From Microbacterium sp. H1-D42 (GTDB lineage: Bacteria; Actinomycetota; Actinomycetes; Actinomycetales; Microbacteriaceae): a DNA stretch of 64,000 bases. Numbering within the stretch: the first letter of the stretch is position 1; every line of letters begins with the position of its first letter. A program made the position numbers and the translations under genes. The notes under the pieces were generated by a model that saw nothing but the letters and a program-made list of their open reading frames with translations, searched no databases and was not told the origin of the DNA. Below are positions 1 through 64,000 of the stretch, piece by piece. The stretch covers positions 3,534,001 to 3,598,000 of the forward strand of contig NZ_CP093342.1 of the NCBI RefSeq assembly GCF_022637555.1. The letters run 5' to 3'.

Positions 1-254
1 TGCACGACGACCTCGTCGACGGCGCCCTCCGCGCGAACGGCCGCACGCACGGCAGTGCAGGTGTCCTCGTGCAGCATGCAGCAGTCCACAGCGACGATCG
101 CGATGCGCTCCAGCACCAGGGCGCGCACCGACAGTGCATCGCGCACACCCGTGCTGCCGGAGGTGCGCGCCGCAAAGCCCGACATCGCCGTTCCGGTCGG
201 CACCTCGACGGTTCGCACCGCGGCGCCGACGCGCAGCATCCCAGCATCCGACAT
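1..254 (-). CDS. Neutral/alkaline ceramidase-like protein, N-terminal fragment
   Basis: On the minus strand an ATG at 254-252 opens a frame of at least 84 residues that leaves the window with no stop. It begins MSDAGMLRVGAAVRTVEVP, followed by GFAARTSG, DALSVRALVLE and a hydrophobic strand ending VDCCMLHED. This order (beta-hairpin start, a 'Gf.aR' segment, 'd.L..RALvl', then a strand ending in Asp) resembles the first strands of the neutral ceramidase amidohydrolase fold. The zinc ligands would lie beyond the window, so the assignment rests on the N-terminal pattern only. The gene is divergent from the oxidoreductase at 339. No clear Shine-Dalgarno sequence precedes the ATG. In actinobacteria such proteins often sit in sugar-utilisation clusters and need not act on ceramide. 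Confidence 0.55.
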   Translation of the reverse strand, partial: MSDAGMLRVGAAVRTVEVPTGTAMSGFAARTSGSTGVRDALSVRALVLERIAIVAVDCCMLHEDTCTAVRAAVRAEGAVDEVVV

Positions 255-325
255 ACGCCGATGCTCGCACGCCAACCGACACCTCGACCAGCCCCACCAC
301 GCCTTCCCGAGGGGCGGGTGGCGCG

Positions 326-331
326 TAGGCT
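326..331 (+). promoter_or_regulatory. -10 box of a leaderless promoter
   Basis: TAGGCT lies 7 nt before the ATG at 339, so the transcript probably starts at or next to the start codon. No purine-rich ribosome site is present. Confidence 0.5.
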
Positions 332-338
332 CGGGCGC

Positions 339-1286
339 ATGGGTGACAAGGACGCACTGCGGGTCGGGATCGTCGGGGCTGGGGGCATCGCGCCCCCGCA
401 CATCGACGGCTGGCTCGCGCTCGGCGCCGAGGTCAGCATCCTGCGGCGCACCGGCGCGCAGGAACTCGCCGACCTGCACGGCATCCGAGTCATCGACGAC
501 CTCGATCAGCTGATCGACCAGTCCACGATCATCGACATCATCAGCCCGACGACCACCCATCTCGACATCGCGCGCCGCGCGTTCGCCGCGGGGCGCGACG
601 TGGTGTGCGAGAAGCCGCTTGCCGTCACGACCGCAGACGCCGTCGCGCTGGCACAGGCGGCGTCGGATGCCGGCATGCGCCTGTTCCCGGCGCACGTGGT
701 GCGCTACTTCGAGGGCTACCGCCTGCTGAAGGAGCAGATCGCCACGATCGGCACGCTGCTCGAACTCACCTTCCGGCGCACGGTGCCGGCCCCTGATGCG
801 GCGTGGTTCTTCGCGGAGGATGCCGGTGGCGGTCTGATCCGCGACCTGATGATCCACGACCTCGATCAGGCACTGTGGCTGGCGGGCCCCGTCGCCGAGA
901 TCTCGGCCACACAGGATCCGCCGTCGACGGACGGGCAGGTGATGCCGCCGGTATCTGCGCACGCGACGCTCACCCACGCGAACGGCGCTATCAGCCACGT
1001 GCGCGCGGACTGGTTCGGACCCGAAACCGTGTTCCGGTCACAGGCCCAGGTCGTCGGGGCCGACGGCAGTCTCGAATTCGACACCGCCGGGTCGGGCGGT
1101 CGGCGTGAGGGCTATCTGCCGCCGGCATCCGACATCGACCCCTACCAGGCGCAGCTCGCCGACTTTGTCGACGCGCTGCGCACCGGGCACGACGCGCGCG
1201 TCACTCCCGAGGACGGCATCGCCGCCGTGCGGCTGGTGGATGCTGCATACGAGTCACTCCGCACCGGCCGGCCGGTGCTGCTGTAG
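339..1286 (+). CDS. Gfo/Idh/MocA family NAD(P)-dependent oxidoreductase
   Basis: The product has 315 residues. Members of this family oxidise or reduce sugars, inositols and related polyols with NAD(P) in the cytoplasm. The N-terminal Rossmann motif is VGIVGAGGIAPPHIDGW (about residues 7-23). The conserved EKP loop appears as CEKPLAVT near residue 90, and the C-terminal domain has RDLMIHDLDQALWL around residue 170, containing the D...H pair typical of the active site. The open frame continues upstream of 339, but the N-terminal extension is Arg/His-rich and unlike the family, whereas MGDKDALRVGIVG matches a normal start and has a -10-like TAGGCT 7 nt upstream. The substrate cannot be read from the sequence. 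The divergent ceramidase-like gene suggests a shared catabolic role, but this is only inferred. Confidence 0.85.
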   Translation: MGDKDALRVGIVGAGGIAPPHIDGWLALGAEVSILRRTGAQELADLHGIRVIDDLDQLIDQSTIIDIISPTTTHLDIARRAFAAGRDVVCEKPLAVTTADAVALAQAASDAGMRLFPAHVVRYFEGYRLLKEQIATIGTLLELTFRRTVPAPDAAWFFAEDAGGGLIRDLMIHDLDQALWLAGPVAEISATQDPPSTDGQVMPPVSAHATLTHANGAISHVRADWFGPETVFRSQAQVVGADGSLEFDTAGSGGRREGYLPPASDIDPYQAQLADFVDALRTGHDARVTPEDGIAAVRLVDAAYESLRTGRPVLL

Positions 1287-1313
1287 GAGTCGCTTCCGGG
1301 GGCACGGAAGCCG

Positions 1314-2771
1314 TCACGCCCGCAGGCTGAACGGCTTCACGATCACGCGTCGGCGGTCGCGCACCCAGACGGCGCCGTCCACCCGGTGCTCGACTCGCGT
1401 CGTGAAGCGATAGCGGTACGAGACGACTCGCACCCAGTGCGGTGCCGCACCGGCGAACGGGTCGTGGCGCAGCAGCTGCAGAGTCGCGGCGTCGGCCTCG
1501 AGAAGTCGCACGAGCAGCACCGAGAACCAGTCCTCGAGCGAGTGGCCCAGCGGCAGGAACCACATCAGCCAGTCCAGCCGCAGGTGGTACGGCGCGAACG
1601 GGCGCGGGATCCGATGCACGTCGCCCGGTTTGCCCTTGAACTCGTACTCCGACCATTCCTCGGCGTCGGGGTCAGCATCCGCCGTCGCCTCGATCACCCA
1701 CTCGATGCGCTCCTTCGTCACGGTGCCGAAGGCGCCGTAGGCGTTGCCCAACTGCCAGCGGTTGAAGCTCGCGTTCATCAGTTGGCGGTGCGCGAAGAGG
1801 TTGCGTATCGCGGGCCAGCTCAGGGCGAGATAGCCGGTAGCGATGACGGCCGTGAGGATGAGCCAGTAGAGCGGCACAGGCGGCGCCTCACCGCGCGGCG
1901 CCCAGCCGGGAACCGCAACGGCCGAGAAGCCCAGCACGATCGTCGCCCAGTTCAGCCAGGCGAAGTTGCCGGTGACCACCAGCCACAGCTGCGTGAGGAA
2001 GATGATCGCCGCGGCGCCGGTGCCGATCCAATCCCAGACCGGGCTGTCGACCCAGATCCCGACCAGCGGTGCGAACAGCAGGAACGGCACCACCAGCTGC
2101 GCGAAGTGGTTGCCGAGCACCTCGCCCTTGTGGAACCACCGCGGCAGCAGATGCGCCTGTCGGCTGAGCGGACCGGGCATGGGCTGCGTCTCATGGTGGT
2201 AGGTCAGCGCCGTCAGATCGCGCCACTCACGCCCACCGCGGATCTTGATCATCCCGGCGCCGAACTCCAGTCGGAACAGCAGCCACCAGAACAGCACGAC
2301 CACCAGCGTCGGCGGCGGCTGAGCGGCCGAGCCGAGGAACGCCGCGAGAAATCCGGCTTCGAGCAGCAGCATCTCCCACCCGAACGAGTAGAACGTCTGC
2401 CCGATGCTGACGATCGACATGTAGCCGCCCCACAGCAGCAGAAAGCACACCATCGGCAACCACGGTGGGCCCAGCTGCGGCACACCGATCACCAGCACCA
2501 CAGCCATGGCCATGCCGGCCCAGCACAGCGAGGCGAGTCGCCGATCCGTGTAGCGCACGCGCGAGAAGAGCGTCGGATGCAGCATCCGACGCCGTCTGCT
2601 CGACCCGGCCACCCAGGCGAGCAGGTCGGGCGCCGGGAGCAGCCCGCGCTCTCCGAGCAGCGGACGGAACTGGTTCAGGGTCGACAGGAAGGCGACGAGG
2701 TAGAGCGCCGCGATGCCGCGCTGCAGCGCCTCGCGCGCGAAGCCGTAGTCGACGGCGGCGAACCCGTCCAT
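1314..2771 (-). CDS. Lipase maturation factor family membrane protein
   Basis: The product has 485 residues and is a polytopic membrane protein with about ten hydrophobic segments in its first 300 residues. Family features include RLEFGAGMIKIRGGREWRDLTALTY split over residues ~168-192 (the conserved 'g.iKlr.gd..WrdLtaL.yHyetQP' block, here followed by HHETQPMPGPLS) and a C-terminal soluble half with EFKGKPGDVHRIPRP and APYHLRLDWLMWF. In vertebrates LMF1 helps lipases fold in the ER; the role of the bacterial homologues is unknown. The length is close to the family norm. TAGCCT lies 6 nt upstream of the ATG on the coding strand, so the gene is probably leaderless. It is convergent with the oxidoreductase and transcribed alone. 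Confidence 0.85.
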   Translation of the reverse strand: MDGFAAVDYGFAREALQRGIAALYLVAFLSTLNQFRPLLGERGLLPAPDLLAWVAGSSRRRRMLHPTLFSRVRYTDRRLASLCWAGMAMAVVLVIGVPQLGPPWLPMVCFLLLWGGYMSIVSIGQTFYSFGWEMLLLEAGFLAAFLGSAAQPPPTLVVVLFWWLLFRLEFGAGMIKIRGGREWRDLTALTYHHETQPMPGPLSRQAHLLPRWFHKGEVLGNHFAQLVVPFLLFAPLVGIWVDSPVWDWIGTGAAAIIFLTQLWLVVTGNFAWLNWATIVLGFSAVAVPGWAPRGEAPPVPLYWLILTAVIATGYLALSWPAIRNLFAHRQLMNASFNRWQLGNAYGAFGTVTKERIEWVIEATADADPDAEEWSEYEFKGKPGDVHRIPRPFAPYHLRLDWLMWFLPLGHSLEDWFSVLLVRLLEADAATLQLLRHDPFAGAAPHWVRVVSYRYRFTTRVEHRVDGAVWVRDRRRVIVKPFSLRA

Positions 2772-2777
2772 GTCAGC

Positions 2778-2783
2778 AGGCTA
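2778..2783 (-). promoter_or_regulatory. -10 box of a leaderless promoter
   Basis: Read on the minus strand TAGCCT is followed by six bases (GCTGAC) and the ATG at 2771-2769. Confidence 0.5.
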
Positions 2784-2797
2784 CGCCGGGTGACGCC

Positions 2798-2835
2798 GCG
2801 AAGGGCGCCGTGGCCGAAGCCACGACGCCCTTCGC
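2798..2835 (-). terminator. Hairpin behind the betaine ABC operon
   Basis: A 16-bp stem with one mismatch (2798-2813 with 2820-2835) and a 6-nt loop begins 12 bases beyond the stop of the binding-protein gene. There is no U-tract, as is common in GC-rich genomes. The same hairpin lies upstream of the lipase maturation factor promoter. Confidence 0.65.
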
Positions 2836-2846
2836 AGATGCAGGTG

Positions 2847-3764
2847 TTACTCGGTGACCAGCCAGTCGATCTGGTCGCCGTTCTCCTCGATCCACTTGTC
2901 GACAGCCTCTTCGGACTTGTCCTTGTACTCATCGGAGGTGACGAGGCTCTCCAGCGCGCCGTACTGCTCGTCGGTCAGCTTGACCTTCTCGATGAAGTCG
3001 GCGGCCTCGGGGAACTCCTCGGCAAAGCCGAGCTTGCCGAGGAAGTGCAGTCCCTCGGTCTCGCCCATGGCGCCCTTCGGGTCCTTGAGATCCTTCATCG
3101 GCCACGCGTCGTTGGCCCAGAACGGACGCCACAGTGTGACGACGATCGGGTCCTCCTTCGCGACGGCCGTGTCGAGCGTGGCGAGCATGCCACCGGTCGA
3201 CGACGTGACGAGCTCGTAGTCCTTGTCGAGGCCGTACTCCGGGATCGCCTTCTCCTGCACGGCCTTGGTGAGGCCGGCGCCGGGCTCGATGCCGATGATC
3301 TTGCCGTCGAACAGGTCGGCGTTGGCCTTGAGGTCGTCGATGGAGTTGATGTCTGTCATGTACTCGGGCACGGCCATGGTCAGCACTGCGCCGTCGTAGT
3401 AGGTGCCGAGATCTTCGATCTTGTCGCCGTACTCCTCCATGTACGAGGCGTGCGTGACCTCGGACCACGCCGACGGGTACATGTCGATGTCGCCCTGGGC
3501 GAGCGCGGTGTAGAGAGGGCCGGCGTCGACGACGTCTTCCATCTCGATGTCGTAGCCCAGCTTCTCGAGCTGGTCGGCCAGCAGGTACGCCGTGCTCAGG
3601 CCGTCAGTCCACGCGGGGAGGAACCCCATCGTGATGGTGCCCTTCTCGTCGCCTCCGGGTGCGCCCGCGTCGCCGTCGCCGGAGTCGCCACTGGCGCAGC
3701 CGGTCAGGATGAGCGACGCCGCAGCTCCCAGCGCGACGATTCCGGTCAGGTGCCTCTTGTTCAT
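2847..3764 (-). CDS. Glycine betaine/proline-type ABC transporter substrate-binding lipoprotein
   Basis: The product has 305 residues and is the extracellular receptor of an osmoprotectant importer. It has a lipoprotein signal peptide, MNKRHLTGIVALGAAASLIL followed by the lipobox LTGC, with Cys at residue 23. The mature part has the OpuAC/ProX type II binding fold: TITMGFLPAWTDGLSTAYLL near the start, DIDMYPSAWSEVTHASYM, IGIEPGAGLTKAVQEK and LWRPFWANDAW. Trp and aromatic residues in these loops are the kind that cage quaternary amines. The ATG at 3764 was preferred over one at 3785 because AAAGAAGGA lies just before it. It is the last gene of a three-gene operon after the ATPase and permease, with a 66-nt gap behind the permease. 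Confidence 0.92.
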   Translation of the reverse strand: MNKRHLTGIVALGAAASLILTGCASGDSGDGDAGAPGGDEKGTITMGFLPAWTDGLSTAYLLADQLEKLGYDIEMEDVVDAGPLYTALAQGDIDMYPSAWSEVTHASYMEEYGDKIEDLGTYYDGAVLTMAVPEYMTDINSIDDLKANADLFDGKIIGIEPGAGLTKAVQEKAIPEYGLDKDYELVTSSTGGMLATLDTAVAKEDPIVVTLWRPFWANDAWPMKDLKDPKGAMGETEGLHFLGKLGFAEEFPEAADFIEKVKLTDEQYGALESLVTSDEYKDKSEEAVDKWIEENGDQIDWLVTE

Positions 3765-3830
3765 GATGCTTCCTTCTTTCTTCACGTATGTCTCACGCGT
3801 TCCGTATGTGGTGCTGTTCAGAGAGATGTT

Positions 3831-4763
3831 TCAGTGGGCGGCGATCGAGTCGGGGGTCTGAGCGGATGCCGTGGCAACTTCGCGACGCGCCATCTCACGA
3901 CGGCGCCGCAGGAGGCCCAGCAGCGAAGAGCGCGATCCGCCGGGATTGCCGAGCGCCGCGGTGACCCGGTCGAGGTACACGGCGATGAACACGACGCCGA
4001 GACCGGCCTCGATGCCCTGCGCCACGTTGATGGTCGCCAGCGCCGCGACGACCTCCTTGCCGAGGCCGGGAGCACCGGCCATTCCGGCGATGACGGCCAT
4101 CGAGAGGGCCAGCATGATGACCTGGTTGACGCCGGCCATGATGGTCGGCATCGCCAGGGGCAGCTGGATGCCGCGCAGGATCTGGCCGGGCGACGCGCCG
4201 AACGCATGACCGGCCTCGACCGTCTCGGCATCGACACCGCGGATGCCCAGTTCGGTGAGCCGGACGCCAGGAGGCAGTGAGAAGATCACCGTGGCGATCA
4301 CACCCGGCACGAAGCCGAGGCTGAAGAAGATGATCACCGGGATCAGGTACACCAGCGACGGCATGGTCTGCATCAGATCGAGCACGGGCTTGATGACCGT
4401 GCTGACCGTGTCGTTGCGCGCCGCCCAGATGCCCAAGGGCACCGCGATCGCGACCGTGACGAGCGTGGCGAGCAGCACCAGCGCCAGGGTCTGCATCGAG
4501 GTCTCCCACTGACCGACGCCGATGATGATGACGAACATCACCACAGTGCCGACCGCGAGCTGCCATGAGCGCACCAGCCAGGCGATCAGCGCGAAGATGA
4601 GGATCATCACGGGCGCCGGCGGCGACATCAGGATGTTCGCCAGGCCCTCAGCGAGGAAGCCGACGAAGGCCGAGATCGCGTCGGTCAGCCAATCGAGGTT
4701 GTCGCGGATCCAGTCGACGAGGCTCTTGCCCCATTCACCGATCGGAATGTCGAAGCCGTCCAT
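3831..4763 (-). CDS. Glycine betaine/proline-type ABC transporter permease
   Basis: The product has 310 residues and is the membrane channel of the importer. About six transmembrane helices are visible, beginning with VMILIFALIAWLVRSWQLAV and VVMFVIIIGVG. The cytoplasmic EAA-type loop that contacts the ATPase is EAGHAFGASPGQILRGIQLP at about residues 187-206. The N-terminus (DGFDIPIGEWGKSLVDWIRD) resembles ProW/OpuAB permeases. The C-terminus has an Arg-rich tail (LLGLLRRRREMARREV). Its ATG overlaps the stop of the ATPase gene by one base (TGATG), so the two are translationally coupled. The gene is the middle of the operon 6064-2847. Confidence 0.93.
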   Translation of the reverse strand: MDGFDIPIGEWGKSLVDWIRDNLDWLTDAISAFVGFLAEGLANILMSPPAPVMILIFALIAWLVRSWQLAVGTVVMFVIIIGVGQWETSMQTLALVLLATLVTVAIAVPLGIWAARNDTVSTVIKPVLDLMQTMPSLVYLIPVIIFFSLGFVPGVIATVIFSLPPGVRLTELGIRGVDAETVEAGHAFGASPGQILRGIQLPLAMPTIMAGVNQVIMLALSMAVIAGMAGAPGLGKEVVAALATINVAQGIEAGLGVVFIAVYLDRVTAALGNPGGSRSSLLGLLRRRREMARREVATASAQTPDSIAAH

Positions 4764-6064
4764 CAGCGCACCCCCTCAGCATCCGGAGTCGAGCCGTCGA
4801 CGGCGGACGCCGCCGCCTCGAGCACCTCGTCGATCATGGTGGCCGACATCGGCTGCAGCGGGATCGTCAGCTCACCGGTCGCGCCGGTGCCGGGGCCGAG
4901 AGCGGCCAGCAGCGTGACACGCGGGATCACTCCGGTGAGGCGTCCATCGGCATCCGTCACTGCCAGCGGCAGCGACGACTCGACCGACGGGATGAACAAG
5001 TTCATCAGGATCTCGTCCTCGTCCACGCTCTGCGGCGCGGGCTTGAGGATGGATGCCAGTGACGTCTCACCCTTGCGGACGAGCTTCACGGCATCCCGGT
5101 CGGTGACGATGCCGATGAGCTTGCGGTCGCGGCCGACGACGTACGTCGCCGACATGTACGCGTCGCGCATCTGTCGCAGCGCCGTGCGCGGACCCGCCGT
5201 GTCGTTGACGACAGGACGGGCAGGCTCCATGACGTTCGCAGCGGTGAGCACACGGGCGCGGTCGACATCCTGCACGAACTGCTCGACGTAGTCGTTGGCA
5301 GGGTCGGTGAGGATGTCCTCTGGCGTGCCGATCTGCACGATGCGACCATCGCGCATGACGGCGATGCGGTCGCCGAGGAACATCGCCTCGTTGAGGTCGT
5401 GGGTGATGAAGATGATGGTCTTCTGCAGCTTCGCCTGCAGATCGACCAGCTGCTCCTGCATCTCGCGGCGGATCAGCGGGTCGAGGGCGCTGAACGCCTC
5501 GTCCATCAGCAGGATCTCGGTGTCTGCGGCGAGCGCGCGGGCGATGCCGACGCGCTGCTGCATGCCACCGGAGAGCTCGGACGGCAGCTTGTCGCCCCAT
5601 CCGTTCAGGCCCACCAGTTGGAGGATCTCCTCGGCTTTGGCGAGGCGCTCGTCCTTGCCGACGCCTCGCAGCTCGAGCGCGTAGGCGACGTTCGCGGCCA
5701 CCGTGCGGTGCGGCAGCAGCGCGAAGTGCTGGAACACCATGGACACACGACTGCGCCGGATCTCGCGCAGCTTCGCCGGCGGGGCCTTCGCGATGTCGTC
5801 GCCGCCGATGATCACCTCGCCGTCGGTGATGTCGTGCAGACCGTTCAGCATGCGGATGAGCGTGGACTTGCCGGAACCCGACAGGCCCATGATGACGAAG
5901 GTCTCACCGCGGTTCACGGTGAAGCTCGCGTCGATCACTGCGGCGGTGCCGGCATCCTGCACCTGCGTACGGGACTCACCGGCCTTCAGGCGCTTGACGG
6001 CCTGCTGTGGATTTCGGCCGAACACCTTGTAGAGATTGTGCGCTTCGAGAGCGGTTTCGGACAC
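4763..6064 (-). CDS. Glycine betaine/proline-type ABC transporter ATPase with CBS domains
   Basis: The product has 433 residues from the GTG at 6064 and energises the importer. Walker A is GLSGSGKST, the signature is LSGGMQQR, Walker B is ILLMDEAFSALD and the switch is FITHD. The N-terminal stretch AHNLYKVFGRNPQQAVKRL and the long regulatory C-terminus with two CBS repeats (around VVGRDRKLIGIVTDRDAV and VTDADGRLTGVIPRV) are typical of ProV/OpuAA. In that family the CBS pair senses ionic strength. A GTG at 6082 is also possible, but GGGGGA sits just before 6064. It is first in the operon. No clear promoter was recognised in the region upstream. Confidence 0.93.
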   Translation of the reverse strand: MSETALEAHNLYKVFGRNPQQAVKRLKAGESRTQVQDAGTAAVIDASFTVNRGETFVIMGLSGSGKSTLIRMLNGLHDITDGEVIIGGDDIAKAPPAKLREIRRSRVSMVFQHFALLPHRTVAANVAYALELRGVGKDERLAKAEEILQLVGLNGWGDKLPSELSGGMQQRVGIARALAADTEILLMDEAFSALDPLIRREMQEQLVDLQAKLQKTIIFITHDLNEAMFLGDRIAVMRDGRIVQIGTPEDILTDPANDYVEQFVQDVDRARVLTAANVMEPARPVVNDTAGPRTALRQMRDAYMSATYVVGRDRKLIGIVTDRDAVKLVRKGETSLASILKPAPQSVDEDEILMNLFIPSVESSLPLAVTDADGRLTGVIPRVTLLAALGPGTGATGELTIPLQPMSATMIDEVLEAAASAVDGSTPDAEGVR

Positions 6065-6358
6065 GTTTCCCCCGTGGCTCACCTCGGGTTGCGGGAGCCA
6101 AAATCGGTTACGCCCGGGTGATGTTCACAAGGCCGCTTCGAAGCTGTGCGGGCGGCTCGGGCGACGGATTTCGGATCCGCGCAGAGAACATCGACCTTAC
6201 GCTCGCGACTCTCCCGGAGCACAGCTGAAAACGAAGAGAGCACGACCGCGGACTGGTCGTACGGGCATGAGCCCGTCTTTCTACGTAATCATGGTCGCCC
6301 GGCTGAACCAAACCGAGGAAGGGATCGAGACAAGGACGTTACCCGCCTTTCACGTGGT
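6065..6358. other. Intergenic region upstream of the betaine operon
   Basis: The 294-nt gap behind the methyltransferase stop contains no convincing gene. It is less GC-rich than its surroundings and has two small hairpins, 6243-6259 (arms CGACC/GGTCG) and 6265-6280 (ACGGGC with a 4-nt loop), which may end the methyltransferase transcript. The osmoprotectant operon promoter is expected here, but I cannot place it with confidence. Confidence 0.4.
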
Positions 6359-7537
6359 CTACGCCCGCTTAATTGACCTGGTCACCGTGAATTTCGAGGT
6401 ACGCGTGATCTGCTCGGTGGGCCCGACCTCGCGGGTCAGCACTCTGCGGTGGTCGAGATGCGAATTGAAGACGGTCCACACCTCGCCGCCTTCACGAGTC
6501 AGCCTCGCCGCCGCCTCGATGAGACGGTGACCGGCCCCTTCGTGCACGCTCGCGCCGAGGTGGAACGGAGGGTTCAACAGCACCAGATCGGCGCTGCCGT
6601 CGCCGAGGTCGGACCCGGCGTCGTCGAGGGTGACCGTGATGCGATCCTGCAGGTCGTTAGCCGCGACTGTGGCGCGCGTCGAGCGCACGGCCGCTGCCGA
6701 GCGATCGGTCGCGATGATCGTGGCAGGCGGATGCTGCAGCGCGAACGCCACGGCGAGTGCGCCCGTCCCGCAGCCGAGGTCGACGACCATGGGGCGGGCG
6801 GCCACGGCCGAACTGCCGGAGGCGAGGGCGGGCATGGCGTCGAGCAGCGCCCGCGTGCCGATGTCGAGCTTCGCCCCCGCGAATGCTCCGCCGTATGCGC
6901 ACAGCACGAATTCCAGCGACGCCTCTCCCTCTCCCCGCGAGAAACCACTTCCCGGATGAGAAATGACGTGTCTGCTGGTTTCTGGAGCGGGAAGTGGTTT
7001 CTCAGCGGGGTGCGTGGGGGCGGAGGCGACCAGCAGACGGGACTTGCGGGCGGCGCGTTGGGGCTGCACGGCGGCGAAGTGTCGGGCGAGCACGTCGTTC
7101 TGGGCGAGTGTCATGTGCTTGACGCGGCCGCCGGCCACGAGAACGGCGTCGGATGCTGCCCATCGGGCGACAGCATCCGCGATCTCCTCCAGCGCGGCGA
7201 GCGACTTCGGCAGCTGCACCAGCACGACCCGCGCACCGGCGAGCAGCGTCTCATCGAGTTCGTGAGACTGCCAACCGCTCGATCCCAGCGCCCGCGCATT
7301 GTTCACCAGCGCGCGCCGCCCGGTCACGAGATCCTGATGCACGCGGATGCCCGACAGGCCGGCATCCGACAATGCCAGCGTGATGGCGCCGTATTCGTCG
7401 CCGATCACCGCGATCTCGGAGCCGGGCACACCCGCCTCGAGCGCCCACTGCACGAGCAGTTCGTCGGTGGCATCCCACGCCTGCAGGTTGGGCGCCTCGA
7501 CGTCGGGGAATCGGCGCAGCCTGCTGAAGTCGAACAC
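6359..7537 (-). CDS. Class I SAM-dependent methyltransferase, RsmC/RlmG-like
   Basis: The product has 392 residues. The C-terminal half is a small-RNA-methyltransferase-like domain with motif I VVDLGCGTGALAVAFAL, a DRSA acidic loop and the N6/N2-methylating motif NPPFH (LVLLNPPFHLGA). The N-terminal half (FDFSRLRRFPDVEAPNLQAW) is a degenerate duplicated domain, as in the 16S/23S rRNA guanine-N2 methyltransferases RsmC and RlmG. The GTG at 7537 was chosen because VFDFSRLRRFPD matches relatives; longer starts would overlap the divergent gene. Residues ~179-200, between the two domains, are encoded by an inverted-repeat element (6939-7003), giving PAPETSRHVISHPGSGFS, which looks like an in-frame insertion. 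The rRNA target is not deducible. Confidence 0.85.
   Translation of the reverse strand: MFDFSRLRRFPDVEAPNLQAWDATDELLVQWALEAGVPGSEIAVIGDEYGAITLALSDAGLSGIRVHQDLVTGRRALVNNARALGSSGWQSHELDETLLAGARVVLVQLPKSLAALEEIADAVARWAASDAVLVAGGRVKHMTLAQNDVLARHFAAVQPQRAARKSRLLVASAPTHPAEKPLPAPETSRHVISHPGSGFSRGEGEASLEFVLCAYGGAFAGAKLDIGTRALLDAMPALASGSSAVAARPMVVDLGCGTGALAVAFALQHPPATIIATDRSAAAVRSTRATVAANDLQDRITVTLDDAGSDLGDGSADLVLLNPPFHLGASVHEGAGHRLIEAAARLTREGGEVWTVFNSHLDHRRVLTREVGPTEQITRTSKFTVTRSIKRA
6939..7003. repeat. Inverted-repeat element inside the methyltransferase gene
   Basis: Perfect 15-bp arms GAGAAACCACTTCCC (6939-6953) and GGGAAGTGGTTTCTC (6989-7003) enclose 35 nt. The centre holds shortened echoes of the arms (GAGAAATGAC and TGGTTTCT), so the whole is a nested palindrome. 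It has no terminator role within a gene and is translated as part of the linker of the methyltransferase. The element at 35395-35457 has the same geometry but a different sequence. Confidence 0.75.
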
Positions 7538-7585
7538 CCGCCCACGATACCGATCAGAAGCTTCATCGCGGGGCGGTTTGACCGA

Positions 7586-7591
7586 TAGCGT
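7586..7591 (+). promoter_or_regulatory. -10 box of a leaderless promoter
   Basis: TAGCGT lies 7 nt before the ATG at 7599. The intervening GAGAGGC could double as a weak ribosome site, so leaderless initiation is less certain here. Confidence 0.4.
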
Positions 7592-7598
7592 GAGAGGC

Positions 7599-9545
7599 AT
7601 GACGGCCACGCTCACGCTCGAATCGGTCACGCTTCCCTCCGCTCCCGTCGGAGTGCCGAATCCGCTGCCCGCTGTGGCCGCCATGCCGGAGGCTCCTTAC
7701 GAGGCGTCGACCGAGAATCTGCCCGCTGAGATCGCGGCGAACATCGCGTACGGGCGGGTCACCAGCATCCACCCCTACCTGCTGCAGGACGGCTACTCGC
7801 GCGAGCTCGCCCCCGCGCCGATGCGTGTGGCGGTGCTCGAGAACCACCTGATGCGCGCGGAATTCGCGCTCGACCTCGGTGGGCGCCTCATCCGACTGCT
7901 CGACAAGGCGACCGGGCGCGACCTGGTGTACCGCAACGCGGTCTTCCAGCCCGCGAACCTCGGCCTGCGCAACGCCTGGTTCTCGGGCGGCGCGGAGTGG
8001 AACATCGGCATGCGCGGACACTGGCCGCTGACGTCAGCGCCGCTGTACGCCGCCGAGCTCACCGCCCCGGACGGCGAGCCGGTGCTGCGCATGTGGGAGT
8101 ACGAGCGCAAGCGCGGCCTGATCGTGCAGATCGACGCCACTCTCGACGCGAACGTCGCAGCTCTGCACGTGCAGGTGCGCGTGCGCAATCCGCACCCGAC
8201 CGAGACCGGCATGTACTGGTGGACGAACATCGCCGTCGCGCAGACGGCCGGCTCGCGCGTCTTCGCTCCCGCAACGCACGCCTATCAGACGCAGTACGAC
8301 GGCTCACTCGGGTACGTCGACGTCGCGGCCCCAGACATCAGCCGGCCGGCGAGCGCCGAGGCGGCAGCCGACTGGTTCTTCGACCTTTCGGAGCCCGGTG
8401 CGCTGAGGTCGGACGAAGCGCAGCGGATGCCCTGGATCGCCGCCCTCGAACCCGACGGCTCCGGTCTCGGACACACGTCAACGTCACTGCTCAAGGGACG
8501 CAAGCTCTTCGTCTGGGGCGACACCACCGGCGGTCGGCACTGGTGCGACTGGCTCGGCGGCGAGACCGGGGCGTACTTCGAGATCCAGGGCGGTCTCGCG
8601 ACGACGCAGTACGAGCACCTGCCGATGCCGGGCGGGGCGACCTGGGAGTGGCGCGAGACGTTCGTGCCGCTGCAGGTCGATGGCGACATCGACGGGGAGT
8701 GGGGTTCGGCGGCGCCCGTCGTTGAGGCGGCAGTGGTCGCAGCGTCCAGCGGCGCGGACGGGTCGCGCCTTGACGCCGTCGCTGACGTCGCCCCGGATCG
8801 GATGCTGAACACCGGCGCTCCCTGGGGAGCGCTGGAGGCCGAGCTCGCTGCGCGCTTCGGTGCGACGTTCGAGGGCCTGCCAGGGGTGCGCTTCGACCGG
8901 GATGCCGGTACTTATCAAAAGGCTGACGAGGGCGCCTACTGGGTCGGGCTTCTCGACGGGTCTGACTCGTCCGTCGACGGTGCTCTCGGCTCTCCGGCCT
9001 CGTACGTCGAGGGCGAGCACTGGGAGCGCCTGCTCGCCGAGGCCCCGGCGACCTGGTTGACGCACTATCACCGCGGCGTCATCGCGCATGCCGGCGGAGA
9101 CCTTGCACGCGCGTCCTCGCACTACGAGGCGTCGCTGCGCCAGCGCCGCTCGCCCTGGGCGCTGCGCGGACTCGGGCTGGTGCGGATCACCGAGCGCGAC
9201 GTGGATGCCGGGATCACGCACCTGGCCGATGCGCTCTCTCAGGCGCCGGGCATGGTGCCGCTGGTGCTCGAGCTCGGCGCCGCACTGCTGGCCGCCGAGC
9301 GCGCCGACGAGGCGTCGGCTCTCGTGGCATCCCTCTCCTCTGATGCGCGCGATCTCGGACGCGTGCGCGTTCTCGCGATCCGCGCCGCCCTCGCAGCCGG
9401 TGACCGCGAGGCCGCCGGCCGCCTGCTCGAGGAGCGCTTCGAGGTGCCCGACATCCGCGAGGGCGAGCTGAGCATGTCGGCCCTGTGGCGCGAGGCCTTC
9501 CCCGACCGCCCGGTGCCGGAGTGGTACGACTTCTCGATGTCCTGA
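7599..9545 (+). CDS. DUF5107 domain protein with C-terminal TPR region
   Basis: The product has 648 residues, is cytoplasmic and has no signal peptide. The first ~350 residues form the DUF5107 beta-rich domain, related to the sugar-mutarotase-like fold: NHLMRAEFALDLGGRLIRLL, YRNAVFQPANLGLRNAWFSG, GAEWNIGMRGH and YEHLPMPGGATWEWRETFVP. The C-terminal ~200 residues are helical repeats of the TPR type (HYHRGVIAHAGGDLARASSH, ALRGLGLVRITERDVDAGI, LVLELGAALLAAERADEA). Such proteins are common in carbohydrate-utilising bacteria and their activity is not established; a sugar-binding or glycosidase-like role is inferred. The gene is divergent from the methyltransferase with a 61-nt gap. Starts further upstream would run into the opposite gene. 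Confidence 0.85.
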   Translation: MTATLTLESVTLPSAPVGVPNPLPAVAAMPEAPYEASTENLPAEIAANIAYGRVTSIHPYLLQDGYSRELAPAPMRVAVLENHLMRAEFALDLGGRLIRLLDKATGRDLVYRNAVFQPANLGLRNAWFSGGAEWNIGMRGHWPLTSAPLYAAELTAPDGEPVLRMWEYERKRGLIVQIDATLDANVAALHVQVRVRNPHPTETGMYWWTNIAVAQTAGSRVFAPATHAYQTQYDGSLGYVDVAAPDISRPASAEAAADWFFDLSEPGALRSDEAQRMPWIAALEPDGSGLGHTSTSLLKGRKLFVWGDTTGGRHWCDWLGGETGAYFEIQGGLATTQYEHLPMPGGATWEWRETFVPLQVDGDIDGEWGSAAPVVEAAVVAASSGADGSRLDAVADVAPDRMLNTGAPWGALEAELAARFGATFEGLPGVRFDRDAGTYQKADEGAYWVGLLDGSDSSVDGALGSPASYVEGEHWERLLAEAPATWLTHYHRGVIAHAGGDLARASSHYEASLRQRRSPWALRGLGLVRITERDVDAGITHLADALSQAPGMVPLVLELGAALLAAERADEASALVASLSSDARDLGRVRVLAIRAALAAGDREAAGRLLEERFEVPDIREGELSMSALWREAFPDRPVPEWYDFSMS

Positions 9546-9562
9546 GCCTCCCCGCCCCAGCT

Positions 9563-9653
9563 CCGGGAACGGATGGCGGGAGCCTGAACGGTTGGCAGGC
9601 GACACGCCGCCGATTCCACCGCCAAGCGTAAGAACTCCCGCCAAGTGTTCCGG
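9563..9653. repeat. GGGAACGGATG-type palindromic element, copy 1
   Basis: It starts 18 nt behind the DUF5107 stop. The outer parts pair imperfectly: CGGGAACGGATGGCGGG near 9564-9580 with CCCGCCAAGTGTTCCGG at 9637-9653. The left half aligns closely with 63161-63205 (GGGAACGGATG, then TGAACG, TTG and GCGACACGCCG in the same order and spacing), so this is a dispersed repeat. It may end the DUF5107 transcript. Confidence 0.65.
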
Positions 9654-9702
9654 TCCGCGAGCCCGGAAGGACATCCGGCGACCCCGAAAGTGAGCTCTGG
9701 GG

Positions 9703-9749
9703 TTGACGCGCGCCCGGTTAGGTGGTTAGTTAGTTGAGTAACTAACCAC
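9703..9749 (+). promoter_or_regulatory. Promoter and GntR operator of the ABC exporter operon
   Basis: A -35-like TTGACG (9703-9708) is followed about 18 nt later by TAGTTA (9727-9732). Across the start region lies a perfect 11-bp inverted repeat, GTGGTTAGTTA (9722-9732) and TAACTAACCAC (9739-9749), with a 6-nt spacer. Palindromes of this size directly before ytrA-type GntR genes are usually their own operators. Confidence 0.75.
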
Positions 9750-9764
9750 TCAACCGGAGGCGAT

Positions 9765-10151
9765 GTGATCGACGAAGGCAGGCCGCTGTTCCTCCAGATC
9801 GCCGAGGCGATCGAGGACTCCATCCTCGATGGAGCTCTCACCGAAGAGGGGCAGGCACCTTCGACGAACGAACTCGCCGCCTTCTACCGGATCAATCCGG
9901 CTACCGCAGCGAAGGGGGTCGCCATGCTGACCGACAAGGGCATCCTGCTCAAGCGTCGTGGGATCGGCATGTTCGTGGCCGCCGGCGCCCGCGCCACGCT
10001 GCTCGCCGAACGGCGCACCGCCTTCGCCGAGCGCTACATCGACCCCCTCATCGCCGAAGCCCGCACTCTTGGGCTCGACGCCGACGACCTGACCGCATTG
10101 CTGCATGAACGCGCCCAGCGCGCAGCATCCACCGAAGGGACCCCCGCATGA
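9765..10151 (+). CDS. GntR family (YtrA-type) transcriptional regulator
   Basis: The product has 128 residues, typical of the short YtrA subfamily, which has a winged helix and only a short helical tail instead of a large effector domain. The N-terminal winged helix includes PLFLQIAEAIEDSIL, APSTNELAAFYRINPATAAK and the wing GILLKRRGIGMFVA. The start is GTG at 9765, four bases after GGAGG; the ATG two bases earlier runs straight into a stop. It overlaps the ABC ATPase gene by ATGA. It probably represses its own three-gene operon through the palindrome at 9722-9749. The inducing signal, perhaps a cell-envelope-active compound as for other YtrA proteins, cannot be read from the sequence. Confidence 0.9.
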   Translation: MIDEGRPLFLQIAEAIEDSILDGALTEEGQAPSTNELAAFYRINPATAAKGVAMLTDKGILLKRRGIGMFVAAGARATLLAERRTAFAERYIDPLIAEARTLGLDADDLTALLHERAQRAASTEGTPA

Positions 10152-11077
10152 CATCCGTCATCGAGGTGCAGAATCTGACCAAGCGCTACAAGGACACCGT
10201 CGCTCTCGACAATGTCTCGCTGACGATCGAGAAGGACACCATCTACGGTCTGCTCGGCCGCAACGGCGCGGGCAAGACCACACTGATGTCGATCCTCACC
10301 GCGCAGAACTTCGCGACCTCCGGTGACGCACACGTCTTCGGCGAGAGCCCGTACGAGAACGCGGGAGTGCTCAGTCGCATCTGCTTCGTGCGAGAGAGCC
10401 AGAAGTACCCGGACGACGCGACTCCGACGCACGCGTTCCGCGCCGCACAGTTGTTCTTCCGCAACTGGGACCAGGACTTCGCCGAGCAGCTGATCGCCGA
10501 TTTCCAACTGCCGACGAGCACGCGCATCAAGAAGCTCTCCCGTGGCCAGCTCTCGGCAGTCGGGGTGATCATCGGCCTGGCATCCCGCGCCGAGATCACA
10601 TTCTTCGACGAGCCGTACCTCGGACTCGACGCCGTGGCTCGTCAGATCTTCTACGACCGGCTCATCGAGGACTACTCCGAGCACCCGCGCACGATCATCC
10701 TGTCGTCGCACCTGATCGACGAGGTCTCGAACCTCATTGAAAAAGTGATCGTGATCGACTCGGGTCGGATCCTGCTGAACGAGGACACTGACGCTGTGCG
10801 CGGACGCGCGTCGACCATCGTCGGAGACGCCGCCAAGGTCGAGGCCTGGGTCGCGGGGCGCGAGGTCATCCACCGCGAGGCGCTGGGGCGCGTGGCATCC
10901 GTCACGGTCCTCGGCCACCTCAGCGACGCCGATCGCGCTGACATCGCCGCAGCGGACCTCGATCTCGCGACGGTCTCACTGCAGCAACTCGTCGTCCGAC
11001 TCACCCAGAACGCCGCGAAGTCGGCGTCCGACCCCGCCACCCACACTGCCACCCACACTGCCAAGGAGGTGCACTGA
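10148..11077 (+). CDS. ABC transporter ATP-binding protein
   Basis: The product has 309 residues. Walker A is GRNGAGKTT, Walker B is ITFFDEPYLGLD and the switch is ILSSHL. The signature is LSRGQ in place of the usual LSGGQ, a change seen in several exporter ATPases. The C-terminal ~90 residues after the nucleotide-binding domain are a variable extension that ends in a 12-bp direct repeat encoding THTATHTA. It overlaps the regulator by four bases and the permease by one (TGATG), so the three genes are translationally coupled. The role is probably drug or peptide export by analogy with YtrB-type systems; the substrate is unknown. Confidence 0.9.
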   Translation: MTSVIEVQNLTKRYKDTVALDNVSLTIEKDTIYGLLGRNGAGKTTLMSILTAQNFATSGDAHVFGESPYENAGVLSRICFVRESQKYPDDATPTHAFRAAQLFFRNWDQDFAEQLIADFQLPTSTRIKKLSRGQLSAVGVIIGLASRAEITFFDEPYLGLDAVARQIFYDRLIEDYSEHPRTIILSSHLIDEVSNLIEKVIVIDSGRILLNEDTDAVRGRASTIVGDAAKVEAWVAGREVIHREALGRVASVTVLGHLSDADRADIAAADLDLATVSLQQLVVRLTQNAAKSASDPATHTATHTAKEVH

Positions 11078-11763
11078 TGCGCCGCACACTCAACGTCGTC
11101 AGACTGCAGCTGATCAACAAGAACACCTTCGTCTGGGTGCCGCTGATCGTCCTCGGTGCGGCCGTGCTGATGTCGGTGCTGATCTACGCACTCATCCCCA
11201 CCGACGCACCCAAGTACGGTGGCGGCGGGCAGGCACCACTGTGGGTCTTCTTCGCCGTGGGTCTGTCGGCGATGACACTGACCTTCCCGTTCTCGCAGGC
11301 GATCAGCATCACCCGGCGCGAGTTCTTCATCGGCACGATGCTGTCGGCCATACTGGGTGCCGCGTTCATGGGCGTGCTGTTCCTGATCGGCGGCGGCATC
11401 GAGAAGCTGACGAACGGCTACGGCGTGAACGGCTGGGTCTTCTACCTGCCGTGGATCTGGGAGGCAGGTCCCCTCGGTGCCTTCGTGGTGTACTTCACCC
11501 TCGCGATGTTCTTCTTCGTTGTCGGCTTCACCGGCGCGACGGTCTACAAGCGCTGGGGAGCGATCGCGGTCACCGTCGCCAGCGTCGGCATCGGCCTGAT
11601 CCTCATCGGACTGCTCTTCCTGGTGACGCGCCTCGAGCTGTGGGGGCAGGTGGGACCTGCGATCGTGCAGCTGGGTGCGCTGGGGCTCGCCCTGTGGGGG
11701 CTCGTCGTGGTCGCAGTGCTGATGCTCTTCTCGTTCCTCGCCTTCCGACAGACGATTCCGTAG
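11077..11763 (+). CDS. ABC transporter membrane protein
   Basis: The product has 228 residues and six predicted transmembrane segments: around VPLIVLGAAVLMSVLIYALI, LWVFFAVGLSAMTLTF, LSAILGAAFMGVLFLIGGGI, FVVYFTLAMFFFVVGFTGA, VTVASVGIGLILIGLLFLV and ALGLALWGLVVVAVLMLFSF. There is no recognisable permease motif, as usual for ABC-2-like exporters associated with YtrA regulators. It is the last gene of the gntR-ABC operon and is followed by a strong hairpin at 11804-11847. With one ATPase and one membrane protein, the complex probably forms a homodimeric exporter. Confidence 0.85.
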   Translation: MRRTLNVVRLQLINKNTFVWVPLIVLGAAVLMSVLIYALIPTDAPKYGGGGQAPLWVFFAVGLSAMTLTFPFSQAISITRREFFIGTMLSAILGAAFMGVLFLIGGGIEKLTNGYGVNGWVFYLPWIWEAGPLGAFVVYFTLAMFFFVVGFTGATVYKRWGAIAVTVASVGIGLILIGLLFLVTRLELWGQVGPAIVQLGALGLALWGLVVVAVLMLFSFLAFRQTIP

Positions 11764-11803
11764 ATCGGATGCCAGTGCGGGCACTTTCGGATGCTGCGCA
11801 ATG

Positions 11804-11847
11804 ACGCCTTCGGCCGGTCAGCCTGTACGGGGACCGGCCGAAGGCGT
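11804..11847. terminator. Bidirectional terminator hairpin
   Basis: A perfect 16-bp stem, ACGCCTTCGGCCGGTC (11804-11819) with GACCGGCCGAAGGCGT (11832-11847), has a 12-nt loop. It lies between the convergent permease and ArsR genes and could serve both. Confidence 0.75.
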
Positions 11848-11859
11848 TCCTGCGTTGCG

Positions 11860-11931
11860 CCTCTCAGCGCGCCTAGTCGTCTCAGTGCGCAGGGTCCTCT
11901 CAGCGCGCAGGATCGTCTCGGCGCGGTGGGC
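11860..11931. repeat. 18-bp tandem repeat, four units
   Basis: Four consecutive 18-nt units follow the consensus CSTCTCAGCGCGCAGGRT: 11860-11877, 11878-11895, 11896-11913 and 11914-11931. The last two units overlap the end of the ArsR gene, and the gene's stop codon lies in the third. Each unit contains TCTCRGYGCGC. The repeat looks like a slippage-prone microsatellite at the gene end. Confidence 0.7.
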
Positions 11932-12247
11932 TGTCGAGGTCTTCGAGCAGATCCACTGCGGCCCTGGCGTAGTCGCCGATCCAGCGGTCGAAGATCCGCT
12001 TGATCGGCATCGGCGCCAGCGACAGCCGGCGCTCCCGTCCGACGCGGCGGCCGATCACGAGGTCGGCACCCTCGAGCACGCGCAGGTGCTGCAGCACGGT
12101 CGTCCGGTCGATCTCGGGAAAGCGCGCGCACAGTTCGCCGGTGGTCAACTCTGCGGGGCGCAGGGCATCCAGCATCCGACGCCTGATCGGCGCGGCGAGC
12201 GCCTTGAAGACGAGATCGTCGTCAGGGGTTCCCTCTTCGGAGGACAT
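11900..12247 (-). CDS. ArsR family transcriptional regulator
   Basis: The product has 115 residues with a winged-helix fold: VFKALAAPIRRRMLDALRP, then LTTGELCARFPEIDRTTVLQ as helix-turn-helix, HLRVLEGADLVIGRRVGRER as recognition helix and wing, then a short C-terminal helix (FDRWIGDYARAAVDLLEDL). There are no metal-binding cysteines of the CxC type, so it is the non-metal branch commonly paired with SRPBCC (AHSA1-like) proteins. It is divergent from just such a gene, the start codons being 16 bp apart. TAAACT lies six bases before its ATG, implying a leaderless message. It probably represses both genes through the shared palindrome. Confidence 0.9.
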   Translation of the reverse strand: MSSEEGTPDDDLVFKALAAPIRRRMLDALRPAELTTGELCARFPEIDRTTVLQHLRVLEGADLVIGRRVGRERRLSLAPMPIKRIFDRWIGDYARAAVDLLEDLDSPPRRDDPAR

Positions 12248-12266
12248 GTTATAAGTTTACAACATG
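12245..12266. promoter_or_regulatory. Shared divergent leaderless promoter and ArsR operator
   Basis: Only GTTATAAGTTTACAAC (12248-12263) separates the two ATGs. On the plus strand TAAGTT (12252-12257) sits six bases before ATG 12264; on the minus strand TAAACT (12259-12254) sits six bases before ATG 12247. Including both start codons the region is an imperfect palindrome CATGTTnTAAnnTTAnAACATG, which fits an ArsR dimer site. Confidence 0.7.
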
Positions 12267-12734
12267 TCTCAGGAACTCACCGAACTCTCTTTCACCGTCT
12301 CGGGGCGCGTCGCGCGCCCCGTCGCCGAGGTATACGAGGCCGTCGCCGACCCGCAGCAGCTCTCGAAGTACTTCACCACCGGAGGTGCCCGTGGGCACCT
12401 CAAGCCCGGCGCCGATGTCAGCTGGGACTTCGCCGACTTCCCCGGCCGCTTCCCGGTGACGGTCATCGACACCGACGCTCCGCACCGGATCGTGATCGAG
12501 TGGGAGGTCGCCGAGGCAGCCGCCGAGAGCGGAAGCACCAGGGTCACCTTCGAGTTCGCGCCGATCGATGACGGCGCGCGCACGCTCGTCACGATCACCG
12601 AGAGCTCATGGCAGGCGACGGCGGCCGGCGCGAAGGGCGCATTCGGCAACTGCGAGGGCTGGACCGGCATGCTGATCGCCCTGAAGGCCTGGGTCGAGCA
12701 CGGCATCAACCTGCGGGAGGGGTTCTACAAGTAA
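12264..12734 (+). CDS. SRPBCC (AHSA1/ATPase activator-like) family protein
   Basis: The product has 156 residues and is a small START-like helix-grip protein. Visible features are FTVSGRVARPVAEVYEAVAD (first strand and helix), LSKYFTTGG, VSWDFADFPGRFPVTVIDTD, IVIEWEV, TRVTFEFAPIDDGARTLVTI and the long C-terminal helix with GWTGMLIALKAWVEHG. These proteins bind hydrophobic ligands or act as co-chaperone-like factors; the ligand here is unknown. It is divergent from and probably controlled by the ArsR regulator, a common pairing in actinobacteria. The message appears leaderless. Confidence 0.88.
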   Translation: MSQELTELSFTVSGRVARPVAEVYEAVADPQQLSKYFTTGGARGHLKPGADVSWDFADFPGRFPVTVIDTDAPHRIVIEWEVAEAAAESGSTRVTFEFAPIDDGARTLVTITESSWQATAAGAKGAFGNCEGWTGMLIALKAWVEHGINLREGFYK

Positions 12735-12761
12735 GGCGCCTCGAGCGCGCGGGCGCAGCGC

Positions 12762-13361
12762 TCAGATCGTGTCGTCGGCGGCGATCAGGTCGATCCCCCA
12801 CATGCGGCTACCAGGGTCGGTCGGGTCGTGGGCGGCTTCGGCCTCGGCGAAGATCTTGTTGACCTTCTCGGTCACCGTCTTGAACTCCGCCTCGGTGAGG
12901 CGCATCGAGCGCTGTTCGAACGTGCCGTGCACCTCGGTCGTGCGGCCAGTGACGTACTCGGGCGCCCAGTCCATCACGCGGCGCACCATCTCGAGGTGAT
13001 CATCGGCAAGCGTGCGCATGAGTGCGGCACCGAGCACCTCGTCCTCGATCGGATGCTCGGGTGAGCCGACATTGAAGCCGCCGCTCACGGGCGTCCAGAC
13101 CCGATCCCGCCGGTCGCGGGCGTGCTCTGGGGCTTCGGCGACCAGGCCGGCGTCGGCAAGCACGCGCAGGTGGAAGCTGGCGGTGTTGGCCGGAACATCC
13201 AGGTCCGCGGCGATATCGGCGGCCCGTGCGAACTCGCGGCGGGCGAGCGCCTTCGTGATCCGGCGACGCAGCGGATTGGCGAGGGCCTTCAGCATCGCCG
13301 ACGTCATGTAGGTGTGCTCGTCGGCCTCAGCGCGTGCGTCGAGATCTTCCTGTTCGGCCAT
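12762..13361 (-). CDS. ArsR-like winged-helix transcriptional regulator
   Basis: The product has 199 residues. The N-terminal DNA-binding part reads TSAMLKALANPLRRRITKAL, FARAADIAADLDVPANTASF and HLRVLADAGLVAEAPEHARD. About 100 residues follow that resemble the effector half of regulators paired with MFS exporters (RVMDWAPEYVTGRTTEVHGT and a helical end). It is divergent from an MFS gene 74 bp away, and the gap contains two 10-bp palindromes, so it is likely the local repressor. TAGAAT lies six bases before its ATG on the coding strand, indicating a leaderless transcript. Confidence 0.88.
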   Translation of the reverse strand: MAEQEDLDARAEADEHTYMTSAMLKALANPLRRRITKALARREFARAADIAADLDVPANTASFHLRVLADAGLVAEAPEHARDRRDRVWTPVSGGFNVGSPEHPIEDEVLGAALMRTLADDHLEMVRRVMDWAPEYVTGRTTEVHGTFEQRSMRLTEAEFKTVTEKVNKIFAEAEAAHDPTDPGSRMWGIDLIAADDTI

Positions 13362-13367
13362 GCCGCG

Positions 13368-13373
13368 ATTCTA
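13368..13373 (-). promoter_or_regulatory. -10 box of a leaderless promoter
   Basis: TAGAAT on the minus strand is followed by CGCGGC and the ATG at 13361-13359. Confidence 0.55.
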
Positions 13374-13385
13374 CCCACGAGAATA

Positions 13386-13429
13386 ATCGCGCGATATTTA
13401 TTGCGCAATTTTATCTGCGCATCTACTCT
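13386..13429 (+). promoter_or_regulatory. MFS gene promoter with two operator palindromes
   Basis: ATCGCGCGAT (13386-13395) and ATTGCGCAAT (13400-13409) are perfect palindromes 14 bp apart centre to centre. The second contains the -35-like TTGCGC (13401-13406), which stands 17 bp before TACTCT (13424-13429); that box is 6 nt before the ATG at 13436. Binding of the divergent regulator here would block the exporter promoter. Confidence 0.7.
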
Positions 13430-13435
13430 GGACGC

Positions 13436-14770
13436 ATGACCTCGACGACCGATGCGCCGCCTCGCCTCTGGAGCAACCGCGGCTACGTGCTGTGGCTGAC
13501 CAGCGACACCGCCAAGGGGCTCGCCACTTCGCTGTTCAGCTTTGCGATCCCGCTGGTCGCGCTGTTCATCACGAACGATCCGGCACAAGCCGGGATCATC
13601 GGCGGCATCGGCATGGCCGTGCGCCTGGTGATCACGCTGTTCGGCGGCGTCTTCGCCGACCGGCACGATCGCGTGAGCATGATGCTCGTCGGCGCAACGG
13701 CGGGTGTCGCCCTGGGCGCCGCGTTCATGCTTCTCGCACTTACCGATGCCCTGACGTTCGCCACTCTGCTGGTGGTCGAGGTGCTGATGGCCGCTCGCGC
13801 CGGGGCGTTCGAGCCGGCGAGCGAGAGCGCACTGAAGGAGATCGTCCCGGACGGGGTGATGGGTCGCGCGCAGGCTGCGAACCAGGGACGGGATGCCGCC
13901 TTGCAACTCGCTGGCGGGCCGCTGGGCGGCATGCTGCTCGCCGCCGGCGCCTGGCTGATCGGGCTCGCGATGACGGTGAGCTACGCGGTGGCCGCCGCCA
14001 CGGCCTGGTGGCTGAAGAGGATGACAGGAGCGGATGCCCAGGCATCCGACCTCGACGATGCTGCGCAGGGACCGGCATCCGACGCGTCCGCCGCGCGCGC
14101 CGAGCGCGGCATGCTGCGCGAGATCCGCGAGGGGTTCGTGTGGCTGTTCTCGCGACCCGACCTCGGTGGGGTGCTGCTGATCATCACGGTCATCAACCTC
14201 GGATTCAACGCGGCGAGCACCAGCGTCGTCTACGCGCTGCAGCAGGACGGACATTCCGAATTGACCATCGGCGTCATCTCGGCGGCGATCGGCGCGGTGA
14301 TGCTCGTCGGCGCCCTCGTCGCGCCGACGCTGGTGCCGCGAGTCAAAGCCGGCACGCTGACCATCGTCGGGCTGATGACCACCACCGCCGGCGCACTCGT
14401 GATGAGCGTGGTCGACACGCCGCTCGGCGTCGCGATCGTGTTCGGCGCTGCGGTCTTCCTGCTGCCGTCGTTGAACGCCGCGATGATGGGCTACTTCATG
14501 GTGGCGACGCCGTCACGCCTGCTCGGGCGCGCCAACAGCGCCGCGGGAGTGCTCGGCATGGGCGCGATGCCGCTCGCCCCACTCATCGCCGGCTTCGGAC
14601 TGGCGTGGGTCGGGCGCACGCCGACCATCCTGTTCTGCGCAGCGCTGTGCGCGGTGGCCCTGCTGCTGGCGGTGTTCAACAAGCCCTTGCGCTCGCTGCC
14701 CGCCGAGGCCGGCTGGGCGGCGCATGCGAAGCAGTTCGAGGATGCCGGGGCGACGGCATCCGTCGGCTGA
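13436..14770 (+). CDS. MFS family transporter
   Basis: The product has 444 residues with twelve predicted membrane segments. The segment GGVFADRHDRVSMMLVGATA is the loop 2-3 motif of the MFS_3-type (enterobactin exporter/macrolide efflux-like) branch. A central cytoplasmic loop of about 50 residues (DAQASDLDDAAQGPASDASA) separates the halves. Paired with a divergent ArsR-like regulator, it is probably an inducible efflux pump; the substrate is unknown. The ATG at 13436 has no Shine-Dalgarno sequence but a TACTCT box six bases upstream. An upstream in-frame extension would cover the operator and was rejected. Confidence 0.88.
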   Translation: MTSTTDAPPRLWSNRGYVLWLTSDTAKGLATSLFSFAIPLVALFITNDPAQAGIIGGIGMAVRLVITLFGGVFADRHDRVSMMLVGATAGVALGAAFMLLALTDALTFATLLVVEVLMAARAGAFEPASESALKEIVPDGVMGRAQAANQGRDAALQLAGGPLGGMLLAAGAWLIGLAMTVSYAVAAATAWWLKRMTGADAQASDLDDAAQGPASDASAARAERGMLREIREGFVWLFSRPDLGGVLLIITVINLGFNAASTSVVYALQQDGHSELTIGVISAAIGAVMLVGALVAPTLVPRVKAGTLTIVGLMTTTAGALVMSVVDTPLGVAIVFGAAVFLLPSLNAAMMGYFMVATPSRLLGRANSAAGVLGMGAMPLAPLIAGFGLAWVGRTPTILFCAALCAVALLLAVFNKPLRSLPAEAGWAAHAKQFEDAGATASVG

Positions 14771-14855
14771 GTCGCAGTCGGCGCGAACACCCTCGAACCG
14801 GCGGAATCCAACTGCGCCCTGTGAGCGACCCAGTGAGCCACCCAGTGCGGAAGAC

Positions 14856-14886
14856 TTGACTCTCACACTGTGGCAGGCGGGATAAC
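14856..14886 (+). promoter_or_regulatory. MerR-type promoter with 19-bp spacer
   Basis: TTGACT (14856-14861) and GATAAC (14881-14886) are separated by exactly 19 bp, the elongated spacing that MerR-family activators untwist. The predicted start falls on the ATG at 14893. The promoter belongs to the MerR gene itself, which suggests autoregulation. Confidence 0.75.
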
Positions 14887-14892
14887 GGATAC

Positions 14893-15696
14893 ATGCTGTC
14901 CATCGGAGCGTTCGCGCAGATCGGCCAGGTGACCCATCGGATGCTGCGGCATTGGGACACCGCCGGATTGCTCGTGCCCGCGCACGTCGATGAGTTCAGC
15001 GGCTACCGCTCCTACGACCCGTCACAACTGCACCGGCTGCACCGGATCGTCGCGCTGCGCCAGCTCGGCTTCGGGCTCGACGACATCGCGGCGATGCTGG
15101 ATGACGGGATCGACGGCGAGCGCCTGACCGCACTGCTGCGCGAGCGGCGTGCCGAGGTCGAGCGCGAGCACCGGATCGCGGCCGCGAGACTCCTCGACGT
15201 GGAACGGCGGCTCCAGCTCATTCAGGAGGAGAACCACATGTCCCGTATCGAGATCATCGAGAAGCCGCTGCCCGCCGTGCGTCTCGCGGCGCGCAGCGCC
15301 GTCGTCGCCGAGCAGGCCGAGAACGCCGCGTTCATCGGCCCCGGATTCGACGCGGTCGCGGAGGTGTTGGATGCTGTCGGCGCGTCGCGCGCGACCCCGA
15401 TCGCCTGCTTCGCCTCGGCAGAGGACGGGATGCTGATCACCGTCGGCTACGAGTACTCCGGGCATCCGCTCGACGGCGTCGAGATCGCCGAGCTGCCGGC
15501 CGTCCCGTCAGCGATCTGCGGCGTGCACCTCGGCACTATGGACCGGATCTCGCACAGCTGGATGGCGCTGCACGAGGAGATCCTCGCCCGCGGCTTCGTG
15601 CCGTCGGGCCCGTGCCGCGAGCTGTACGTGCGCGCGGTGTCTGACGATCAGTCCGACTGGGTCACCGAGCTGCAGCAGCCTGTCGAACGCGCCTGA
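14893..15696 (+). CDS. MerR family regulator with GyrI-like effector domain
   Basis: The product has 267 residues. The N-terminal winged helix is MLSIGAFAQIGQVTHRMLRH, WDTAGLLVPAHVDEFSGYRS and LHRIVALRQLGFGLDDIAAM; a coiled-coil dimerisation helix (RRAEVEREHRIAAARLLDVE) follows to about residue 112. Residues ~116-267 form a GyrI-like/AraC-E effector-binding domain (IEIIEKPLPAVRLAARSAVV, ELPAVPSAICGVHLGTMDRI, CRELYVRAV), which in BmrR-type proteins binds bulky hydrophobic drugs. No target gene for a pump is adjacent on the same strand, so it may control itself and distant genes. It sits between the MFS gene and the PL8 lyase. Confidence 0.92.
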   Translation: MLSIGAFAQIGQVTHRMLRHWDTAGLLVPAHVDEFSGYRSYDPSQLHRLHRIVALRQLGFGLDDIAAMLDDGIDGERLTALLRERRAEVEREHRIAAARLLDVERRLQLIQEENHMSRIEIIEKPLPAVRLAARSAVVAEQAENAAFIGPGFDAVAEVLDAVGASRATPIACFASAEDGMLITVGYEYSGHPLDGVEIAELPAVPSAICGVHLGTMDRISHSWMALHEEILARGFVPSGPCRELYVRAVSDDQSDWVTELQQPVERA

Positions 15697-15781
15697 CATT
15701 ATTTGTTCATCTCCTCTACTATTTGGCCGGGGAAGCGTATACCGTGTGAGCACCACACCCCTCATCCCCAGGAGGCCGATG

Positions 15782-18220
15782 ATGTCCCCCCTCGAATTGA
15801 ACCGCCGCTCATTCCTCGCCATACTCGGCGCAGGAGCACTTGTGGCTCTCTCCGGAGAAGCCGCCAGCGCGAGCACCTCCCCCTTCCGCACCGCGACGTC
15901 CGATCCGCTGGCCGCGTTGATCGAGCGCCGCCGGATCATGCTCGCCGGCGACGGCAGCGCAGCCTCCGTTCCCGAGCTCGCCGGTGTCCTCCAGCAGATG
16001 AGCGAGAGCGCCGGTGCGAGCTGGGATGCCATGGTGCGGCCAGCCGCAGCACCGGGCATCTGGCCCGATCTCCCCCTGGTCGGCGTGAGCGGCTCGGTGA
16101 TGTCCGGGAACATGGGCGTCACCTTCAACCGCATCTTCGACCTGGCTCTGGCCTACTCGACCGCCGGCTGCGCGCAGCACGGCGACAGCGCCCTCGCTGC
16201 TGATCTGGTCGACGCGCTCGCCTACCTGAGCGCGAACGTCTACAGGGCCGGCCGCTCGCCCGTCGGCAACTGGTGGTTCTGGGAGATCGGCGTGCCGCGC
16301 AAGGCGGCCGAGACCCTCATCCTGCTGCATGAGGTCGTGCCCGCAGAGGTGCGCACGGCGCTCCTGGCGGCAGCCCGCCACTTCACGCCCAACCCGAACT
16401 GGCGCGGCCGCGGCACGAGCTTCGCCGAGACCGGAGCGAACCGCACCGACAAGGCGCTCTCCTGTGCGCTGCGCGGCATTCTCGATTCCCGTCCCGACGA
16501 GATCGCCCTTGCGCGCGATGCGCTCAGCGACACCGTCGGCGGTGGCCGCAACAGCGTTTTCGGCTACGTCACCCGCGGCGACGGCTTCTACCGCGACGGC
16601 TCGTTCGTGCAGCACGGCTACCTGCCATACGTCGGCACGTACGGCGTCGTGACCCTCAGCGGCATCGCCGAGATCCTGGGCCTGCTGGGCGGCAGCGCGT
16701 GGGACATCGTCGATCCGAACAAGACCGTGATCCTGGATGCCGTCGAAGCCGCGTACGCGCCGTTCATCTGGAACGGTCGCATGATGGACACCGTTCGCGG
16801 GCGTGCCGTCTCCCGGCAGGCCGCCCCGGACTACGTCGACGGCGCCGGCGCCATCACCGCGATCCTCCTTCTCGCACCCGGTGCGGGTGAGCCGTACCGC
16901 AGCCGCTACCTGTCGCTCGTGAAGGGCTGGCTCGAACGCTGCGTCGACGAGAAGCTCTACGGACTCCCCTCGCAGACGATCGCGAAGTCGCTGCTGGTGA
17001 CCTCGGTCCTCGGCGACGATGTGATCCCCGCGGCACCCGCCCCGGTGTACACCAAGGCGTTCGGCGACCAGGACCGACTGGTGCACCACCGCCCGAACTT
17101 CAGTGCCGTGGTCAACGTCTCGTCCAAGCGGATCGGCCGCTACGAGTGGGGCAACCGCGAGAACAACATCGGCTGGTACCAGGGCGACGGACTCACCTTC
17201 TTCTACACCCCGACGGACCCCGCCCAGTTCAGCGCCGACTTCTGGCCGACCGTCGACCCTTACCGGCTGCCCGGCACGACCGTCACGGCAGAACCGCGGA
17301 ACAACGGAGCGACCGACGGCACGGGCATCCCCCGCGCCTTCCAGGCGTTCGGCGGCGGACTCGCGCTGGACGACCGGTGGGGCATCCAGGGCATGGATCA
17401 CCTCAACCACAACAGGACGCTCAGCGGGCGGAAGTCGTGGTTCTTCCTCGACGACAAGGTCGTCTGCCTGGGGGCGGCGATCACGTCAGCATCCGGACAC
17501 GACGTCTTCACCACGATTGACAACCGTTCGTTCGCACCCGGCACCGTGCCGAACGTGCGCACCGACAACCGCAATCGCGTCCTGACCGCGTCCGACGCAC
17601 CCGTCCGGGTCGGCCGGAACGTGCACATCATGGGTCACGGCGGCTACGTGTTCCTCCAGGGCGAGAACGTCGCCGGAGACATCGATGTGCGCATCGTGCG
17701 GCGCACGGGAGACTGGAAGACGATCAACTCGGGCTCCGACACCGGCGGCACCGACGAGGTGAAGACGCGCGACTACGTCACGCTGACCCACCACCACGGC
17801 ACCGATCCGTCCGGCGGGGGCTACGCGTACATCGTCCTGCCCAACGTGGCGCACAGCGTCACGTTCACCGAATCCGACGATCCGACGGTCGCGGTGGTCG
17901 CGAACAACGCCCAGGCCCAGATGATCAAGGTCGTCCGCGACGGGCTCACGCTCGCGAACTTCTTCGCCGCGGCGTCGGCCGGTGCGATCGAGGCGAGCGG
18001 GCCGTGCTCGGTGGCCGTGCGCGCCGACGGCGGCCGCACGACGGTGGCGCTCTCCGATCCCAGCCGCACGCAGCAGGTCGCCCGCGTCACCCTCGCCGAC
18101 GTGTCGACATCGTCGGTGGTGGAGGCGGATGCCGGAGTGCGGATCGTCTCGGCGGCACCGCTCACCGTCGAGTTCGAACTCGACGGTCACGGCCACTCGA
18201 AGCGGATCGTCCTGGCCTGA
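15782..18220 (+). CDS. Polysaccharide lyase family 8 (hyaluronate/chondroitin/xanthan lyase type)
   Basis: The product has 812 residues. These enzymes cut uronic-acid polysaccharides outside the cell by beta-elimination. A Tat signal peptide is visible: NRRSFLAILGAGALVALSG, with cleavage near ASAS. The alpha/alpha-toroid has NWWFWEIGVPRK (Asn and Trp patch, ~residues 161-172), TGANRTDKAL, the catalytic HGYLPYVGTYG (His and Tyr, ~278-288) and GRMMDTVRGRAVSRQ (~332). The C-terminal half has the PL8 beta-sandwiches (FFLDDKVVCLGAAI, GYAYIVLPN). The ATG at 15782 (or 15779) is chosen because AGGAGG at 15770-15775 precedes it; a GTG at 15746 would put the RBS inside the gene. Hyaluronate versus chondroitin versus xanthan specificity cannot be decided, but the nearby amino-sugar operon favours glycosaminoglycans. 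Confidence 0.92.
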   Translation: MSPLELNRRSFLAILGAGALVALSGEAASASTSPFRTATSDPLAALIERRRIMLAGDGSAASVPELAGVLQQMSESAGASWDAMVRPAAAPGIWPDLPLVGVSGSVMSGNMGVTFNRIFDLALAYSTAGCAQHGDSALAADLVDALAYLSANVYRAGRSPVGNWWFWEIGVPRKAAETLILLHEVVPAEVRTALLAAARHFTPNPNWRGRGTSFAETGANRTDKALSCALRGILDSRPDEIALARDALSDTVGGGRNSVFGYVTRGDGFYRDGSFVQHGYLPYVGTYGVVTLSGIAEILGLLGGSAWDIVDPNKTVILDAVEAAYAPFIWNGRMMDTVRGRAVSRQAAPDYVDGAGAITAILLLAPGAGEPYRSRYLSLVKGWLERCVDEKLYGLPSQTIAKSLLVTSVLGDDVIPAAPAPVYTKAFGDQDRLVHHRPNFSAVVNVSSKRIGRYEWGNRENNIGWYQGDGLTFFYTPTDPAQFSADFWPTVDPYRLPGTTVTAEPRNNGATDGTGIPRAFQAFGGGLALDDRWGIQGMDHLNHNRTLSGRKSWFFLDDKVVCLGAAITSASGHDVFTTIDNRSFAPGTVPNVRTDNRNRVLTASDAPVRVGRNVHIMGHGGYVFLQGENVAGDIDVRIVRRTGDWKTINSGSDTGGTDEVKTRDYVTLTHHHGTDPSGGGYAYIVLPNVAHSVTFTESDDPTVAVVANNAQAQMIKVVRDGLTLANFFAAASAGAIEASGPCSVAVRADGGRTTVALSDPSRTQQVARVTLADVSTSSVVEADAGVRIVSAAPLTVEFELDGHGHSKRIVLA

Positions 18221-18245
18221 CTCGACCTCGGAGCATGTCGCGAAA

Positions 18246-18278
18246 CCCTCCGGATCCGCGAATGGCGGGTCCGGAGGG
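18246..18278. terminator. Bidirectional terminator between lyase and dadA-like gene
   Basis: A 14-bp stem (18246-18259 with 18265-18278, one G-T pair) with a 5-nt loop lies between convergent genes. An outer TGTCGC/GCGACA pair could extend it. Confidence 0.75.
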
Positions 18279-18289
18279 CCGCGACACGC

Positions 18290-19513
18290 TCAGCGCAGCG
18301 GGTCGAACGGCTTGATCACCGGGTCGATGCGACCGGTGACGATCTGCTCGGCGAGCAGCTTTCCCGTTGCCGGCCCGAGCACGATGCCCCACATGCCGTG
18401 GCCACCGGCGACGTAGACGTTCGGGGCCTTCGTCGCACCGACCAGCGGCAGGCCGTCGGGTGTGACCGGGCGTGAGCCCACCCACTCGTCCTGGCGGTCG
18501 TCGAGGTCGACGCCGGTGAACAGCTCGCGTGCCTGCGCGATGATCGCCTGCACTCGACGGGGCTGGAACGGCTCGTCCGGCCCCCGGAACTCCATCGTGC
18601 CTGCGATGCGGAATCGCCCCTGGTACGGCGTGCACGCGATGCGCTGTGCCGGCAGGTAGACCGGGTGCTCCTGAGGCTCTGCCGTCGCGACCGAGAACGA
18701 GTAGCCGCGGCCGGCCTGCACGCGGGTGCGCACACCGAGCTTGCGGGCGAGCGCTGGCATCCACGCTCCCGTCGCGATCACGACCGAGTCGGCCTCGCGA
18801 CGCTCCCCGTTCGACAGAGTCACCACCGGGTGACGGGTCGACGATACGTCGGTCACCTCGTAGCCGATGACCAGCTCGCCACCGCGCGCCACGACCGCCC
18901 CGCCGAGTGCCTCGACGAAGGGTCCAGGCTCGAAGAACCGCTGGCCGTCGAGCCGGTACGCGTGAGTGACAGCATCCGACAGCACCGGCGCGAGCTCGCG
19001 CGGGTTCTCGAGACGCTCGAACGGCACGTCCTGTCCGTGCCGGATGACGCCCTCGATCTCGTGCAGGAAGCCCTTCGAATCAGACTCCCCCTTGAAGCCG
19101 ATCACGAACGGACCCTCGCGGGTCCACGACTGCACACCGCCGTCGATGAGCTCGTCGAAGCACTCCAGGGCGATCTTGTCGATCGGCGTGAGATCGGCCA
19201 TAGTGCGGTCCCACGCGCGGTTCGTGCCGTGGGCGGCGAACTGGGCGAGGAACGCCCAGAGTCCGGCATCCACTCGGAACGGAACGTGCAGTGCGGCATC
19301 CGGATCCAGCAGGGCCTTCGGCCCGTACGTCCACAGCCCGGTGTCGGCGAGCGGGATCGTCTTGCCGGGGGTGAGCCACCCGGCGTTGCCCCACGATGAT
19401 CCAGCGGCGATGCCGACCCGGTCGATGACCGTGACGTCGACGCCACGCTCCTGCAGATGCCATGCCGTGGCGAGACCGACCATTCCGGCCCCGACGACGA
19501 TCGTCCGCGTCAT
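18290..19513 (-). CDS. FAD-dependent D-amino-acid dehydrogenase (DadA-like)
   Basis: The product has 407 residues and is an oxidoreductase of the DAO/GlyA-type FAD family. The N-terminal dinucleotide fold is IVVGAGMVGLATAWHL followed by the acidic DRVG. Residues SSWGNAGWLTPGKTIPL match DadA proteins ('.aS.aNaG.l'), and the C-terminus has GSRPVTPDGLPLVGATKAPN and YVAGGHGMWGIVLGPATGKL. It would deaminate D-amino acids to keto acids, passing electrons to the membrane chain. The ATG at 19513 is preceded by AGGAGG. A divergent Lrp/AsnC gene is 170 bp away, the usual partner for amino-acid catabolic genes, and probably regulates it. Confidence 0.88.
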   Translation of the reverse strand: MTRTIVVGAGMVGLATAWHLQERGVDVTVIDRVGIAAGSSWGNAGWLTPGKTIPLADTGLWTYGPKALLDPDAALHVPFRVDAGLWAFLAQFAAHGTNRAWDRTMADLTPIDKIALECFDELIDGGVQSWTREGPFVIGFKGESDSKGFLHEIEGVIRHGQDVPFERLENPRELAPVLSDAVTHAYRLDGQRFFEPGPFVEALGGAVVARGGELVIGYEVTDVSSTRHPVVTLSNGERREADSVVIATGAWMPALARKLGVRTRVQAGRGYSFSVATAEPQEHPVYLPAQRIACTPYQGRFRIAGTMEFRGPDEPFQPRRVQAIIAQARELFTGVDLDDRQDEWVGSRPVTPDGLPLVGATKAPNVYVAGGHGMWGIVLGPATGKLLAEQIVTGRIDPVIKPFDPLR

Positions 19514-19682
19514 TGCGTCCTCCTGAGACTGCTCATGCTCCAATGCGTGCGCGGGCGCGAAGAGCACCTGCTACCTGCGATTATGCAGATCTCGACGACG
19601 CCAGCAGGTCAGCATCGAAGATTCTGCGTAAAATTGCGGAGAAGCAGTCGAAATCTTCACTCACTGAGGAGGAAGTGACCCC
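19514..19682. promoter_or_regulatory. Divergent regulatory region of dadA-like and lrp-like genes
   Basis: It contains CATAAT on the minus strand (19587-19582) and TAAAAT on the plus strand (19629-19634) as candidate -10 boxes, each in an AT-richer patch. AGGAGG-type ribosome sites precede both genes. Lrp sites are degenerate and I do not mark one. Confidence 0.4.
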
Positions 19683-20165
19683 ATGGCTCCCGAATCTTCG
19701 CCCGCCGCGCATGCGGGGTTGGATGCTGTCGATCGCAAGATCCTCTCCGAGCTCAGCCGCAACGGGCGGATCTCGAACACCGACCTCGCCGCGATCGCCG
19801 GAATCGCCGAGTCCACCTGCCTCAAGCGCGTGCGCGCGCTGCAGGAGAGTGGCGTGATCGTCGGCTTCCACGCCGAGATCTCGCCGGCCGCAATGGGGCT
19901 GCACCTGGAGGCACTGATCACGATCCGACTGCAGGCGCACGCGCGCGGCGACCTGCGCCGGTTCCAGGGATACCTTGAGGATCTCCCCGCGACCCAGCGG
20001 GTGTACTTCCTCGCCGGGGATCGCGATTTTCTCGTGCACGTGGCGGTGTCGGATGCCAGTGCGCTGCGCGAACTGGTCTCTGACACCATCAGTCTGCGCC
20101 CAGAGGTGGCATCCACCAGCACCAGCCTGATCTTCGCCCAGGCCGCGGGTTCAAGGGGCCTGTGA
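19683..20165 (+). CDS. Lrp/AsnC family transcriptional regulator
   Basis: The product has 160 residues. The N-terminal helix-turn-helix reads LDAVDRKILSELSRNGRISN, TDLAAIAGIAESTCLKRVRA and LQESGVIVGFHAEISP. The C-terminal RAM ligand-binding/oligomerisation domain includes LEALITIRLQAHARGDLRRF, YFLAGDRDFLVHVAVSDASA and the final helix. GAGGAGGAAG precedes the ATG. It likely senses an amino acid and controls the divergent D-amino-acid dehydrogenase gene. Confidence 0.92.
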   Translation: MAPESSPAAHAGLDAVDRKILSELSRNGRISNTDLAAIAGIAESTCLKRVRALQESGVIVGFHAEISPAAMGLHLEALITIRLQAHARGDLRRFQGYLEDLPATQRVYFLAGDRDFLVHVAVSDASALRELVSDTISLRPEVASTSTSLIFAQAAGSRGL

Positions 20166-20184
20166 CAGGCGAAACCGCCAGGGC

Positions 20185-20961
20185 TCAGGTCGCGGGGCGG
20201 ACGTCGTAGCCGGCATCTGTCAGCGCTGCGCGCTGGGCATCCGACGCACCGGCATCCGTCAGCACGACCGGGAACAGCTCGGACCCACCCACGTGCGCGA
20301 ACGCCGAGCGTCCGAGCTTCGACGCGTCGGCGACGACGTATGCGCGCTCGGCACGCTGCGCCATCATGCGGTTGACGGCCGCTTCGGCCTCGTCGTGGGT
20401 GCTCGCGCCCGACTCCGCCGACAGCCCGTTCACGCCGATGAAGGCGATGTCGAGTCGGATGCCGCTGAGCAGCTGTTCGACGAACGGGCCGACAAGCTCG
20501 AAGCTGCGCGGGTGGATCACGCCGCCGGTCACGACCACCTTGAACTCCGGCCTCATGGCCAGCTGCGAGGCGATGTTCACCGCGTTCGTGACGACCGTCA
20601 GCCCGTGCTCGGCGAGATCGGCTCGTGCGGCGAGCGCCGTCGCGATCGCATTGGTGGTGGTGCCGCCAGACAGGCCGACGACCTGTCCAGGCGAGACCTG
20701 CGCGGCGGCCGCGGCGGCGATCTGCTCCTTCGCCCCGGTGCCGTGATGACTGCGGTACCGGATCGGCAGCTCGTAGGCAACCGACTGAGCCACGGCGCCG
20801 CCGTGCGTGCGCGTGAGCAGCCGTCGCTCGGCCAGGCTGTCGAGGTCGCGTCTGGTCGTCGCCGCCGAGGCGCCGAAGCGCTCGACGAGCTGATCGACAC
20901 TCACCTCGCCCTTCTCCGCGAGCAGGTCGAGGATGGCGGAGAGGCGCGCGGCGCGGTTCAT
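20185..20961 (-). CDS. DeoR family repressor (AgaR-like)
   Basis: The product has 258 residues. The N-terminal helix-turn-helix is RLSAILDLLAEKGEVSVDQL, VERFGASAATTRRDLDSLAE and LLTRTHGGAV, the canonical DeoR signature. The C-terminal phosphosugar-sensing domain has VGLSGGTTTNAIATAL, TNAVNIASQLA and VVTGGVIHPRSFELVGP, then DIAFIGVNGL and YVVADASKLGR. It is the last gene of the amino-sugar operon, 36 nt after the aldolase, and probably represses that operon until a phosphorylated intermediate such as tagatose or galactosamine phosphate binds. Confidence 0.9.
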   Translation of the reverse strand: MNRAARLSAILDLLAEKGEVSVDQLVERFGASAATTRRDLDSLAERRLLTRTHGGAVAQSVAYELPIRYRSHHGTGAKEQIAAAAAAQVSPGQVVGLSGGTTTNAIATALAARADLAEHGLTVVTNAVNIASQLAMRPEFKVVVTGGVIHPRSFELVGPFVEQLLSGIRLDIAFIGVNGLSAESGASTHDEAEAAVNRMMAQRAERAYVVADASKLGRSAFAHVGGSELFPVVLTDAGASDAQRAALTDAGYDVRPAT

Positions 20962-20997
20962 ATCGATCCCCGAGTGGTCGGTGGCTGGCGGTGAAGC

Positions 20998-21864
20998 TCA
21001 GTCGGATGCCAGGGCGAAGAGTCGCAGCATCCGCGCTGCCTCTTCGGCCACGGCCTCGCGGGCGGGCTTCAGGTACTTGCGCGAGTCTACGAGGTTCTCG
21101 TCGGCCGCCAGCGTCTCGCGGATCGCGCGGGTGAAGAAGCCGTTGAGGTGCGTGGAGACGTTGACCTTCGTCATACCGGCGTGCACCGCCTGCACGATCA
21201 CGTCATCCGAGACGCCGGACGAGCCGTGCAGCACGAGCGGCACGTCGACGCCCTTGCGCCCGGCACCGCGCAGCGCTGTGCGAAGGCGTCCGATCAGCTC
21301 GATGTCGAGAGATGCCGATCGGTCGAGCATCGCGTGCGATGAGCCGACCGCGACGGCGAGCGAGTCGACGCCGGTGGCCTCGACGAAGGCGCGCGCCTCA
21401 GCGGGGTCGGTGCGCACGCCCGGCGCGTGGGCGCCATCCTTGCCGCCGACCTCGCCGAGCTCGGCCTCGATGTAGACGCCGGCAGCGCGCGCACGCGAGG
21501 CGACATCGGCGGTGACGGCGACGTTCTCGTCGTAGTCGAGCTTGCCGCCGTCGAACATGACCGATCCGAAGCCGAGCTCGATGGCCTCGTCGACCAGCTC
21601 GGGGCGCTCAGCGTGATCGAGGTGCACGGCGACGGGAGTCGATGCGCGGCGTGCGACGGCGAGCGTCGCCCAGCCGATCGGCTCGAGCCCGCCGTGATAG
21701 TCGGCGCAGTTCTGCGAGATCTGCAGGATGACCGGCAGGTTCGCACGCTCGGATGCTGAGACGAGCGCCTCGGCGGTCTCGAGGTGAATGACGTTGAAGG
21801 CGCCGAGGCCGGTGCCGACGGCGGCGGATGCGCGCATGAGGTCGCGGGCGGAGACGAGGGTCAT
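20998..21864 (-). CDS. Class II ketose-bisphosphate aldolase (GatY/KbaY/FbaA type)
   Basis: The product has 288 residues. It is a zinc aldolase that would split tagatose-1,6- (or fructose-1,6-) bisphosphate into dihydroxyacetone phosphate and glyceraldehyde 3-phosphate. Visible motifs: GAFNVIHLETAEALVSASER, VAVHLDHAERPELVDEAIEL (metal His and catalytic Asp in LDH), SVMFDGGKLDYDENV, EAELGEVGGKDG, VDSLAVAVGSSHAM, LVLHGSSGVSDDVI (metal His) and GMTKVNVSTHLN. The ATG overlaps the kinase stop by four bases (ATGA) and GAAGGAAA precedes it. The operon context favours tagatose-bisphosphate. Confidence 0.9.
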   Translation of the reverse strand: MTLVSARDLMRASAAVGTGLGAFNVIHLETAEALVSASERANLPVILQISQNCADYHGGLEPIGWATLAVARRASTPVAVHLDHAERPELVDEAIELGFGSVMFDGGKLDYDENVAVTADVASRARAAGVYIEAELGEVGGKDGAHAPGVRTDPAEARAFVEATGVDSLAVAVGSSHAMLDRSASLDIELIGRLRTALRGAGRKGVDVPLVLHGSSGVSDDVIVQAVHAGMTKVNVSTHLNGFFTRAIRETLAADENLVDSRKYLKPAREAVAEEAARMLRLFALASD

Positions 21865-22940
21865 CGGGTTTCCTTCGGGGTGAGGACGAGGGACTGCTCG
21901 AGGTCGGGCCAGGTCGGGTGGATCTCGCCGGCGAGCGGCATGAGCACGGCGGCGGCGGACCATGACGTCGCGCGACGCAGGATCTGCTCGGGGTCGTGGA
22001 TGCCGGCATCCATCAGCACGGCACACGCGGCGACCGCGGCGTCGCCCGCCCCTGTCGGGTTGCCTGCCAACGGGGTGCCGAGGCGGGCGTGCAGGATGTT
22101 GACGGCCAGGCCGGCGTGCGGAATCACTGATGCATCGGCGTCCGCACGGTGTGTCGCGCCGCGACTCGCCGTGTCGGAGACGGATCGTCCGTAATCCGAC
22201 ACAGCGGAGGCGGTGGATGCCGGTGCCTCTGCTTCTGCGGCGGTGATGGCCAGCATCCCGTCGGCGCCGCGAGAGAGCAGCACGAGTTCGGCGCCGCGGC
22301 GCAGCAGCTCGCGGGCGCCGTCGATCGGGTCGGCAAGGCCGGTGGCATCCGCCAGCTCGTGCTCGTTGGGCTTGAGGACGGATGCCCCGGCATCGGCCGC
22401 CACGAGCAGCGCGGGGCCCGACGTGTCTGCGATCACGGTCGCACCGGCTTCACGGCCGAGCGCGATCAGCGACGGCAGGACATCGGCGGGGGTGTCAGGC
22501 GGGAAGCTTCCCGAGATCACCAGCACCGGGGCGCCGGCATCCGAAACACCACTGCTCGCGAGCGCCTCGGCGACGGCGGCGCGCAGCGCGTCCCATTCCG
22601 CCGCGGTCGGCGCGAAGCCGCGTTCGTTGACGATCGTCGTGTCGCCCAGCGCCTCATCGACCAGCGCGATGCTGCGACGCGTGGATGCGGCGACCGGGAC
22701 GAACAGGTGCGGCACCCCGGCGGATTCCAGCTCTTCGGCGAACTCCGCACCCGTCGCACCGCCCACGGTGGTCACCGCGACGACCGACGCGCCCTGAGCA
22801 TGCGCGACGCGAGCGACGTTGAGGCCCTTGCCTCCGGCGCGCGCGGCACCGGCATCCGCCCGATGCGTGCCCCCGGCGACGATCTTCTCGACGTGCCAGG
22901 TGAGGTCGAGCGCGGGGTTCGCGGTGACGGTGACGATCAT
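21861..22940 (-). CDS. PfkB family phosphosugar kinase (tagatose-6-phosphate/1-phosphofructokinase type)
   Basis: The product has 359 residues, longer than the usual ~310. The family frame is clear: MIVTVTANPALDLTWHVEKI, RAGGKGLNVARVAHAQG, LVISGSFPPDTP, SVLKPNEHELADATGL and the nucleotide/catalytic motif NPTGAGDAAVAACAVL. Directly before HARLGTPLAGNPTGAGD lies a foreign-looking segment (about residues 247-275, including SDYGRSVSDTASRGATHRAD). It corresponds exactly to the 87-bp palindromic element at 22116-22202, i.e. 29 codons in frame. It would phosphorylate tagatose 6-phosphate (or fructose 1-phosphate) for the aldolase encoded just downstream, with which it overlaps by ATGA. Whether the insert affects activity is unknown; its position in a surface loop near the active site suggests it is tolerated. 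Confidence 0.88.
   Translation of the reverse strand: MIVTVTANPALDLTWHVEKIVAGGTHRADAGAARAGGKGLNVARVAHAQGASVVAVTTVGGATGAEFAEELESAGVPHLFVPVAASTRRSIALVDEALGDTTIVNERGFAPTAAEWDALRAAVAEALASSGVSDAGAPVLVISGSFPPDTPADVLPSLIALGREAGATVIADTSGPALLVAADAGASVLKPNEHELADATGLADPIDGARELLRRGAELVLLSRGADGMLAITAAEAEAPASTASAVSDYGRSVSDTASRGATHRADADASVIPHAGLAVNILHARLGTPLAGNPTGAGDAAVAACAVLMDAGIHDPEQILRRATSWSAAAVLMPLAGEIHPTWPDLEQSLVLTPKETR
22116..22202. repeat. GTGTCGGAT palindromic element, copy A, inside the PfkB kinase gene
   Basis: It begins GTGCGGAATCACTGATG and ends CGTCCGTAATCCGACAC; the two ends are imperfect reverse complements. The centre has CGCACGGTGTGTCGCGCC and CTCGCCGTGTCGG. The 87 bp equal 29 codons and keep the kinase reading frame. 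Copies B, C and D lie in intergenic regions. Confidence 0.75.
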
Positions 22941-23956
22941 GCGCCACCCCCGCTCACAGCGGCGGAGGCGGCCTCGCGGGCGTGCAGCGCCGATCCGAGG
23001 ATGCCGGCGTTGCCAGACAGCTCGGCCGGAACCAGCTCGGGGATGCGGTGGAAGCTCAGTCGATCCTGCAGCCGCGTGCGCAGCTCGTCGAACAGGGCGC
23101 CGCCTGCGCGCGAGAGTCCGCCGCCGATGACGACGGCCTCGGGGGCGATCACGGCAGTGAGCTGTGCTATCGAGAGCGTGAGGGCGTCGAGCGCCTCGTT
23201 CCAGATGCGCGCTGCGGTCTCGTCACCGGACGCAGCGAGGGCGATGACCTCCTTCGCCCCACCGGCACCCACCCCTGAGGCCTCGGCGTATCGCCGCGAG
23301 ATGGCTCCGGCAGAGGCGACGGCCTCCAGGCATCCGCGTGCCCCGCATGGGCACGGCCACTCCCCGATCGGCGAGTGCCCGATCTCGCCGGCGTAGCCGC
23401 CGGCGGTGTGCGGGCGTCCGTCGATGAGGATCGCACCGGCGATGCCGGTGCCGATGATCAGCACGACGGAGTTCTTGTACGAGCGGGCACCGCCGAGCAC
23501 GTGCTCGGCCCAGCTCGCCGCGCGCACGTCGTGGTCGAAGGCGACCGGCAGCCCGAAGCGCGCCTGCGCGAGATCCCGCATCGGGGCGTTCCGCCAGCCG
23601 AGGTTGCTGCTGAACACTCCGACGCCGGCCTGCTCGTCGACGATGCCGGGCACGACGAGGCCGACGGCCTGCGGCACGATGTCGGGATGCTGCGCGCGCA
23701 GCTCCGCGGCCAGGTCGGCGAGCCGGTCGATGAGTCGCTCCGCGCCGCCTTCGCCGCCAACCGGGGTGGGCGTGCGGCGAAGGCCGACCGCGGCGCCTTC
23801 GGCGTCGAACAGCGCCGACTTGATGTCGGTGCCGCCGACGTCGAAGGCGAGCACGGGTGCCCCGCTGCCGATCGACGCGGCGCGCGCGAGCTTCTCCCCT
23901 GACGCGTCGGTGACGACGTCTGGGATGCTGCTGTGATCAGGCGATGCGGTGCTCAC
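22937..23956 (-). CDS. ROK family sugar kinase
   Basis: The product has 339 residues. Motifs in order: phosphate-1 VLAFDVGGTDIKSALFDAEG after an unusual ~35-residue N-terminal extension, VGLVVPGIVDEQAGVGVFSS, catalytic FDHDVRAASWAEHVLGG (Asp acceptor base), IIGTGIAGAILIDGR, GEIGHSPIGEWPCPCGARGC (His-Cys zinc site with CxCGxxGC) and VVIGGGLSRAGG. ROK kinases phosphorylate glucose, GlcNAc, ManNAc or GalNAc. Between agaS-like and PfkB-like genes a GalNAc/galactosamine kinase role is the best guess. The start is GTG; a later start near VLAFDVGG cannot be excluded. It overlaps the PfkB gene by four bases. Confidence 0.88.
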   Translation of the reverse strand: MSTASPDHSSIPDVVTDASGEKLARAASIGSGAPVLAFDVGGTDIKSALFDAEGAAVGLRRTPTPVGGEGGAERLIDRLADLAAELRAQHPDIVPQAVGLVVPGIVDEQAGVGVFSSNLGWRNAPMRDLAQARFGLPVAFDHDVRAASWAEHVLGGARSYKNSVVLIIGTGIAGAILIDGRPHTAGGYAGEIGHSPIGEWPCPCGARGCLEAVASAGAISRRYAEASGVGAGGAKEVIALAASGDETAARIWNEALDALTLSIAQLTAVIAPEAVVIGGGLSRAGGALFDELRTRLQDRLSFHRIPELVPAELSGNAGILGSALHAREAASAAVSGGGA

Positions 23957-23992
23957 GTGTCAGTCGGATCCGATCTCTGTCGTCGAAGAGGC

Positions 23993-24892
23993 TCAGTCGT
24001 CGAGGATGACGGAGCGCGTCAGGTTGCGCGGCTGATCGGGGTCGAGACCCTTGCCGACAGCGCGGTCGAGGGCGACGCGATGCAGGCGCACCAGGTCGGC
24101 CATCGGGTCGATCGCGTGCTGCACGAACTGGGCACCGGTCGCCTCTACCTGGGCCTTCAGTCCCTCGGGTGCGGCGCCGAACTGCCAGGTGATGCGGCCC
24201 GGGGCGGCGATCGCGATGGGACCGTGACGGTACTCCATGGCCGAGTACGACTCGGTCCACGACTGCGACGACTCGCGCATCTTCAGCGCCGCCTCGTGCG
24301 CCAGGCCGATCGACCAGCCGAGGCCAAGGAAGCTGTACTGCTCGGCAGCGCCGAGGGCTGCGTCGTCGGTGGCGTCGAGCACGGTCTGCGCGTCGGCGAT
24401 GGCCGAGTCCAGGTCCTCACCAAGTGACGCACGGAACAGTGCGAGGGCGGTGGTCGCGAAGCGGGTCTGCACGACCGACTGCTCGTCGGCGAACGGCAGA
24501 CCGATGACGGTGTCGGCGAGGTCGACGAGCGGCGAGCTGGTGTCGCCGACGACCGCGATGACGGGGGTCTTGCCCTTGACGCGCTCGGTCAGCTCGAGCA
24601 CCTCGGTGGTGGTGCCGGACCGGGTCAGGGCGACGATCGCGTCGTAGCCGCGACCGGCGGGGACCTCGGATGCTGTGAACGCGTCCGTCTCGCCGAGGCC
24701 AGCGGCCTCGCGCAGTGCCGCATAGGACTGCGCCATGAACCAGGAGGTGCCACAGCCGACGACGGCGATGCGGGCGCCGGATGCCGGCAGAAGTGCCTGC
24801 TCGGTGCGCATTCCTGCGGCGCGGGCCCAGGTCTCGGGCTGCGAGTTGAGCTCTGCGCGCATGTGCGCGCCTGCGGTGGGCGTATCGGTCAT
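23993..24892 (-). CDS. SIS domain phosphosugar isomerase/deaminase (AgaS-like)
   Basis: The product has 299 residues and two SIS domains, related to the isomerase half of GlmS and to AgaS. Motifs: first SIS IAVVGCGTSWFMAQSYAALR and VALTRSGTTTEVLELTERVK (Ser/Thr phosphate loop SGTTTE); second SIS around YSFLGLGWSIGLAHEAALKM and YRHGPIAI with AMEYRHGP typical of the GlmS/AgaS active site. AgaS converts galactosamine 6-phosphate to tagatose 6-phosphate with release of ammonia. The ATG at 24892 follows GAGGAG; an upstream ATG at 24916 would remove the RBS. It is first gene of the operon agaS-like, ROK kinase, PfkB kinase, aldolase, DeoR. Confidence 0.85.
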   Translation of the reverse strand: MTDTPTAGAHMRAELNSQPETWARAAGMRTEQALLPASGARIAVVGCGTSWFMAQSYAALREAAGLGETDAFTASEVPAGRGYDAIVALTRSGTTTEVLELTERVKGKTPVIAVVGDTSSPLVDLADTVIGLPFADEQSVVQTRFATTALALFRASLGEDLDSAIADAQTVLDATDDAALGAAEQYSFLGLGWSIGLAHEAALKMRESSQSWTESYSAMEYRHGPIAIAAPGRITWQFGAAPEGLKAQVEATGAQFVQHAIDPMADLVRLHRVALDRAVGKGLDPDQPRNLTRSVILDD

Positions 24893-24913
24893 GTCTAACT
24901 CCTCGGCTCCTGC

Positions 24914-24958
24914 CATCCGATATTTCGGATGTAAGTTTGTGATTGTTTAAGCGGCTTA
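24914..24958 (-). promoter_or_regulatory. Candidate operators of the amino-sugar operon
   Basis: CATCCGATATTTCGGATG (24914-24931) is a perfect 7-bp inverted repeat with a 4-nt spacer, just upstream of the ribosome site. A second odd palindrome TAAGCGGCTTA is at 24948-24958, and GGTATTAT further upstream is a possible extended -10 on the minus strand. The surrounding 60 bp are strikingly AT-rich for this genome. Confidence 0.55.
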
Positions 24959-25023
24959 TCGCTCATAATACCGCAGAAGGGTGTGTTCGGGGAGGAACTT
25001 CCCGACGTTGGCCCCTCACCGGC

Positions 25024-25111
25024 GTACCGAGTTACTGATGCCCGTCCGTCCGCACGGCGTGTCGACACCCGACACGCCGCAGGGAACTCACGATCGTCAG
25101 TGATTCGGCAC
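25024..25111. repeat. GTGTCGGAT palindromic element, copy B
   Basis: It begins GTACCGAGTTACTGATG and ends CGTCAGTGATTCGGCAC, imperfect reverse complements of each other. A perfect 10-bp inner stem CGGCGTGTCG/CGACACGCCG (25055-25064, 25070-25079) lies at its centre. It starts two bases beyond the stop of the ROK regulator, so it can also act as its terminator. Confidence 0.75.
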
Positions 25112-25113
25112 AG

Positions 25114-26268
25114 TCAAACCCCACCCCGCAGCTGCGCGGCACTCCATCGCACGCCGAGTGATGACCCCAGCGCCAACTGCGCGGCTCCCGCGTGCCCGGC
25201 GACCTGCGCGGTCGCCCCGCGCACGGGAACGGACACCGTGCCACTCGGCGCCTGTCTGATCTGCTCGCGCACCAGGTCGAGGAACGCCTCGCCAAGGCCG
25301 GTCACCGCACCGCCGATCACGACCTCGTCCGGGTCGAGCATCGCCGTCAGCATGGTGATCACGCGACCGAGGGCGACGGCACCACCACGCAGTCGCTCCG
25401 GATCGGTCGCACCGACGATGGCGGCCAGCTCGCGGGCATCCATCCCCTCTGTGAAGTCGCTGCCGAGCATCGCCGGCATCGCCGCGGCCGATTCCAGGCA
25501 GCCGCGACGACCGCAGCGGCAGTCCTCCGCGTCATCGCCGAACACCACCTGCACGTGCCCGATCTCACCGACCCGCGCCAACGGACCGGGCGCCAGTTCG
25601 CCGTCCAGCGTGACCGATGCGCCGATGCCGATGCCGATGTGCAGGAACAGCTGTCGTCCGCTCGACGTGCCGCCGACGACCATCTCGGCGATCGCCTCGG
25701 CATCGACGTCGTTCACGAGCAGAGCGGGCGCGCCGAGCACCTCGGACAACTGCGCGGCGAGCGGCACGTCGACCCAGCCGAGCTGCACGCTCTGCAGGAC
25801 GCGCTGCCCGTCCGTGGCGCCGGGCAGCTGCACGGTGGCCGCGAGGATGCGCGGGACGAAGCGGTGGCCGATGCGGGCGATCATGGCGTGGATCTCGCGA
25901 TCGCGGTCGTGCGAGGAGTAGACAAGGCGCTCTTCATAGACCGACGAGCCGTCGAGTGTGATCAGTGAGGCATGCGCATCGCCGAACCGCAGCACGACGA
26001 CGAGCAGCAGGTGATGCCCGCCGTCCACGGCGAGTGTCATGGCCCGCTTGCCGCCGGTACTGGCCGCGTGTCCGACCTCGACCACGAGGCGCTCGGCGAT
26101 CAGCTCGGCGACCAGCGACGACGCCGTCGCGGCAGTGAGGCCGGTCTCCCTCGCGATGCCGGCGCGGGTTTCGCTTCCCGAGTTGTCGAAGACGAGCTGC
26201 AGCGCCCGACGCAGATTCGTCCGGCGAACGAGGGCCTGACCGTCGAGGTCCTCGCTGAAATACAGCAT
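25114..26268 (-). CDS. ROK family transcriptional regulator (NagC/XylR type)
   Basis: The product has 384 residues. The N-terminal winged helix reads RALQLVFDNSGSETRAGIAR, ETGLTAATASSLVAELIAER, then VGHAASTGGKRAM as wing. The C-terminal ROK domain includes VQLPGATDG, LLVNDVDAEAIAEMVVGG, LFLHIGIGIGASVTLDGELA, GEIGHVQVVFGDDAEDCRCG (His and CxCGxxGC zinc site) and DEVVIGGAVTGLG. The ATG at 26268 was chosen (MLYFSEDLDGQALVRRTNLR); a start at 26316 would add a basic segment unlike the family. It is divergent from another ROK regulator and upstream of the aga-like operon on the same strand, separated by repeat copy B. It probably senses an amino sugar or its phosphate. Confidence 0.9.
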   Translation of the reverse strand: MLYFSEDLDGQALVRRTNLRRALQLVFDNSGSETRAGIARETGLTAATASSLVAELIAERLVVEVGHAASTGGKRAMTLAVDGGHHLLLVVVLRFGDAHASLITLDGSSVYEERLVYSSHDRDREIHAMIARIGHRFVPRILAATVQLPGATDGQRVLQSVQLGWVDVPLAAQLSEVLGAPALLVNDVDAEAIAEMVVGGTSSGRQLFLHIGIGIGASVTLDGELAPGPLARVGEIGHVQVVFGDDAEDCRCGRRGCLESAAAMPAMLGSDFTEGMDARELAAIVGATDPERLRGGAVALGRVITMLTAMLDPDEVVIGGAVTGLGEAFLDLVREQIRQAPSGTVSVPVRGATAQVAGHAGAAQLALGSSLGVRWSAAQLRGGV

Positions 26269-26309
26269 CCCTTGCCGGTCCTTTCTGCTGCACCGCCCCG
26301 GGCGGATCT

Positions 26310-26375
26310 TTGACAACAGCCGGAGTCGAGCTTACGCTCGCATTAGTAAGTTTAGTCGATGAACTAAGTAATCGA
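26310..26375 (+). promoter_or_regulatory. Promoter and operator region of the second ROK regulator
   Basis: TTGACA (26310-26315) and TACGCT (26333-26338) are spaced 17 bp. Immediately downstream ATTAGTAAGTTTAGT and ACTAAGTAAT form an imperfect inverted repeat around 26342-26372, AT-rich and rich in TTAGT/ACTAA half-sites, as expected for ROK operators. Confidence 0.65.
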
Positions 26376-26433
26376 CAGGTGCCGCCAACGTCGGACAGGC
26401 ACTCGCCTCGGACCGACCCGAAGAAGGAACACG

Positions 26434-27501
26434 ATGGTCGCCAACACATCGCTCTCGTCACGCGCCACGGCCCAGCAGCTGCCCGGCCTCGGCACCCGTC
26501 GCCACAACCGCGGCGTCGTGCTGCAGACGCTGCTGCGCGAGGAGACCGCCAGCCGCGCCGATCTCGCCCGTCTGACGGGTCTCGCACGGCCGACGATCAC
26601 CGAGGTCATCCGCGAGCTGCTCGCGACCGGCGTCGTCATCGAGACCGGCCACAGCCAAGAGGTCAGGGTCGGCAAGCCCTCGGTGATGCTCGAGATCGAT
26701 GCGCAGGCCGCCCAGTCGATCGCCGTCGACCTCACGCGCCCCGACTGGATCGTGGGCGCCGTGTGCGGGCCTGACGGCAGCATCCGTCTCCGCCACGAGA
26801 TCGCGCGTGCCTCGGCGTCCGACCAGGGAGCGGCGGTCACCACGCTCGTGGCCCGCCTCTCGGCGCAGTCTGGAGTCCCCGTTCTCGGCGTCGGGATCGG
26901 CGTGCCGCTGGGTGCCGATGAGGAGGCCACCGCGGTCTCCGCCGCACTCGCCACCGCACCCGAGACGGTGAGTCTGCCGGTGCACATCGCCGCCGAGGCC
27001 GACCTGGTCGCCCGCGCCGAAGCGGGCTACGGCACGGACGAATTCCTGCTGGTGCGTGCCGGAGACGTGATCAGCACCGCCATCGTGACCGAGTACACCG
27101 CCGGCACCCCCACCGCCCGCGAACTCGCCCACCTCGACGTCGGCGGCGACGCGGGTCGCGCATGCCGCTGCGGCAACAGCGGGTGCGTGCACGTCTGGCT
27201 GGCTGTGCTCGGAGAGCGCATCGAGACCGCCGCGGATGAGGATGCCAAGGACGCGCTGCGCCGTGAGGCCGGCACGCGCCTCGGCACGCCGCTCGCCGCG
27301 ATCGTCTCAGCGCTGGACCTGCCCCACGTCGTGCTGAGCGGCACGAGCGGGCTGCGCGGCGACGCGCTGTGCGATGCCGCCGAGACCGCGCTCAGCGCTG
27401 CCCGACTGCCGAGTGCGCACGTGGAGGTGCGCTGCAGCGGGATGGAGGATGCCGTGCTTCGCGGCGCTGCCGCCCAGGTGCTCGCGGTCGAACTGGCCTG
27501 A
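26434..27501 (+). CDS. ROK family transcriptional regulator
   Basis: The product has 355 residues. The winged helix reads RRHNRGVVLQTLLREETASR, ADLARLTGLARPTITEVIRE and GVVIETGHSQEVRVGKPSVM. The ROK part is compact: IAVDLTRPDWIVGAVCGPDG, VGIGVPLGADEEATAV, IAAEADLVARAEAGYGTDEF, HLDVGGDAGRACRCGNSGCV (zinc CxCGxxGC) and HVVLSGTSGLRG. AAGAAGGAA precedes the ATG. The stop codon lies in a 16-bp tandem duplication (27488-27525). It is divergent from the other ROK regulator and has no obvious target on its own strand, so it may cross-regulate the neighbouring amino-sugar genes. Confidence 0.88.
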   Translation: MVANTSLSSRATAQQLPGLGTRRHNRGVVLQTLLREETASRADLARLTGLARPTITEVIRELLATGVVIETGHSQEVRVGKPSVMLEIDAQAAQSIAVDLTRPDWIVGAVCGPDGSIRLRHEIARASASDQGAAVTTLVARLSAQSGVPVLGVGIGVPLGADEEATAVSAALATAPETVSLPVHIAAEADLVARAEAGYGTDEFLLVRAGDVISTAIVTEYTAGTPTARELAHLDVGGDAGRACRCGNSGCVHVWLAVLGERIETAADEDAKDALRREAGTRLGTPLAAIVSALDLPHVVLSGTSGLRGDALCDAAETALSAARLPSAHVEVRCSGMEDAVLRGAAAQVLAVELA

Positions 27502-27525
27502 TCTCGAACTGGCCTGATTTCGAAC
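27488..27525. repeat. 16-bp tandem duplication over a stop codon
   Basis: TCGAACTGGCCTGATC (27488-27503) is followed by TCGAACTGGCCTGATT (27504-27519) and TCGAAC (27520-27525). The gene's stop TGA is in the first unit; another TGA occurs at the same place in the second unit. Confidence 0.8.
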
Positions 27526-27538
27526 CCGACCAGCGCGC

Positions 27539-27841
27539 TCAGCGGCCTTCGGCGGCCTCGGTGTGGTGGCGGATGACCTCGGCGACGACGAAGTTGAACC
27601 ACTTCTCGGCGAACTCCGGATCGAGGTGGGCCTCTTCGGCGAGCGCACGCAGGCGGGCGGTCTGCTGCTCTTCGCGTCCGGGGTCCGAGGCGGGCATGCT
27701 GTGCTCGGCCTTGAGGTGGCCGACCTGCTGCGTGCAGCGGAAACGCTCGGCCAGCATGAAGATCAGAGCCGCGTCGATGTTGTCGATGCTGGCGCGAAGG
27801 CGCTGCAGCTCGGCGCGGGCCTGCTCGGCGTCGTCAGTCAT
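27539..27841 (-). CDS. Chorismate mutase (AroQ type)
   Basis: The product has 100 residues, all helical, the size of a stand-alone AroQ domain. Signature: LQRLRASIDNIDAALIFMLA, ERFRCTQQVGHLKAE (Arg and Lys of the active site), then REEQQTARLRALAEEAHLDP and EFAEKWFNFVVAEVIRHH. It converts chorismate to prephenate for Phe and Tyr synthesis. AGGAGG precedes the ATG. The gene stands alone, divergent from the AI-2E-type permease gene. Confidence 0.92.
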   Translation of the reverse strand: MTDDAEQARAELQRLRASIDNIDAALIFMLAERFRCTQQVGHLKAEHSMPASDPGREEQQTARLRALAEEAHLDPEFAEKWFNFVVAEVIRHHTEAAEGR

Positions 27842-27886
27842 GATCCTCCTGTTGGTCGGCCCTTCACGATATCTCCCACCCGGCCA

Positions 27887-27892
27887 TAGAGT
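27887..27892 (+). promoter_or_regulatory. -10 box of a leaderless promoter
   Basis: TAGAGT is followed by GTTCGAC and the ATG at 27900; a TTCACG at 27863 is a weak -35 candidate. Confidence 0.5.
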
Positions 27893-27899
27893 GTTCGAC

Positions 27900-29108
27900 A
27901 TGACTCCAGACGAGCGACCCGCGTCCGAGCCCGCCGATGCCGTCGTCCCCGACGCGGCTGCCGAGTCCGCCGCGGACGTCGCGACTGCGGCGAAGGAGTC
28001 GGATGCTGCGCCGCAGCCGTACCGGCCGGTCGTCGACGCCCCGGTTCCGAGCCGGTCGTTCTGGACCCGCATCGACAAGCCGTTCGTGTTCGGTCTGCTG
28101 GTCACCCTCGGCGGCCTCACCGCCTTCCTGCTGGCGATCACCCTGTCGAACCTGTCGACGGTGCTGATCTACATCGCCTTCGCGCTGTTCGCGGCCCTCG
28201 GCCTCGACCCGGCCGTGCGCTTCCTCGAGCGCCGCGGGCTATCCCGCGGTATCAGCGTGCTGATCGTCATCCTGGGTCTGGTCGGCGTACTCGTCTTGGT
28301 GCTGCTGCTGATCATCCCGGTGGTCGTCGAGCAGGTCACCCTGTTCGTACGCTCAGTGCCCCAGTTGATCGCCGACTTCATGGCCGGTGACGTCTACGCC
28401 TGGCTCGAGAAGCAGTTCGGCGACCAGTTCGAGCAGTTGGTGGAGGATGCCCAGAAGTTCCTCACCGACGGTCAGACCTGGCAGGCCATCGGCGGCGGTG
28501 CGCTGCAGATCGGCACGTCCATCGCGACCGGCATCTCGGGCGTGATCGTCGTGCTCGTCCTCACGCTGTACTTCGTCGCAGGCCTTCCCAGCATCAAGAC
28601 GTCGATGCTGCGCCTCGCCCCGGCCCGTGATCGGGAGCGCGCCAGCGACCTGACCGACCAGATCACGGACTCCGTCGGCGGCTACGTGGGTGGCATGGTG
28701 ACGCTCGCGTTCATGAACGCCATCGTCGTGCTCATCCTGTACATGGTGCTCGGGCTGCCGTTCCCGCCGCTGATGGCGACCGTGGCATTCCTGATCACAC
28801 TCATCCCGCTCGTCGGATCGGTGCTGTTCTGGATCATCGGTTCGGTGATCGCTGTGTTCGCCGACCCCTGGCAGGCGCTGATCTTCGCGGTCCTGTACCT
28901 GATCTACATGCAGATCGAGGCGTACGTGCTCACGCCGCGCATCATGAACAAGGCCGTGTCGGTTCCCGGCCCGCTGGTGGTCATCGGTGCACTGGCGGGT
29001 GGCACGCTGCTGGGCTTGCTCGGCGCTCTCGTGGCGGTGCCGGTGACGGCATCCATCCTCATCATCATCAAGCAGGTGTGGATCCCCCGCCAGGACTCCC
29101 GAGTCTGA
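27900..29108 (+). CDS. AI-2E family transporter (PerM/TqsA-like permease)
   Basis: The product has 402 residues. An Ala/Asp/Pro-rich cytoplasmic N-terminus of about 55 residues precedes the membrane domain. Segments such as VFGLLVTLGGLTAFLLAITL, TVLIYIAFALFAALGLDPAV, GISVLIVILGLVGVLVLVLL, VGGMVTLAFMNAIVVLILYM, LMATVAFLITLIPLVGSVLF and LVVIGALAGGTLLGLLGALV give the usual eight helices of the family. The conserved PRIMNKAV motif (TPRIMNKAVSVPG) is present. Family members include quorum-signal exporters and Na+/H+ antiporters; the function here is unknown. There is no Shine-Dalgarno sequence, and a TAGAGT box 7 nt upstream suggests a leaderless transcript. Confidence 0.88.
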   Translation: MTPDERPASEPADAVVPDAAAESAADVATAAKESDAAPQPYRPVVDAPVPSRSFWTRIDKPFVFGLLVTLGGLTAFLLAITLSNLSTVLIYIAFALFAALGLDPAVRFLERRGLSRGISVLIVILGLVGVLVLVLLLIIPVVVEQVTLFVRSVPQLIADFMAGDVYAWLEKQFGDQFEQLVEDAQKFLTDGQTWQAIGGGALQIGTSIATGISGVIVVLVLTLYFVAGLPSIKTSMLRLAPARDRERASDLTDQITDSVGGYVGGMVTLAFMNAIVVLILYMVLGLPFPPLMATVAFLITLIPLVGSVLFWIIGSVIAVFADPWQALIFAVLYLIYMQIEAYVLTPRIMNKAVSVPGPLVVIGALAGGTLLGLLGALVAVPVTASILIIIKQVWIPRQDSRV

Positions 29109-29122
29109 GAGTCCCGGCGGGG
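29087..29122. terminator. Hairpin overlapping the permease stop codon
   Basis: CCCGCCAGGACT (29087-29098) pairs with AGTCCCGGCGGG (29111-29122) with one mismatch; the stop codon is in the loop. It lies between convergent genes and may serve both. Confidence 0.5.
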
Positions 29123-29138
29123 AACCGCCTCAGATCCC

Positions 29139-30059
29139 TCAGCTCAGATCGTTGTCCGCGAGCCACTTCTTGGCGATCTCGGGAGCCGACATCTGGTCGA
29201 CCGTGCTCTGCACGTTCATCTCGACCAGGTCCTCGGCATCGAGCTCGTCGCTGATGGCGTTGATGACGTCACTGACCTCGGTCGCCACGTCCTTTGACGC
29301 GATCGGCACGACGTTGGATGCCAGGATCATGTTCTCGGGATCCTTCAGCGCCACGATGTCCTTGGTCTTGAACGCCGGGTCGGCCGTGTAGATGTCGGCG
29401 ATCTGGATCTCTCCGGCGAGCAGCGCGTCGAGCGTGCCGGGGCCGGTGGCCGAGAACTTCAGGTCGACGCCGTAGACGTCCTTGGCACCAGTGGGTCCGT
29501 ACGGGCGCTGCTCGAACTCCGGCGCGCCGCCGATCGTGGCTGGCGTGCTGAGCCCCGCGAGATCGGCGATCGAGGTGAGACCGTTCTCGTCCGCGAAGGA
29601 CTTCAGCACCGTGTAGGTGTCCTGGTCGCTCGCCTCTGCGTAGTCGAGCGCGACCAGCCCTTCTGGCATCGCCTTCTGCAGCGCGGCGTAGACGTCTTCT
29701 GGGCTGGTGGCCGTGGCGTCCTTGTCGAGGTACTCCAGCAGGTTGCCGGTGTACTCGGGGAACAGCGTGATCTTGCCCGACTCGATCTCAGGCATGTAGG
29801 CGTCGCGCTGACCGATGTTGAACTGGCGCTCGACCGTGAAGCCGGCGTCCTCGAGCGCCTGCGCGTAGATCTCGGCGATGATCTCGTTGGAGTAGTACGC
29901 CTGCGAGCCGACGACGATCGTGTTGCCGCCACGGTCGGCGCCGGTGTCGCCGGTGGGCTCCTCGAGTGGGTTGCTGGTACCGCATCCGGTCAGTGCGATG
30001 CCGGCGATCAGCACGACACCGGCGGCGAGGGCGGTGCGGGTCTTGCGAGTGGCGAACAT
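29139..30059 (-). CDS. Osmoprotectant ABC transporter substrate-binding lipoprotein (OpuC/OsmF type)
   Basis: The product has 306 residues. The lipoprotein signal is MFATRKTRTALAAGVVLIAG with lipobox LTGC (Cys at 26). The mature part matches the QAT/OpuAC family: IVVGSQAYYSNEIIAEIYAQ, YMPEIESGKITLFPEYTGNL, TIGGAPEFEQRPYGPTG, YGVDLKFSATGPGTLDALLA and GEIQIADIYTADPAF. This subgroup binds choline, betaine or carnitine. It is the last gene of a four-gene operon, behind two permeases, with a 60-nt gap to the nearer one. Confidence 0.92.
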   Translation of the reverse strand: MFATRKTRTALAAGVVLIAGIALTGCGTSNPLEEPTGDTGADRGGNTIVVGSQAYYSNEIIAEIYAQALEDAGFTVERQFNIGQRDAYMPEIESGKITLFPEYTGNLLEYLDKDATATSPEDVYAALQKAMPEGLVALDYAEASDQDTYTVLKSFADENGLTSIADLAGLSTPATIGGAPEFEQRPYGPTGAKDVYGVDLKFSATGPGTLDALLAGEIQIADIYTADPAFKTKDIVALKDPENMILASNVVPIASKDVATEVSDVINAISDELDAEDLVEMNVQSTVDQMSAPEIAKKWLADNDLS

Positions 30060-30119
30060 TTCGGATGCCTTTCGTTGGGGATCAGGCGGATGTGAAGTTC
30101 TGGCGAGAAGAGGGAGGCG

Positions 30120-30845
30120 TCAGGCGGGAGCCGATGCCACGCGGCGAGCGCGAGGGGAGGGCGAGGGATCGGGCTGCTGTACCCGCACCCCGTTCGGCAC
30201 CGCGGCGCGCTGGGCAAGAGCGAGCAGCAGGTCGACGATGAGGGCGAGCACGGCCACGAGGATGGCGCCGCCGAGCACCTGATCGAAGCGGCGCAGCGGG
30301 ATCCCCTGGATGATCGGCCAGCCGAGACCGCCGAGGTTGACGTACGCGCCGATGGTCACGGTGGCGATGACCTGCAGCACACCAGCCCGAAGACCACCCA
30401 CCAGCAGCGGCAGGCCGAGCGGGAGTTCGACCTTCGTGAAGATCTGCCATTCGGTCATGCCCATCGCACGGGCGGCGTCGATGGTCCTGCGGTCGATGGC
30501 CTCGAGTCCGGTGTAGGCGCCGGCCAGCAGCGAGGGGATGGCGAGCAGCACGAAGGTGATCACGGCAGCGAGCGGGGTGCGCACGACGCCAAGCACGAGC
30601 ACCAGCAGCACGAGCAGGCCGAACGAGGGGATCGCCCTGGCTGCGCCGGACACCGCGATCGCGATCTCGCGGCCCTTGCCGGTGTGGCCGATCAGCCAGC
30701 CGACGGGGAAGGCGATGGCCGCAGCCACGGCGACCGACACGACCGTGTAGAAGAGGTGCTGCGCGAGCAGGATCTGCAGCGCGTACGGTCCCTCGAACCG
30801 CTCGGGGGAGAACAGCCAGGCGAAGGCGTCGGCGAAGAGGTTCAT
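30120..30845 (-). CDS. Osmoprotectant ABC transporter permease (OpuCB/OpuCD type)
   Basis: The product has 241 residues and six membrane helices (for example VVSVAVAAAIAFPVGWLIGH, SFGLLVLLVLVLGVVRTPLA, ILVAVLALIVDLLLALAQRA). The cytoplasmic coupling loop is DAARAMGMTEWQIFTKVELP. The ATG overlaps the stop of the first permease by four bases (ATGA). The C-terminal tail is Pro/Ser/Arg-rich. With its partner permease it forms a heterodimeric channel. Confidence 0.92.
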   Translation of the reverse strand: MNLFADAFAWLFSPERFEGPYALQILLAQHLFYTVVSVAVAAAIAFPVGWLIGHTGKGREIAIAVSGAARAIPSFGLLVLLVLVLGVVRTPLAAVITFVLLAIPSLLAGAYTGLEAIDRRTIDAARAMGMTEWQIFTKVELPLGLPLLVGGLRAGVLQVIATVTIGAYVNLGGLGWPIIQGIPLRRFDQVLGGAILVAVLALIVDLLLALAQRAAVPNGVRVQQPDPSPSPRARRVASAPA

Positions 30846-31519
30846 GATGTGGCGAATCCGGTTGCTGAGCGAGCGGAGCGAGACGAAGTGCGGCGGACCC
30901 ACGGCATCAGCATCCGCCCGAGCAGCAGCAGAATCAGGTCGACGAGCAGCGCGATGATCACCACGGCGACGACGCCCGCGAGCACTTCGGCGACCAGGCG
31001 CCGCTGCTGCCCGTTGGTGAAGAGGTAGCCGAGGTTGGTGACGCCGATCAGAATGCCGACCGTGGCCAGCGAGATCGTGGAGACAGCGGTGACGCGGAGA
31101 CCGGCGAGGATCACGGGGCCGGCCAGTGGCAGCTCGACGCCCCAGAATCGCCGCGGTGCGGCGTAGCCCATGGCGGTGGCGGCCTGGCGCACGCTCGGGT
31201 CGACGGAGTCGAGCCCGTCGGCGACCGCGCGAACCAGGATCGCGACGGCGTAGATCGTGAGCGCTGCGACGAGGTTCGCCTCGCTGATCACCGAGTAGCC
31301 GAGAGCGGCCGGCATCAGGATCAGCAGCGCCAGTGAGGGAATCGTGTACAGCAGCCCGGTGAGCACGATGATCGGGCCGCGCACCAGCCGGTAGCGCCAG
31401 GCGACCCAGCCGAGCGGGATCGAGAGAACCAGCCCGATCACGATCGCGACGATGCTCTGGCGCAGATGCACCAGAGTCAGCTCGAAGATGAGTCCGAGGT
31501 TGTCGGCGACCCAGCTCAC
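30842..31519 (-). CDS. Osmoprotectant ABC transporter permease (OpuCB/OpuCD type)
   Basis: The product has 225 residues from a GTG that overlaps the ATPase stop (GTGA). The N-terminus LIFELTLVHLRQSIVAIVIG and the helices PIIVLTGLLYTIPSLALLIL, LVAALTIYAVAILVRAVADG and LAGVVAVVIIALLVDLILLL are typical. The coupling loop is QAATAMGYAAPRRFWGVELP. It is second in the operon ATPase, permease, permease, binding protein. Confidence 0.92.
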   Translation of the reverse strand: MSWVADNLGLIFELTLVHLRQSIVAIVIGLVLSIPLGWVAWRYRLVRGPIIVLTGLLYTIPSLALLILMPAALGYSVISEANLVAALTIYAVAILVRAVADGLDSVDPSVRQAATAMGYAAPRRFWGVELPLAGPVILAGLRVTAVSTISLATVGILIGVTNLGYLFTNGQQRRLVAEVLAGVVAVVIIALLVDLILLLLGRMLMPWVRRTSSRSARSATGFATS

Positions 31520-32406
31520 GTGCCGTTCGCCTCCATGGGGTCGGATGCGAGCGACGCCCCCTCACGGGCATCCGACGCAACGGCGTCCGGCTCCTCGGCC
31601 AGCAGCCGCCCCTGCGTCCGCCCCTCTGAGTCGACGACGACGGCGCCGCGCGGCGTCTGCTTGACGGTGAGCGCGCGACGGCCGCGCTCGGCGCCGATGA
31701 ACGCCTCGACGAAGCCGTCAGCGGGATTCTCGATGATCTCGCTGGGGCTGCCGACCTGCACGATGCGGGCGCCCTTGTCGAGGATGACGACCTGGTCGCC
31801 GAGCAGGAAGGCCTCGTCGATGTCGTGGGTGACGAACACGACGGTCTTGTCGAGGTCGACCTGCAGGCGGATGAGCTCCTGCTGCAGGTCGGCGCGGACG
31901 ATCGGGTCGACGGCGCCGAACGGCTCGTCCATCAGCAGGATGTTGGGGTCGGCGGCGAGCCCGCGGGCCACGCCCACGCGCTGCTGCTGGCCGCCGGACA
32001 GCTGGCTGGGGTACCGGTCGGCGAGGTCGCGGTCGAGTCCGACGGTGTCCAGCAGCTGCCGCGCGCGCTCGTGCGCGTCGCGCTTGCCGACGCCCGTCAG
32101 TCGCAGCACCGTCGCGACGTTGTCGAGCACGGTGAAATGCGGCATGAGGCCGGAGTTCTGCATCACGTATCCGATGCGCCGACGCAGCGCGACAGGGTCG
32201 CCGCCGAGCACGCTCTCGCCGTCGATCTCGACATCGCCTGACGTCGGCTCGACCATGCGGTTGATCATGCGCAGCAGCGTGGTCTTGCCGCATCCCGAGG
32301 ATCCGACGAAGATGGTCGTCTTGCGTGAGGGCAGCACCAGGCTGAAGTCCTCGACCGCACGGGTGCCATCGGGGAACGTCTTGTTGACGGATCGGAATTC
32401 GATCAT
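31516..32406 (-). CDS. Osmoprotectant ABC transporter ATPase (OpuCA type)
   Basis: The product has 296 residues. Walker A is GSSGCGKTT, signature LSGGQQQR, Walker B ILLMDEPFGAVD and switch VTHDIDEA. The sequence IEFRSVNKTFPDGTRAVEDF at the start is characteristic of the OpuCA/OsmV group. The C-terminus is short (~60 residues after the nucleotide-binding domain) and lacks complete CBS domains, unlike the other betaine ATPase at 4763-6064. It heads the second osmoprotectant importer. No strong RBS is visible before the ATG. Confidence 0.93.
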   Translation of the reverse strand: MIEFRSVNKTFPDGTRAVEDFSLVLPSRKTTIFVGSSGCGKTTLLRMINRMVEPTSGDVEIDGESVLGGDPVALRRRIGYVMQNSGLMPHFTVLDNVATVLRLTGVGKRDAHERARQLLDTVGLDRDLADRYPSQLSGGQQQRVGVARGLAADPNILLMDEPFGAVDPIVRADLQQELIRLQVDLDKTVVFVTHDIDEAFLLGDQVVILDKGARIVQVGSPSEIIENPADGFVEAFIGAERGRRALTVKQTPRGAVVVDSEGRTQGRLLAEEPDAVASDAREGASLASDPMEANGT

Positions 32407-32580
32407 CTTGCGCTGCCGCCTACCGGCGGCGTCCTTCGAGTCGTGCCTTCATGGGGTCGTGCCTCCTGGTCGCCCTTAGAGCGTATTAGCCCCCTCCGAC
32501 ATCGAGGCCAGATCGCGGGCGATTCGCAGTTTTCCGGCCCGCAGGGCGAGTGGGGCGGGCAGGTGTCAGCATCCACCCCC

Positions 32581-32658
32581 GTGTCGGATCACTGACGGCG
32601 CGCCGGCCGGGACGCCCCCTGCCCAGGCGGCACGCCCACATCATCAGTAATCCGACAC
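32581..32658. repeat. GTGTCGGAT palindromic element, copy C
   Basis: It begins GTGTCGGATCACTGACG and ends CATCAGTAATCCGACAC, reverse complements apart from a few changes. It lies 7 nt beyond the stop of the flavin disulfide oxidoreductase gene and upstream of the opuC-type operon. The rest of the gap (32407-32580) holds no gene; TAATAC on the minus strand near 32488-32483 is a possible -10 for the operon. Confidence 0.75.
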
Positions 32659-32665
32659 CCGAAGA

Positions 32666-34111
32666 TCAGGCCGACTGGCGGCCGTAGGCCTCCAGCAGCC
32701 GCAGCCAGATCTCGGCCATCGTCGGATAGGCGGGCACGGCGTGCCAGAGCCGGCTGATCGGCACCTCGGCCGTGACGGCGATCGTCGCGGCTGGCAGCAT
32801 CTCTGCCACGTCGGGTCCGACGAAGGTCACCCCGAGCACCACCTCGCGGTCGGTGTCGACGATCATGCGCGCGCGCCCCGAGTAGTGGTCCGCGTGCAGG
32901 GCGGCACCCGAGACGGCGCCGAGTTCATGGTCGATGACCTCGATCCGATGGCCGGCTGCGCTGGCAGCATCCGACGTCAACCCGACCGAGGCGACCTCTG
33001 GGTCGGTGAAGACGACCTGCGGAACCGCGCAGTGGTCGGCGGATGCCACGTGCCGACCCCACGGCTGATCGGCGACCACCTCGCCGCGCGATCTGGCGAC
33101 GATCACGTCTCCGGCGGCGCGGGCCTGGTACTTGCCCTGGTGGGTGAGCAGCGCACGGCCGTTGACGTCGCCGACGGCGTACAGCCAGTCGGTGCCGCGA
33201 ACGAGCATCGTGTCGTCGACGGGCATGGCCTTGCCCGGTTCGAGGCCGGCGCCCCCGAGGTCGGCATCTCCGACGTCGACGCTGTCGAGGCCGATGTCCG
33301 CGCTGCGTGGCCGGCGACCTGTGGCGACGAGCACCTCGGTGGCGGTGATCTCCTCGGCCCCCGCACCTCCAGTGACGACCGTCACCCCGTCTTCGTCGCG
33401 GCGCACATCGACCGTGTCGGTGTGCAGGCGCACGTCGACGCCCATCTCACGAAGGCCCTTCGCGACCTGCTCGCCGGCGAACGACTCCATGCCGCCGAGC
33501 AGTCCGCTGCGCGCGAGCACGGTGACCTTCGATCCGAGCCCGGCGAACACGGTCGCCATCTCGACCGCCACGACGCCGCCGCCGATGATCGCCAGCGACT
33601 CCGGGACCTGCTCGGCACTGGTCGCCTCGCGGCTGGTCCAGGGCTGCGACTGCGCCAGACCAGGGATGGGCGGCATGGTCGGCTCAGACCCGGTGGCGAC
33701 GGCGACTGCGTGGCGCGCGCGCAGCATCCGCTCCCCGTCCGCGGTGGAGACGGTGACCTCGCGCTCTGCGCTGATCCGGCCGTATCCGCGCACCAGGTCG
33801 ATGCCGGCGTCGTTCAGCCAGTCGACCTGCCCGGCATCCGACCAGCGCGCGACGTACGCGTCACGGCGGGCGAAGACCTCCTTCGGATCGAGCTCGCCGC
33901 CGCTCACCCCGCGGACGTGCTTTGCCGCGTGCAGCGCGAGGATCGGACGCAGCAGCGCCTTCGACGGGGTGCATGCCCAGTACGAGCACTCCCCACCGAC
34001 GAGCTCGTTCTCGACGATCACCGCCGTGAGCCCTCCCTGCACCGCACGATCGGCGATGTTCTCTCCGACCGGACCTCCACCAAGCACGATCAGGTCGTAT
34101 TCATCCGTCAT
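32666..34111 (-). CDS. Pyridine nucleotide-disulfide oxidoreductase (class I, MerA/Lpd-like)
   Basis: The product has 481 residues. FAD site DLIVLGGGPVGENIADRAVQ, redox-active disulfide GGECSYWACTPSKALLRP (Cys-x4-Cys), NAD(P) site LAIIGGGVVAVEMATVFAGL and second FAD motif TDWLYAVGDVNGRALLTHQG are all present. The dimerisation domain (VPQVVFTDPEVASVGL) is complete. The C-terminal His-x4-Glu motif of lipoamide dehydrogenase is changed: it reads HAVPAYPTMAEIW, with Tyr where the catalytic His would be, similar to mercuric-reductase-type relatives. The electron acceptor is therefore uncertain. GGAGGGC precedes the ATG. Confidence 0.88.
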   Translation of the reverse strand: MTDEYDLIVLGGGPVGENIADRAVQGGLTAVIVENELVGGECSYWACTPSKALLRPILALHAAKHVRGVSGGELDPKEVFARRDAYVARWSDAGQVDWLNDAGIDLVRGYGRISAEREVTVSTADGERMLRARHAVAVATGSEPTMPPIPGLAQSQPWTSREATSAEQVPESLAIIGGGVVAVEMATVFAGLGSKVTVLARSGLLGGMESFAGEQVAKGLREMGVDVRLHTDTVDVRRDEDGVTVVTGGAGAEEITATEVLVATGRRPRSADIGLDSVDVGDADLGGAGLEPGKAMPVDDTMLVRGTDWLYAVGDVNGRALLTHQGKYQARAAGDVIVARSRGEVVADQPWGRHVASADHCAVPQVVFTDPEVASVGLTSDAASAAGHRIEVIDHELGAVSGAALHADHYSGRARMIVDTDREVVLGVTFVGPDVAEMLPAATIAVTAEVPISRLWHAVPAYPTMAEIWLRLLEAYGRQSA

Positions 34112-34181
34112 ATTGCCCTCCTGGGCTCCAGTCTTGCCCGAGGACGGGCGGAGCGACAGGGGGTCGGCGCTCGGGCATCCG

Positions 34182-34258
34182 GTGTCGGATCACAGACGAC
34201 GCGCCGGGGTGGGCACGCGGACCAGTGCGACACGCCGTGTGCGTCAGTAGTCCGGCAC
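34182..34258. repeat. GTGTCGGAT palindromic element, copy D
   Basis: It begins GTGTCGGATCACAGACG and ends CGTCAGTAGTCCGGCAC. The inner part contains GCGACACGCCGTGTGCG, the same core as copies A and B in the opposite orientation. It lies 28 nt beyond the stop of the lactonase-like gene. Confidence 0.75.
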
Positions 34259-34286
34259 ACGGGCCGAGACCGGCGGCAGCTTCAGA

Positions 34287-35366
34287 TCAGCGGGCGAGGA
34301 GGATGCGCGTGGGAGTGGGGGCCGGGGTGGTGTGCCGCACATCACGCGGAGCGCCGGTGCGCTCGTCGAGGTCGATGACGCTGACGGAGTCGGAGCGCTG
34401 CCCCGCGACCAGCAGCGTGCCGTCGTGCACGAGGTGGTGCCGCGGCCAGTCGACCCCGGATTCGGCGAGCGCGAGCGGCTCGAGTGTCTCTCCTCCGCCG
34501 CGCACGCGCAGCGCCGCGACCGTGTTGCTGCCACGCAGCGCCGTGTACAGGGTGTGTCCGTCGCGCGACATGGCGAGTTCGGCGGGGAAGTCGAAGCCGA
34601 TCTGCGCGACCTCAGAGGCGGTGGTCGCCGAGACGAGTCCCCAACGGCCCTCGCGATCGGATGCCAGGGTGAAGACCTCACAGGAGTACTCGGTGACCAC
34701 GTGCAGGTGTCCGCTGGGGTGCAGCACCATGTGCCGCGGGCCGGTGCCGCGGGGCAGTTCGACGTCGTGGTCGATGCTCAGATCGCGGCGGCGGATGCGC
34801 ACCAGATCGAGGCCGAGGTCGGCGGTGGCGATGCGACGGTCTGGCAGGAACACCGCCGAATGCGCCCGCGAGACGCGGGCTGCGTCGCCGGACTCGCCTC
34901 CGAGATCGGGGGTGTCCACGTTCTCGGCCGCGTCACTGTCCCCGAACAGCGCGGCGCGGAGCGCGGCCGCCTTGTCCTGCACCGGTTCGACCAGGTTGCC
35001 GTCGTCGGCGATGCCGTACGCGACGACGCGTCCGTCGCCGTAGCAGCTGGCCACCAGCATCCGACCATCCGGCGACACTGCGAGGTGGCAGACCGACTCT
35101 CCCGCGGCGAGCGCTGGACCGAGCGGACGCAGCGAGGCCTCACCCGCTCGCGCGAACGCGCGCACCGTGCCGGCACCTTCCAGGGCGGCGTAGACGACGT
35201 CGAGAGTCGGATGCTGCGCAAGCCACGACGGCGAAACGGCTTCCGCCGCGACGCCCCGGTACCGAAGAGTCGACGGGCCACGCCCCTCGTCCACCGACAG
35301 GAAGCCGATCCCGTCGGCCTCGCCGTCCATGTCGGAGCCGTATCCGCCGGTCCAGAACCGCGTCAT
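34287..35366 (-). CDS. Lactonase family beta-propeller protein (6-phosphogluconolactonase-like)
   Basis: The product has 359 residues and no signal peptide. Repeated blades are visible: TLDVVYAALEGAGTVRAFAR, CHLAVSPDGRMLVASCYGDG, AHSAVFLPDRRIATADLGLD, GPRHMVLHPSGHLHVVTEYS, PAELAMSRDGHTLYTALRGS and HHLVHDGTLLVAGQRSDSVS. The spacing and the GPRH segment match the seven-bladed Pgl/YbhE lactonase family. Its substrate could be 6-phosphogluconolactone or another sugar lactone. AAGAAGGAC precedes the ATG. Confidence 0.85.
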   Translation of the reverse strand: MTRFWTGGYGSDMDGEADGIGFLSVDEGRGPSTLRYRGVAAEAVSPSWLAQHPTLDVVYAALEGAGTVRAFARAGEASLRPLGPALAAGESVCHLAVSPDGRMLVASCYGDGRVVAYGIADDGNLVEPVQDKAAALRAALFGDSDAAENVDTPDLGGESGDAARVSRAHSAVFLPDRRIATADLGLDLVRIRRRDLSIDHDVELPRGTGPRHMVLHPSGHLHVVTEYSCEVFTLASDREGRWGLVSATTASEVAQIGFDFPAELAMSRDGHTLYTALRGSNTVAALRVRGGGETLEPLALAESGVDWPRHHLVHDGTLLVAGQRSDSVSVIDLDERTGAPRDVRHTTPAPTPTRILLAR

Positions 35367-35394
35367 CTGATGTCCTTCTTCGGATTCTCAGGGT

Positions 35395-35457
35395 GCCGAG
35401 TGCACGGGAACCTGTCGAATGCACGGCCTGTTCACGTCAACGACCCGTGCACTCGGC
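35395..35457. repeat. Inverted-repeat element with 35-nt centre
   Basis: Perfect 14-bp arms GCCGAGTGCACGGG (35395-35408) and CCCGTGCACTCGGC (35444-35457) enclose 35 nt, the same centre length as the element at 6939-7003. The centre contains GAATGCACGG, a direct echo of the left arm. It lies between purA and the lactonase-like gene and could terminate purA transcription. Confidence 0.75.
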
Positions 35458-35512
35458 GAGGTCCCGTGCTCTCGACGGAAAAGCGCGAAGCGCACGGGCG
35501 ACCAGGCGCCGG

Positions 35513-36799
35513 TCAGTCGACCAGGTCGTGGCGGACGATGACCTCGTCGCGGGCGGGGCCGACACCGATGACCGAGATGCGCGTGTTGCTCATCGCCTCG
35601 AGCGCCAGCACGTAGTCCTTGGCGTTCTGCGGCAGGTCGTCGAACGTGCGGGCCTTCGAGATGTCCTCGGTCCAGCCGGGGAAGTACTCGTAGATCGGCT
35701 TCGCGTGGTGGAAGTCGGTCTGGTTGACCGGCACGTCGTCGAAGCGCACACCGTCGACGTCGTAGGCGACGCAGACCGGGACCTGGTCAAGGCCGGTGAG
35801 CACGTCGAGCTTGGTCAGCACGAGGTCGGTGATGCCGTTCACGCGGGTCGCGTAGCGGGTGATCGGAGCGTCGTACCAGCCGGTGCGACGCTCACGGCCG
35901 GTGGTCGTGCCGAACTCGAAGCCGGTCTGGCGCAGCCACTCGCCTTGCTCGTCGAAGAGCTCGGTGGGGAACGGGCCCGAGCCGACGCGGGTCGTGTACG
36001 CCTTGACGATGCCGACGATGCGGTCGAGGCGCCCCGGTCCCACCCCGGAGCCGGTCGCGGCGCCGCCCGCCGTCGCCGACGAGGAGGTCACGAACGGGTA
36101 CGTGCCGTGGTCGACGTCGAGCATGGTGGCCTGCCCTGCCTCGAACACAACGACCTCGCCGCGGTTCAATGCCTCGTCGAGCAGGTGCCCGGTGTCGGCG
36201 ACCATGGGTCGCAGGCGCTCGGTGTACGAGAGCAGGTCCGCGATGATCTCATCGACGGTGATCGCGCGACGGTTGAAGACCTTCACCAGCAGGTGGTTCT
36301 TCTGATCGAGTGCGCCTTCGACCTTCTGGCGCAGGATGTTCTCGTCGAAGAGGTCCTGCACGCGGATGCCGACGCGGTTGATCTTGTCGGCGTAGGCCGG
36401 TCCGATGCCGCGGCCGGTGGTGCCGATGCGGCGGTTGCCGAGGAAGCGCTCGGTGACCTTGTCGAGCGTGCGGTGGTACGCGGTGATGATGTGCGCGTTG
36501 GCGCTGACCTTCAGGCGCGACGTGTCGACGCCGCGGGCCTGCAGCGCGTCGAGCTCTTCGAAGAGCACCTCGAGGTCGACGACGACGCCGTTGCCGATGA
36601 CCGGGTTGACGCCGGGGCTGAGAATGCCGGATGGCAGCAGGTGCAGGGCGTACTTCTCGTTTCCGATGACGACGGTGTGCCCGGCGTTGTTGCCGCCGTT
36701 GAATTTGACGACCCAGTCGGTGCGCTCACCGAGCAGGTCTGTCGCCTTGCCCTTGCCCTCATCGCCCCACTGGACGCCGACGATCACGATTCCTGGCAT
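35513..36799 (-). CDS. purA: Adenylosuccinate synthetase
   Basis: The product has 428 residues, the standard length. It catalyses GTP-dependent joining of IMP and aspartate, the first step from IMP to AMP. The start is [20 protein letters not shown] with the P-loop-like GDEGKGK. Further conserved blocks are [73 protein letters not shown] and [25 protein letters not shown] lies 8 nt before the ATG, and a TAGGAT -10-like box about 85 nt upstream implies an untranslated leader. It is transcribed away from the Pr6Pr gene. Confidence 0.97.
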
Positions 36800-36919
36800 G
36801 GGTGAACCCCCTGGTACTGCACGCTGTTCGCCGGGCTTGCACCGGCAGATGAGCTGGCCCGAACGGGCGAGTCCATCCTATCGAAGGAGATTCTTCCCGC
36901 CGAAGAACCCGCTGTTCAC

Positions 36920-36925
36920 TAGAGT
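36920..36925 (+). promoter_or_regulatory. -10 box of a leaderless promoter
   Basis: TAGAGT is followed by CTTCCC and the ATG at 36932. Confidence 0.55.
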
Positions 36926-36931
36926 CTTCCC

Positions 36932-37666
36932 ATGACGACCTGGTGGCCCTACGTGCGCCTCGCCGCCGCGATCCTCGGTTTCGCGGCCCTCACCCGACAG
37001 CTGGCGATCGCGATCGGCAACGCCCAGCGCGCCGAGACAGAGTGGGGTGCGCACCTGCCGACGGTGACCGCGAACTTCTTCAGCTACTTCACCGTGCTCT
37101 CGAACCTGATCGCCGCGGTGACGCTTGTGATCGGGGCGGTGTGGATGCTGCGCCATCGTCGCGACCGCACGCCGGAGCCGCTCTGGCTGTCGACGCTGTT
37201 CGCCTGCGCCTCGACGTACATGATCGTGACCGGCATCGTCTACAACGTGCTGCTGCGCCAGATCGCGATCGCCGGCATCTCGGACGTCTGGACCAACGAG
37301 ACGCTGCACGTGATCATCCCCCTGGTGATGCTGGCCGACGTGCTGCTGGCGCCACATCGCCGCGCACTGCCGTGGTCGTCGCTGTGGGTTGTCGCCGCGT
37401 TCCCGATCGCCTGGGTCGCGTACACGCTGCTGCGTGCGGGCTTCATCACCGCACCGTTCACCGGTACCGCCTGGTGGTACCCGTACCCGTTCCTCGACCC
37501 CCACCTGCAGGGCGGCTACCCCGGCGTCATCGCCTACGTCATCGGCATCGCCGCGGTCATCATCGCCGTCGGCGCCGGGGTCATCTGGGCGGGACGTCGG
37601 CAGTGGACGGGCGGCGCGAAGCAGGCATCCGCGGTCGAAAGCGAGCGACGACGCGCCAGCCGCTGA
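36932..37666 (+). CDS. Pr6Pr family integral membrane protein
   Basis: The product has 244 residues with six predicted helices: LAAAILGFAALTRQLAIAIG, FFSYFTVLSNLIAAVTLVIG, WLSTLFACASTYMIVTGIVY, HVIIPLVMLADVLLAPHRRA, SLWVVAAFPIAWVAYTLLRA and GVIAYVIGIAAVIIAVGAGV. The NFFSYFTVLSN and TLHVIIPLVMLAD motifs identify the family, related to FAR-17a/AIG1. The function is unknown in bacteria. The transcript seems leaderless. It is convergent with the symporter gene 15 nt away. Confidence 0.85.
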   Translation: MTTWWPYVRLAAAILGFAALTRQLAIAIGNAQRAETEWGAHLPTVTANFFSYFTVLSNLIAAVTLVIGAVWMLRHRRDRTPEPLWLSTLFACASTYMIVTGIVYNVLLRQIAIAGISDVWTNETLHVIIPLVMLADVLLAPHRRALPWSSLWVVAAFPIAWVAYTLLRAGFITAPFTGTAWWYPYPFLDPHLQGGYPGVIAYVIGIAAVIIAVGAGVIWAGRRQWTGGAKQASAVESERRRASR

Positions 37667-37681
37667 CGCGACGAGCACGCA

Positions 37682-39148
37682 TCAGGCGCCCTCCGGCACG
37701 TGCAGGCGGGCCAGGAACGCGTCGGTGCCGCGCGGCACGCCACGACGGTCGCTGCGCGAGACGAGCACCGTCACGACCACCGCGATCGGCACCGTCCACG
37801 CCGCCGGCTGCTCGAGAAACGGGCCGAGCGCGGACCACACCGCTGCGAGCAGCGACCCGCCGAAGATGGCGACCCCCGAGAGCAGTGCCCCCGTGAGCAT
37901 GCCCGAGATCGCGCCGCGCGCGGTTAGTCCGCGCCACCAGATGCCGAGAATCAGGATCGGGCACAGCGTCGACGCCGTGAAGGCGAAGACGAGACCGACG
38001 CTGCCGGCGAGACCGGCCGAATCTGTCGCGAGCGCCACGAGAAGAGGAATGAGCGACGACACGACTGCGGCGATGCGGAAGCCGCGCACGCTGCCACCCA
38101 GCAGGTCCTGGCTGATCACGCCTGCCAGTGAGACGACCAGGCCCGACGACGTCGAGAGGAAGGCAGCGAAGGCCCCGGCGATGACTAGCGCGGTCAGCAG
38201 GTCGCCGCCGAGGCCCGGTACGAGGCGGCCTGGCAGCAGCAGCACCAGGGCATCGGCCTCACCGGACGCGGCGAGGTCAGGTGCGAACGCGCGCCCGAGC
38301 AGACCGAACGCGGTGGGGAAGAGATAGAACACCGACAGCAGAGCGAGCACGATGAGGGTCGTGCGCCTGGCTGCAACGCCGTCGGGGTTCGTGTAGAAGC
38401 GCACGAGCACGTGCGGGAGGCCAAGCGTACCCAGCAGGAGGGCGACCATGAGTGACACGGTGCGGTAGATGTCGAGAGCTCCGGGCCCAGCAGCCGGCGG
38501 GAAGGCCTCGACCGGTGTGAGCTGCGCCGGCGGCTCGCCCCCACCGAGAATCAGCAGCAGTGCGACGACCGGAATGGCGATCGCCGTGAGCTTCAGCCAG
38601 AACTGGAACGCCTGCACGAAGGTGATCGACCGCATGCCTCCCGCCGAGACGAGCACCGCGACGAGCACCGCGACGGCGACCGAGCCGACCCACGACGGCA
38701 ACCCCGTCGTGATGCGCACCGTCAGCGCTGCGCCCTGCAGTTGCGGCACGATGTAGAACCAGCCGATCAGGATGACCAGCGTCGAGGTGACTCGGCGCGC
38801 CCAGATCGATTCGAGGCGCGCCTCGGTGAAGTCCGGGATCGTGTAGGCACCCGAGCGCCGCAGGGGGGCCGCGACGAAGAACAGCAGCATGAGGTACCCG
38901 CCCGTGTAGCCGATCGGGAACCATAGACCGCCTGCCCCCTGCAAGAGGATCAGCCCGGCGATGCCGAGGAACGAGGCGGCCGAGAGGTACTCGCCGCCGA
39001 TGGCCGAGGCGTTCCACCATGGCCGCACCGTGCGCGAGGCGACGTAGAAGTCGCTCGTCGTGCGCGAGAACCGCAACCCGTAGAAGCCGATCAGGGCAGA
39101 GGCGAGGGCCACCGCGGCGATCGCGGCATAGCCGATGATGGGGTTCAC
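37682..39148 (-). CDS. Sodium:solute symporter (SSS family, ActP/MctP-like)
   Basis: The product has 488 residues and about thirteen helices. Typical SSS segments: TTSDFYVASRTVRPWWNASA, GEYLSAASFLGIAGLILLQG, MRSITFVQAFQFWLKLTAIA, LGLPHVLVRFYTNPDGVAAR and AFAAFLSTSSGLVVSLAGVI with the sodium-binding Ser-Thr-Ser. The family imports acetate, pyruvate, propionate or other monocarboxylates with sodium. The GTG at 39148 is preceded by GGAGG. The gene overlaps a small membrane-protein gene by four bases and belongs to the operon HK, LytTR regulator, small protein, symporter. Confidence 0.9.
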   Translation of the reverse strand: MNPIIGYAAIAAVALASALIGFYGLRFSRTTSDFYVASRTVRPWWNASAIGGEYLSAASFLGIAGLILLQGAGGLWFPIGYTGGYLMLLFFVAAPLRRSGAYTIPDFTEARLESIWARRVTSTLVILIGWFYIVPQLQGAALTVRITTGLPSWVGSVAVAVLVAVLVSAGGMRSITFVQAFQFWLKLTAIAIPVVALLLILGGGEPPAQLTPVEAFPPAAGPGALDIYRTVSLMVALLLGTLGLPHVLVRFYTNPDGVAARRTTLIVLALLSVFYLFPTAFGLLGRAFAPDLAASGEADALVLLLPGRLVPGLGGDLLTALVIAGAFAAFLSTSSGLVVSLAGVISQDLLGGSVRGFRIAAVVSSLIPLLVALATDSAGLAGSVGLVFAFTASTLCPILILGIWWRGLTARGAISGMLTGALLSGVAIFGGSLLAAVWSALGPFLEQPAAWTVPIAVVVTVLVSRSDRRGVPRGTDAFLARLHVPEGA

Positions 39149-39585
39149 GCATCCTCCGCAAGTGAGCGGTAGCGGGCCTCGTTGCGCGAGGCGACGCGCA
39201 CGTAGAGAGCGGCGACGGTGATGGTCAGTGGATAGATGCCGCCACCGAGCAGCAGCCACGATGCTGGAACGCCGAACACATAGCTCGAATCGAGGCCAGG
39301 GACGAGGACGATGACGAGGACGAAGAGCACCGTGGCCGCCACGAACCCTGCGGCGAAGACGACCGCCAGTCGCAGCTGCGACCGGATGAGCGAGCGCACG
39401 TAGACGCCCGCGATGTCGCTGGTCGGTCCGACGGGGCTCAGCTGCGTCAGGGGGCGCGTGGGGGCGCCGGCCACCCCCGCGCGCGGAGCCGTGACCCGCA
39501 CCCGTGCGGGTGCATTCGTCGGATGCTGCGCAGCAGCGCCACCGCCGCCGGCTTCGCCGTCACCGAGCTCTGACATGACGCTCAT
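39145..39585 (-). CDS. Small membrane protein, partner of the symporter
   Basis: The product has 146 residues. The first ~60 are disordered, rich in Gly, Ala and Pro; two membrane helices follow, LAVVFAAGFVAATVLFVLVI and WLLLGGGIYPLTITVAALYV, then a short charged tail (RVASRNEARYRSLAEDA). The layout, two helices next to an SSS symporter gene with overlapping stop and start, corresponds to DUF485-type partners of ActP, though the sequence is not clearly that family. It overlaps genes on both sides by four bases. A role in assembling or modulating the symporter is inferred. Confidence 0.75.
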   Translation of the reverse strand: MSVMSELGDGEAGGGGAAAQHPTNAPARVRVTAPRAGVAGAPTRPLTQLSPVGPTSDIAGVYVRSLIRSQLRLAVVFAAGFVAATVLFVLVIVLVPGLDSSYVFGVPASWLLLGGGIYPLTITVAALYVRVASRNEARYRSLAEDA

Positions 39586-40328
39586 TGCCTTGGGCGGATG
39601 ACCGCCTGGTCGAGTCTGCTTCGGAGCGCCGGCAGCAGCCGTCGACTCACCGGCAGCTCAGCTTGGCCGACGGTGACGCTCGGACGGTCGGCGCTGAGCC
39701 GGACCCGGCTGAGATGCGGCAGCGACACGAGATACGAGCGGTGCACCCGCACGAAACCGGCGTTCGCCCACTGCCGCTCGAGGTCGCTGATCGGCACCCG
39801 CACGAGATAACTCGCCTCTTCCGTGTGCAGACGGGCATAGTCGCCCTGCGCCTGCACGTAGCGCACGTCGTCAAGCCGGATCATCCTGGTCGTGTCACCG
39901 AGAGTGACCGCGACCATCTCGGGCACGGAGAATTCGTCGGGACCCGCCTGCCGCGCCGCACCCGTTTTCAGTGCCTCGACGATGCGCCCGATCGAACGCT
40001 GCAGACGCTCTGCGCGAACGGGCTTCAGAAGATAGTCGACCGCGGCGAGGTCGAAGGCCTCGAGCGCGCCCTCTTCGTCGGCGGTCACGAAGACGAGCAC
40101 CGGACTCCGCTCGAACCGGGCGAGCGCCCGCGCGAGATCGAAGCCGGTGAGTCCCGGCATGTGGATGTCGAGGAACGCCGCGTCGACGGGTTCCCTGGCG
40201 AGCAGACGGATCGCATCGGCGCCTGACGACGCCTGATGGATCATGCCGATCCGCGGATCCTGTGCGAGCAGGAACGCGAGCTCGTTCACCGCGGGCTGCT
40301 CGTCATCGGCGATGAGCACGGAGATCAT
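39582..40328 (-). CDS. LytTR family response regulator
   Basis: The product has 248 residues. The receiver domain has ISVLIADDEQPAVNELAFLL (acidic pocket), DAAFLDIHMPGLTGFDLARA with the phosphorylated Asp near residue 54, VFVTADEE and LLKPVRAERL with the conserved Lys. The C-terminal LytTR DNA-binding domain covers about residues 140-245 (DDVRYVQAQGDYARLHTEEA, SYLVRVPISDLERQWANAGF, RVHRSYLVSLPHLSRVRL). It overlaps the histidine kinase gene by ATGA and probably controls the symporter genes on either side. Confidence 0.93.
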   Translation of the reverse strand: MISVLIADDEQPAVNELAFLLAQDPRIGMIHQASSGADAIRLLAREPVDAAFLDIHMPGLTGFDLARALARFERSPVLVFVTADEEGALEAFDLAAVDYLLKPVRAERLQRSIGRIVEALKTGAARQAGPDEFSVPEMVAVTLGDTTRMIRLDDVRYVQAQGDYARLHTEEASYLVRVPISDLERQWANAGFVRVHRSYLVSLPHLSRVRLSADRPSVTVGQAELPVSRRLLPALRSRLDQAVIRPRQ

Positions 40329-41536
40329 GGTTCACCTCTCCCCTCAGCGAACGCGGGGATCGTGGGGCGTCGCGGTCCAGATTTCGGCACACGCATGCGC
40401 ACGAGCGTACCGGCGCCGACATTCGTCTCGACGACGAGTCCGAATTCGTCTCCGTAGACCTGGCGCAGCCGCACATCGACATTGCGCACCCCGACATGCT
40501 CGCCGTCGACCGGACCACCGGCGAGCACCGTCGCGAGCACATCAGGGTCGATGCCGACGCCGTCGTCTTCAATGCTGATCTCGGCGTACGCGCCGGAGTC
40601 GGCTGCGGTGATGGTGATGCGGCCGCCGCCCTCTTTCGATTCGAGGCCGTGACGCACCGCGTTCTCGACGAGCGGCTGGATCGACAGGAACGGCACGACC
40701 GTCGGGAGCACCTCAGGGGCGATCTGCAACGTCACCCTCAGCCGATCACCGAAGCGAGCGCGTTCGAGCCGAAGATAGCTGTCGATCGACCGCAGTTCTT
40801 CGGCGACGGTGGTGAAGTCACCGTGCCGACGAAACGAGTACCGTGTGAAGTCGGCGAATTCCAGCACCAGCTCGCGCGCCTGCCCGGGGTCGGTGTTGAT
40901 GAACGAAGCGATCGCGTTCAGTGAGTTGTAGATGAAATGCGGGCTGATCTGCGCCCGCAGCGCGCGCACCTCGGCTTCGGCGAGTGCCGCACGCGAGGCG
41001 TCGAGCTCTCCGAGCTCGACCTGGGCCGCAACCCATTCCGCCACTTCACCGGTTGCCCGCACGAGACCAGCGCGCACCGGGGCGGCGAAGGCGACGATCG
41101 CTCCGAGCGGACCGGTGCTTCCGAGGACGGGTGCCGCGACGGCATCCGTCTCCCGCCCGCCGACCGAAATGCGTCGCTGCACCTGCTGCCGGTGGCCCGC
41201 GACCACCGCGACCGCAAGCCGTTCGGCGACGGGACGGATCGTCTCGTCGCCATCGATCGCGATCGCGCCCGAACGATCGGCGATGGCAAGGCTCTCGCAC
41301 CCGAGCAGCGCGCGCAGATGCTTGACGGCGCGGGCCGCATCGGCTTCGTCGATGCCGCCGCGCAGATTCTGCGCCGCCCGCGATGCCAGGTGCAGCGTCT
41401 GGTACGTCGCCTGCTCGGCATCCGTACCGAGGTCCTTCGACGTGCCGACGATGCGGCGCAGCAGCAGCACCAGCCCGAGTGCGAGCGCCCCGCCGAGCGC
41501 GCCGATCGCTGCGGCGACCAGCATCGACTCTGACAT
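40325..41536 (-). CDS. LytS/YehU-type sensor histidine kinase
   Basis: The product has 403 residues. One membrane helix (MLVAAAIGALGGALALGLVL) is followed by a GAF-like domain at about residues 45-190 (YQTLHLASRAAQNLRGGIDE, CESLAIADRSGAIAIDGDET) and a His_kinase domain with ISPHFIYNSLNAIASFI (phosphorylated His), SFRRHGDFTTVAEELRSIDS and the ATPase motif FLSIQPLVENAVRHGL plus IEDDGVGIDPD. With a single helix and a cytoplasmic GAF domain, it is likely to sense an internal metabolite. The ATG at 41536 has TACGCT six bases upstream, so the operon transcript is probably leaderless. It is divergent from the DUF485/ActP pair. Confidence 0.9.
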   Translation of the reverse strand: MSESMLVAAAIGALGGALALGLVLLLRRIVGTSKDLGTDAEQATYQTLHLASRAAQNLRGGIDEADAARAVKHLRALLGCESLAIADRSGAIAIDGDETIRPVAERLAVAVVAGHRQQVQRRISVGGRETDAVAAPVLGSTGPLGAIVAFAAPVRAGLVRATGEVAEWVAAQVELGELDASRAALAEAEVRALRAQISPHFIYNSLNAIASFINTDPGQARELVLEFADFTRYSFRRHGDFTTVAEELRSIDSYLRLERARFGDRLRVTLQIAPEVLPTVVPFLSIQPLVENAVRHGLESKEGGGRITITAADSGAYAEISIEDDGVGIDPDVLATVLAGGPVDGEHVGVRNVDVRLRQVYGDEFGLVVETNVGAGTLVRMRVPKSGPRRPTIPAFAEGRGEP

Positions 41537-41542
41537 GCGGAA

Positions 41543-41548
41543 AGCGTA
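41543..41548 (-). promoter_or_regulatory. -10 box of the two-component/symporter operon
   Basis: On the minus strand TACGCT is followed by TTCCGC and the ATG at 41536-41534. Confidence 0.5.
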
Positions 41549-41722
41549 ACCGCTCAGCACCCGCCGATTCACTCGTCGGCGCATGCCCACCGTTCGCCGC
41601 ACGATGACCGCCGCTCGTCGACGACGAACGGCGTGCACCCCATGCCGAAGGCGTGGAGCGCAAGAGTTGCTCCACTGCCTCGAGCAGCGGCACACCCCGC
41701 CACAACCCCTGAAGGAGACGCC

Positions 41723-42097
41723 ATGGGCAACGAAGCCCTGAGCGCGGAGCAGCAGACGGCGCAGACCGTCGACTACCCCGCGGTGCAGAAATCGAAAGAG
41801 TTCCGACGGCTGCGGTCGAAGCACCGGAAGTTCGTCTTCCCTGTGCTCATCGCCTGCCTCGTCTGGTATTTCGCGTACGTGCTGCTGGCCAGCTACGCGC
41901 GCGACTTCATGTCGACCCCGGTGTTCGGGCACGTCAATGTCGCGATCCTGATGGGTCTCGCGCAGGTCGTGACCACATTCGCCGTGACGACCTGGTACGT
42001 GCGCTACGCCAACCGGGAGCTCGACCCCGTGGCTGAGAGCATCCGCGATGAGATCGAATCCGGCGCGAAGTTCGTCGCCAAGGGGGTGACCCGATGA
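41723..42097 (+). CDS. DUF485 family membrane protein
   Basis: The product has 124 residues. DUF485 core: VQKSKEFRRLRSKHRKFVFP, then helices VLIACLVWYFAYVLLASYAR and VAILMGLAQVVTTFAVTTWY, ending with YVRYANRELDPVAESIRDEI. These proteins accompany acetate symporters of the ActP type. GAAGGAGA precedes the ATG. The stop overlaps the start of the symporter gene by four bases. Confidence 0.93.
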   Translation: MGNEALSAEQQTAQTVDYPAVQKSKEFRRLRSKHRKFVFPVLIACLVWYFAYVLLASYARDFMSTPVFGHVNVAILMGLAQVVTTFAVTTWYVRYANRELDPVAESIRDEIESGAKFVAKGVTR

Positions 42098-43710
42098 TGC
42101 TGCATCTCGCTGCCACCGGCGCCTCCACCGGTGAGCCGTGGCTGAACATCTCGATCTTCGGCGCCTTCGTCGCGATCACGATGATCATCGTGTTCCGCGC
42201 GAGCCGCAACAACAAGACCGCCGCCGACTACTACGCGGCCGGTCGATCCTTCACCGGCGGCCAGAACGGCTCGGCGATCGCCGGTGACTACCTGTCGGCA
42301 GCGTCCTTCCTGGGAATCGTCGGCGCTATCGCCATCAACGGCTATGACGGGTTCCTCTACTCGATCGGATTCCTGGTCGCCTGGCTCGTCGCGCTGCTGC
42401 TCGTCGCCGAGCTGCTGCGCAACACGGGCAAGTTCACGATGGCCGATGTGCTGAGCTTCCGCCTGAAGCAGCGACCGGTGCGCATCGCCGCCGCCACCAC
42501 GACGCTCGTGGTCTGCTTCTTCTACCTGCTCGCGCAGATGGCCGGTGCCGGCGGGCTCGTCTCGCTGCTCCTCGGCGTCAACGACCAGATCGGCCAGGCC
42601 CTCGTCATCACCGTCGTCGGCGCGCTCATGATTCTCTACGTGCTCATCGGCGGGATGAAGGGCACCACGTGGGTGCAGATCATCAAGGCCATCCTGCTCA
42701 TCGCAGGTGCCGCGGTGATGACCGTCTGGGTTCTCGCGCTCAACGGGTTCAACCTGTCGACGCTGCTCGAGAACGCGGTGCAGGTCGCAGGCAACCCCGA
42801 GATCCTGAACCCGGGCCTGAAGTACGGCGCCTCCGGTACCACGCAGCTCGACTTCATCTCCCTCGCCCTCGCACTCGTGCTCGGCACGGCGGCGCTGCCG
42901 CACGTGCTCATGCGCTTCTACACGGTGCCAACGGCCAAGGAGGCCCGCAAGTCGGTCGTGTGGGCGATCTGGCTGATCGGCATCTTCTACCTGTTCACGC
43001 TGGTGCTGGGCTACGGTGCGGCAGCCCTCGTCGGTGCTGATGTGATCGCCGCAGCTCCCGGCGGCCCGAACTCGGCAGCCCCTCTTCTCGCGTTCGAGCT
43101 CGGCGGTCCGCTGCTTCTCGGCCTCATCTCGGCGATCGCCTTCGCCACGATCCTCGCGGTGGTCGCCGGCCTCACAATCACGGCGGCGGCCTCGTTCGCG
43201 CACGACATCTACGCGAGCGTCGTGAAGAAGGGCAACCCGGCACCCGGTTCAGAGATGAAGGTCGCTCGTCGCACGGTAGTCATCATCGGCGTCGTGGCCA
43301 TCATCGGCGGCATCGGCGCGAACGGGCAGAACATCGCGTTCCTCGTCGCTCTGGCTTTCGCGGTCGCCGCATCGGCGAACCTGCCGACGATCGTCTACTC
43401 GCTGTTCTGGAAGCGCTTCACGACCAAGGGCGCCCTCTGGAGCATGTACGGCGGGCTCGCCTCGGCGATCATCCTGATCATCTTCTCGCCGGTCGTCTCA
43501 GGCTCCGTGACGTCGATGCTGAAGACGGAGGACATCAACTTCGCGATCTTCCCGCTGTCGAACCCCGGAATCGTCTCGATCCCGCTGGCCTTCTTCCTCG
43601 GCTGGCTCGGCACGGTGCTCGACAAGGGCACGGAAGACCCCGCCAAGCAGTCGGAGATGGAGGTGCGCTCGCTCACCGGCGTCGGCGCCGAGAAGGCCAC
43701 TTCGCACTGA
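42094..43710 (+). CDS. Cation acetate symporter (ActP-like, SSS family)
   Basis: The product has 538 residues. It is an importer of acetate or similar monocarboxylates. Conserved segments: SRNNKTAADYYAAGRSFTGG, NGSAIAGDYLSAASFLGIVG, GYDGFLYSIGFLVAWLVALL, LGTAALPHVLMRFYTVPTAK and FATILAVVAGLTITAAASFA. It is closer to classical ActP than the symporter at 37682. The DUF485 gene is upstream with an overlapping start, and the LytS/LytTR operon is divergent, so both symporters may be under the same two-component control. Confidence 0.93.
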   Translation: MMLHLAATGASTGEPWLNISIFGAFVAITMIIVFRASRNNKTAADYYAAGRSFTGGQNGSAIAGDYLSAASFLGIVGAIAINGYDGFLYSIGFLVAWLVALLLVAELLRNTGKFTMADVLSFRLKQRPVRIAAATTTLVVCFFYLLAQMAGAGGLVSLLLGVNDQIGQALVITVVGALMILYVLIGGMKGTTWVQIIKAILLIAGAAVMTVWVLALNGFNLSTLLENAVQVAGNPEILNPGLKYGASGTTQLDFISLALALVLGTAALPHVLMRFYTVPTAKEARKSVVWAIWLIGIFYLFTLVLGYGAAALVGADVIAAAPGGPNSAAPLLAFELGGPLLLGLISAIAFATILAVVAGLTITAAASFAHDIYASVVKKGNPAPGSEMKVARRTVVIIGVVAIIGGIGANGQNIAFLVALAFAVAASANLPTIVYSLFWKRFTTKGALWSMYGGLASAIILIIFSPVVSGSVTSMLKTEDINFAIFPLSNPGIVSIPLAFFLGWLGTVLDKGTEDPAKQSEMEVRSLTGVGAEKATSH

Positions 43711-43730
43711 GCTCACGCTGAGAGCGGGCG

Positions 43731-43768
43731 GGAGTGGGGCGGATGCTGCGCAGCATCCGCCCCACTCC
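43731..43768. terminator. Perfect 38-bp palindrome, bidirectional terminator
   Basis: The 19 bp from 43731 (GGAGTGGGGCGGATGCTGC) are followed by their exact reverse complement. It lies between the convergent actP-like and MscS genes. Confidence 0.8.
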
Positions 43769-43802
43769 TGCGTTCGGGCGCTTCTGCATGACGAGATTGG
43801 CG

Positions 43803-45227
43803 TCAGCGATCGGTGAGCATGCTGCGCGAGAGGCCCAGTTCGCGGAGTGCCCGCTCGGCCTGACCGCGCCGCAGATCCAGTGATTCGCCGATCTCCGTCG
43901 CCAGCCGCGGGCGCGCCCGCACCAGGGCATCCACGGTGTCGAGGGGGATCGTCAGCACGGTGAGCCTGCCGGCGGCGACGGTCACCGCCTGGCTGCGCTC
44001 GCGGGTCAGCGCGGTGTGCCCGATCAGCTCGCCGTCCTCGCCACTCGCGAACTCGATGCGCGAGCCCTGCACCTCGATTGCGAGCGTCACGCGTCCGTCG
44101 ACGATGAATTGCACTTCGTCTGGGACGATGCCAGCGGCGAGCACGACCTCGCCGGCACCGTACCGCTGCAGGCGGGATGTCTGCTGCAGAAGCTCGCGGT
44201 CGCCCTCGCCCAGGTGCAGGCGCGGCGCGAGCTCGGCGATCGCCGCGTCGAGCATCGCGGGTTCGGCGAGCGGATCCGTGGCGTCGCCGTCGAGCGCCAG
44301 GCCCCGGCGACGTGCGGCGTACCAGAGCCACGACAGATACAGCGTGAGAGCCGATCGGGCATCCGCGGGCGAGGGGACCGGGATCGACACCGAGTACGCG
44401 CCCTTGCCCGCGTAGTCGACCGAGACGCGCTCGTCCCGTGATCGCACCGGCAACCCTTCAGCGACATCGATCAGCAGGGCGATCACCTCGTGCGGCGGGT
44501 CATCGGTGCCGAAACTCACCGCGGCCGTCGCAGCATACGGCCCCTCGGGCTCGCTCATGTTCGTGAAAGACGCTCCCGACAGCGTGGAGTTCGGCACGAT
44601 CTGGATGCCCTCGCCGGTATCGATGTGCACTGCCCGCCAATTCACCTCGGTGACCCGACCCTTCACTCCTCCGGTGTCGAGGTGATCACCGATCTTGAAC
44701 GGCTGCTCGAACAGCAGCAGCAGCCCCGAGATCACCCCGCCCACCGCATTCTGCAGGGCGAGGCCGATCACGATCGAGGTCACCCCCAGGGCGGCGAACA
44801 GACCGCCGACATCCGCCTCCCAGACCCACGAGAACAGGATCGCCAGCCCCACGACGACCAGGACGAGGCGCGCGATCTCGACGAAGATCGTCGGGATGCG
44901 CTTGCGCCACGACCCCTCTGAGGCGTTCGCGAACAGCACGACGTTGAAGGCCGAGAGCACCAGCAGGATCAGCAGGAAGCCGAAGATCGTGGCGACCACA
45001 CGCACCCAGACCTGGTCGGCAGGTGAGCGGATCGCGAACGTGAGCAGCGCGAACAGCGCCCCCGCGGGGATCACCCAGTTGCGCAGGATCGCGACGGGAC
45101 CGGCGAGCGGGCTGTTGCGCCGGCGAAGAGCGCCGAGCAGTTCGGTGATTCCGACCAGAAGGACGGGAAAGCCGACGGCGATCCCGACGACCCACCATGC
45201 CCAGCCGTCCGCGAAGGCGTCAGCCAT
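43803..45227 (-). CDS. MscS-type mechanosensitive channel with C-terminal cyclic-nucleotide-binding domain
   Basis: The product has 474 residues. Five helices lie in the first ~165 residues. The pore-forming segment and upper beta domain are ALGVTSIVIGLALQNAVGGV, LLLLFEQPFKIGDHLDTGGV, VTEVNWRAVHIDTGEGIQIV and PNSTLSGASFTNMS, the MscS signature. Residues ~345-470 are a CRP/cNMP-binding domain: LLQQTSRLQRYGAGEVVLAA, VQFIVDGRVTLAIEV, GEDGELIGHTALTRERSQAV (phosphate-binding cassette with Glu and Arg). This is the bCNG architecture, a channel opened by cyclic nucleotide and weakly or not by tension. Its ATG is one base after the cyclase stop, so the cyclase gene is cotranscribed and likely supplies the ligand. 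Confidence 0.93.
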   Translation of the reverse strand: MADAFADGWAWWVVGIAVGFPVLLVGITELLGALRRRNSPLAGPVAILRNWVIPAGALFALLTFAIRSPADQVWVRVVATIFGFLLILLVLSAFNVVLFANASEGSWRKRIPTIFVEIARLVLVVVGLAILFSWVWEADVGGLFAALGVTSIVIGLALQNAVGGVISGLLLLFEQPFKIGDHLDTGGVKGRVTEVNWRAVHIDTGEGIQIVPNSTLSGASFTNMSEPEGPYAATAAVSFGTDDPPHEVIALLIDVAEGLPVRSRDERVSVDYAGKGAYSVSIPVPSPADARSALTLYLSWLWYAARRRGLALDGDATDPLAEPAMLDAAIAELAPRLHLGEGDRELLQQTSRLQRYGAGEVVLAAGIVPDEVQFIVDGRVTLAIEVQGSRIEFASGEDGELIGHTALTRERSQAVTVAAGRLTVLTIPLDTVDALVRARPRLATEIGESLDLRRGQAERALRELGLSRSMLTDR

Positions 45228-45228
45228 G

Positions 45229-47382
45229 TCAGACCACCTTCCACACGGTCTCGGTGTGACCCTTGACTTCGACCACGCCTGCCTCGACGTACGTGAACAG
45301 CTCCTGCGTGCGGTCGCGCACGTCCTGGCTGACGTAGATCCCCGGCTCGCCGGTGATCGAACGCACCCGGTAGGCGAGGTTCACGGCATCGCCCCACAGG
45401 TCATATGCCAGCGACGTCCTCGCCACCAGACCGCTCGTGACGGTTCCGGCATCGACGCCGACTCGCAGTGCGATGTCGGCTCCGTTCTGCGCGTTGAACC
45501 GCTCGACCACGCCGAGCAGGCTCCGCGCGAACTCGACCGATCTGCGCACGTTGTCGACGCGCGGCACGATCAGGCCGGAGGATGCCAGATACCCCTCATG
45601 CAGGGTGCGCACCTTCTCGACGCCGGCCGTCGCGGCGGCCTCGTCGAAGCCGCGCATCAGCACGTTGAGCTGTGCGACCTCGTCGTCGGTCGAGAGCTCC
45701 CTCGCGTAGTCGTCGAAGCCGACCAGTTCGGCGAACACGACGGACACGTTGTCATGCGCTTCGGAGATCGCCTCGTCGCCGGCGCGGTACTTCGCCGCCA
45801 TGCTCTCTGGCATGAGCGTGTGCATGAGCTTCTGGTTCTCGGACCGCTGCTCGTCGATCAGCTGCTGCTTGATCCGAAGACTGGACGCCATGTCGTTGAA
45901 CGCGCTGCCCAGGTCGCCGAACTCGTCTCGTGATCCCTGTGGCACCTGCACGTCGAGATCACCCTCGGCGACCCGGTTCACTGCGCCGACCAGGCGGTGC
46001 ACCGGGCGGGTGAACACCTGGGCGAGCAGCAGCGACAGCAGCGCCACGGCGAGGATGATCCCCAGCAGCGAGATGAGCACGGTGCGGGTGAACTCGGCCG
46101 TCGGGGCGAAGGCCTCGTCGGCGGTGATGCGGGCGACGACGACCCAGTCCAGGTCGGGAACATCGAGGGGGCCGTAGCTGACGACCGTCTCGCCGCTGAT
46201 GTAGCCGGGGCCGACCGAGGTTCCCTCCTTGCCGCGCTGCGCCTGTTCGACGGCCTCAGTGCGCACCGGCTGCAGCAGCACGGTGCCGCCCACCTCGACC
46301 GCGCGTTTGGCGATGCTCGGCGGGGTGCCGGCGTCGATCACCGACTGCGCGTAGTCGTCTGGATGCTCGACGAGTTCTCGTGACGTGCTGCGCATCGTGT
46401 CGTCGCGACCGACCAGATACACCTCGCCGGTGGAGCCGAGGCCCTGCTCCTTCCATTTCTCGCCGCCGGTCATCACGGTGTTCACGAACGAGAGGGGCAG
46501 CTGCATCGCGAGCACGCCCGTGATCTGCGAGTCGTTGCCGATCGGGGAGAGCACCCACATCGCCGGCACGTCGAGCGAGGGGATCCAGCGCTCGAAGTCG
46601 GTCATCACGGTCGTGTTCACCGAATTGGTGGTGACGGCTGCGCGATAGGCATTCGCCAGCGCGCTCTCGTCGTAGGGACCGTCGTTGAGGTTCGTGCCGA
46701 GGTCGATGCCCTTGTACGCCGAGAACACCACGTCGCCATCGAGGTTCAACATCAGCACGTCCTCATAGCCGGCCTGGTCGATGAGACGCCCGAAGTAGTC
46801 GCCATAGCGTTCGGCGGCGGTTGAATAGGCCGTCCCGTCGCCGGCGTTGTTCATCTTCAGGATCGAGTCGTAGTCCTCGTCGAGATCCTCGTTCTGCACG
46901 GTGTAGTGCGCCTGCAGCCAGCGGCCGGCCGCGGATGCCGGGATGAATGCCGTGTCGCCGTACTCGTCATCGGAGCGCTTCTCGAGCTCGGGGATGAACA
47001 CGTCGCGGTGGTAGTTCTCGAGCACTTCGAACTGCGCAGGATCCAGCTCGCGGTCCTGCAGGTCCTCGAAGCCCTCGTTGAGCGCCACCGAAGCGTTCTG
47101 CGCACTGAGGTTGCGGGAGTTCAGGGCGGCACTGCGCTTGGCATCCTCGATCGCCGTGACCATCTCGTACGTCCGCAGCTCACGGATCGTGGTGAGCTGA
47201 TCGATGGCCGACTCATGGAGCGATTGTCTGCCGTTGATGAAGCCGACTGCGCCGACGATCACGGACGAGACGAGACTCACCCCCAGCAGCATGATCAGCA
47301 GCTTCGATTGGATGCTGAGGCCGCCGCGCCTTCTGCGACGTGCCTTCGCCCGCTCCTCCGCCGTGTGCGTGCCGTCGACCAC
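45229..47382 (-). CDS. Receptor-type class III adenylate/guanylate cyclase (Cache-HAMP-cyclase)
   Basis: The product has 717 residues from the GTG at 47382, which has AGAGGGGGGA just upstream. Order: basic cytoplasmic start, helix SKLLIMLLGVSLVSSVIVGA, extracellular dCache-like sensor (~50-400), helix VLISLLGIILAVALLSLLLA, HAMP (~450-500), coiled linker and class III cyclase (~535-715). The catalytic domain departs from consensus: the first metal-binding region reads VVFAELVGF (Glu where Asp is usual) and the second reads KVRTLHEGYLASSG (His-Glu in place of Gly-Asp). The Lys, and the later WGDAVNLAYRV with Asp, Asn and Arg, are kept. It may be active with Glu ligands or altered. The product probably acts on the adjacent channel. 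Confidence 0.9.
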   Translation of the reverse strand: MVDGTHTAEERAKARRRRRGGLSIQSKLLIMLLGVSLVSSVIVGAVGFINGRQSLHESAIDQLTTIRELRTYEMVTAIEDAKRSAALNSRNLSAQNASVALNEGFEDLQDRELDPAQFEVLENYHRDVFIPELEKRSDDEYGDTAFIPASAAGRWLQAHYTVQNEDLDEDYDSILKMNNAGDGTAYSTAAERYGDYFGRLIDQAGYEDVLMLNLDGDVVFSAYKGIDLGTNLNDGPYDESALANAYRAAVTTNSVNTTVMTDFERWIPSLDVPAMWVLSPIGNDSQITGVLAMQLPLSFVNTVMTGGEKWKEQGLGSTGEVYLVGRDDTMRSTSRELVEHPDDYAQSVIDAGTPPSIAKRAVEVGGTVLLQPVRTEAVEQAQRGKEGTSVGPGYISGETVVSYGPLDVPDLDWVVVARITADEAFAPTAEFTRTVLISLLGIILAVALLSLLLAQVFTRPVHRLVGAVNRVAEGDLDVQVPQGSRDEFGDLGSAFNDMASSLRIKQQLIDEQRSENQKLMHTLMPESMAAKYRAGDEAISEAHDNVSVVFAELVGFDDYARELSTDDEVAQLNVLMRGFDEAAATAGVEKVRTLHEGYLASSGLIVPRVDNVRRSVEFARSLLGVVERFNAQNGADIALRVGVDAGTVTSGLVARTSLAYDLWGDAVNLAYRVRSITGEPGIYVSQDVRDRTQELFTYVEAGVVEVKGHTETVWKVV

Positions 47383-47471
47383 CGTGTCCCCCCTCTGGAG
47401 AGCGCGATGCTGCACCCCCGTTCATGACGCTAGCGGTATATCGGCTCCCGGCGGAAGGGAGAATCTGCCCG

Positions 47472-48470
47472 TCACCAGCGGTTGTGCACCTCTTCTGCCC
47501 AGCCGAAGATCCCGTCGAATGCGACGATCTCGCCCTCTGAGGTGGTGAATGTGCCCGCCCAGTCACCGAAGCACTGATCCGTCGAACCCGACACGACGCC
47601 GAAGTTCGTGCGCGTCACCTTGTCGTAGACGGGGGTGAAGGTGGCATCCAATCCGCCTCCGGTGACGCGCCACGGACGCCGCCACTCGGCGAGGTCGTAC
47701 TGCCAGTCCAGCTCGGCACTGATCTTGTGCAGCCGGCCGTCGACGTAGAAGGCGTTCTCGGTCGAGCCGGTGCCGTCGGTCCACCTTCCGCCGACCTGGA
47801 TGCCGATCACCCGCCCGCCAAAGCGGCCGGAACCCGCGCCCCAGTTCCAGCTGATGTCGTAGGGCCAGCGGCCACGACCGTGGTCGAGCACCGCCCACGA
47901 CTCCCCAGCGGGGAGCGTGTGGGTGACACCGTCGAGAGTGAGGATGCCGGATGCCGGCCTCGCGACGTCCTTGACCGTGTACTGGAACCGCGTGCTGCTC
48001 CACGGCACCACAACGGCGAGGCGCTCATGCCCTTCGGGCAGTGCGGCGATCACGTCGATCTCGACTCCGGGGATCCGGGCGCGAAGGCGAGTGCCCTCCG
48101 GCAGCTCATCGATGTCGATCGCGAAGTACTTCGCCCTGGCTCGACTTGGTCCAGACTCGGCTCGCGGTGGCAGCACGACTCCGCGCGACGGGATGAGCGT
48201 CGGCGTCGCATGCCAGGTCTGCTCGGTGGCGCGATCGAGCACCCACAGCTCGAGCACGGCGGCGTAGTCGATGGATGAGACGGTCATGCCGATCACGTGC
48301 GTCGGCGTCGTGATGCCCCAGTACTCCCAGCGCTTGTTGCGGCCGGCTCCACGGCCGAGCCCTGAGGTGTCGACCAGCGGCGAGCGCGCCCAGCCGACAG
48401 CATCCGGATTCAGCCGCCCATTCGGCAGCGTCAGCGAGACATCGGTGGTGAGCTCGCGCTCTTCCGGCAT
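47472..48470 (-). CDS. DUF2804 domain protein
   Basis: The product has 332 residues and is not secreted. The start has the family hallmark LPNGRLNPDAVGWARSPLVD, followed by RWEYWGITTPTHVIGMTVSS, many beta-strands, and GESWAVLDHGRGRWPYDISW, WNWGAGSGRFGGRVIGIQVG, which are the conserved core ('DhgrG.wpy...W.W..g'). The function of the family is unknown; lipocalin-like or hydroxysteroid-isomerase-like folds have been suggested for related domains. The ATG at 48470 (MPEERELTTD) was chosen with GAGAGG upstream. TAGGGT about 36 nt upstream on the coding strand is a possible -10 box. Confidence 0.85.
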   Translation of the reverse strand: MPEERELTTDVSLTLPNGRLNPDAVGWARSPLVDTSGLGRGAGRNKRWEYWGITTPTHVIGMTVSSIDYAAVLELWVLDRATEQTWHATPTLIPSRGVVLPPRAESGPSRARAKYFAIDIDELPEGTRLRARIPGVEIDVIAALPEGHERLAVVVPWSSTRFQYTVKDVARPASGILTLDGVTHTLPAGESWAVLDHGRGRWPYDISWNWGAGSGRFGGRVIGIQVGGRWTDGTGSTENAFYVDGRLHKISAELDWQYDLAEWRRPWRVTGGGLDATFTPVYDKVTRTNFGVVSGSTDQCFGDWAGTFTTSEGEIVAFDGIFGWAEEVHNRW

Positions 48471-48559
48471 GACGAACACCTCTCTGATTCGGGTGCGATC
48501 ACCCTACTGGAGCGCGAGGAGCGCTTCTGACCCCGGCCGCACGCTGGGGTGCGGGTAGT

Positions 48560-49093
48560 GTGGCTGAACGGCTGCCCGACGTCGGCCGCGCACTCGAAAC
48601 CGATCGGCACCCTGGATGTATCGCAGCACGTGCGAGGCCCCGGCCGAGACGCCTTCTGCCGACGCCGACGCCGGAGGTGCCGGACCCGCCCGCGGCCGCA
48701 CCAGAGGCCCCAGCGCCTGCGCCGAAGCCCCGCGCCTCAGCCCCTCCGACCCCCAAGCCATCCGCTTCGGCATCTGCGCCGTCGCCCGCAGTCCCGGCGA
48801 CACCGGAGCCACTCGCGTTCACCGGCATCACGGAGAACCGCGGACCGAACCCGATCGGCGTCGAGGTGGTGCAGAGCTACACGCTGTCGACGACCGGTGA
48901 GCCCGGGGCGACCGCGAGCGTGACGTACGGCTGGAAGGACGCCGGATCGGTGACCTTCGCTGCTGACGAGAGCGCGACGCTCGACATCGACCGCTCGGTG
49001 CTGCTGCTCATCCCCGGCAACGCGCGGATCCGCGCGGAGTACTCCGACGGCACGACCGGCGACGCGATCGAGGCCCGCCGCAAGTCCATCTGA
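48560..49093 (+). CDS. Hypothetical protein with Pro/Ala-rich linker
   Basis: The product has 177 residues from a GTG; I do not recognise the family. The first ~35 residues are Arg-rich. Residues ~35-85 are a low-complexity Pro/Ala/Ser linker. The remainder (LAFTGITENRGPNPIGVEVV, TGEPGATASVTYGWKDAGSV, DIDRSVLLLIPGNARIRAEY) looks like a small beta-sandwich. There is no signal peptide or membrane helix before the linker, which is odd for such a linker-beta layout and suggests that the true N-terminus is different or has been lost. It is convergent with the P450 gene three bases away. Confidence 0.5.
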   Translation: MAERLPDVGRALETDRHPGCIAARARPRPRRLLPTPTPEVPDPPAAAPEAPAPAPKPRASAPPTPKPSASASAPSPAVPATPEPLAFTGITENRGPNPIGVEVVQSYTLSTTGEPGATASVTYGWKDAGSVTFAADESATLDIDRSVLLLIPGNARIRAEYSDGTTGDAIEARRKSI

Positions 49094-49096
49094 GCG

Positions 49097-50293
49097 CTAC
49101 TGCTGTGGTCGGAACCTGATCGGATACCGCACCGGGCCGGTGTTGCCCGAGACGGGCAGCCACTCCCCTGGTCCGTCGGCGACAGCATCCGGCATACGCT
49201 GCGCGAGCAGCGGCAGAGCGACTGACATGTCGGTGCGGGCGACGAAGTGGCCGAGGCAGTGGTGGATGCCACCGCCGAACCCCGAATGCAGTGGACGATC
49301 CTCGACCGTGATGTCGAAGCCGGGCTCGCCGCCCATGCGGGCGGGATCGGTGCCGATCGCGTGCGACAGCACCTGCACGATGCCGCCCTTCGGCACGTGC
49401 AGGCCGTTCAGATCGACCTCCTCGATCGCCTCGCGGGTCACCCAGGTGACCGTGGGGTTCACGCGCATGACCTCCTCCACCGCGACCGCCCCGAGTTCCG
49501 GGCGCTCCGCGAGCAGCTTCCACTGCGCGGGGTGGGCGAGCAGGGTCTGCAGCGCGAGGCCGAGCTGGTTGCGGGTGGTCTCCATGCCGGCGAAGGCGAG
49601 GAAGACCAGGGCGACGCTCAGCTCGCGGCGGTTCAGCGTCTCACCGTCCTCGTGCGCCTGCACGAGGGTCGTCACCAGGTCGTCGCGCGGAGTCAGCATC
49701 CGATCCTCGATGACCTTCTCGATGTACCCGGTGAGCCCCTCCAGCGCCGCCTCGATGCGCGGCAGGTCGTGGCGGACGTTGATGCCGAACGACTTGCCGA
49801 GGTCATCGGCCCAATGCGCCACCTGCGGCCACTCGTCATCGGGCAGGCCGAGCAGATAACAGAGGATGCGCGAGGCGTACGGCTCAGCGAACTCCGAGAC
49901 GAACTCGACCTCGCCGCGGCCGGCGAAGCCGTCGATCAGCTCGTTCGCGAGCTCCTGGAACCGCGGGCGCATCGCCTCGATGACCTTGTTGCGGAACGCG
50001 GGACCGAGCAGCTTGCGCATGCGCAGGTGGTCAGCACCCTCGATGCTCAGCAGCGTCTCGGCCCACCACTGCTGCCACGGACCCTCGTGGATCCCGTTCT
50101 GCGCCGGCCAGCGGGCGTTGCCCTGCTGGAAGCGCTTGTCCTTGAGCAGTGCCGTGCCCTCGTCGTACCGCAGCACCGCCCATCCGTACGGCGTCTCGGC
50201 ATACCAGCTGATGTCGCGGGCGTCGTGGACGACCTCGGAGTTCACGTCGAACGCGGTGTCTGCGAGGTCGAGGAACGGCACTGTTCGGCTCAT
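49097..50293 (-). CDS. Cytochrome P450
   Basis: The product has 398 residues and is soluble. Haem-binding loop FGGGIHHCLGHFVAR with the Cys ligand, I-helix LVFLAFAGMETTRNQLGLAL with the acid-alcohol/Thr pair, K-helix ExxR in VEEVMRVNP and the DHLRMRKLLGPAF C-helix region are all present. It belongs to the class I bacterial P450s that need ferredoxin and a reductase, neither of which is in the window. The substrate is unknown. TAGGCT six bases before the ATG suggests a leaderless transcript. It is divergent from the MoxR operon with 89 bp between the starts. Confidence 0.95.
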   Translation of the reverse strand: MSRTVPFLDLADTAFDVNSEVVHDARDISWYAETPYGWAVLRYDEGTALLKDKRFQQGNARWPAQNGIHEGPWQQWWAETLLSIEGADHLRMRKLLGPAFRNKVIEAMRPRFQELANELIDGFAGRGEVEFVSEFAEPYASRILCYLLGLPDDEWPQVAHWADDLGKSFGINVRHDLPRIEAALEGLTGYIEKVIEDRMLTPRDDLVTTLVQAHEDGETLNRRELSVALVFLAFAGMETTRNQLGLALQTLLAHPAQWKLLAERPELGAVAVEEVMRVNPTVTWVTREAIEEVDLNGLHVPKGGIVQVLSHAIGTDPARMGGEPGFDITVEDRPLHSGFGGGIHHCLGHFVARTDMSVALPLLAQRMPDAVADGPGEWLPVSGNTGPVRYPIRFRPQQ

Positions 50294-50299
50294 GCCTGG

Positions 50300-50305
50300 A
50301 GCCTA
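50300..50305 (-). promoter_or_regulatory. -10 box of the P450 gene
   Basis: On the minus strand TAGGCT, then CCAGGC, then the ATG at 50293-50291. Confidence 0.5.
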
Positions 50306-50370
50306 GCCGTCGACGTGGCGACATCGATCGGACGCCGACCCACACGCGGCTCGCGGCAAGGTCAGCCGAC

Positions 50371-50376
50371 TACCCT
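50371..50376 (+). promoter_or_regulatory. -10 box of the MoxR operon
   Basis: TACCCT is followed by GTACGG and the GTG start at 50383. A GTG start on a leaderless message would be decoded by the 70S route. Confidence 0.5.
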
Positions 50377-50382
50377 GTACGG

Positions 50383-51486
<1,104 letters not shown>

Positions 51487-51505
51487 CCCCCGCGCAGAGA
51501 ACCGC

Positions 51506-52387
51506 ATGCCCAGCCTCGTCACGCAGGTGAAGAGCCGCCTCTTCATCCACTCGCCGCAGAAGTCGATGCACGCCCTCGACGGCGCGTACGCGTCACTGCT
51601 GCGCGGTCGCAGCCTCGACTTCGAGGACCTGCGGCCGTACGAGTTCGGCGATCAGGTGCGCGACATCGACTGGCGGGCCACAGCCAAGCACGGTGAACCG
51701 CTGATCAAGCGCACCAAGGCGACCCGCAAGCACACCGTGCTGTTCCTGGTCGACTCCGGTCGCGGCATGAACGCCCTGGCCGAGGACGAGGGCTCGAAGC
51801 GCGAGCTCGTGCTGCTGCTGACCGGCGCCCTCGGGTTCCTCACAGTGCGCCACGGCGACGACTTCTCGGTCGTCTACGGCGACGCCGACCGCGTGCGCCG
51901 TCTCGCCCCCGGCAGCAGTGAAGGCTCGCTCGAGCACGCCCTGCGCACCATCGACGGCGCCATCACGCAGAGCACGGCCCGCAACGACCGCCATGCGCTG
52001 CTGCACTACGTGGCGCGCAACATCGCGCGGCGCATGATCGTCGTCATCGTCACCGACGAGGCGCCAGTGACCGATGAGACGGATCGGATGCTGCGCCGAT
52101 TGAGGGTGCAGCACGACGTCCTGTGGCTGACCGTGCGCGATGCCGACCCCGTGGCCGGCCACAGCGCACACCGCCGCGACGTCGACACCGGCTGGTCGGT
52201 GCCCGACTTCGTGCACGGCGATGCCCAGGTGATGGCGGAGCTTGCCGCGCAGGAGGCCGCCGACACCGCGCGCCGCCACGAGCTGCTGCGCCGCCTCGAG
52301 ATCACGCACGCCGAGTTCGCCGGGCGGGATGCTGCCGTGCCGACCCTGCTCGCCATGCTGAATCGGAGGTCGCATGCCCGCCTCTGA
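51506..52387 (+). CDS. DUF58 domain protein
   Basis: The product has 293 residues. The family core is SLDFEDLRPYEFGDQVRDID followed by WRATAKHGEPLIKRTKATRK and HTVLFLVDSGRGMNAL, leading into a VWA-like fold (ALGFLTVRHGDDFSVVYGDA). The N-terminal membrane part found in many DUF58 proteins is absent, so this one is soluble. It is the usual second gene after moxR, 19 nt downstream. The stop overlaps the next gene by 14 nt. Confidence 0.92.
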   Translation: MPSLVTQVKSRLFIHSPQKSMHALDGAYASLLRGRSLDFEDLRPYEFGDQVRDIDWRATAKHGEPLIKRTKATRKHTVLFLVDSGRGMNALAEDEGSKRELVLLLTGALGFLTVRHGDDFSVVYGDADRVRRLAPGSSEGSLEHALRTIDGAITQSTARNDRHALLHYVARNIARRMIVVIVTDEAPVTDETDRMLRRLRVQHDVLWLTVRDADPVAGHSAHRRDVDTGWSVPDFVHGDAQVMAELAAQEAADTARRHELLRRLEITHAEFAGRDAAVPTLLAMLNRRSHARL

Positions 52388-52862
52388 CGAGCTGTACCCG
52401 CCGGCGCAGTACGGCTGGGGATGGATCCTGCTGGCCATCGGCATCCTGCTGCTGCTGGCACTGGCCGCGTGGCTGCTCGTGTTCCTGACCAGGCCGAAGC
52501 GCAGCATCACGCTGCCGGGCACCACGACATACGCGCCGCCGACCGCCGAGGTGCTGGCGCAGCTGCGCACCGAGTACCTCGCCGACGTGCAGCGCATCGA
52601 GGTCGCATACCGATCTGGGAATATGCCGCCGCGCCAGGCGAACCTCGAGCTCAGTCGCACGGTGCGGGCGTTCGTCAACGAGTACTCCGGACTCGAGGCA
52701 CCGGTGCTCTCACTTGACGATCTCGTCGCCCGCGGGGTCGACCCGGCACTCATCGACGCGATCCGCCGGCACTACTATCCGAGCATCTTCCAGCGCGGGC
52801 CGGCGATCGATCCGGTCTACGGCGCCGAGGCCGCACGCAAGGTGGTGTCGACATGGCACTGA
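52374..52862 (+). CDS. Single-pass membrane protein of the MoxR operon
   Basis: The product has 162 residues. One helix is near the N-terminus (WGWILLAIGILLLLALAAWL, continuing LVFL), then a cytoplasmic part with AEVLAQLRTEYLADVQRIEV and FVNEYSGLEAPVLSLDDLVA and a C-terminal AARKVVSTWH. The position between DUF58 and the first VWA gene, the size and the layout match the DUF4381-like proteins of aerotolerance (Bat) operons, but sequence similarity is not obvious to me. It overlaps both neighbours. Confidence 0.75.
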   Translation: MPASDELYPPAQYGWGWILLAIGILLLLALAAWLLVFLTRPKRSITLPGTTTYAPPTAEVLAQLRTEYLADVQRIEVAYRSGNMPPRQANLELSRTVRAFVNEYSGLEAPVLSLDDLVARGVDPALIDAIRRHYYPSIFQRGPAIDPVYGAEAARKVVSTWH

Positions 52863-53839
52863 ACACCTGGTGGATGGTCCTCATCGGCGTCGCCGTGATC
52901 CTCGTCGCCGTCGGCATCGGCATCCTGCTCGGGCTGCGCTCGACCGCACGCCGAGCCGCGGACCCCGCCGCACTGGTCTCGCGAGCCGAGCGCCTGCGCA
53001 CCCTGCCGGCGTTCCGCCAATCGGTCAGCCGACGCATGACGCTGCTGTCCGGCATCCTCGTGCTCGGCTCGATCGCGGTGCTGCTCGGCGGCGTCGTCGC
53101 GGCGCGACCGATGGCCGCGAAGACGGTGCAACCCGTCAACACCAGCCGCGACATCATGCTGTGCCTGGACGTGTCTGGTTCGATGTCAGAGGTCGACGTC
53201 GAGGTGCTGAGCGTCTTCGAACAGCTGCTGGACGGCTTCGAGGGCGAGCGGATCGGCCTGACCATCTTCAACAGCTCGCCCGTGCAGGTCTTCCCGCTCA
53301 CCGACGACTACCCCTTCGTGCGCGAGCAGCTGAAGAAGATCCGCAGCAGCTTCGACTACACCGAGCAGACGCCAGAGCACTGGGTCGGCACGCTCAACGG
53401 TCCTGGGGCATCGCTGATCGGCGACGGACTCGCGGCGTGCACCATGCGGTTCGACCATGTCGACGACGAGCGCAGCCGCTCCGTGATCCTCGCCACAGAC
53501 AACGAGCTCGCCGGCGCCTCGATCCTGACCATCGATGAAGCGGCCCAGTACGCCAAGTCGAAGCAGGTGCGCGTGTTCGCTCTGAACCCCGTGCAGGGCA
53601 AGGACGCCGAAGTCAGCGCACAGCTGTCCGACGCCGCGGCTCTCACCGGCGGCCAGTCCTATGCGCTGCGCGACACCACGACCGTGGCCGACATCATCAC
53701 CGAGATCCAGAAGCAGGAGGCGCGCGCGCTGAAGGGCCAGGCGCAGGTGATCTGGGTCGACAGCCCGAATCTGTGGATCGCGCTGATGCTGGTCGCCATC
53801 CTCGGCTTCGTCGTGCTGCTGTGGAGGGTGAAGCTGTGA
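52853..53839 (+). CDS. VWA domain membrane protein (BatA-like)
   Basis: The product has 328 residues. Two helices near the N-terminus (WWMVLIGVAVILVAVGIGIL and TLLSGILVLGSIAVLLGGVV) precede a VWA domain with an intact MIDAS, IMLCLDVSGSMSEVDVEVL. GFEGERIGLTIFNSSPVQVF and ILATDNELAG complete the metal site region. A final helix (NLWIALMLVAILGFVVLLWR) closes the protein. This is the BatA arrangement. The stop overlaps the next gene by GTGA. Confidence 0.92.
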   Translation: MALNTWWMVLIGVAVILVAVGIGILLGLRSTARRAADPAALVSRAERLRTLPAFRQSVSRRMTLLSGILVLGSIAVLLGGVVAARPMAAKTVQPVNTSRDIMLCLDVSGSMSEVDVEVLSVFEQLLDGFEGERIGLTIFNSSPVQVFPLTDDYPFVREQLKKIRSSFDYTEQTPEHWVGTLNGPGASLIGDGLAACTMRFDHVDDERSRSVILATDNELAGASILTIDEAAQYAKSKQVRVFALNPVQGKDAEVSAQLSDAAALTGGQSYALRDTTTVADIITEIQKQEARALKGQAQVIWVDSPNLWIALMLVAILGFVVLLWRVKL

Positions 53840-54867
53840 TCCTCCAACCCGTTCTGAACCCCGTGCTGCTGGTGCTGCTGTGCGCGCCGCTCGCTGTCCT
53901 CGCGGTCTGGGCGATCGTCAAGGGGCCCGGCCAGGAACGAGCTCATGCCGGACGCAGCATATGGGCGCTGCGCCTTGGCATGATCGTCGTCGTGTTCGTC
54001 ATGCTGTTGCGCCCTGGCATCCCCGGCGGCACCTCGCAGACCCTCGCGACCGACACCGACATCGTGATCGTCGTCGACACCACCGCCAGCATCGCCGCCG
54101 AGGACTGGGCCGGCGGCGAACCCCGCCTGAACGGCGTCCGCGCCGACGTGCAGGCGATCGTGGACGAGTACCCTGGAGCGCGCTTCGCGCTGATCAGCTT
54201 CGACGCCACGGCACAGCTGCGCCTGCCGCTGACCACCGATGCCACGGCGCTGATGTCCTCGCTCGATGTGATGAGCCCTGAGGTCACCGATCAGTCCCGC
54301 GGGTCGTCGATCGGCATCGCGAATCGGATGCTGGCAGACACGCTCTCGGCTGCCGCGACCGCGGCCCCGGAGCGGAGCCGGATGGTGTTCTACCTCGGTG
54401 ACGGCGAGCAGACCACCTCGAGTGAGCCTGAGTCCTTCGCCGCCGCATCGAAGTACGTCGACGGTGGTGCCGTGCTCGGCTACGGCACGACCGAGGGCGG
54501 ACCGATGCGCAAGACCACCGGCACCAGCGCCGAGGGCGAGTACATCGAGTACCAGGGCGCGCCGGCCATGTCGGTGCGCGACGAGGACAACCTGCGGCAG
54601 ATCTCAGAGCAGCTCGGCGTGGAGTACCAGGAGCGGTCCGCGGATGCCGAGATCGCCCTCCCCGAAGCGCCGACCAGCACGACCGATTACGCCTCATCCG
54701 GCGAGGTCGGCAACGTCATCGAGCTGTACTGGATCCTCGCTCTTGTCCTGATCGCGATGGTGGGGATCGAGCTCGCCCGCGCGACGATGCTCGTCACCCG
54801 ACTGCGTGGACTGACCGCGCCCCGACGCAGCTCCGCCCGGCAGCCGTCCGAGGGAGGTGGACGATGA
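53836..54867 (+). CDS. VWA domain membrane protein (BatB-like)
   Basis: The product has 343 residues from the GTG at 53836, which overlaps the previous stop. Helices at both ends: PVLLVLLCAPLAVLAVWAIV, LRLGMIVVVFVMLLRP and VIELYWILALVLIAMVGIEL. The VWA domain has a variant MIDAS, IVIVVDTTASIAAEDW, with Thr for the second conserved residue. ARFALISFDATAQLRLPLTT and SRMVFYLGDGEQTTSSEPES supply the other loops. It probably pairs with the preceding VWA protein in the membrane. A four-base overlap joins it to the next gene. Confidence 0.9.
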   Translation: MILQPVLNPVLLVLLCAPLAVLAVWAIVKGPGQERAHAGRSIWALRLGMIVVVFVMLLRPGIPGGTSQTLATDTDIVIVVDTTASIAAEDWAGGEPRLNGVRADVQAIVDEYPGARFALISFDATAQLRLPLTTDATALMSSLDVMSPEVTDQSRGSSIGIANRMLADTLSAAATAAPERSRMVFYLGDGEQTTSSEPESFAAASKYVDGGAVLGYGTTEGGPMRKTTGTSAEGEYIEYQGAPAMSVRDEDNLRQISEQLGVEYQERSADAEIALPEAPTSTTDYASSGEVGNVIELYWILALVLIAMVGIELARATMLVTRLRGLTAPRRSSARQPSEGGGR

Positions 54868-55637
54868 GCACCGCGAACCCCACGCAGGCCGATGCCGCAG
54901 CGGAGCTGCTCGCCGTGAACCGCCGGCGGCGCAGCATCCGACGCTGGGTCGCGATCGCGACCTTGCCACTCACCCTCGCGGCGCTGCTCTTCGTCGGCAA
55001 GCTGCTGAGCATGTACGCGTTCGCGCATGAGTCGATCAGCTCGTTCGTCGCCGGCGGCTACGCCGAGTCGGAGTCGGCGGCCCGTGGGCAGGACGTGCTG
55101 AACTGGTTCGAGCCGTTCAAGGCGCCGTACAACATCGGCACCGCGATGGCGGGCGCCGAGAAGCTGCCAGAGGCGCGTGCTGAGCTCGAGGAGGCGCTCC
55201 CTCTCGCGACGGGTCTCGACGTCTGCGCTGTTCGGATCAATCTGTCCCTCGTCATGGAGCGGCAGGGAGACGCGGCGCAGGCCGACGGCGATGCCGTCGC
55301 TGCCGCCGAGTTCTACGGCGAGGCGCTGCAGATGACGGTCGAGACGCCCGAGGAGTGCAGCAGCGACGATGCGCAGAACCAATCGCCTGATCCGAACCGC
55401 GACATGAGCGACACCCTCAAGGACAACCAGCAGCGCCAGCAGGAGAAGCAGCAGCAGAGCCAGCAGAACCCCGATCAGGGCGAGCAGCCGCAGGAGCCCG
55501 ACCAGAGCGACCCGCAGGACCGGCCATCGCAGAGCGACCTCGACGACATCGAGGACCGCCTGAACCAGGGCGCGCAGGACCGCGAGGACCAGCAGGACGG
55601 CGAAGGCGGCGGGGGCGGAACGGACAAGCCGTGGTAG
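54864..55637 (+). CDS. Membrane protein with TPR-like region and Gln/Asp-rich tail
   Basis: The product has 257 residues. One helix (VAIATLPLTLAALLFVGKLL) follows a basic N-terminus. The outer part has PYNIGTAMAGAEKLPEARAE and LSLVMERQGDAAQADGDAVA, reading like two TPR units. Residues ~165-257 are a low-complexity tail dominated by Gln, Asp and Pro (QQRQQEKQQQSQQNPDQGEQ). BatC/BatE proteins in such operons carry TPRs, and this is probably the counterpart. Confidence 0.8.
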   Translation: MSTANPTQADAAAELLAVNRRRRSIRRWVAIATLPLTLAALLFVGKLLSMYAFAHESISSFVAGGYAESESAARGQDVLNWFEPFKAPYNIGTAMAGAEKLPEARAELEEALPLATGLDVCAVRINLSLVMERQGDAAQADGDAVAAAEFYGEALQMTVETPEECSSDDAQNQSPDPNRDMSDTLKDNQQRQQEKQQQSQQNPDQGEQPQEPDQSDPQDRPSQSDLDDIEDRLNQGAQDREDQQDGEGGGGGTDKPW

Positions 55638-56740
55638 ACCATCAGCGCAGCAGATACGTAGGCGGCGCCGAGGGTGCACCGCCGCTTCCCCCGGCGGGCG
55701 GCTACCACGGCGCACGGCGCGCACCAGCGGGGCTGGATGCCGCGGCCGGCCTCGCACCGGCATCCGGAGACGTCGTCTTCACCGCAGCGACAGAGGGCAA
55801 GAAGACGTCGAACGCCATCGGCCTCGTCGCGATCATCGCGGCCGGGCTGTTCACGATCGCGTTGCTGCTGCTGATGGGCGCCGGCGGCACCGACGCCCTG
55901 TACGGCGTCTCGATGCTGGTCGTGCAGCTGGTCGTCGTCGGGCTGATCGTGGCGGCGCTGCTCACGCCGCGAGGGCGGATGCTGGGAGCGATCGCCCTGG
56001 CGGTCACGCTGGTCTTCAACGTGGCGACGGTGGGGGCGATGGGCGCACTCCGGTCGGCTGCGACGCAGGCGTACGACGGCACGAAGTCGGAGCAGCAGCG
56101 GCACGAGCAGGCGTATCCGGGAGTCGAGGGCACCTCCAACTACGACGTGCTGAACGGGCCATCGCTCGAGCAGGTGCAGTCAGAGGGCGATGAGCTGATG
56201 GCCCAGGTGCGCGAGCGCGTCAGCGAGCGGTTCGGGTACACCTGGGTGCAGGCGGGCTCCGTCGACGTCAGCCCTGAGCGCAACGGGTACGGCGGGGAGT
56301 CGATGCTCAAGCGCTACACCTCCACGACCTGGACGACAGAGCAGCCGGTGCAGGACAACGATCGCAAGCGCGAGATCATGCAGGTCGTCGACGAGGTGCT
56401 CCTCGAGCGCGGCATGTGGGAGCTGTATGCGCTCAACGAGCCCGGCTCCGGCATCTCAGACGACATGGTCGCCAAGCTGTACGGGTCGGCCGATGTCGAC
56501 CGCCAGCACACCTGGGAGCACTACTCCGACACCTACCCGGAGCCGCTGCGGTTCTACGTCACCACGTACGACCTGTCGAAGGACCCCACCGGCGAGTTCC
56601 ACACCGAGCGCGAGGCCGTGGCCCAGCAGACCGGCGAGCCGCTCGAGGGCGTGCAGTTGATGATCCTCGCCCGCCAGGTGCTGCCGGAGAAGGACCGCGC
56701 CGCGTTCGAGGAGAAGCTTAGGGAGTACCCCGGGTTCTGA
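55631..56740 (+). CDS. Membrane protein of unknown function ending the MoxR operon
   Basis: The product has 369 residues from a GTG that overlaps the previous stop region by 7 nt. About 60 residues of Gly/Pro-rich sequence are followed by three helices (GLVAIIAAGLFTIALLLLMG, GVSMLVVQLVVVGLIVAALL, GAIALAVTLVFNVATVGAMG) and an external or cytoplasmic domain of ~220 residues (EQVQSEGDELMAQVRERVSE, DNDRKREIMQVVDEVLLERG, VAKLYGSADVDRQHTWEHYS). I do not recognise this domain. Overlap with the TPR gene implies it belongs to the same complex. Confidence 0.7.
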   Translation: MVDHQRSRYVGGAEGAPPLPPAGGYHGARRAPAGLDAAAGLAPASGDVVFTAATEGKKTSNAIGLVAIIAAGLFTIALLLLMGAGGTDALYGVSMLVVQLVVVGLIVAALLTPRGRMLGAIALAVTLVFNVATVGAMGALRSAATQAYDGTKSEQQRHEQAYPGVEGTSNYDVLNGPSLEQVQSEGDELMAQVRERVSERFGYTWVQAGSVDVSPERNGYGGESMLKRYTSTTWTTEQPVQDNDRKREIMQVVDEVLLERGMWELYALNEPGSGISDDMVAKLYGSADVDRQHTWEHYSDTYPEPLRFYVTTYDLSKDPTGEFHTEREAVAQQTGEPLEGVQLMILARQVLPEKDRAAFEEKLREYPGF

Positions 56741-56854
56741 GGCGACCGGCCGCTCACCAGAACCGGATGACCTCCGCTCGCACGGTCCAGACATCAGGGG
56801 CAGGATGTCGTGTGAGATGAGGGCGATGCCCCTCGATGGCTGGAGAGCGAACCA

Positions 56855-58497
56855 ATGGATCACAAGCCTGCTTCCGCGGCCATCAAAGCACAGCAAGATG
56901 CTGCGCTGAGAAGCCTGCCGTTTCACGACACCTCTGACTTCGACGACACGGCGCGCGGCCTCGATCTGTCGAACATCACGTTCGTCGAGGGCGACACCGG
57001 TGTCATCGTCATCGACCCGCTGATCTCCACCGAGACCGCCGCGGCGGCCCTTGGCCTGTACCGCGAACATCGCGGCGAGCGCCCTGTGGCCGCCGTGATC
57101 TTCACGCACTCGCACATCGACCACTTCGGCGGCGTCTTCGGTGTCGCCTCGCAGGAGGACGTGGATGCCGGGAAGATCCAGATCATCGCGCCGGAGGGCT
57201 TCGTCGAGCACGCCGTCGCCGAGAACGTCTACGCGGGCACCGCGATGGCCCGCCGCGCGGGCTACACGTACGGGGCGGCGCTGGAACGCGGGCCGCAGGG
57301 CGCCGTGGGTGCCGGTCTCGGCCAGACGACATCGACCGGTTCGGTCGGCATCATGGAGCCCACGCTGCTGATCAGCACCACAGGCGAGGCGCACACCGTC
57401 GACGGCGTTGAGATCGAGTTCCAGATGGCACCTGGTACCGAGGCGCCGTCCGAGATGCACTTCTATTTCCCCGGCGACCGCGCGCTGTGCATGGCCGAGA
57501 ACGCCACGCACAACCTGCACAACCTGCTCACCCTTCGTGGCGCGGTCGTGCGCGATCCGCACGTCTGGTCGCAGTACCTCACCGAGGCGATCGCGACCTT
57601 CGGCGGCCGCACCGACGTGGTCTTCGCCTCGCACCACTGGCCGACCTGGGGTCAGGACCGCATCTCGGAGTTCCTCGGCCTGCAGCGCGACCTCTACGCC
57701 TACCTGCACGATCAGACGCTGCGTCTGATCAGCAGCGGCTACACAGGGGCCGAGGCGGCTGAGATGTTCCAGCTGCCGCCGGCGCTGGAGAACGCCTGGC
57801 ACGCCCGCGGGTACTACGGCTCGGTCAGCCACAATGTGAAGGCGATCGTGCAGCGCTATCTGGGCTGGTTCGACGGCAACCCGGCCAGGCTGTGGGCACA
57901 CCCGCCGGTGGAGCAGTCCAAGCGATATGTCGCCCTGGCCGGCGGGATCGACAACATCGTCGCCGCCGCGCAGACGGCGTTCGACGAGGGGGACTTCCGC
58001 TGGGCGGCCACGCTGCTCGACCACGCCGTGTTCACCGACGAGAACCACGCCGCAGCCCGCGCGCTGTACGCGGACACCCTCGAGCAGCTGTCCTACGGCT
58101 CCGAGAACGGCACATGGCGCAACTTCTTCGCCTCGGGCGCCACCGAACTGCGCCAGGGCAACTTCGGCACACCGACCCAGACCAGCTCGGCGACGATCCT
58201 CGCTCAGCTGTCGCCCGAGATGCTGCTGGACGCGATCGCGATCCCTCGCGCTCGAGCTGACCGACCTGCAGCGCACCTTCCGGGTGACCCTGCGCAACGG
58301 CGTGCTCGTCTACCTCGAAGACGGCGATGGCGATGTGTCGCTCACGCTTCGTCTGACGAAGCCGCGCCTGCTCGCGCTGGTCGGCGGCGACAACACCTCC
58401 CCCCGGAGTCGAGATCGACGGCGACATCGAGGTGCTGAAGAGCATCCTCGCCGTCGTTCAGCCTGGCGCCCCTGCGTTCAACATCGTCACACCGTGA
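56855..58497 (+). pseudogene. Alkylsulfatase-type metallo-beta-lactamase fold gene with two frameshifts
   Basis: The first ~465 codons encode a linear alkylsulfatase (SdsA1/BDS1 type): VIFTHSHIDHFGGVFGVASQ (HxHxDH zinc motif), MAENATHNLHNLLTLRGAVV (acidic ligand), FASHHWPTWGQDRISEFLGL and the dimerisation domain. Near 58240 the reading frame shifts: the C-terminal SCP2-like domain (LELTDLQRTFRVTLRNGVLV, LTLRLTKPRLLALVGGDN) is in the next frame. At the C6 run near 58400 it shifts again to GVEIDGDIEVLKSILAVVQP, ending at the stop 58495-58497. In the first frame the protein would end in an Arg/Ala-rich nonsense tail at 58438. The catalytic domain is intact, so a protein lacking the C-terminal domain might still act. 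Sequencing error at the second site is possible. GGAGAG precedes the ATG. Confidence 0.8.
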
Positions 58498-58519
58498 CGC
58501 TGGTCTGAGCGGATCGACC

Positions 58520-58550
58520 GGAGCCCCGTCGCCTCGTGCGACGGAGCTCC
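58520..58550. terminator. Hairpin between convergent genes, copy 1
   Basis: GGAGCCCCGTCGC (58520-58532) pairs with GCGACGGAGCTCC (58538-58550) with one mismatch and loop CTCGT. It is nearly identical to the hairpin at 63108-63138. Confidence 0.7.
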
Positions 58551-58572
58551 GTCGTTCCGGCAGACCGCCGGC

Positions 58573-59736
58573 TCACCAGGGGTTTCGTGTGAGCAGCACG
58601 GCGTCGGGGCTGATCGCCGACGGACGTCCGAGCACAGCATCCACATCATTCAGCGCCTGCCGCAGTGCACCCAGCAGGCTCGAGTCATCGCCGAGCGTCG
58701 AGGGCACCACCTCGACCGGGAACAGACAGCGCTCGGCGAGGATGCCGCGGATCGGCCCCACGAGCGCCTCGCCCGCTGTCGCGAGCTCACCGCCGACGAT
58801 CACCCGCGGCGGATCGATGATCGACACCAGTGCCACCAGCCCGGGCGCCAGCGCGTCGATGAACGTAGCGAGCACATCACTCGCGCGCGGGTCGGCGAAA
58901 TCGACGTCGGCGCCGCGGAAGGGCATCCGCTCGGGATCCTTGCCCGACCTCAGGGTCTGCAGCGCGGTGACCGCGCGAGGCCAGCCGAGCTCGGCGATGC
59001 CGCCCACCTCGCCGGACGCGCCGTGCCAGCCACGATAGGGCGCACCGTCGATCGTGATCGCTGCGGCGAGCGCGGTGCCGGCCAGCACAGTCACCGACGT
59101 GTCGACATCGACGGCGGCGCCCTTCCAGTGCTCGGCCAGTGCAGCGCAGCGGGCGTCGTTGCCGACGCTCACGGTGGCTGCGGGAAAGTGCTTCGCCCAC
59201 TCCTGCGCCAGGTTCACCCCGGTCAGCTCCGGCAGGCGCGAGCTGCGCACCACGATCCCAGACGCATCGACGATTCCGGTTGTGGCGACACCCACCGCCC
59301 AGATGTCGCTCCGGGCGAGCGCGGCTGCCTCGAGCAGCTCGTCCACGGCGTCGAACGCCGTGCGGAATCGCTGCGCGGTCGATGTGGCACCTGTGATCGT
59401 CACCTCAGCGCGGTCGATGATCGTTCCGTCGAGTGTGGCGACGAGCATCCTGATCAGCTCGACCCCCATGTCGCACGCGAGGATGTGTCCTGCCTCGGCG
59501 CGAAAGGCGAAGCGCTTGGCGGGACGCCCGGCCTTCCGTCCGACCTCGGGCTCAGGCTCGATCCGCTGCACCAGTCCCCGCTCGACCAGGTACGACGCGG
59601 CCTCCTCCACTGTGGGGCGCGACAAGCGGGTCAGCGCCGCGAGGTCGGTCACACTCAGCGAGGACGCGCTGCGCAGGTGCGAGAGCACACCGACTTCATT
59701 GCCGCGCGGCGCCAGCGGTTCTCTCATGTCAGGCAT
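58573..59736 (-). CDS. ROK family transcriptional regulator
   Basis: The product has 387 residues. The winged helix reads GNEVGVLSHLRSASSLSVTD, LAALTRLSRPTVEEAASYLV and ERGLVQRIEP with wing VGRKAGRPAKRF. The ROK domain includes LACDMGVELIRMLVATLDGT, VGVATTGIVDASGIVVRSSR, VGNDARCAALAEHWKGAAVD and RVIVGGELATAGE. The zinc-binding CxCGxxGC loop is missing: after GASGEVGGIAELGWPRAV the sequence goes straight on. Sugar sensing may thus differ from NagC-type ROKs. The ATG at 59736 follows AAGGGAGAG. It is divergent from the large secreted protein and most likely controls it. Confidence 0.9.
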   Translation of the reverse strand: MPDMREPLAPRGNEVGVLSHLRSASSLSVTDLAALTRLSRPTVEEAASYLVERGLVQRIEPEPEVGRKAGRPAKRFAFRAEAGHILACDMGVELIRMLVATLDGTIIDRAEVTITGATSTAQRFRTAFDAVDELLEAAALARSDIWAVGVATTGIVDASGIVVRSSRLPELTGVNLAQEWAKHFPAATVSVGNDARCAALAEHWKGAAVDVDTSVTVLAGTALAAAITIDGAPYRGWHGASGEVGGIAELGWPRAVTALQTLRSGKDPERMPFRGADVDFADPRASDVLATFIDALAPGLVALVSIIDPPRVIVGGELATAGEALVGPIRGILAERCLFPVEVVPSTLGDDSSLLGALRQALNDVDAVLGRPSAISPDAVLLTRNPW

Positions 59737-59790
59737 CCGACTCTCCCTTGCGTCACCCTTGACAGCCTTCGTCACGACTGCTTGACTCAC

Positions 59791-59828
59791 CACACCACAT
59801 TATAAAAATCATCTTCATAATTGTGGTG
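59791..59828. promoter_or_regulatory. AT-rich divergent control region with inverted repeat
   Basis: ACCACATTAT (59795-59804) and ATAATTGTGGT (59817-59827) form an imperfect inverted repeat around a short AT-rich centre. TATAAT reads on the minus strand at 59804-59799 and CATAAT on the plus strand at 59815-59820. A ROK operator overlapping both promoters is the likely meaning. Confidence 0.6.
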
Positions 59829-59887
59829 ATCTACTCCCCACTTCCCCGATTCATCGATGATTCGATGCCCCCTCCCTAGGAGTTTCA

Positions 59888-62800
59888 ATGAAGAAGCGAT
59901 CGGCGATCACCGCGTCTCTCGCGGTCGGCGCCCTGACAGCCACAGCGCTCAGCTGCGTCGGGGTGTCTCCCGCGTTGGCATCCGATGACCTGCGCATCAC
60001 CGCAGGCTATCTGTCCATCGGACTCGACAGCACCGGCACCGTCACCAGTCTCAGCGACATCCGCACCGGAACCGAGTACCTCGTCCCCGAGAAGCACGCG
60101 CCGCTGGTGAGTCTCGTCATCGACGGCGAGCAGCAGATGCCGACTTCGGTCACAAAGGTCGACGGTGATCTGGAGTTCTCCAGCGACAGCGCCGACTACA
60201 CCGTGACCGTCGACGTGGAGGATGCCGGCGGCTACTCCACCTTCGAGGTGACCGATGTCGATGCGCCGGCCGGCGCCGACGTGGAGTCGCTGCTGTGGGG
60301 CCCTCTGCCGACCAGCATCACCGAGACTGTGGGCGAAGTGGTCGGCGTCGCGCGCAACGACTCGTTCGCCCTCGGCATGCGCCCCCTCACCGATCGCACC
60401 GAGGGCGGCTGGCCGCAGCAGTACGACGATCTCGGCTGGAAGGACGAGGTCTCGCCGAACCCGTCCGACCTCGAGGTCTGGCCGCACGAGGAGTGGAGCG
60501 TCGCAGGCGTGACTCCGTGGGGCACGCTGCTGCGCGCGTTCCAGTTCGACTACTCGAAGGAGCGGATGCGGTCGCAGATCGGCGGATACGACATCCCCGT
60601 CGGTCCGCTGGCCGAGCAGCCCACTGTGCTCGGCTCGAAGGTGGCGATCTTCGGGGCCGATCCGTCCGCGACGCCGACCGTGCTCTCCGAGATCTCGCAG
60701 TCCGAGGGACTGCCGTATCCGACGATCGACGGACAGTGGCAGAAGGTCGCGCAGGCCACCTCGCAGTCGTTCCTGGTGCTCGGCGATCTGAACACCGGAA
60801 CCCTCGCGGAGGGCGCCGAGTTCGCGAAGCTCGCCGGCATCGACTACCTCTACTCGCTGCCGAACGCCGCAGGCCCCTGGCAGGCCACCGGGCACTACGA
60901 GTTCAACACCTCGATGGGTCAGGGCGACGCCGGAGTGGCCGAATTCGTCGAACGCGCCGAGAAGCTCGGCATCAAGATCGGTGTGCACACCCTGTCGGAC
61001 TTCGTCGCCTCGAACGACGCCTATGTGACCGCACCGGCCGACGACCGGCTCGCGCTGGGAGGCCGTGCGACACTCACGCGTCCGCTGAGCGCCACGGCGA
61101 CCACGGCGTACCTCAGCGACGATGCCCTCCTTCGCGATGGCGTCCAGGGACGCAAGCTGCGCATCGGCGACGAGTTCATCGACTACAGCTCCTTCGCGAA
61201 GGTCGGCGATGAGTGGGAGGTGCGCGGTCTGTCGCGGGCACGCTGGGGCTCGGCCGCCGTCGCGCACGATGAGGGTGCCACCGCTGCCCGCCTGCTGCAG
61301 AACCAGTACGGCGGAGCCCTCGGCAACATCGAGATCATCGATGAGATCGCAACGCGCCTGTCGACCATCTGGAACGACACCGGCATCCGCGCCATGTCCT
61401 TCGACGGTCTCGAGTCCGCTTCGCAGTCCGGCTGGGGTTCGTTCGGCATGGCACAGCTGGTCGACAAGACCCGCGACCGCACCGAGAACAACGACGGCTT
61501 CATCACCGAGACGAGCCGGATGGGCTCGAACATCTGGGACGGCCTCTCGCGGGCCAGCTGGGGCGAGGTCGCATCGACCAGCATGAACCAGGTCTTCATC
61601 AACAACGAGTTCTACGCCGCCAACTACCTGCCGCACATGATGGGCTGGATCCGCCTCTCGGGCGGCGAGAGCCTGGTCAGCATCGAGCACAAGCTCGCAC
61701 GCGCGGCGGGCCTCAACGCCGGAACAGGCTTCCAGGGCTCGGTCGGCAACCTGCGCGGCAGCGGCCAGCAGGCCCGCGATGTGCTCGACACGATCAAGCA
61801 GTGGGAGCGCGCCCGCAACGTCGGCGCATTCAGCGAGGAGCTGAAGGCGAAGTTCCGCGACCAGTCCACGAACTGGCATCTCGAGGTCGTCACCGAGGGT
61901 TCCGCGTGGACGCTGCAGCAGACGGATGCTGCTGGCGCGCCGATCGGCGACCCGATCGCCATCGCGGCACCGACCCCGCAGATCTCGACCTCGTCGCTGC
62001 CCAACGCCGTGGCCGGTGAACTCTACGAGCAGCAGGTGGAGTCCAACAACCCGACGACGGTCCGGTTCGAGGTGACCTCGGGCTCGCTGCCGAAGGGCCT
62101 GAAGCTCAACAAGGACACCGGTGGCATCATCGGCACCCCCGAGAAGCCCGGCACCAGCAAGTTCACGGTGACGGCGCACAACTCGGCAGGACTCGACTCG
62201 GTGTCGAAGAACCTGCAGATCCAGGTGCGGCCGTTCGGCGGCAAGGCGGCGGTCTCGATGAAGGCACCGCTCAGCACCGACGACCCGGTCGTGATCACGG
62301 TGCGCAACCCCAACGAGCACGCGCTGAAGAACCTGAACGTCACTCTGTCGGCCGGCGACGGCTGGACCGCCACGCCGGCGAGCACGATCCCGAAGAAGCT
62401 CGCGCCAGGGGTATCCGTCGAGATCGCCTTCGACCTCGCCGCCGTCCCCGACGCCGCCAGTGCGCGCACGATCGACCTGCGCGGAGCGGTGACGTACGAC
62501 TACCCGGGCTCGAAGGGACTCAGCGAATCGGTGAAGGGCAGCATCATCGTGCCGCTCGCCGACATCTCGCTGGCCTTCAACAACGTCGGCATCACGCACG
62601 ACGACAACCCCGGCCCTGGCAACGTCGACGGCGCCCGCAACAGCTACTCGGCCGAGGCACTCGCGGCCGCCGGCCTCGTGGCGGGTGCGGAGTTCACCAA
62701 CGACGGCATCACGTACACGTGGCCGTCGGCCGTGGGCACGCCGAACAACGTCAACGGCAGCGCGACCTTCAAGGTCGCCGGCGAGGGAGACCGCCTCGGC

Positions 62801-63085
62801 TTCCTCGGCAGCGCGATCGGCTCGCAGTCGGGCACGGGTGTCATCACCTACACCGACGGCACGACCCAGCAGTTCACCCTGAGCTTCGAGAACTGGGGCG
62901 ACCCGGAGCCCGGCGATGCCGTGGCCAACTCGACGTACCGCAACACTCAGAGCGGTCCGGCGAACCACGGGTACTCGTACCGCGTGTTCGCGGAGCAGGT
63001 GGAGCTCGCAGCGGGCAAGCGCGTGCACACGGTCACGCTGCCGAACAACGGATCCATCCACGTGTTCGCGGCGGCGATCGGCTGA
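59888..63085 (+). CDS. Large secreted glycoside-hydrolase-like protein with Ig and NEW3-type domains
   Basis: The product has 1065 residues. A Sec signal peptide (MKKRSAITASLAVGALTATA, cleavage after SPALA) is followed by a beta-rich N-terminal domain (LRITAGYLSIGLDSTGTVTS) and a probable TIM-barrel at about 280-620: FAKLAGIDYLYSLPNAAGPW, EKLGIKIGVHTLSDFVASND, GIRAMSFDGLESASQSGWGS and EFYAANYLPHMMGWIRLS, with acidic residues that could be catalytic. Then a putative Ig domain (~697-785, FEVTSGSLPKGLKLNKDTGG, IIGTPEKPGTSKFTVTAHN), a NEW3-like domain (DPVVITVRNPNEHALKNLNV) and a C-terminal module (NSYSAEALAAAGLVAGAEFT) common in actinobacterial secreted glycosidases. No known CAZy family could be assigned by eye. 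There is no membrane anchor or sorting signal. TAGGAG precedes the ATG. Confidence 0.75.
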   Translation: MKKRSAITASLAVGALTATALSCVGVSPALASDDLRITAGYLSIGLDSTGTVTSLSDIRTGTEYLVPEKHAPLVSLVIDGEQQMPTSVTKVDGDLEFSSDSADYTVTVDVEDAGGYSTFEVTDVDAPAGADVESLLWGPLPTSITETVGEVVGVARNDSFALGMRPLTDRTEGGWPQQYDDLGWKDEVSPNPSDLEVWPHEEWSVAGVTPWGTLLRAFQFDYSKERMRSQIGGYDIPVGPLAEQPTVLGSKVAIFGADPSATPTVLSEISQSEGLPYPTIDGQWQKVAQATSQSFLVLGDLNTGTLAEGAEFAKLAGIDYLYSLPNAAGPWQATGHYEFNTSMGQGDAGVAEFVERAEKLGIKIGVHTLSDFVASNDAYVTAPADDRLALGGRATLTRPLSATATTAYLSDDALLRDGVQGRKLRIGDEFIDYSSFAKVGDEWEVRGLSRARWGSAAVAHDEGATAARLLQNQYGGALGNIEIIDEIATRLSTIWNDTGIRAMSFDGLESASQSGWGSFGMAQLVDKTRDRTENNDGFITETSRMGSNIWDGLSRASWGEVASTSMNQVFINNEFYAANYLPHMMGWIRLSGGESLVSIEHKLARAAGLNAGTGFQGSVGNLRGSGQQARDVLDTIKQWERARNVGAFSEELKAKFRDQSTNWHLEVVTEGSAWTLQQTDAAGAPIGDPIAIAAPTPQISTSSLPNAVAGELYEQQVESNNPTTVRFEVTSGSLPKGLKLNKDTGGIIGTPEKPGTSKFTVTAHNSAGLDSVSKNLQIQVRPFGGKAAVSMKAPLSTDDPVVITVRNPNEHALKNLNVTLSAGDGWTATPASTIPKKLAPGVSVEIAFDLAAVPDAASARTIDLRGAVTYDYPGSKGLSESVKGSIIVPLADISLAFNNVGITHDDNPGPGNVDGARNSYSAEALAAAGLVAGAEFTNDGITYTWPSAVGTPNNVNGSATFKVAGEGDRLGFLGSAIGSQSGTGVITYTDGTTQQFTLSFENWGDPEPGDAVANSTYRNTQSGPANHGYSYRVFAEQVELAAGKRVHTVTLPNNGSIHVFAAAIG

Positions 63086-63107
63086 GCGCCCCGCGCTGAG
63101 TTCGAAA

Positions 63108-63138
63108 GGAGCCCCGTCGCCTCGTGCGGCGGGGCTCC
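63108..63138. terminator. Hairpin between convergent genes, copy 2
   Basis: GGAGCCCCGTCGC (63108-63120) pairs with GCGGCGGGGCTCC (63126-63138), loop CTCGT, one G-T pair. It follows the stop of the secreted protein by 22 nt. Confidence 0.75.
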
Positions 63139-63160
63139 GTCGTCGCCCGAGCGGTTCGGT

Positions 63161-63254
63161 TCGGGAACGGATGCAGGTCGATTGAACGTTTGTGGCGCGA
63201 CACGCCGTGGGGGCGGTCCGCGTGTCGTGGAGTCTTGTCCTGCATCCTTTCTGG
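63161..63254. repeat. GGGAACGGATG-type palindromic element, copy 2
   Basis: The left part GGGAACGGATGCAGG pairs imperfectly with CCTGCATCCTTTC on the right (63239-63251). The interior has TTGAACGTTTGTGGCGCGAC then ACGCCG, closely matching copy 1 at 9563-9653. It lies between the convergent secreted protein and F5/8 genes. Confidence 0.65.
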
Positions 63255-63344
63255 TTAGGCCGCGACCGGGATGGTCGGGGGCGAAAACGCCGGATGCCGG
63301 TGGCCGACCCCTGAGAGGGCCGGGCACCGGCATCCGATTCGCTG

Positions 63345-64000
63345 CTACTTGCCGCTTCCGCTGAGCTTCAGCGGGGCATCGTCGCTCGCTCCCGTCACCG
63401 TGCCGGTGAGGATGAGCTGGTGCTTGCCACCCTTGCTGTTCTTCGGAACAACGACGTCCTCGGCGATCCTGCCCTCGGCGTCGGCGGTGAGCGTGGCGAT
63501 CAGCGTCTCGGTGTTCGGCCCGTGCTTGAGCAGCACGACCTCGATCGGCTCGCCGGGTGCGAAGCCCGCCCCGGTGACGCCGACAGTGCCCCCGAACGCG
63601 GCGCGGTCACGGTCGACGGTGATCGAGGCTTCATAGCTCGGCGCCTCCTGCACCGGACCCGCCGCGGCGAGCTCGCCGACCGTCGCCCACGGGTTTCCGT
63701 TGACCTCCGACAGAGCGACCAGCTTCAGGTAACGCGCCGACTGAGCCGGGAATCCGGCGATCTGCGCATCACCCGTGTTGGCGAACGCGCCGGACGAGAC
63801 GGGCTCGCCCCACACACCGTCGATCGTCGCGACGTCGGTGGAGGCGTACACCTCATACTCACCGATGCGACCGTTCGCACCGCCCGAGCCGGTGCTGCTG
63901 CGACCGGTGTAGACCAGGCCGCACACCTGCTGTGCCTCACCGAGGTCGATGACGATCGAGTGCGGGTACTGCGCCTCCGGGCTCGACCACTGCGAGTGCC
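63345..64000 (-). CDS. Secreted protein with F5/8 type C (CBM32-like) domain, C-terminal part
   Basis: The minus-strand frame is open from the right window edge to a stop at 63345, giving at least 218 residues. It begins HSQWSSPEAQYPHSIVIDLG, continues VCGLVYTGRSSTGSGGANGR, EYEVYASTD and SARYLKLVALSEVNG, which is a discoidin/F5-8C carbohydrate-binding domain (WSS...., idLG, R...Y.lyvS, ar.ikl.). After it comes a bacterial Ig-like module (SYEASITVDRDRAAFGGTVG, VTGAGFAPGEPIEVVLLKHG, NSKGGKHQLILTGTVTG). The catalytic part would be outside the window. Together with the neighbouring secreted protein and ROK regulator, it suggests a polysaccharide-degrading cluster. An internal start at 63926 is not real. 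Confidence 0.85.
   Translation of the reverse strand, partial: HSQWSSPEAQYPHSIVIDLGEAQQVCGLVYTGRSSTGSGGANGRIGEYEVYASTDVATIDGVWGEPVSSGAFANTGDAQIAGFPAQSARYLKLVALSEVNGNPWATVGELAAAGPVQEAPSYEASITVDRDRAAFGGTVGVTGAGFAPGEPIEVVLLKHGPNTETLIATLTADAEGRIAEDVVVPKNSKGGKHQLILTGTVTGASDDAPLKLSGSGK

Follow-up and report, generated by a model that had tools for sequence, protein, structure and literature searches.

A 90-bp palindrome inside a PfkB-family hexose kinase gene of Microbacterium sp. H1-D42 is, in all probability, an in-frame copy of a dispersed and mostly intergenic repeat; it is predicted to be translated as a disordered surface loop and was likely captured there, as a member of one of several repeat families that keep landing in two permissive loops of the enzyme. 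The window, by which we mean the whole stretch of DNA that was analysed (64,000 nucleotides), comes from a genome of 3.66 Mb (here G000), and the labels F1 to F5 are our own names for the repeat families. The features of the window referred to below are the following.

21861..22940, minus strand: PfkB-family hexose kinase gene, 359 aa (open reading frame, Pfam PF00294, NCBIfam TIGR03168 and relatives)
22115..22204, in frame on the minus strand: F1 palindrome in the kinase, about residues 246-276 (covariance models R1 and R2)
22098..22238, minus strand: loop B of the kinase, residues 235-281, made up of the F1 insert and flanking low-complexity residues
22527..22550, minus strand: loop A of the kinase, about residues 131-138, short in the window kinase and a second insertion site in relatives
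about 25023-25113, no strand given: F1 copy, intergenic (R1 and gene calls)
about 32579-32660, no strand given: F1 copy, intergenic, slightly shorter form (R1 and gene calls)
about 34180-34260, no strand given: F1 copy, intergenic, slightly shorter form (R1 and gene calls)

The original prediction of an in-frame palindromic repeat inside a PfkB kinase is confirmed by the open reading frame, by PF00294 and by the covariance model. Its dimensions need some revision: the palindrome is indeed in frame, but the covariance model gives 90 nt (22115-22204) instead of 87 bp, and the proposed addition of about 29 residues is right for the palindrome itself (about 30) but not for the whole loop, which has gained 45 residues and measures 61 aa up to NPTGAG versus the usual 16 aa in orthologues. 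Read on the minus strand in the kinase frame, the insert is roughly VSDYGRSVSDTASRGATHRADADASVIPHA. The enzyme falls in the 1-phosphofructokinase / tagatose-6-phosphate kinase group, with TIGR03168 scoring 215.9 bits, slightly below the cut-off of 216.4, and LacC and fructose-1-phosphate kinase are its solved and folded relatives. The neighbouring open reading frames are, we take it, a class II aldolase-like gene and a ROK-like kinase gene. Structure prediction gave a mean pLDDT of 88.4 for the kinase, with values below 50 at residues 244-247 and 249-274. Loop B is predicted to be a hairpin turn joining strands 229-234 and 280-286, and site A a turn joining helix 113-129 to strand 139-143. If translated, the F1 insert would, on this predicted structure, be a disordered surface loop.

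The insert belongs to a dispersed repeat family, its likeness to the other members being well beyond what chance would give. BLAST against the genome found four other places (E 3e-8 to 7e-4), and a covariance model seeded with the five BLAST copies (R1) put the number of distinct places at 15 or more (E <= 0.03), a minimum since the scoring covered 150 of the 3186 first-look candidates; three weak R1 places (2032175, 817848 and 3351321, E 0.65 to 0.88) were excluded from the count. With at least 15 genomic copies, the element is clearly not confined to this gene. F1 is about 90 bp long, its consensus stem has 34 pairs, and the outer arms form terminal inverted repeats. Fourteen of the 15 copies lie outside called genes, the remaining one being the kinase copy; whether a copy is inside or outside a gene was decided by a home-made codon-usage gene finder, which called all four kinases used as a check. 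The three other copies in the window are among those outside called genes and are thus intergenic, as had been proposed. F1 was rejected as a known RNA family, given that five F1 loci had no Rfam match up to E 1.

A second model (R2), trained on an alignment without kinase copies, recovered the kinase insert at E 7e-13. The 63 matches behind R2 come from 28 non-kinase loci in four genomes, with both strands included and overlap between some of the loci; the test is strict, yet partly dependent, because R1, which included the kinase copy, had picked these loci. R2 also matches a hairpin at site A of the G076 kinase (L119:775-863, E 1.4e-5) with little sequence likeness, which indicates that the model is partly structure-driven. 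The G076 hairpin perhaps represents a further repeat family.

Across the genus, 100 of 149 genomes match the kinase at E <= 0.001, distant matches included, and we measured the loops in 44 of 53 fetched orthologue loci, the nine unmeasured ones being among the more distant matches. Loop B is at most 30 aa long (usually 16) in 39 of these 44 and longer than 30 aa in the other five, in which the inserts differ, and loop A exceeds 38 aa in nine. A homologous long loop is therefore not a general property of the orthologues. Strains without the insert and with an otherwise collinear protein had been anticipated, and G033 is such a case, with 86% identity over residues 1-238 and a loop of 22 aa. A clean empty site was not found: the kinase at L009, next to L008, has a long loop of its own and no clean junction, and L008/L009 was rejected as a filled/empty pair on that ground.

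We also read both loops by peptide patterns in the best 120 of 2645 listed homologues. Within this set, the inserts at site B are F1 (5 homologues), F2 (12), F3 (1) and other long sequences (16), with none in 85 and 1 unreadable; at site A they are F2 (12), F3, F4 and F5 (2 apiece) and other long sequences (25), with none in 73 and 4 unreadable. Shared descent inflates these counts, and the F1 pattern omits P0006 and P0008, which look F1-like. Tandem F1 copies occupy the same kinase loop in G129 (R2 with its kinase-free training, E 2.6e-8 and 2.3e-4) and in Microbacterium sp. MAH-37 (R2, E 1.2e-4 and 1.3e-3). F2 is a palindrome unrelated to F1, with the peptide GADTPDVGR..SGVSAP, and sits either in loop B or at site A (about residue 130). 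Its DNA was identified in L007 (site B) and L116 (site A), two loci outside the profile seed, and also in the L008 kinase, which was part of the seed. The family occurs in 37 of 149 genomes at E <= 0.01, of which the weakest single matches are perhaps chance. Repeat character was also seen at site A, where the insert of G115 is an inverted repeat; for L113 the arms are 49 nt long with 82% complementarity. An inverted repeat was looked for in L118 and none was found. The F4, F5 and P0004 inserts are known here as peptides only. In a separate observation, P0002 is a 547-aa kinase homologue whose middle part is duplicated internally, the F2 insert being repeated along with it.

Both families are also found inside unrelated genes. 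Sampling of 24 F1 places in three relatives gave three that were called inside a gene; two of these are good and one, at L243, was discounted, as it lies at the extreme end of an open reading frame and is a weak match. One good copy is in the linker of a CT_C_D/CT_A_B two-domain carboxyltransferase of G071 (residues 223-255, E 7.9e-8), between domains at residues 1-189 and 290-552. The other is an in-frame copy midway along an MFS transporter of G040 (residues 204-234, E 4e-13), in what is presumably, going by the MFS fold, the cytoplasmic loop between helices 6 and 7. Both loci are absent from the R2 training loci. The expectation that the same insert would occur in other genes hence holds in relatives, and in G000 itself no second such gene was found, one of 15 copies being in a called gene. 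For F2, three of 47 sampled places are inside called genes, one in a lactonase gene and the other two in the gene of a membrane protein, in two genomes; the GADTP frame is used in each. The membrane protein of G000 (L207:1213-2970, at about 154,700 of G000:C1) carries F2 in frame ahead of a membrane segment, and G042 has F2 in the same gene. A protein search, able to see the GADTP frame only, found an internal F2 in the methyltransferase P0122/P0124, and F2 at the protein end in P0123 (PurC-like) and P0125/P0127 (FecCD), which may be start or frame artefacts. As a side observation, the ROK-like kinase gene beside the PfkB kinase of MAH-37 has a long N-terminal extension (L128:75-460) with two F1 copies (L128:104-196 and 310-399), which are in frame unless translation starts later.

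In the homologues read, F2 uses one of its three reading frames throughout. The GADTP frame is matched by 28 of the best 120 of 2645 kinases at E <= 0.001, the other two frames by none. Stops are spread about evenly over the three frames, with 8, 7 and 6 in 80 translations of 40 sampled copies; the F2 contexts comprise 47 places among the strongest F2 matches, of which these 40 passed the filter for the frame test. We dropped plain hydrophilicity as the basis of the choice, given that GRAVY points the opposite way: the GADTP frame (-0.54) is the least hydrophilic, with the others at -0.77 and -1.05. It is poorest in C, W, F, Y, M, I, L and V residues (17.1% versus 25.6% and 21.8%) and has a charge nearest zero. 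For F1, 11 of the 14 other G000 copies have a stop in the frame that the kinase uses, usually a TGA in the arm, and the captured copy must therefore have differed or changed. The arm triplet is GGA in the kinase copy; the other G000 copies have 28 arms, with TGA at this triplet in 23 and AGA in 5. GGA arms are present in F1 copies beside the MAH-37 kinase, so the change to GGA may predate capture.

Outside genes, the repeats have a consistent position. The 14 intergenic F1 copies of G000 lie in tandem (8) or convergent (6) gaps, and with both neighbours called, copies in these two gap types make up 14 of 14 (F1, G000), 19 of 21 (F1, relatives) and 37 of 41 (F2). Copies in divergent gaps number 0 of 14, 2 of 21 and 4 of 41, respectively, versus 9 of 29 gaps in the window. 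Intergenic copies lie just past stop codons, with median distances to the neighbouring stop of 16 nt (F1, G000), 31 nt (F1, relatives) and 27 nt (F2). This placement, which resembles that of REPs as described in the accessible part of PMC3733652, fits the alternative that the hairpin is kept for an action in DNA or RNA, as a terminator, a pause or a determinant of mRNA stability, with the peptide as a by-product. The two strands of the kinase copy retain the ability to fold, with energies of -49 and -44 kcal/mol that fall inside the range seen for other copies. However, most orthologues do without the hairpin, and because the hairpin is identical in all frames, a hairpin function fails to predict the single frame of F2. 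We consider this explanation unlikely.

The copies are also clustered. In G000, 8 of 15 F1 copies have a neighbour within 15 kb (P 0.0025), and four of them, including the kinase one, lie within 12.1 kb in the kinase region. On the main contig of G036 the figure for F2 is 13 of 20 among the copies listed (P 0.0012), and the kinase region there holds seven copies, including the kinase one, within 68 kb; clustering of F1 in G071 is weak (4 of 10, P 0.049). A Y1/RAYT transposase was rejected as the mobiliser, as the Y1_Tnp domain was not found in G000 and occurs in one of 149 genus genomes, with controls positive in 5 of 14. Inspection by eye of 12 nt of flank at the 15 F1 copies showed no target-site duplication, which old copies may have lost. 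A GTAG or CGTC tag is absent from the ends of these 15 copies. No lone pair of F1 ends was found in G000, in which 22 of 26 F1 arm matches are at known copies and 4 are stray and far apart, and no transposon with the ends of F1 was seen in that genome. Elsewhere in the window, 11860-11930 holds short direct repeats with an 18-bp step and the motif CCTCTCAGCGCGC.

Recurrent capture has to be weighed against a single old insertion that was inherited and diverged, the inserts of relatives being its decayed or expanded forms. Some of the data would suit such a history: a common peptide can be recognised in the F1 inserts of P0001 and P0004, and in both G129 and MAH-37 the F1 copies of the kinase are arranged in tandem. 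However, F1 and F2 belong to separate DNA families, F2 is found at two protein sites, and P0004 has F2 at site A and F1 at site B of one protein. The presence of both families in unrelated genes also argues against one inherited insertion. The core sequences of P0001, which carries F1, and P0003, which carries F2, share 92% identity. Within the M. arabinogalactanolyticum group, P0010, P0013, P0016 and P0020 have F2; P0024, P0025 and P0027 lack it and have other long loops. Such close pairs with different inserts speak for recurrence more plainly than the counts from a quick tree of 94 kinases, which required 8 changes at A and 9 at B for F2 and 5 at B for F1. These counts are perhaps too high, because gains and losses were counted together and 36 of 91 forks were open, a lack of resolution that also leaves some room for a single insertion. 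The tree used 94 of the 120 homologues with insert columns dropped, leaving out P0002, P0014 and P0097 to P0120. In the pair L007/L131, the F2 inserts differ by two synonymous changes and one non-synonymous change, too few for a judgement by dN/dS. Taken together, a single ancestral insertion seems quite unlikely to us.

It is highly improbable that the loops are simply free to grow and that the palindromes are chance products of low-complexity DNA. Many long loops do hold low-complexity or unclassified inserts (25 of 120 at A and 16 of 120 at B among the best 120 of 2645), including simple repeats such as APGAPAPGAP and PAPERAQ, and the loops therefore accept much besides palindromes. However, F1 and F2 are defined families found elsewhere in the genomes, F2 being as widespread as noted above, and the insert at site A of G064 is matched 68 times in its own genome and 89 times in the G115 genome. 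Free growth is thus contradicted for F1 and F2, and for the unclassified loops it may hold. Least probable of all is that the protein lacks the insert through skipping or removal at the RNA or ribosome level, for which the accessible part of PMC6649704 offers a precedent in the mitochondria of the yeast Magnusiomyces capitatus, where hairpins are transcribed and left untranslated via translational bypassing: a bypass has no need of an open frame, yet no stop occurs in the kinase matches among those listed, and F2 keeps one frame.

For the preferred reading, in-frame capture of a dispersed repeat, we propose the following course. Palindromes of the REP or MITE type would spread, partly to nearby places, and most landings in genes would be lost. 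Those that fall in a linker or a turn at the surface would be tolerated where the frame is open and encodes few bulky residues, and a tolerated insert may then decay, duplicate or be replaced. We take a near-neutral loop as the default and claim no gain of function. On balance, and with less assurance than for the kinase insert itself, we favour a wider interpretation, in which Microbacterium maintains a continuing trade between intergenic palindromes and proteins: unrelated families would be captured repeatedly at two loop sockets of the kinase and in linkers elsewhere, selection would admit F2 in one frame only, and the repeats would constitute a standing stock of ready-made disordered loops.

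An outcome like that of the Rickettsia palindromic elements (RPEs) is now seen in actinobacteria that have many sequenced genomes, in which closely related kinases differ in the insert of one loop and the enzyme is soluble and could be assayed. Hence, it becomes testable by what steps a repeat gets into a protein, which loops and frames accept it, and whether it has any effect there. The data suggest that repeats of the Microbacterium type probably continue to provide proteins with new loops.

Protein-coding palindromes are best known from Rickettsia. Outside that genus, they are reportedly named in the titles of papers on Wolbachia and Methanocaldococcus jannaschii; going by these titles, the likeness to our case is one of coding potential, with phyla and sequences that presumably differ from ours. 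In the open literature we found no report of protein-coding palindromes in Microbacterium, which is weak evidence of novelty, given that most subscription papers were outside this scope.

Several known classes of repeat share part of the picture. The accessible part of PMC3733652 describes REPs as lying mostly downstream of genes, in tandem and convergent gaps, and occasionally inside genes, and F1 and F2 resemble them in being palindromic and in this placement. In contrast to REPs tagged with GTAG or CGTC, F1 has untagged ends, about 90 bp compared with 20-40 bp, and no Y1/RAYT gene in G000. With MITEs, for which in-frame fusions are known from the accessible parts of PMC2229807 and PMC10969869, F1 shares a size of about 90 bp, long terminal inverted repeats and the absence of a gene of its own, but it differs in that no target-site duplication was visible by eye and a search of G000 found no element with the same ends around a transposase. 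The closest parallel is with the RPEs, which, in the portion of PMC2229807 available to us, are palindromes of 105-146 bp that occur between genes as well as fused in frame within 19 protein genes, one of which, a guanylate kinase, is translated and active with its RPE. As far as that portion goes, both systems consist of palindromes of about 100 bp with a long stem-loop, the F1 kinase copy being near the lower limit of a class size of about 100-150 bp, and both have in-frame copies in unrelated genes besides the intergenic ones (kinase, MFS transporter and carboxyltransferase for F1, of which only the kinase in G000; kinase, lactonase and membrane protein for F2). The differences are that Microbacterium belongs to another phylum, that its copies are mostly intergenic and that one enzyme takes several families at the same two loops. 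The likeness to the Rickettsia elements drawn in the original prediction stands for the mode of insertion, and by analogy it is in this mode that the Microbacterium case works like the RPEs.
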